NCBI GenBank assembly: GCA_030620115.1
Contig: JAUXFG010000080.1
Coordinates: forward strand, 1-17,332
From: Candidatus Fermentibacterota bacterium
GTDB taxonomy: Bacteria; JAFGKV01
Direction of reading: 5' to 3'
Length of the DNA stretch: 17,332 nt
The notes under the pieces are model-generated. The model did no database searches. It saw nothing but the letters and a program-made list of their open reading frames with translations, and was not told the DNA's origin. This document shows, in pieces, positions 1 to 17,332 of the stretch (position 1 is the first letter of the stretch; each line of letters begins with the position of its first letter). Made by a program: the position numbers and the translations under genes.

Positions 1-3000
1 GATCTTGGTCCGGGTAAGCTGCCCGATGTCGACCTCGACCTTGTGCCATTCATCTCCCTCCACTCGGAGCCGAATCTCATAGTAGTTCTGTTCGTTGGCG
101 CCCAACCTGATCCACGCAAGGGGCTCCACATCGAGCCCCGCGGTGTCGTTTATCTGAAATGATCGAATCCAGAATGCCAGGCCTTCATACCCGGAGTAGT
201 CCTGGTCTCGATAAAACGATTGGTACGCACTCCCCCAATGCCCGAAAGCCATACCTTCGAAGCCCAGGACGAGAGATTGCTCTTTTCGTTCATAGCCCGT
301 ACGTTCATCTTCCCCGGGATCAAAAGGCGGCTCGTACTCCGGATCCTCTTTGTTGTTGCGCACCTTCACACGAAACCGCTCCTCCTCACCCACATCATCC
401 AGCTCCGACTCAATGCCTTGAGAGAGCCATGTGCTCCCCACGATCTCTAAGCCTGCAAGCTGAATCAGCGCCTCATCTTGTGCATCAAGGTCGCTCACCC
501 AGAGCCTGCAGTATTCAATGGTGGACCAATCCGCGTTGCCCATTGACGAGACATGATCCCCTTCCAGCGGAAACCGAAAGAGCCTCCACCCATCAAGATA
601 CTCGCCTTCCACAAACTCGCTTTGGCCGACCAATGGAAGTGAAACCGAGAAATACTCCTCTTGCGTGTCCAGCTGCCCATTCCCGTCCAGATCCTCGGTA
701 TCTTCCAGCTTATTGCCCTCGGTACCATTGATCTTTCGGTAGTCCTGCGGATTATTATTATCGTAGACATAGTTGTCTCCCCCGGGGTCATCTCCTTCGC
801 CTGGTTCCTGTGAATCGAATAGGCCGTCCAAACCCGTGTCCTCGTCTTCCTGCACAAAAATACCATTCCTGGGATCACGATCCTCTTCATCCAGGAAATT
901 GTTCGGTTCCGTGGCATGGAAAACGCGATCTTCGCTCACCGCACCAAAATCCAAACGAAGCAGACCCTCATCGCCGCGCACCAGTACCTCGATGAATTCT
1001 CGCTCCGACAAATCCGTACCCCCGGCCTGGATCAATGTCTGAATGGAGATCCAGGTAGCGCGAGGATCCTGCTGCCTTGGATGGAATCGAAGATTCAGGA
1101 CCTCCATCACATCTTGCCGCTCCTTTGTATCAGTGAGAAGACTGTCCGGATAGATGTCGCCCTTCTTCATTTGAGCATCACTCTGGCCGAAATTGTACCA
1201 GTAGAAGCTCGTGTCCTGATGCGCCGCCTCCATCCCCTCAGGCAGGCTGCCATGCGTCCAACGCCTGCGCATCAGCGAAAGCGCGGTGGCGTTCCTCGTG
1301 CCTTCCATATCATCCAGGAGTGCCGACCCCCGCGTATTGGGATTCGGCATGCTATGGGCAATCTCTCCTTCAAACGTAATGGAAGACGGAGCATTGGGCG
1401 CAACAAAAGGGACGTGGTTGACCGCTTCGGTAAGCCACACAGGGCGAAACTCCAACATGCCGTCCATGCCGGCCACCATGGCGCGTCGTGGTTCTTCACC
1501 GAATCTCGGAAGCCGGGTGCTTTTTTGGCCGCCTTCCCCCTGATACATCCAGGTGGCCCCCAATTTGGTATTCCCCCCCAGGGGCAACTCGAACCGCGTA
1601 CCGAGGAGAGTCCGCTGGGAGGCGGCGAACAGCGGACGGACCTCATACGAGATGCGTATCTGGTCATCGGGGCCCCCGATAACACCTGGTCTGAACCGAA
1701 GCTCATAGAAGTCTACATCAAAGTCCTTGCCCTCAGTCATGGTCTTGCCGTTGACTTTGACGACCACCGAACCATCCATCATGAGAGGGCTCAGACGATA
1801 AGTCGATTGGAGAAGCTCGTAACTCGCCTCGAGATAGTAGAGGTTGTCTTCCGGTTTGAGTTTGCTGTATTTCTTCTGGTAGAGTGACGTATTGACCGTA
1901 TCGAGTACATCGGCTCTGTTGAAGGGCTCGGCATAGGGGAAAAACAGAATCCCCTTGGCGAAATCAATCATCGATCGATCCAAGTCTACCAGCGCGTTAT
2001 TGTCGTCATCAAGGCCCAACAGATGCAGGTAGGACTTCCCTCCGAACTCCTCCACATCATATCCTGAGGGGACCTTTCGTTTGATCTTCAGCCGAAAGCG
2101 ATCAGAGTCGATATCCCGTGATCCCAGATAGTACCCGTTGCGTAGCTCATATGCCCACGTCGACGACTCAGGGGTCATATTCGCCGGCTTGATGAGCTTG
2201 AGCACGCGAGTCGAATCATCCACCGCATGCCCCACTTGCCCCTGTGTGGTGGTATAGAGCACGGCGAGGACATGATTCTCCTGGAGTGACGTTTTGAGCT
2301 CCAGGATCCCCGTCTCCGAGGAGAAGTTGTAATGATTATTGTCGCCTGCCTCCAATCGGAGAAACGTACCTTCGTACTCCGGCTCGACGGAAGGATTCTC
2401 CGGGTCCAGATAACAGATCCCATGGAAGCTCGCCGCGATGTCGTCAGGATCATTATACTGATCGTCCTCATAGACCTCGACGTGCGACACCGTGACTCCG
2501 GGATCATAGTAGGCAGCGCTGCCTGGTTCCATGACCACGGAATAGTACTGGTTGTGCACGTATCCGGTATCCTTGATCTGGATGGTGTCCAGCTTGGCCT
2601 GTCCGGTGAAGCTCTTGGTCTGCTTCTTACTCTCTTCCTTTGAGGCAATGACCGTCACGCGCGCGGGGCCGATCTGCGCTCTGCCACGAATGCCGAACAA
2701 TCCTTGATGGCTGAAGCTGGACGAGATGAATCTCGCGCCACTCCCCAGGGAGAGGCTGGTGTTTCCCGCCTCGATCTCTTGGATTATCTCATCTTCGGTC
2801 CCTTCGTAACGTATCCGGATCTTGTTCTTCGCGTCATGTTGTTTGACGCTGTCGTGATCCACCAGAACACTGATCTTGTCACCCACATGCCCTTTGAGGT
2901 TTACCCTCAACTCTTGCTGCATCTGGAGCTGTGGAAACTTCGAGTTCCTCCGGTCAGGATCGTCACGCGCGTCAACCTCATAGGATGATTCTCCGCCAAG

Positions 3001-3495
3001 AGAGATCTTCTGACGTCCCGAAACCTTGAGCCCTGCTTTGCCCTTGAGGAAGCTGGGCAACGCCTTGGGCAGCCCGATCCCCGCGTATAATCCCTGTCTC
3101 CCATCATCCGACTTTCCCTTTGTGGGATTGAGTATCTCTTCCTTCCATTCCAAAAAAGTGGCCGTTTTCACGATCTCCTCGACAAAAGACGCCAACTGAT
3201 CATCACGAAGGTAGTAAAGAATGCCTTGGTCCACCTCAACGAGGAACGATTCTTCACAGCCGGCCGATTTCTTGAGGTCGGAGGCCTTGAAGGAAAGATG
3301 CGCGAGTGAGTCGGGCCCGACCCAGAGGAACGGCTCTGATGGGCTCGCCAACGCGCCGGGTCCACAGAGAGATCCAAGCAGTTTGCCGCGCACGCCGGTG
3401 GAGGGAATGACTTCCACCGCTGGTGCTGAGAACGGGAGCAAGAATCCGGCCAGCAGGATGATATGGGCGATATGTTGTTTTCTGGATGATCTCAT
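1..3495 (-). CDS. sprA: SprA-like T9SS outer-membrane translocon (partial, C-terminus beyond window)
   Basis: From the ATG at 3495 the minus strand reads 1165 codons without a stop and leaves the window at base 1. SprA is the giant beta-barrel translocon of the type IX secretion system, over 2000 residues in Bacteroidetes, so about half is seen. Residues 1-26 form a signal peptide (Arg/Lys start, hydrophobic IILLAGFLLPF, Ala-Pro-Ala cleavage). Family landmarks follow: NKIRIRYEGTEDEI with an EAGNTS stretch near 225-245, a SLFG-like turn (GLFGIRG) near 265, DDMEGTRN near 729, and EDLDGNGQLDTQEEYFS near 935, which matches the Asp/Asn-rich EDLN...EEY loop of SprA. The composition is beta-rich, with many Tyr/Asp/Asn residues. 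No Shine-Dalgarno is visible before the ATG; the signal peptide supports the start. It lies 118 bases downstream of the FHA gene on the same strand. Motifs are seen; the family name is from recognition; the T9SS role is family knowledge. Confidence 0.88.
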   Translation of the reverse strand, partial: MRSSRKQHIAHIILLAGFLLPFSAPAVEVIPSTGVRGKLLGSLCGPGALASPSEPFLWVGPDSLAHLSFKASDLKKSAGCEESFLVEVDQGILYYLRDDQLASFVEEIVKTATFLEWKEEILNPTKGKSDDGRQGLYAGIGLPKALPSFLKGKAGLKVSGRQKISLGGESSYEVDARDDPDRRNSKFPQLQMQQELRVNLKGHVGDKISVLVDHDSVKQHDAKNKIRIRYEGTEDEIIQEIEAGNTSLSLGSGARFISSSFSHQGLFGIRGRAQIGPARVTVIASKEESKKQTKSFTGQAKLDTIQIKDTGYVHNQYYSVVMEPGSAAYYDPGVTVSHVEVYEDDQYNDPDDIAASFHGICYLDPENPSVEPEYEGTFLRLEAGDNNHYNFSSETGILELKTSLQENHVLAVLYTTTQGQVGHAVDDSTRVLKLIKPANMTPESSTWAYELRNGYYLGSRDIDSDRFRLKIKRKVPSGYDVEEFGGKSYLHLLGLDDDNNALVDLDRSMIDFAKGILFFPYAEPFNRADVLDTVNTSLYQKKYSKLKPEDNLYYLEASYELLQSTYRLSPLMMDGSVVVKVNGKTMTEGKDFDVDFYELRFRPGVIGGPDDQIRISYEVRPLFAASQRTLLGTRFELPLGGNTKLGATWMYQGEGGQKSTRLPRFGEEPRRAMVAGMDGMLEFRPVWLTEAVNHVPFVAPNAPSSITFEGEIAHSMPNPNTRGSALLDDMEGTRNATALSLMRRRWTHGSLPEGMEAAHQDTSFYWYNFGQSDAQMKKGDIYPDSLLTDTKERQDVMEVLNLRFHPRQQDPRATWISIQTLIQAGGTDLSEREFIEVLVRGDEGLLRLDFGAVSEDRVFHATEPNNFLDEEDRDPRNGIFVQEDEDTGLDGLFDSQEPGEGDDPGGDNYVYDNNNPQDYRKINGTEGNKLEDTEDLDGNGQLDTQEEYFSVSLPLVGQSEFVEGEYLDGWRLFRFPLEGDHVSSMGNADWSTIEYCRLWVSDLDAQDEALIQLAGLEIVGSTWLSQGIESELDDVGEEERFRVKVRNNKEDPEYEPPFDPGEDERTGYERKEQSLVLGFEGMAFGHWGSAYQSFYRDQDYSGYEGLAFWIRSFQINDTAGLDVEPLAWIRLGANEQNYYEIRLRVEGDEWHKVEVDIGQLTRTKI

Positions 3496-3549
3496 ACCAA
3501 TCAAGTCTGAATCAACGAACCGATAGCCCGCCGCCGGTGAGGGAACTCC

Positions 3550-3580
3550 CCTAGGAGAATGTGAAACACATTCTTTTAGG
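3550..3580. repeat. Inverted repeat between FHA gene and sprA
   Basis: Two 14-base arms (3550-3563 and 3567-3580) around an AAA loop pair at 12 of 14 positions, with a perfect 8-base core AGAATGTG/CACATTCT. It lies 34 bases after the FHA stop and 55 bases before the sprA start. On the minus strand no T-run follows the stem, so it is not a textbook intrinsic terminator. It could be an attenuator, an mRNA-end stabiliser or an operator. Confidence 0.6.
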
Positions 3581-3613
3581 ATCTAGATACCAGGTTGAAT
3601 CCTCAGCAATTGT

Positions 3614-4051
3614 CTACCCGGTAGCCCCTATGTTGGTTTCGCTATCCTCGTCGAGTTCGTAGATGGGCGGTTCATCCGGAAGGTCGAATATGAGCTGGAG
3701 AACACTCCGTCCTACTTCGATGACGTCCAGATTCGACAGTGCCGTTCGCCCCTGGATAGGGCGACTGTTCACCCGGGTCCCGTTGGTTGAGCTCCTGTCT
3801 CTCACATAGAGACGATTCTCTCCCCATTCCACCACGGCATGCAGGCGGGACACGCTGGCATCAAGCGTAAGCGGCAGGGTGCTCTCTTCATCTCGTCCAA
3901 TGGTGGTGACATGATCCGCCACGCGGACACGAAGCCCCGCATGTGGGCCCTCGATGACGATAAATTCACCACCACGAAACACGATCGGATCTCTTGGCTG
4001 AGGAGTACGCAGATCCCGCGTCTGACGGAGGGTGTGCCGACTTCTCCGCAT
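3614..4051 (-). CDS. FHA-domain protein (phosphothreonine-binding)
   Basis: 145 residues. A single forkhead-associated domain fills about residues 28-122. It has the full motif set: IGR at 51-53, SVSRLH at 66-71, the D(R)SSTNGT turn at 85-92 and VN at 94-95. These residues bind phosphothreonine peptides. The N-terminal 20 residues are basic and the C-terminal 20 are acidic (DEPPIYELDEDSE); there is no membrane segment, so it is probably cytoplasmic. An upstream in-frame ATG at 4096 exists but would overlap the response regulator by 35 bases. The ATG at 4051 is preferred because AGGGGAA sits 5 bases before it. It follows the response regulator by 10 bases and is probably cotranscribed with it. 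Its phosphothreonine partner is not encoded in the window. Confidence 0.9.
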   Translation of the reverse strand: MRRSRHTLRQTRDLRTPQPRDPIVFRGGEFIVIEGPHAGLRVRVADHVTTIGRDEESTLPLTLDASVSRLHAVVEWGENRLYVRDRSSTNGTRVNSRPIQGRTALSNLDVIEVGRSVLQLIFDLPDEPPIYELDEDSETNIGATG

Positions 4052-4056
4052 GTGGA

Positions 4057-4063
4057 TTCCCCT
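4057..4063 (-). promoter_or_regulatory. Ribosome-binding site deciding the FHA start
   Basis: AGGGGAA on the minus strand, 5 bases before the ATG at 4051 and overlapping the response-regulator stop codon (4062-4064). This arrangement is typical of translational coupling and argues for the shorter FHA start. Confidence 0.6.
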
Positions 4064-4811
4064 AGTCGTTGTGTTCCGATCTGGGAAGAATACCAAAAGG
4101 CACCTCTATGATGTCACGAAAAATCCGTGAGGCCACCACTTGACCACCTTTGGCATGTATCCTATTGAGCGTTTCTCCGAATGCCTCGGGGGTCTCCACT
4201 TCCAGAAGTGCGTGGGTTTCGACCTTCCCCTCGTCACGCTCCTCCTGCGCAATGCTCATGAGGTAGGCGCCTTGGAGCACGGCGGCATCCTCCAATGCAG
4301 ATTCGGGGCCATCTTCCACCACGACGATACATACCACACGATGTCCTGCCTCATACTCATTCATCTTGCGCAGCGGGATCGCGCTGGGCTTCTGTGCCAT
4401 ATAGAAGATCGGCAGGCGCCCTCCGGGGGCAAGCATGGTCTCCACTGCTTCCACGAGACTCCGGTTATGAAATGGCTTTGCCATGAACCCATCAGCTCCC
4501 TCGCGCATCGCGCGGGAGATATCTCGAACACGGTTCATGGCAGTGAGCATAAGCACTGGAATCTGCGCCGTTTGGGGATCGCTTTTCAGCTTCCGGCAGA
4601 CTTCATGCCCGTCCATATCCGGCATCATGATATCCAGGAGGATCATGCCGGGGCTTTCCCGTACCGCTCGCTCAAACCCCGCCTCCCCATCTATAGCCGT
4701 GATCACGTCGATGCCCCGGGAAGATAGGAGCGTATCAAGAAACTCCAGAATATCCCTTTCATCATCAATCGCCAAGACTTTCCCCTGAGGAACCACGCTC
4801 TTTTCATTCAT
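4062..4811 (-). CDS. Response regulator: receiver domain plus unclassified C-terminal domain
   Basis: 249 residues. Residues 11-128 are a CheY-like receiver: acidic pair D16-D17, phosphoacceptor D60 in LLDIMMPDMDG, T90-A91 and K112-P113. The remaining ~120 residues show no helix-turn-helix, GGDEF, EAL, HD-GYP or AAA signature. They alternate hydrophobic strands (VVCIVVVED, THALLEVETPEAF, IEVPFGIL) with helices, as in a ferredoxin-like or sensory fold. The output is therefore unknown and may be protein-protein interaction. The start is well supported by AAGGAG 7 bases before the ATG. Its first 8 bases overlap the end of the histidine kinase, the likely phosphodonor. Confidence 0.92.
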   Translation of the reverse strand: MNEKSVVPQGKVLAIDDERDILEFLDTLLSSRGIDVITAIDGEAGFERAVRESPGMILLDIMMPDMDGHEVCRKLKSDPQTAQIPVLMLTAMNRVRDISRAMREGADGFMAKPFHNRSLVEAVETMLAPGGRLPIFYMAQKPSAIPLRKMNEYEAGHRVVCIVVVEDGPESALEDAAVLQGAYLMSIAQEERDEGKVETHALLEVETPEAFGETLNRIHAKGGQVVASRIFRDIIEVPFGILPRSEHND

Positions 4812-6003
4812 ATATTGACTCCTTCCTCATCGCCGCCCGCAAAACATCCGGGCTCGCATTCTCGAACTGCCTCGTGCTATCTACCATCACGGGCAATTGA
4901 AACAGAAACCTCGCTCCCTTTCCCTCTTCGCTTTGCACGGTGATGTCGACCCCATGCGCCTGGAGAATCCTCTTCACGATGGCCAGCCCCAGCCCCGCCC
5001 CCCCGAAGCGGCGCCTGACGGAACCGTCTGCCTGTCGATACCGGTCAAAGATATGTGCTTGAGCCTCCGCGGGAATCCCACACCCATTGTCCTCAACCGT
5101 GATGTTGACCCTGCCTCCTTCGGGGGCCGCCACTCTGATGCGTATCTCCCCCCCGATCTGCGTGAATTTGCCGGCATTGGCAAGAAGGTTGGCGAATACC
5201 CGCTCTATTCGAGACCGGTCTCCAACTACCATGACCGGCCTATCAGGCAACTCGATTGAAAAAGAGATATCCTTCCCAAGGAACGTAGGTCTGAAGTTTT
5301 CCTCAAGATCCTTGAGAAGATGCCGCAGAGGAAACGGCCGTAGTTGTCGGGGCAGCGGGGCACTCCCCATTCTCCTGAACTGGAGAATCCGGTCGATGAG
5401 CTCAATGAGCCGCATGACGTTTTTCAGGATGACTTTGAGCGAACGCCGCTGGGTGTCGTCAATGCTCCCCAGATCCCCGCTGAGAAGCATGTCGGTGTAG
5501 CCCCTAGTGGTGACGAGCGGAGTGCGAAGCTCATGGGTAATATTGCTCGTGAACTCATCCCTCAACCGATCAAGCTCCTTGAGTTCTTCGTTCACCGAAG
5601 TGAGCCGTCTCACATTCGATTCCAATTCCTGCAAGAGAGCCCGTATGTATCTGTCGCGCCGGTGTTTTACCTGACCCAAAGCCGCCAGAAACAACGTAAA
5701 TAGAACAGGAAAGGCGATGAAAGAAAGGTAGATAGGCTCTGCTCGCAGAAGCCTGATCAAAGCGCCCACCGAGAATCCAAGATCCTGCTGAAGTGCCGCC
5801 ATCAACCAGATGGCGAGAAGCACGGGAAGACTCCATACGAGCCCAATAGCAAGATAGAGGTTCCGGTGAATAAGATAGGTTTCCTGAGCACCCAGAGCAG
5901 CGATGATCTCCAGAAGTGTCTTTTTATGGTCCGCCCACGTAGGGTGATGTATCTCCTCGCGTCGCCTCCTCGCCTCATCTACGAGAATCCTTGCCTGCTC
6001 CAT
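4804..6003 (-). CDS. Membrane histidine kinase (HisKA/HATPase_c)
   Basis: 399 residues. Two membrane segments (about 48-72 and 90-110) are separated by a short loop, so there is almost no periplasmic sensor; sensing is probably intramembrane or cytoplasmic. A helical linker (113-148) leads to the H box NITHELRTPL with phosphoacceptor H157. The ATPase has the N box NLLANAGKFT (N276), G1 box DNGCGIP (305-311), F box around FDRYRQ (319-324) and G2 GGAGLGLAI (334-342). All catalytic residues are present. AAGGA lies about 9 bases before the ATG. It is the first gene of the kinase-regulator-FHA operon and is divergent from the lipoprotein gene. Confidence 0.95.
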   Translation of the reverse strand: MEQARILVDEARRRREEIHHPTWADHKKTLLEIIAALGAQETYLIHRNLYLAIGLVWSLPVLLAIWLMAALQQDLGFSVGALIRLLRAEPIYLSFIAFPVLFTLFLAALGQVKHRRDRYIRALLQELESNVRRLTSVNEELKELDRLRDEFTSNITHELRTPLVTTRGYTDMLLSGDLGSIDDTQRRSLKVILKNVMRLIELIDRILQFRRMGSAPLPRQLRPFPLRHLLKDLEENFRPTFLGKDISFSIELPDRPVMVVGDRSRIERVFANLLANAGKFTQIGGEIRIRVAAPEGGRVNITVEDNGCGIPAEAQAHIFDRYRQADGSVRRRFGGAGLGLAIVKRILQAHGVDITVQSEEGKGARFLFQLPVMVDSTRQFENASPDVLRAAMRKESIYE

Positions 6004-6338
6004 ATCGTGGTCTTCCTTGCTGCCATTGCCGAATTCCCACCGCAGTCACTGTACGAATATCCCTGATTGGCACGGGAACCCGCACAAGAGCGGCCACCAA
6101 TCTCATCCCCGCAAGGGACTCCGTCAACGGCCTCACTCACCGATGTCGTCGTGCTTGACGTATTGAGCCTTGAGTTCAGATTGTTGCTGAGTCAAGAATC
6201 CTTGCCCAAAGAATGGGGTATTTGAGAATAGCAGCAGAACAAGAGCCGGTTTCAGGTTTTCCCGCTGAGAGCGGGATTCAGGCGGGAGAGATCTTCCGGC
6301 GTCGGATTCCGGCAGGTTGATCATCAAGGAGAACCCTC
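6004..6338. other. Divergent intergenic region
   Basis: 335 bases between the divergent kinase and lipoprotein genes. It must hold both promoters, but no convincing -35/-10 pair was found on either strand. A short perfect hairpin, CCCGCT-GAG-AGCGGG (6261-6275), lacks a following T-run. The open frames here do not look like genes. Confidence 0.5.
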
Positions 6339-6887
6339 ATGAAGACAATGCTTTTCTCGCTCTGCATTCTGGTCCTGGTGGGCGGGTGTGGCACCGACGG
6401 TTCCGGGCTCCTCGAGCCCATGGATCTGCTCCCCTCGGATGGGGAAATTTCAGGATGGCTGTGGGACGGAGCGCCATCGGAAGCGGCGGATGAGGCCTCG
6501 CTGTACGAGTTGATCAATGGTGGCGCAGTGGAGTTCGTGGAGAGGGGCTTTGTATCAGGTGCGCTGCAACGTTACGGGGGTGATCTCGCCGGATCATCCA
6601 CGTCCATCGAGCTTTTCATTGCTGATCAAGGCGCGATATCCAACGCCAAGAGCATCTATGATAAGAGGGCGGAATACCTTTTGTTCGCCGAGGATATTGC
6701 TATCGGCGACGCAGGGGATGCAAGGATCGATGACGGGAGTACGCTGGAGAGCATCATCTTGGACTATTGGCAAGAAAGATTCTATGTACAGGTCACCATC
6801 AACAACAGGCAAGCTGCTCCCGACCTTGCTCGACAGACCGTAGTACAGTTCGGGGAGAACGTGAGCATGGCGATAGCCGGCAGGTGA
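6339..6887 (+). CDS. DUF6599-type lipoprotein
   Basis: 182 residues. It begins with a lipoprotein signal: Lys at 2, hydrophobic LFSLCILVLV and a VGG|C lipobox with Cys17 as the lipidated residue. The mature part carries DEASLYELINGGA (52-63) followed by VEFVERGF. This resembles the LY-x-Y-INGGAE-LYLEYGF signature of DUF6599 proteins, which are exported and of unknown function. Length and a two-part alpha/beta layout fit that family. AAGGAGA lies 6 bases before the ATG. The next gene starts 2 bases after its stop, so the two are cotranscribed and their products probably work together at the cell envelope. The family call rests on motif recall. Confidence 0.75.
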   Translation: MKTMLFSLCILVLVGGCGTDGSGLLEPMDLLPSDGEISGWLWDGAPSEAADEASLYELINGGAVEFVERGFVSGALQRYGGDLAGSSTSIELFIADQGAISNAKSIYDKRAEYLLFAEDIAIGDAGDARIDDGSTLESIILDYWQERFYVQVTINNRQAAPDLARQTVVQFGENVSMAIAGR

Positions 6888-6889
6888 AT

Positions 6890-7783
6890 ATGAAGCGGAT
6901 CACGAGAAGGAAGTTCTTGGGCACGATGGCCGCCGGCGTCACGGCCATGCCCTTGCTGGCCCAGGCCAGCGAGGGGGAATCGGCGCGCATCTTGATATCG
7001 AAAAAGACTCCGGCAGAAGGGGTCCCGGATCTGCTGGCATCGATCCCAGAAGCCACCAATCTTTTGGTCAAGGGCGCCCGCGTGGTGCTCAAGCCAAACA
7101 TCTCATGGCCGAATCCCCCTGCGTGGGCCACCACCACGAGCCCGGAAGTCACCACGGCCGTGGCACGCTATTGCCTGGACCAGGGCGCAGTTTCAATACT
7201 CGTGATTGATCATCCGTTGCACCACGCAGAGAGGTGCAGGAAGCTGACTCAGGTTGCCCAACAGCTTGAGGACATCCCTCGTGCGAGAGTATTCCTGCTC
7301 GAAAAACCACGGCATTTCGTGCCGAGGCAACTTCCCGCGGGTTGTCAACGCCCGCAAGTGGGAATTGCGAAGGAACTCCTCCGCGCCACCTGCTTGATCA
7401 ATCTCCCTGTTGCCAAAGCCCACTCCACGACATCCGTCTCATTCGGGATCAAGAATCTTATGGGGTTGATCGAGGACAGATCGATCCTCCACACCGAAGC
7501 GGATCTTCACAAGGCGATTGCGGAGCTCCTCCACGTCGTCACACCCCAGATAACCATCTTGGACGCCACGAGGATCCTCACGTCGAATGGCCCCCAAGGC
7601 CCGGGAAAAGTTGAACAACCAGGCATACTCGCTGCAGGCACCGATCCAGTGGCCGTGGATGCCTACGCATGTTCTCTGGCTAGATGGGATGGTCGCGCCC
7701 TGCGAGCGCAGGACATTGGCCACATCGCCCACGCAGCGCAACTCGGCTTCGGGAGCACCGAGTTCACTCTGGTGGAGGTGTGA
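6890..7783 (+). CDS. Tat-exported DUF362 protein
   Basis: 297 residues from the ATG at 6890. An open frame extends upstream to 6767, but the twin-arginine signal starts exactly here: TRRKFLG at 5-11, hydrophobic AAGVTAMPLL and an AQA cleavage site near 26. This and the 2-base spacing from the lipoprotein fix the start. DUF362 landmarks are VVLKPNISWPNPP (65-77), a cluster around VIDHPLHHAERC and FGIKNLMGLI before an acidic/His stretch. DUF362 is an uncharacterised family often seen with ferredoxin domains; no Cys-rich ferredoxin part is present here. Tat export implies folding, possibly with a cofactor, before export. It ends 12 bases from the convergent hepT gene with no terminator between them. 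Confidence 0.85.
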   Translation: MKRITRRKFLGTMAAGVTAMPLLAQASEGESARILISKKTPAEGVPDLLASIPEATNLLVKGARVVLKPNISWPNPPAWATTTSPEVTTAVARYCLDQGAVSILVIDHPLHHAERCRKLTQVAQQLEDIPRARVFLLEKPRHFVPRQLPAGCQRPQVGIAKELLRATCLINLPVAKAHSTTSVSFGIKNLMGLIEDRSILHTEADLHKAIAELLHVVTPQITILDATRILTSNGPQGPGKVEQPGILAAGTDPVAVDAYACSLARWDGRALRAQDIGHIAHAAQLGFGSTEFTLVEV

Positions 7784-7795
7784 GGAATCTACGGA

Positions 7796-8137
7796 CTAAT
7801 CTTTCAAAAGGGCTTGTATTTCCTGATGGAGCCGCGGCAGGTTCGTCTCAAGAATACCCCACACCACTTCCTTGTCGATGTCTGCGTAGCCATGTATGAG
7901 GCGATTCCGGAATGCGATGATTCTCTTGGTATCGCTGATTCGAGAAGCGAGGGAGTCGTCTTTCATGAGCATTTGCCTCAGGGCTTCACCGATGATCTCA
8001 AACTGGCGCTCCACGGCGGACCTGAGCATGTTATCCGTGCTGAAGTCGGAGAAGGACTTTCCGGTGGTAAAGGCCTCCAACTCGCCACACGCCAGAAGGA
8101 TGTCGTAGAGGTACTTCCGGATCTCAAGCGGCAGCAT
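7796..8137 (-). CDS. hepT: HepT-like HEPN toxin (DUF86), pair 1
   Basis: 113 residues, all-helical HEPN fold. Near the C-terminus is FRNRLIHGY with R77, H82 and Y84. This is the RX4HXY motif of HepT ribonucleases; the Tyr is the residue AMPylated by the partner MntA in the characterised system. The frame is open further upstream (to 8263), but the extra residues lie inside mntA and do not fit the family. MLPLEIRKYLYDI is the usual HepT N-terminus, and the length is typical. It overlaps mntA by 14 bases (8124-8137), implying coupled translation. The RNase role is family knowledge; a decayed but still intact copy cannot be excluded. Confidence 0.88.
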   Translation of the reverse strand: MLPLEIRKYLYDILLACGELEAFTTGKSFSDFSTDNMLRSAVERQFEIIGEALRQMLMKDDSLASRISDTKRIIAFRNRLIHGYADIDKEVVWGILETNLPRLHQEIQALLKD

Positions 8138-8435
8138 ACACGGTGACCCTTTGCTGCTGAATTGCCTCCAAGAAATAGGGATTACGAATCGCCCGGGGTT
8201 CGACAAGGTCAATATCCCGCTCGAAGATCCGTTCAAGATCTTCCAATAAGCCAAAGAAGGCATCTGCGTGTGCAGCAGGCGTCAGCTCCTTGAACTCCAC
8301 GAGACAATCGACATCGCTTTTCTCGGAGTCAGAAGAATCGGTGGCCGCGGAACCGAAGAGTTCAAGATGCCGGACATGGTGCTTCACACAAATTTCTGCC
8401 AGCTTCCTGCTCTTTGATCGTATCAAGCTATTCAT
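8124..8435 (-). CDS. mntA: MntA-like nucleotidyltransferase antitoxin, pair 1
   Basis: 103 residues, minimal nucleotidyltransferase fold. It has LELFGS then DVD (G28-S29 ... D41-V42-D43) and a third acidic site in RDIDLVEP, followed by the usual FLEAIQQQRVTVYAA tail. In this family it transfers AMP to the HepT tyrosine and so neutralises the toxin. Between GS and DXD there are 11 residues, one more than the usual 10 seen in the other two pairs, which may disturb the active site. GGGAG lies 7 bases before the ATG. It is the first gene of the pair. Confidence 0.88.
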   Translation of the reverse strand: MNSLIRSKSRKLAEICVKHHVRHLELFGSAATDSSDSEKSDVDCLVEFKELTPAAHADAFFGLLEDLERIFERDIDLVEPRAIRNPYFLEAIQQQRVTVYAAA

Positions 8436-8597
8436 GCGGCATCTCCCGTGTACGAAATTCGACGGCCCTATTCACTGACTCGGTTGACTTCATGTAACGA
8501 TGCTGAATCGAGTCATGCAAGTCGTTTCTTCGCCCGGCAGGCTTCCATCATGATCACTGATCCTCCCGCCCACGGCAACATTTCCCAGTCTGCCTCG

Positions 8598-8816
8598 CCA
8601 AGAGTCGAAGCAGACGGTCGAACTGTTTGGACAGGTTGCACGGCAATATTGCAGGCGATGAGACGGTTTGGCCTGCGACTGGAAGAAGATCCAGCCCTTG
8701 GTAAAAAGACAGACCAGATCATTACTCGACTTGCCATCAGAATCTCCAAATGTGGAACCCTGATCCCTATCCTTGTGGCGCTCAATAGTCGAATGTGAAA
8801 ACGCGACCCCTATCCC
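8598..8816 (+). mobile_element. RAYT-derived repeat, copy A (fossil transposase C-terminus)
   Basis: The plus strand encodes, with frameshifts, TAILQAMRRFGLRLEEDPAL then TDQIITRLAIRIS. These segments are shared with copies B and C and resemble the C-terminal DNA-binding tail of REP-associated tyrosine transposases. Compared with copy C an extra A near 8750 (TCCAAATG versus TCCAATG) destroys the SNVET ending. The right end (8787-8816, AGTCGAATGTGAAAACGCGACCCC) is a diverged form of the inverted terminus of B and C. No left inverted terminus is present and homology begins abruptly near 8598, so the copy is truncated. No catalytic HUH region exists in the window. Confidence 0.65.
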
Positions 8817-8857
8817 CTACTCCCCACTGCTCCCGACCGGCCAAGGCCCTAAGGCGG

Positions 8858-8905
8858 CCTCTGGCCGCAACCGCCAGAGGTCAGAAGTCAGAGGTCAAAG
8901 GTCAG
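8858..8905. repeat. Hairpin fused to a 7-base tandem repeat
   Basis: CCTCTGGC (8858-8865) pairs perfectly with GCCAGAGG (8873-8880) over a 7-base loop. The right arm runs into four imperfect 7-base units (8876-8905): AGAGGTC, AGAAGTC, AGAGGTC, AAAGGTC. It lies between repeat A and the end of hepT pair 2. Function unknown. Confidence 0.6.
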
Positions 8906-8935
8906 CCGGACAACTTCGTCGATCCTCATCTCTGT

Positions 8936-8999
8936 AGCTCCCCGTGAGGGCATCAGCACTCTGGGAGCTAGTGCCACTATCTACGCGAAAAACGTAGAT
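8936..8999. repeat. Two hairpins downstream of hepT pair 2
   Basis: AGCTCCC (8936-8942) pairs with GGGAGCT (8963-8969). ATCTACG (8979-8985) pairs with CGTAGAT (8993-8999) over a loop reading TTTTTCG on the minus strand. They begin 16 bases after the hepT stop on its coding strand, a terminator-like position, but there is no T-run after either stem. Confidence 0.45.
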
Positions 9000-9015
9000 G
9001 TCTCGGATAAAGACT

Positions 9016-9369
9016 CTAGCGTTCAAGATCACGCGTCAGGTTGAGCAAGACTTGAAGCTTGCCGCGGAGAGCGCTGAGCTTGGTCGTGGCAACATCCCAG
9101 ACGATGGTGTAGTCCACTCCGAAGTAGTCGTGGATCAGTCTGTCTCGCATTCCTGCGATCTTCCGCCATTCGACTTCGGGTTGTTGCACTCGAAGATCCT
9201 CCGGCACCTTCTTCGCCGCCTCACCGATGATCTCAAGGCTTCGGACAAATGCTCTCTTCAGAGTAGCATCCTGGCTGAAGGACTGGAACTCCTGGCCTGG
9301 AAGTTGAGACAGAATGTAGTCGATCTCATCAAGCATATGGCGGATGTACTCACGCGGCGACAGAGACAC
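9016..9369 (-). CDS. hepT: HepT-like HEPN toxin (DUF86), pair 2
   Basis: 117 residues beginning with GTG at 9369 ([19 protein letters not shown], the usual N-terminus). MRDRLIHDY carries R75, H80 and Y82, the RX4HXY catalytic/AMPylation motif, followed by [10 protein letters not shown] as in typical DUF86 proteins. GGGAGGT, placed inside the upstream gene 5 bases before the GTG, fixes the start. It overlaps its nucleotidyltransferase by 20 bases. It shares only family-level similarity with HepT of pair 1, so the pairs look like independent acquisitions, not a recent duplication. Predicted cytoplasmic RNase toxin, neutralised by the partner. Confidence 0.9.
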
Positions 9370-9667
9370 GCTCCACCTCCCGAAGGATGTGAGGCCCGAT
9401 GTGGGGGCTGAGGGCCTCGGGCGTCACCACTTCCACCTTCCGTCCCAGCAAATCTTCAAGAAAGAAGGACAGATCCATGAAGTTGTCGAAGGAGTGCTGA
9501 TCCGGCGCGAACTCCACGAGGATATCAACGTCGCTCGTCGGGGTTTGCCGTCCCGTGACAAACGAGCCGAACAAGCCGATGTTAGTCACCCCAAGCGAAA
9601 CCAATTTCTCGCTCGCGGCCAGGAGGCGTTGTACAGCCTCTTCCTTAGTTTTTACCCGTGTGATCAT
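9350..9667 (-). CDS. mntA: MntA-like nucleotidyltransferase antitoxin, pair 2
   Basis: 105 residues. IGLFGS (30-35), ten residues, then DVD (46-48) give the canonical GSX10DXD nucleotidyltransferase motif. A third acidic position lies in RKVEVVTP, and the tail [12 protein letters not shown] is typical of MntA. The ATG at 9667 has GGAG 8 bases upstream. It leads the pair and overlaps hepT by 20 bases. Predicted to AMPylate the HepT tyrosine (family knowledge). The pair is bracketed by RAYT-derived repeats A and B. Confidence 0.9.
9375..9381 (-). promoter_or_regulatory. Strong internal Shine-Dalgarno for hepT pair 2
   Basis: GGGAGGT on the minus strand inside the mntA coding region, 5 bases before the GTG at 9369. 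It decides the non-ATG start and allows the toxin to be translated independently of or coupled to the antitoxin. Confidence 0.65.
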
Positions 9668-9952
9668 CCGTTTATCTCCGACGCGTCAGCTTTGCTACGA
9701 GTCAACAGTGGAACTCTACCGTTTCCCGCCAGGTTGTGCAATACATCCGCTGTACCGCCAATGTCGCCAACAAATCATCCTTCGGTTTCTGGATATCTCC
9801 ATTATGTTTCCAGAGTCACCATCGGTCGAAGCGACAGCTTGGAAGTCTGGCGTGCATCATGCGAGAACGCTTCACGCCGCAGCATTATGCTTCAAGCCCA
9901 AAAGTACATGCTGGTTAGGGATTTGACAAGCAGGGGGCGGGGGGGAATGGGC
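9668..9952. other. Gene-poor stretch with a G-rich run
   Basis: 285 bases upstream of mntA pair 2, which should contain its promoter; none is clear. At 9934-9952 there are G-tracts of 5, 7 and 3 on the plus strand, directly beside the left end of repeat B. An ATTTGACAA at 9921-9929 duplicates part of the repeat terminus. Plus-strand open frames here do not resemble proteins. Confidence 0.4.
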
Positions 9953-10232
9953 GTCGCCTCTTCACATTTGACAATTGAATGGAGTCTGGGGTAGGCTGAA
10001 CGGATAGGCCGGAACAACGACCATCGCAAGGTGGTGTTGTACGCGATGAAGCAGAAGAGTGAGTTGAGGTCGAAACAGATGGTCGAACTGTTTGGATAGG
10101 CTACACGACGGTATTGCAGGCGGTGGGACGGTCTGGTGTACGGCTGGAAGAGGACGCAGCTCTTCGTCAAGAGACAGACCAAATCATTGCCCCACTTGCT
10201 CTATGAATGTCAAATGGGAAGACACGACCCCT
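9953..10232 (+). mobile_element. RAYT-derived repeat, copy B (longest fossil)
   Basis: An element of about 280 bases with inverted ends. The left terminus (9954-9977, ..CTCTTCACATTTGACAATT) pairs imperfectly with the right terminus (10206-10230, reverse complement GGGTCGTGTCTTCCCATTTGACATT). Inside, the plus strand encodes RKVVLYAMKQKSELRSKQMV then ELFG, then a break at GGATAGG (10094), then in another frame YTTVLQAVGRSGVRLEEDAA and LRQETDQIIAPLAL ending in TGA. This matches the C-terminal helix-turn-helix-like tail of REP-associated (Y1_Tnp) transposases. The frame would be restored by one extra G giving FGIGYT. It is a non-coding relic. Confidence 0.68.
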
Positions 10233-10490
10233 AGTTCTCCGATTGACTGCCGGATTTTTCTCTAACAGATTGACGCGGATGTGAATAGACCGGGGGATCG
10301 ACGCATGACAGCGCCACAGCAATTCCTTGCCGTCGTCTAAGAAAATTTGGATTTCAGCCAAGGCGAATTGCTGACGACATCAAGGCGTCTTTCTCAACAC
10401 ACCGCCTCGCGCTGGCTTGAGCAGAGATGGAGGAAGCAATTCGGCAAGACCGACATGAGTGGGGACTGCCCGAAAGCGCGACGCACTGGC
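10233..10490. other. Leader region before the solenoid gene
   Basis: About 260 bases between repeat B and the chosen start at 10491. The reading frame of the solenoid gene is open back to a TTG at 10347 and an ATG at 10455. The extra residues are basic, show no family character and have no well-placed Shine-Dalgarno, so this is treated as leader. Nothing else was recognised. Confidence 0.35.
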
Positions 10491-12236
10491 ATGGAGAAAC
10501 TGATAGTGAATGAGAAACGGATACCCCTGAAAGCCTTCTTTGAGGAACTGGAAGGACGATTGGATACTTGCTCGGCGGACGATCTGCGCTCAATCCTTCG
10601 CAACATGGCGAGGGCTGTGCCGCCTGATGGACGTCGGCGTTTTCTCGCGCAGCTTGAACCCGGCGGCGAACCGGAGAAGGCGATCGCCGAAGCCTTGCGG
10701 CAGGATGATCTGCTTTCGGACATCGATGATCTGGCTGCGGAGATCCAAAATAGGATGGAAAGCGCCGAGGAATGGGAAGAGGAGTATGGGTGCCACGACC
10801 GGTGGAACGACGAGGACAGTCTCGGGCCGTATGAAGAGTTCTTGGAGCCCATTGCGGCATTGTTCGACCGGACCGCAGGCGTCTTCGACTCCGGCAACCT
10901 GGAACTGTCGGTCAAGGCGTACCGCAGGCTCCTGCAATTGCTTGGAAAGCAAGACGACTACGGCCGGGGGGTCGGTGCGGAGGACCTCGAAGCAGAGGAA
11001 CTCGCGGAAGCGTGCGCGCGCTATCTCCGAGCCGCCTATGAAACGACACCCATTGCCAGACGTCCTGGCGTCATATTCGAGGAAATGGCAAGCATCCCGA
11101 GACTGACGTCCAATGAGAACCAGAAGCTGACAGATCTGATCGAGATCACGGATCGCTCGTTGCCCGACCGCCATCGGTTCCTGCAGGACTGGATCAAGTT
11201 CCTTCGCAAAAAGGAATCATCGACGGCGGACCGGTGGCTGCGGGAAGCGGTTCGGCTCTCCGGTGGGACCGAGGCGATGGAGACGCTTGCGCGGGAAGAG
11301 GGAAGGAAACATCCTTTGGCCTACGTTGATTGGCTGGCATCCATGAACGAAGAAGGTCGCAGCCGGGATGTTGTGGCCGGAGCGCAGGAGGCCTTGAGCG
11401 TGCTTTCCGACGGTCTGCCTGTCCGCGCGGCCATAGCCGACGAGCTTTCTGCGGCGGCTGAGCGGCTCAAGGATCATTCTCTGCTTCGCGAGGCACGTTG
11501 GCAGGCATTTTTTGCCAAGCCCGGGTTGCGACGGCTCGTTGACCTCGCCGCTACCATTGCCTCGGATGCCGAGCGGAAAGAGTACATGCTTCGGGCGGCA
11601 GGGCACTTGGAGAAGTGCTTAAAAAGCCAGGCGAGGCGATCGGTTTCCTTCGGTCGGGAATTCGACACCGACCCGCGGGAACAGCCTGCGTGGACTTCCG
11701 AATCGGTTCTCGCGCACGCGTGGCTTCTTGCCGGCGAATGGGACCAGGCGTGGACATTGGCGAAGAAGGAGCCAGTTCTGGGCTGGAGCAATCCAGACAC
11801 CGTGCAAAGCCTGGTTGTTCCGGCCGTTTTGCTTGCATCGAGTGGTCGCGAACCGAACATCCCAGCCAATGTGAAGGACCTGTGGGAATCAGCTTTGGAG
11901 AGGAGCGCGGGCTGGATGACCGAGGTCAAAGGCCTGGAACTGAACGCGCTCTACGAGCAAGCATTCGCTGACACGGGACTATCCAATGCACAGATGGAGA
12001 AGCTACTCAAATGGTGCCGCTCCGTTGCCGAGAAGCACGCCGAGGCCATTGTCAGGGGCAAGCATCGCAGAAGCTACGGCAAGGCGGCCCTGCTTGCCGC
12101 CGCCGTCGCCGAGACGCTCAACCGCCGTGAGCAGGAGGCCGAGGCAACGAAATTGATTGAGAAACTCCGAAATCAGTTCCCCCGCCACCGCGCCTTTCAG
12201 GACGAACTGCGGGCAGCAGAGTCGCGGATGAGGTGA
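10491..12236 (+). CDS. Large alpha-helical repeat (TPR/solenoid-like) protein of unknown function
   Basis: 581 residues from the ATG at 10491. No catalytic motif, signal peptide or membrane segment is visible. It is built of amphipathic helix pairs with TPR-like spacing, e.g. NLELSVKAYRRLLQLL, SVLAHAWLLAGEWDQAWTLA and KAALLAAAVAETLNRREQEA. The centre (ADRWLREAVRLSGG ... HPLAYVDWL ... VVAGAQEALSVLSDG) recalls the helical repeats that follow SWIM zinc fingers in some bacterial proteins, but no CxC...CxH finger is present. An acidic stretch (EEWEEEYGCHDRWNDEDS) lies near residue 100. The start is uncertain; 10455 or TTG at 10347 are alternatives. It overlaps the radical SAM gene by 4 bases, implying coupled translation and probably a complex. 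A scaffold or substrate-recognition role is inference. Confidence 0.8.
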   Translation: MEKLIVNEKRIPLKAFFEELEGRLDTCSADDLRSILRNMARAVPPDGRRRFLAQLEPGGEPEKAIAEALRQDDLLSDIDDLAAEIQNRMESAEEWEEEYGCHDRWNDEDSLGPYEEFLEPIAALFDRTAGVFDSGNLELSVKAYRRLLQLLGKQDDYGRGVGAEDLEAEELAEACARYLRAAYETTPIARRPGVIFEEMASIPRLTSNENQKLTDLIEITDRSLPDRHRFLQDWIKFLRKKESSTADRWLREAVRLSGGTEAMETLAREEGRKHPLAYVDWLASMNEEGRSRDVVAGAQEALSVLSDGLPVRAAIADELSAAAERLKDHSLLREARWQAFFAKPGLRRLVDLAATIASDAERKEYMLRAAGHLEKCLKSQARRSVSFGREFDTDPREQPAWTSESVLAHAWLLAGEWDQAWTLAKKEPVLGWSNPDTVQSLVVPAVLLASSGREPNIPANVKDLWESALERSAGWMTEVKGLELNALYEQAFADTGLSNAQMEKLLKWCRSVAEKHAEAIVRGKHRRSYGKAALLAAAVAETLNRREQEAEATKLIEKLRNQFPRHRAFQDELRAAESRMR

Positions 12237-14344
12237 GGGTGTACCTGCTGGACCTCCATTATGACAATGCCAAAGCCAATGGGCACGGCGGCTTCTCGTT
12301 CCGTACGCGGCAAGGCATTCCGAAATGGACGGTCTTGGGTTCCCGCCGGACAGACAGGGAACTGATTCGGCTAATGGCCCTTGCCTGCGGCGGTGTACCT
12401 TTCGTATCGCGGCTCTCCGTTGAGGCACTGACATTGCACGCGAACCAAGCGCGCCCGCTGGACCTCGAATTCGTGATGGCCAGGCACGTGCCGCACGACG
12501 GCGTGTCGAGACTTGCACCGTTTGCAGGAAGCGGGTTGCGCATCGGACCGCAGGCGATCGTCGCCCAACTCAGCCGCGGGGAGTGGATACGCCTCCCCTC
12601 AGATCTCCCGGTCCGTCAGCCCACTCTCGCGAACGGCAACGGCGCTTACTTCCTGCTTGCCTATGGTCCCAGGTTGACCCCAAAGAAACGAGAGGATTTC
12701 GATTTCGAGGATCCCTTTCACCGCGTGTCGCGGTTCCACGCGCTGTTTGATGCAGATGCCGGCGTAACAGACCCGGCAGCCTTTCTCGCTCGACTCCATT
12801 ATAAGGCGGTGCTCAAGTCGCGTTTCCCGGCCAAACAGACGATGCGCAGGATGACGGGACTTCTCGAGCAGCACATCGGCATCGATACTTCGGGGTGGTG
12901 GGAGAAGGCGTGTCGGTTCGAGGATCAATGGCATCGGCTCCCGGCATGGCAGCGTCGGATTGCACTGCCGATCGTCGATGCCGTTCGCCACGCCATAGAC
13001 GCTTCGCCGCGTATGGGCCATCCCCTGACGACGCCGGGTGTCGTGATCTTGGATAGACCGGACCTGTTCTGTCCCGACCATATCTTCGCCGCATATGTTC
13101 GACTCTTCGACGCGCTGCTGCCGGCGATGCAGTTCGTCGTAACGCTTTCGCCTCGCAGTGGCCGGCGCTTCCCATGGAGCCTGCGACGCAAACATCTGCC
13201 TCTTCCCGGGATGGCCTTCCCCGAGAAAGAGAAACAACGGAAGACTTCACCGCCTCCCGGCAGCGTACTGCTCATCGACGTGGACGGACGGCTCCCGAAC
13301 GTGGCGTTGATGAAGCTGAGCCGCCATTTCAAGCTGCAGGGACGCCGCGTGCATCTGGCCCGACGCGAGCTATTCGGCAGCAGTGCCCATGAGGTATGGG
13401 CAAGCTGCGTGTTCCACAGGCCCGCTTCGCTGAGACGCGTCAGCCGCCTGCGCGCTCATTACGGTAGCTCTCTGCAGGTCGCCGGGTCAGGTATCGATCT
13501 AAAGCGACGACTTCCATCGGAAGTGGAGAATCTGCAGGCCGACTACAGTCTCTACCCGGAACTGGGCGACCGAACAATCGGTTTTCTGACCAGGGGTTGT
13601 CCGGGGTCATGTCTGTTCTGCGTCGTGCCTGTCAAGGAAGGCAAGCCTCGACAAGTCGCTGATCTCGACACATTGCTACAGGGGCGGAAAAAGCTGATTC
13701 TTTTGGACGACAACATCCTGGCGCACTCAAAGGCCACGGAGTTCCTGGAGGACATGGTCAGGCGCGACGTCGAGGTTAACTTCAATCAGACGCTGGACAT
13801 CCACCTCCTCGACGACGAAAAGGCGGCCCTCCTGCGTCGCATTCGCTGCAGAGATGTCGGCTTCAAGCGCAGCAACTACCACTTCAGTCTGAACGATACG
13901 CGGCGTCTCGATGGGGTTCGACGCCGCTACGCTCGGCTCGGATTCCGCGCTCGGGACAACGTCGAGTTCATCTGCATGTACGGCTACAACACCACACTGG
14001 CGCAGGATGTGGAACGTTTCCGATTTCTGCGATCCCTGCCCGGCGCCTACGTGTTCGTGCAACGTTATCAGCCATTTCCGGGAGCGCCCAGACCGAAGCT
14101 GGATAACTTCTTCGATGAGAATGTGGACGATCTCCTGGACGAGCTGGTCCGCATCGTGTTCACGCAGAACATGAAGAGCATGGAGGTATACTACCGGTGG
14201 GTGAGCAAGGAGTACGTCTTGGCATTCGGGAAGCTGCACAGGGGCCTCGTCGATACCATCTTCAGGTACAACAACCGGCACTCAAAAGGCCGCTACCTCG
14301 CGACCCTGGCGAACACCCGACGAATTGCTCAAACGCATATTTGA
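12233..14344 (+). CDS. Pseudo-AAA/RecF-like ATPase domain fused to a radical SAM domain
   Basis: 703 residues, GTG start at 12233 in a GTGA overlap. The C-terminal half is a radical SAM enzyme: C456-x3-C460-x2-C463 within FLTRGCPGSCLFCVVPVKEG, preceded by an accessory domain with LLIDVDGRLPNVALMKLSRH (347-364), GSGIDLKRRLP and ADYSLYP. This is the archaeal/phage-type radical SAM family with that N-terminal domain. Residues 1-310 follow the plan of RecF/SMC-like AAA proteins: PKWTVL (30-35), FLLAYGP (140-146), RFHALFD (167-173), LPAWQRR where a signature is expected (236-242), GVVILDRPDL (269-278) and QFVVTLSP (300-307). Where a Walker A is expected after KWTVL the sequence is GSRRTDRELIR, with no GxxGxGK, and the Walker B Glu is replaced by Arg. 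The ATPase part is thus probably dead. Substrate unknown. The domain comparison is from memory. Confidence 0.85.
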   Translation: MRVYLLDLHYDNAKANGHGGFSFRTRQGIPKWTVLGSRRTDRELIRLMALACGGVPFVSRLSVEALTLHANQARPLDLEFVMARHVPHDGVSRLAPFAGSGLRIGPQAIVAQLSRGEWIRLPSDLPVRQPTLANGNGAYFLLAYGPRLTPKKREDFDFEDPFHRVSRFHALFDADAGVTDPAAFLARLHYKAVLKSRFPAKQTMRRMTGLLEQHIGIDTSGWWEKACRFEDQWHRLPAWQRRIALPIVDAVRHAIDASPRMGHPLTTPGVVILDRPDLFCPDHIFAAYVRLFDALLPAMQFVVTLSPRSGRRFPWSLRRKHLPLPGMAFPEKEKQRKTSPPPGSVLLIDVDGRLPNVALMKLSRHFKLQGRRVHLARRELFGSSAHEVWASCVFHRPASLRRVSRLRAHYGSSLQVAGSGIDLKRRLPSEVENLQADYSLYPELGDRTIGFLTRGCPGSCLFCVVPVKEGKPRQVADLDTLLQGRKKLILLDDNILAHSKATEFLEDMVRRDVEVNFNQTLDIHLLDDEKAALLRRIRCRDVGFKRSNYHFSLNDTRRLDGVRRRYARLGFRARDNVEFICMYGYNTTLAQDVERFRFLRSLPGAYVFVQRYQPFPGAPRPKLDNFFDENVDDLLDELVRIVFTQNMKSMEVYYRWVSKEYVLAFGKLHRGLVDTIFRYNNRHSKGRYLATLANTRRIAQTHI

Positions 14345-14406
14345 GAGAATCCGCCTGAAACACAACCTTTCCTCCCCGGAATCCGGTGGACTCGAAGAAG
14401 GATGGT

Positions 14407-15217
14407 TCAAGACAAGGCATAGCGATCGCCGAAATCCATGATGCTCTCGACCCGTTTCTTGATGCGATAGGAGAACCGCTTGGAATCCAGGATCGGCTGG
14501 AGGGCCTCTTGCGCCACTTCAGTTTCACACCTGTCGAAAAACCTCCAGACATCGGTAAACCATGGCCGCGTGTGATTGTTGCTGTGCGTTCGAAGTAGAT
14601 CCTCGACCAGGAGGTGCGCAGTCTCGCGCTGGAATTCCTTCCGGCATGAGAGATGCCTCAGCACTTCTGATCTGAAGTGACAGTCATCAGGTGTTTGTGC
14701 TGGTGAAAGGTCGCGCAGATAGTCGCACAGCGCGTTGAACGCAGCTCTGTTGCCTTGGCTGACCAGGAATCCAATGCTGCCTGACTGCTTCCCTGCGAGC
14801 GTGGAAGGTAGCTGCCTTGTCGAGACGTTCAATGTAATCATCTACCGGGGCCTTTGACCAGTCGGTAGTCCTGAAAGACTCCTTGGCAAGAGCCATGCTC
14901 AGGTTCTCCGGCGTGAGCGTTCCCTTTGCATTCAGCGATTCGATGTCCCTGGCGAGTTCAGGGGAGAATTCCTCGCCATCCACAAAGTCTATCGGGTCAA
15001 AATCGGCGCACGCTGTGCGATCCAGCGGAAAACGCTTCCGCTTGATCAGCGCCGCGCAACAGGAGAAATCCCCTTCATCCAACAATCGATCCATGTACGG
15101 CTCGAATTCAGCGTCTTTCAGACAAATGGCGTCAACGCCTCCACCTTCCTCGGCCGGAAATGAGTAGTTGCAGTTCCCGCAGACGCGATCCAGTTCATCG
15201 GTATTCATATCGTCCAT
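14407..15217 (-). pseudogene. Cysteine-rich/HEAT-like protein, frameshifted
   Basis: Two overlapping frames join into one ~269-residue protein. The first (15217 down to about 14800) starts MDDMNTDELDRVCGNC and has C13, C16, C32, C53, C54 and C70, a possible zinc-binding head, then KRKRFPLDRTACADFDPI. The second continues KQSGSIGFLVSQGNRAAFNA to a TGA at 14407 with HEAT-like helices (FRSEVLRHLSCRKEF, PWFTDVWRFFDRCE, RFSYRIKKRVESIM). The switch falls at a GGG run (plus-strand 14791-14793): removing one base restores a single frame. Both halves keep protein-like composition, so the lesion is recent or a sequencing error. GGAGGA lies 8 bases before the ATG. It follows the small helical gene by 27 bases. 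Function unknown. Confidence 0.7.
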
Positions 15218-15244
15218 GATCCAATTCCTCCAATCATTTCCACG

Positions 15245-15562
15245 CTACAGGCACTTCATATCGGGAAACTCGGACATCAGACGCAGCGCGGGGTCCGTGG
15301 AGTCCAGAGTCGGCAGGCATCCCTCGAACAAGCTGCGACACATGTCGTGCAGACCCTCCAGTGCCTCCCCTTTAAGCCATGAATGAGCCGACAGATAATC
15401 GGCAAAGTGACGAATCCTGTCAATCAAAGAGATCGCCCGAACTCGAGATCGCCCGAACTCGCGCTGAATGATCTCCACGTCCGTTTCCAGCGCGTTCGGG
15501 ATGTCAAGTTCCTCAATGGCTCCAACAGCCCGTGCGTGTTCCTCCGCCAGGTCTCCATTCAT
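15245..15562 (-). CDS. Small helical protein, unknown
   Basis: 105 residues, acidic and largely helical (AEEHARAVGAIEEL, RAISLIDRIRHFADYLSAHS, ALEGLHDMCRSLFEG). No recognised domain, signal or membrane segment. The ATG at 15562 has no clear Shine-Dalgarno and lies 32 bases from the inner edge of repeat C. It is the first gene of a two-gene minus-strand unit with the cysteine-rich gene. A 16-base tandem duplication lies inside it, and removing one unit would put a stop codon almost at once, so the present frame depends on it. It could be a partner or immunity-type protein for its neighbour; that is speculation. Confidence 0.6.
   Translation of the reverse strand: MNGDLAEEHARAVGAIEELDIPNALETDVEIIQREFGRSRVRAISLIDRIRHFADYLSAHSWLKGEALEGLHDMCRSLFEGCLPTLDSTDPALRLMSEFPDMKCL
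15431..15462. repeat. 16-base tandem duplication inside the small helical gene
   Basis: GATCGCCCGAACTCGA (15431-15446) is followed at once by GATCGCCCGAACTCGC (15447-15462), 15 of 16 identical. Sixteen is not a multiple of three, so the event shifts the reading frame of the gene on the opposite strand. Confidence 0.85.
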
Positions 15563-15593
15563 GCAGCATTTCTTGGAAAAAGGGACTGGGGGG

Positions 15594-15824
15594 ACAGCGT
15601 CTCCACATTTGACAATTGAATGGAGTTTGGGGTAGGCTGAACGGATAGGCTACACCGCAGTATTGCAGGCGGTGAGATGGCTTGGTCTGCGGATAGAAGA
15701 AGATCCAGCCCTTGGTGAGAGGAAAGACCAGATCATTACTCGACTTGCCATCAGAATCTCCAATGTGGAAACCTGATCCCTATCCTTGTGGCGTTCGATT
15801 GTCAAATGAGGAGACGCGACCCTT
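15594..15824 (+). mobile_element. RAYT-derived repeat, copy C (internally deleted, best inverted ends)
   Basis: The left terminus GCGTCTCCACATTTGACAAT (15597-15616) and the right terminus (15798-15817) are inverted repeats matching at 19 of 20 bases. The interior encodes GYTAVLQAVRWLGLRIEEDP then ALGERKDQIITRLAIRISN, VET and TGA, a RAYT-like C-terminus. Compared with copy B, 92 bases are missing exactly between two GGATAGGC direct repeats, leaving one GGATAGGC (15643-15650). The right end is 20 bases from the HEPN stop of pair 3, so its stem may also serve as a transcript end for that operon. Confidence 0.72.
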
Positions 15825-15836
15825 ATCCCCGCTTTC

Positions 15837-16220
15837 CTACTTGTTCACCAGCCTATTCATCTCTTCCAGAAATCCCCGGCTTTTCTCAACGATTTCCTTG
15901 ACCTGCTCGGATTCGAATTCCACCAGCGGACGATAATCCGCTTTCTGTCGATTGTCGAACAGCCAGTCAAAGTGCTTTCCCCAACAGACCTCGATCTTCT
16001 TCTCGTGAATGTAATCCCTATGAAGAGCCGAACGGACCTCCTTGTGTTTCCTGAACGCTTTCCCGTCTCTCATGAGGACCGCGGAAAAGGCATGAAAGCA
16101 AGCAAAGTAGGCATCTCTCACCGTGTTTGAGAGCCTTCCAGCGGAGAGATTATCTGCTGCGGATGCGATATCCTGCCAGGCCTTTTCAAGCCAATAGCCG
16201 ACGAGTATTTCTCGACTCAT
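15837..16220 (-). CDS. HEPN-domain protein (UPF0332-like), pair 3
   Basis: 127 residues from the ATG at 16220 (MSREILVGYWLEKAWQDI). The frame is open to 16289, but that part lies within the upstream gene. It has the features of the second HEPN lineage: a helix with RDAYFACFHAFSAVLM (35-50), a KHKEVRSALHRDYIH stretch, and NRQKADY (90-96) corresponding to the R-x-x-ADY motif near the C-terminus. The RX4HXY motif of pairs 1 and 2 is absent, so an identical RNase mechanism should not be assumed. A GAGGGAG lies about 11 bases before the ATG. It overlaps the nucleotidyltransferase by 4 bases (ATGA). Confidence 0.85.
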   Translation of the reverse strand: MSREILVGYWLEKAWQDIASAADNLSAGRLSNTVRDAYFACFHAFSAVLMRDGKAFRKHKEVRSALHRDYIHEKKIEVCWGKHFDWLFDNRQKADYRPLVEFESEQVKEIVEKSRGFLEEMNRLVNK

Positions 16221-16564
16221 GGAACGAGAACTCCCTCTCGCAGGATTTCCCGACATATGGGGAATTCGCTGAATAATCCTCCATCCCATTCATCCCCTGA
16301 CACGAACAATGGACTGAAGATAGCGTCATGCTTCATTCCAATGTCGAACAATTGTTCCACGATGTCCTTCTCTTCTTTCCAGTGCAGCGTCCGAGAGGTG
16401 ACTATGAGGAGATCGATGTCCGAATGTTGGTCTCCATCTCCGCGTGCCTTTGAGCCAAAAAGCACAACGCTTCCTACGGGGTGAAGCCTTCTCAACATCC
16501 TTGCGGCTTCCTCAATGGCTTCCCGCTCCCCTTTTTCGAGCGAGGGTTTCTCCCATGTTCTCAC
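16217..16564 (-). CDS. MNT-family nucleotidyltransferase, pair 3
   Basis: 115 residues, GTG start at 16564 preceded at 8 bases by GAGGAG. VVLFGSKARGDGDQHSDIDLL contains G37-S38, ten residues, then D49-I50-D51, the GSX10DXD catalytic motif. It is somewhat longer than the MntA proteins of pairs 1 and 2, with a C-terminal DEWDGGLFSEFPICREILREG tail typical of nucleotidyltransferases paired with UPF0332-like HEPN proteins. Coupled to its HEPN partner by ATGA. The pair lies between RAYT-derived repeats C and D. Predicted antitoxin or modifier; substrate not known for this lineage. Confidence 0.87.
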   Translation of the reverse strand: MRTWEKPSLEKGEREAIEEAARMLRRLHPVGSVVLFGSKARGDGDQHSDIDLLIVTSRTLHWKEEKDIVEQLFDIGMKHDAIFSPLFVSGDEWDGGLFSEFPICREILREGVLVP

Positions 16565-17090
16565 AAGCGCTTCTCCTCAAACAGGCCAGCGGGCAATGGC
16601 ATACATATGAGGAGCATGAGGAGAGTCATTGCATATGGGAATTCTGCAACCGCAGATGCTGAACTGCATTCCTGATATCCTGTCGTCTGGAAAAACTCGA
16701 TACTCATCAAGCCACAAGTGGGAAATTCATGGCGGCCGACAGACATGCCTATCGATTGTATACACTGTGCGTCCGCAACTGTGCACGAGAATCTAACCAT
16801 AGCCCGCTCCCTACGATACCAACAGAATGCGCAATAGTGCATAATATGATGTTACTACGTCTCACGCAAGAAAGAATGATTCTGAGAAGACCGTGGATAT
16901 GAGACGCTTGCTTGATGGCCGGCGAAACGGTACCGATATCCTGACAACACTCACGGGACCTCCGACCCGGGCAATTGGCAGGATCAGTACAATTAGCAGG
17001 CTTTACGTTTTGGGATTCCTGACAATACCTTCTTCCCGGAATTCCACGAAACCAAAAAACCATCGTCCGGCCCCGAATATCGGGCACTCC
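16565..17090. other. Gene-poor region upstream of pair 3
   Basis: 526 bases. Open frames exist on both strands (e.g. minus 16749-17087, plus 16893-17117), but they overlap each other, are Cys/Arg/Ser rich and resemble no protein I know. An imperfect direct repeat CAATTGGCAGG (16972-16982) / CAATTAGCAGG (16990-17000) is present. It probably contains the promoter for pair 3 and decayed DNA. Confidence 0.4.
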
Positions 17091-17194
17091 TCATCTGGCG
17101 CGGTCTGCACGGACTAGGGGTAGCGTCTCCACATTGGACATTTCAAGGGCAAGTCGGGCAATGATTTGGTCTGTCTCTTGACGAAGAGCGTGCA
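17091..17194 (-). mobile_element. RAYT-derived repeat, copy D (minus strand, fragment)
   Basis: The minus strand reads LHALRQETDQIIARLALEMS then NVETLPLVRADRAR and TGA at 17091. LRQETDQII is identical to copy B and SNVET to copy C. The reverse complement of the SNVET codons (CGTCTCCACATTGGA, 17124-17138) is nearly the left inverted terminus of copy C, so the element end and the transposase tail coincide. Homology to copy B stops near 17194. The orientation is opposite to copies A-C. Whether a longer transposase remnant lies beyond the window cannot be seen. Confidence 0.6.
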
Positions 17195-17332
17195 GATGCC
17201 GCTGTCAGCCCTTGACCTGTGACATGCTCCGAAACATCATCAGAAGCCGCGTCGATTCGGATAGAAGTTCCCAGGCCGCTTGACACGCCCCAGCCAGTGG
17301 AGACACTCAACTGGCATTCTGAGTGAGTGAAA
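17195..17332. other. Window edge, no gene recognised
   Basis: 138 bases with no supported coding frame or structure. CAGTGGAGACACTCAACTGG (17295-17314) contains short complementary arms (CCAGT/ACTGG) of doubtful meaning. Confidence 0.3.

Follow-up and report, generated by a model that had tools for sequence, protein, structure and literature searches.

A bacterial protein family joins a PtuA-type ATPase head lacking its catalytic residues to a phage-type radical-SAM enzyme

We describe a gene whose product joins a PtuA-type ABC ATPase head, stripped of its catalytic residues, to an intact phage-type radical-SAM enzyme. As judged from sequence, the fusion protein belongs to a widespread bacterial family, and its two domains are predicted to hold a single working active site, that of the radical-SAM half. 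Together with a DNA-modifier-like neighbour found at many loci, the protein suggests a system for chemical modification whose target is probably DNA or RNA. The best reading is a nucleic-acid-modifying radical-SAM enzyme in which a nucleotide-independent pseudo-ABC head would act as a clamp or dock; we put this reading, and the substrate and reaction that it implies, at a probability of roughly 0.42.

The window, meaning the whole 17,332-nt stretch of DNA analysed, is one complete contig of a 4.1-Mb genome bin. The open frame delimited in an earlier sequence-only reading, at 12233-14344 on the forward strand, runs for 703 codons from a GTG. Since nearly all homologues in the family alignment begin at the equivalent of its residue 3 (MYLL...), the start probably lies at the third codon (Table 1; residue numbers follow the 703-codon frame). 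P0002, the protein encoded immediately upstream, could be assigned to no family, and what matches it has are weak and confined to a small number of related genomes. Flank clustering placed no relative of it next to other family members, and it was rejected as a partner for want of such recurrence. Three HEPN/nucleotidyltransferase pairs flank this copy of the fusion gene. Rfam searches detected no RNA family in 14 sources.

Table 1 Features of the fusion gene and its upstream neighbour, in window coordinates.
Feature	Coordinates	Strand	Details
P0002, helical-repeat-like protein	10491..12236	+	ends 2 bases 5' of the fusion gene's probable start
Pseudo-ATPase/radical-SAM fusion gene	12239..14344	+	701 aa; probable GTG start at 12239, assigned from homologues
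PtuA-type ABC/AAA ATPase head, catalytic residues lost	12233..13195	+	residues 1-321; profile, predicted fold, motif tally
Degenerate P-loop KWTVLGSRRTDRELIR	12323..12370	+	residues 31-46; shorter by 2 residues than the P-loop of intact relatives
Walker B GVVILDRPDL	13037..13066	+	residues 269-278; Asp274 kept, catalytic Glu replaced by Arg275
Rossmann and radical-SAM barrel, phage family phrog_9298	13253..14341	+	residues 341-703; profile, predicted fold
CxxxCxxC, [4Fe-4S]/SAM motif, then VVPVKEG	13598..13621	+	C456, C460, C463

We scanned 84,980 species genomes and recovered 31 essentially full-length homologues, 44-59% identical across their whole length. They come from Deltaproteobacteria/Desulfobacterota, Chromatiaceae, Spirochaetales, Elusimicrobia and Verrucomicrobia MAGs and from the isolate NaphS2, mostly at one copy per genome. 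One is truncated at a contig end (L008) and one carries an internal TAG (L029), the sole member with an internal stop. The family is patchy, since a full-length copy was absent from all 97 other genomes searched among the kin of the source genome. Most loci lie in metagenome bins on short contigs. Motifs were tallied over 31 proteins (the source gene and 30 others), and the profile and motif alignment holds 24 members.

By sequence and predicted fold, residues 1-321 are an ABC ATPase of the PtuA/retron-Ec78 type. Searching the PDB with the family profile retrieved PtuA and retron Ec78/Ec83 ATPase chains (best E 9.5e-8); the remaining matches below E 0.01 were radical-SAM enzymes only, covering the C-terminal half. 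PADLOC PtuA models matched up to 18 of the 24 aligned members (best 2.5e-12), and hhalign aligned an intact PtuA-like protein (P0011, locus L239) across residues 29-306 at E 4.3e-7, hhalign E-values being those of single comparisons. An AlphaFold model of the fusion protein, a prediction like the other structures modelled here, reached a mean pLDDT of 84 and a pTM of 0.58. Its residues 1-321 were best matched by PtuA (9vhe_C, Z 20.7), with PtuA of Septu (8ee4, 8eea) and the PtuA ATPase of retrons Ec78/Ec83 (9vhe, 9nnb, 9e90) at Z about 19-21, AriA of PARIS at 14.5 and SMC/Rad50 heads at about 13-14. The sequence-only reading had seen RecF/SMC-like ATPase landmarks in their usual order. They are indeed present, at KWTVL (31-35), YGP (144-146), RFHALFD (167-173), GVVILDRPDL (269-278) and QFVVTLSP (300-307), and the head predicted for this half is of the RecF/SMC/ABC type. 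PtuA has the same order of KWT and P-loop place, YGP, RFxxLFD, Walker B and TTHS region.

The family differs from PtuA in its fusion to a radical-SAM enzyme and in what has disappeared from the head, as seen on comparison with four intact ATPases. The P-loop region KWTVLGSRRTDRELIR aligns to KWVTLLGENGVGKSTILQ of the intact protein at L239, and the P-loop Lys-Ser/Thr pair is found in 0 of the 31 members. Nor does G-x4-GK[ST] occur anywhere in the N-terminal half of the 24 aligned proteins. The earlier observation that GSRRTDRELIR (36-46) takes the place of GxxGxGKT/S thus extends to the whole family, a normal Walker A being absent from all 31 tallied. At the signature LS[DA]G position most members read LxPW (Trp in 24/31, Gly in 0/31). 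Walker B keeps its Asp in 22/31; the change of its Glu to Arg, also noted earlier for the source gene, is shared by 24/31, and Glu itself is found in none. The switch His is likewise missing throughout (0/31). Because the P-loop pair, signature Gly, Walker B Glu and switch His are missing in 31 of 31, we conclude that the loss of ATPase motifs is ancestral. Across eight close pairs, dN/dS was 0.21-0.38 for the N-terminal half and 0.12-0.27 for the C-terminal half, so both halves are constrained. The sequence-only reading had proposed an ATPase fold repurposed for binding or regulation. Purifying selection on this half supports the view that it retains a function, and the binding or regulatory role itself we infer.

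Residues about 342-700 match an intact phage/plasmid radical-SAM enzyme, with a predicted fold like that of MiaB and cobalamin-radical-SAM enzymes. phrog_9298 ('radical SAM domain protein') matched 24/24 aligned members (best 1e-58), as did Pfam Radical_SAM (best 1.7e-6). Single-sequence Pfam and NCBIfam searches gave weak radical-SAM matches only, and the NCBIfam cobalamin-radical-SAM models matched weakly too. The closest folds were MgmA (Z 17.3), MiaB (15.9), TsrM (15.4), AprD4 (15.3) and OxsB (13.3). Given the phrog_9298 match and the radical-SAM fold, the protein can be described as a PtuA-type head fused to a whole phage-type radical-SAM enzyme. The CxxxCxxC motif, which the earlier reading had found to be retained, is invariant across all members and common to the viral stand-alone proteins. 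The phrog_9298 proteins, of about 300 aa, match the entire C-terminal half, from the Rossmann start DVDxxxPNLALMK through RGCxxxCxFCxVPxKEG to a C-terminal W/F/Y element. The core common to the fused proteins and 78 viral stand-alone ones consists of this cysteine motif with D351, N356, K361, GG417-418, D492, Q519 and R595. Whereas the viral and plasmid proteins stand alone, the fused family has invariant residues specific to it (for example D493, N554, M582-Y583, Y606, Q610 and N680).

MiaB/RimO and the cobalamin-dependent methylases (MgmA, TsrM, OxsB) have the Rossmann domain and radical-SAM barrel in common with this half (Z 13-17), but the fusion family lacks both the conserved Rossmann cysteines of the auxiliary cluster and DxHxxG. 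The three MiaB/RimO second-cluster cysteines are not kept, C392 being the only cysteine at 50% conservation or more within residues 341-445. DxHxxG is absent from the aligned members, and the Rossmann fold fits cobalamin-dependent radical-SAM methylases, some known examples of which also lack that motif. Membership in the MiaB, Septu, Druantia or viperin groups was weighed and not adopted; viperin is not among the fold matches listed, which excludes nothing.

Radical-SAM proteins of the phrog_9298 type occur on at least 478 viral contigs, and the fused form was not among the best 80 of the 478. To our knowledge, no member has a known substrate. The phage relatives lie among DNA metabolism genes. 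A C5-cytosine methyltransferase is near the viral stand-alone gene at 25/80 loci versus 12/80 for a RusA control (p 0.012); with near-duplicates removed the counts are 15/51 and 11/59, which is not significant (p 0.14). The RusA control cuts this association to a weak lead. Small proteins encoded 5' of three stand-alone genes appeared mutually unrelated by eye.

We clustered flanking ORFs across the family; 27 loci, that of the source gene included, have at least 1.3 kb downstream. The sole recurrent neighbour was an HTH-containing DruA/DUF4338 gene, intact and directly downstream in nine loci and never upstream, with remnants at L019, L021, L032 and probably L012. No other neighbour family recurs in more than four loci in the available flanks, many of which lie on short contigs. 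Intact and lost states are interspersed on the family tree, as repeated loss would predict. Because the source copy has no DruA-like gene within 2,988 bases downstream, the partner appears dispensable or supplied elsewhere; DUF4338 genes are present elsewhere in the source genome.

DUF4338 has previously been called a GNAT domain (PMC10853773). For the two partner proteins scanned against Pfam, DruA (1e-34) was the sole family reported at an E threshold of 0.01; the Pfam Mom cut-off was not reached, so we term the partner Mom-like rather than Mom. Phage Mu Mom, a DNA-modifying GNAT, is the best structural match to its C-terminal domain (8bv8, Z 12.4 over 167 residues), which was modelled as GNAT-like at a pLDDT of 74; other GNATs reach Z 11.4, about 1 below. 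'Mom-like DNA modification protein' is the PHROG family matched by most partners (9/9, weakly, E 0.003-1), and hhalign against a Mom alignment gave E 5.1e-5 at 67% probability. The likeness to DruA (PF14236/DUF4338) and Mu Mom (PF25680) includes an H-Y pair and a G-x-x-Y-x-A-x-N/W-x-x-x-G stretch. Unlike Mom and DruA, the partner has an N-terminal helical, HTH-like region, and the SFAD motif of Mom is lost.

The fusion gene travels horizontally, since close relatives share just the gene and tens of bases around it. The copies at L003, L004 and L005 share 90-93% identity over a stretch that begins about -30 and ends between +6 and +35 around the ORF, and they are unrelated outside it. Identity between L009 and L033, also 90-93%, is likewise confined to the ORF and tens of bases, with unrelated flanks, and the same confinement holds for L012 and L014, both in one Desulfosarcina bin. 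At L003 there is a sharp junction about 127 bases past the stop relative to four relatives that lack the gene and are mutually collinear (94-97%) through the junction point. An IS element was considered for the gene that follows the L003 copy and rejected, because the beginning of that gene resembles ordinary chromosomal coding sequence and the junction is sharp. A repeat beside L009 and L004 was rejected as an element end, being dispersed in many genomes.

The PtuA/RecF-type head lost its ATPase residues in the family ancestor and is maintained by selection; we propose that it serves as a nucleotide-independent module for dimerisation and substrate gripping. ABC heads of the PtuA/RecF class act on DNA or as oligomeric scaffolds. 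The head would present a nucleic-acid substrate, in the likeliest case DNA, to the radical-SAM centre, which would make a carbon-centred base modification. The HTH and Mom/DruA-like GNAT partner would recognise DNA and add or finish the modification. The fusion gene moves horizontally as a small unit, either alone or together with this partner. A nucleic-acid substrate is favoured because such ABC heads are linked to DNA, the partner is Mom-like and the radical-SAM family has a phage setting. Several findings count against the proposal. The Mom match comes from the pLDDT 74 model and weak sequence scores, with SFAD reading TFVQ or TFVE; among the nearest radical-SAM folds are enzymes that modify proteins (MgmA, RimO) besides the tRNA modifier MiaB; de-duplication leaves the C5-methyltransferase association weak; and the source copy has no DruA-like neighbour. 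The fuller version, a mobile two-gene hypermodification module with the dead PtuA head as DNA clamp of a radical-SAM base modifier and the Mom/DruA-like GNAT finishing the product, we hold tentatively and regard as somewhat unlikely.

Anti-phage defence is an unlikely alternative in which the pseudo-PtuA head would sense infection or an inhibitor, the radical-SAM half would act as effector, either attacking nucleic acid or making a compound that is toxic or terminates chains, and the DruA-like protein would be a second subunit. The head belongs to the Septu/retron effector clade, the partner falls in a Pfam family named after the Druantia defence system, and HEPN/nucleotidyltransferase pairs surround the source gene. 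However, neighbours at the other loci are mostly mutually unrelated and by eye resemble ordinary chromosomal genes, canonical ATP-driven sensing is impossible with a motif-less head, and phages themselves carry the radical-SAM family. Neither an adjacent PtuB-like HNH nuclease nor a retron RT recurs in the available flanks, and DruB-E genes, including the DruE helicase, do not recur nearby, with none at the source gene.

Quite unlikely, in our estimate, is an enzyme that modifies proteins or peptides, as MgmA and RimO do, with the pseudo-ABC head docking a protein substrate. The top fold match to the C-terminal half is MgmA, which methylates glutamine in protein, and the weak cobalamin-radical-SAM matches fit as well. 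Flank clustering, however, found no conserved small peptide gene alongside, and both the DNA metabolism setting of the phage relatives and the resemblance of the partner to a DNA modifier point away from protein.

Decidedly doubtful is a mobile-element component that, with HTH-DruA, would aid movement or site choice while the radical-SAM half marks or prepares target DNA. The 90-93% identical copies in unrelated flanks, the pair of copies in one genome, the L003 junction and the multi-copy nature of DUF4338 genes would all fit. Against this, the nine units with intact DruA have no terminal inverted repeats, the gene is usually single copy per genome, many intact copies lack DruA, and a nuclease or recombinase fold was detected in neither protein. 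That the gene is decayed or chimeric and functionless, as its missing ATPase motifs could imply, is already refuted, because the losses are family-wide, with 31 relatives of identical architecture, an internal stop in L029 only and a dN/dS of 0.12-0.38 that includes a constrained head.

Members of P-loop families that have lost activity are already known, as are the individual domains; what appears new is a uniformly dead PtuA head fused to a phage radical-SAM enzyme and paired with a DruA-like protein. In the open-licence papers searched we found no description of a PtuA-head/phage-radical-SAM fusion or its pairing with DruA-like genes, of an inactive PtuA or of DruA together with Mom. Here an entire family carries a defence ATPase stripped of every catalytic residue and joined to a phage enzyme. 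Because phrog_9298 and DruA (DUF4338) co-occur in a compact two-gene unit, the family offers a handle on two questions, the role of the very common phage phrog_9298 proteins and that of DruA. If the hypermodification-module reading is true, the DruA family would be a Mom-like DNA-modifying family.

The fused gene is directly adjoined by a repeat of ~275 bp in two homologous loci, L009 and L004. Its conserved end reads ...AATTTCAATAAGTTGTAGAATT[TA]CCGAGACGTT, and many desulfobacterial genomes carry dispersed copies. One family member, the homologue at L029, has an in-frame TAG close to its start and is likely either a broken copy or a gene that starts further downstream.

Features of the window and of homologous loci
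Feature	Position	Strand	Remark
Repeat, ~275 bp	L009:7669-7946; L004:3049-3155		
Fused-gene family member	L029:4992-7100		
HEPN (HepT-like or HEPN) + nucleotidyltransferase gene pairs (three)	window 7796-8435, 9016-9667, 15837-16564	-	
DruA/DUF4338 proteins	L024:4234-5460; L028:3908-5140		and related C1 (downstream-neighbour cluster) genes
Large repetitive secreted-looking protein	window 1-3504	-	truncated at contig end
P0002, helical-repeat-like protein	window 10491-12236	+	

Within the window, HEPN/nucleotidyltransferase pairs flank the fused gene on both sides; all three are likely toxin-antitoxin modules. P0002, encoded immediately upstream, matched no Pfam family, and its relatives are weak and confined to a few related genomes. 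The truncated protein, judged SprA-like by eye, likewise had no Pfam match.

Radical-SAM genes of phrog_9298, the family matching the C-terminal half, occur on at least 478 viral contigs (loci L115-L194 and L111-L114 among them), often with a terminase immediately downstream or C5-cytosine methyltransferases nearby. Many genomes carry multiple copies of DUF4338 genes, and NaphS2 gave many matches. By predicted fold and weak sequence evidence, the DruA/DUF4338 proteins appear to belong to a Mom-like GNAT family.
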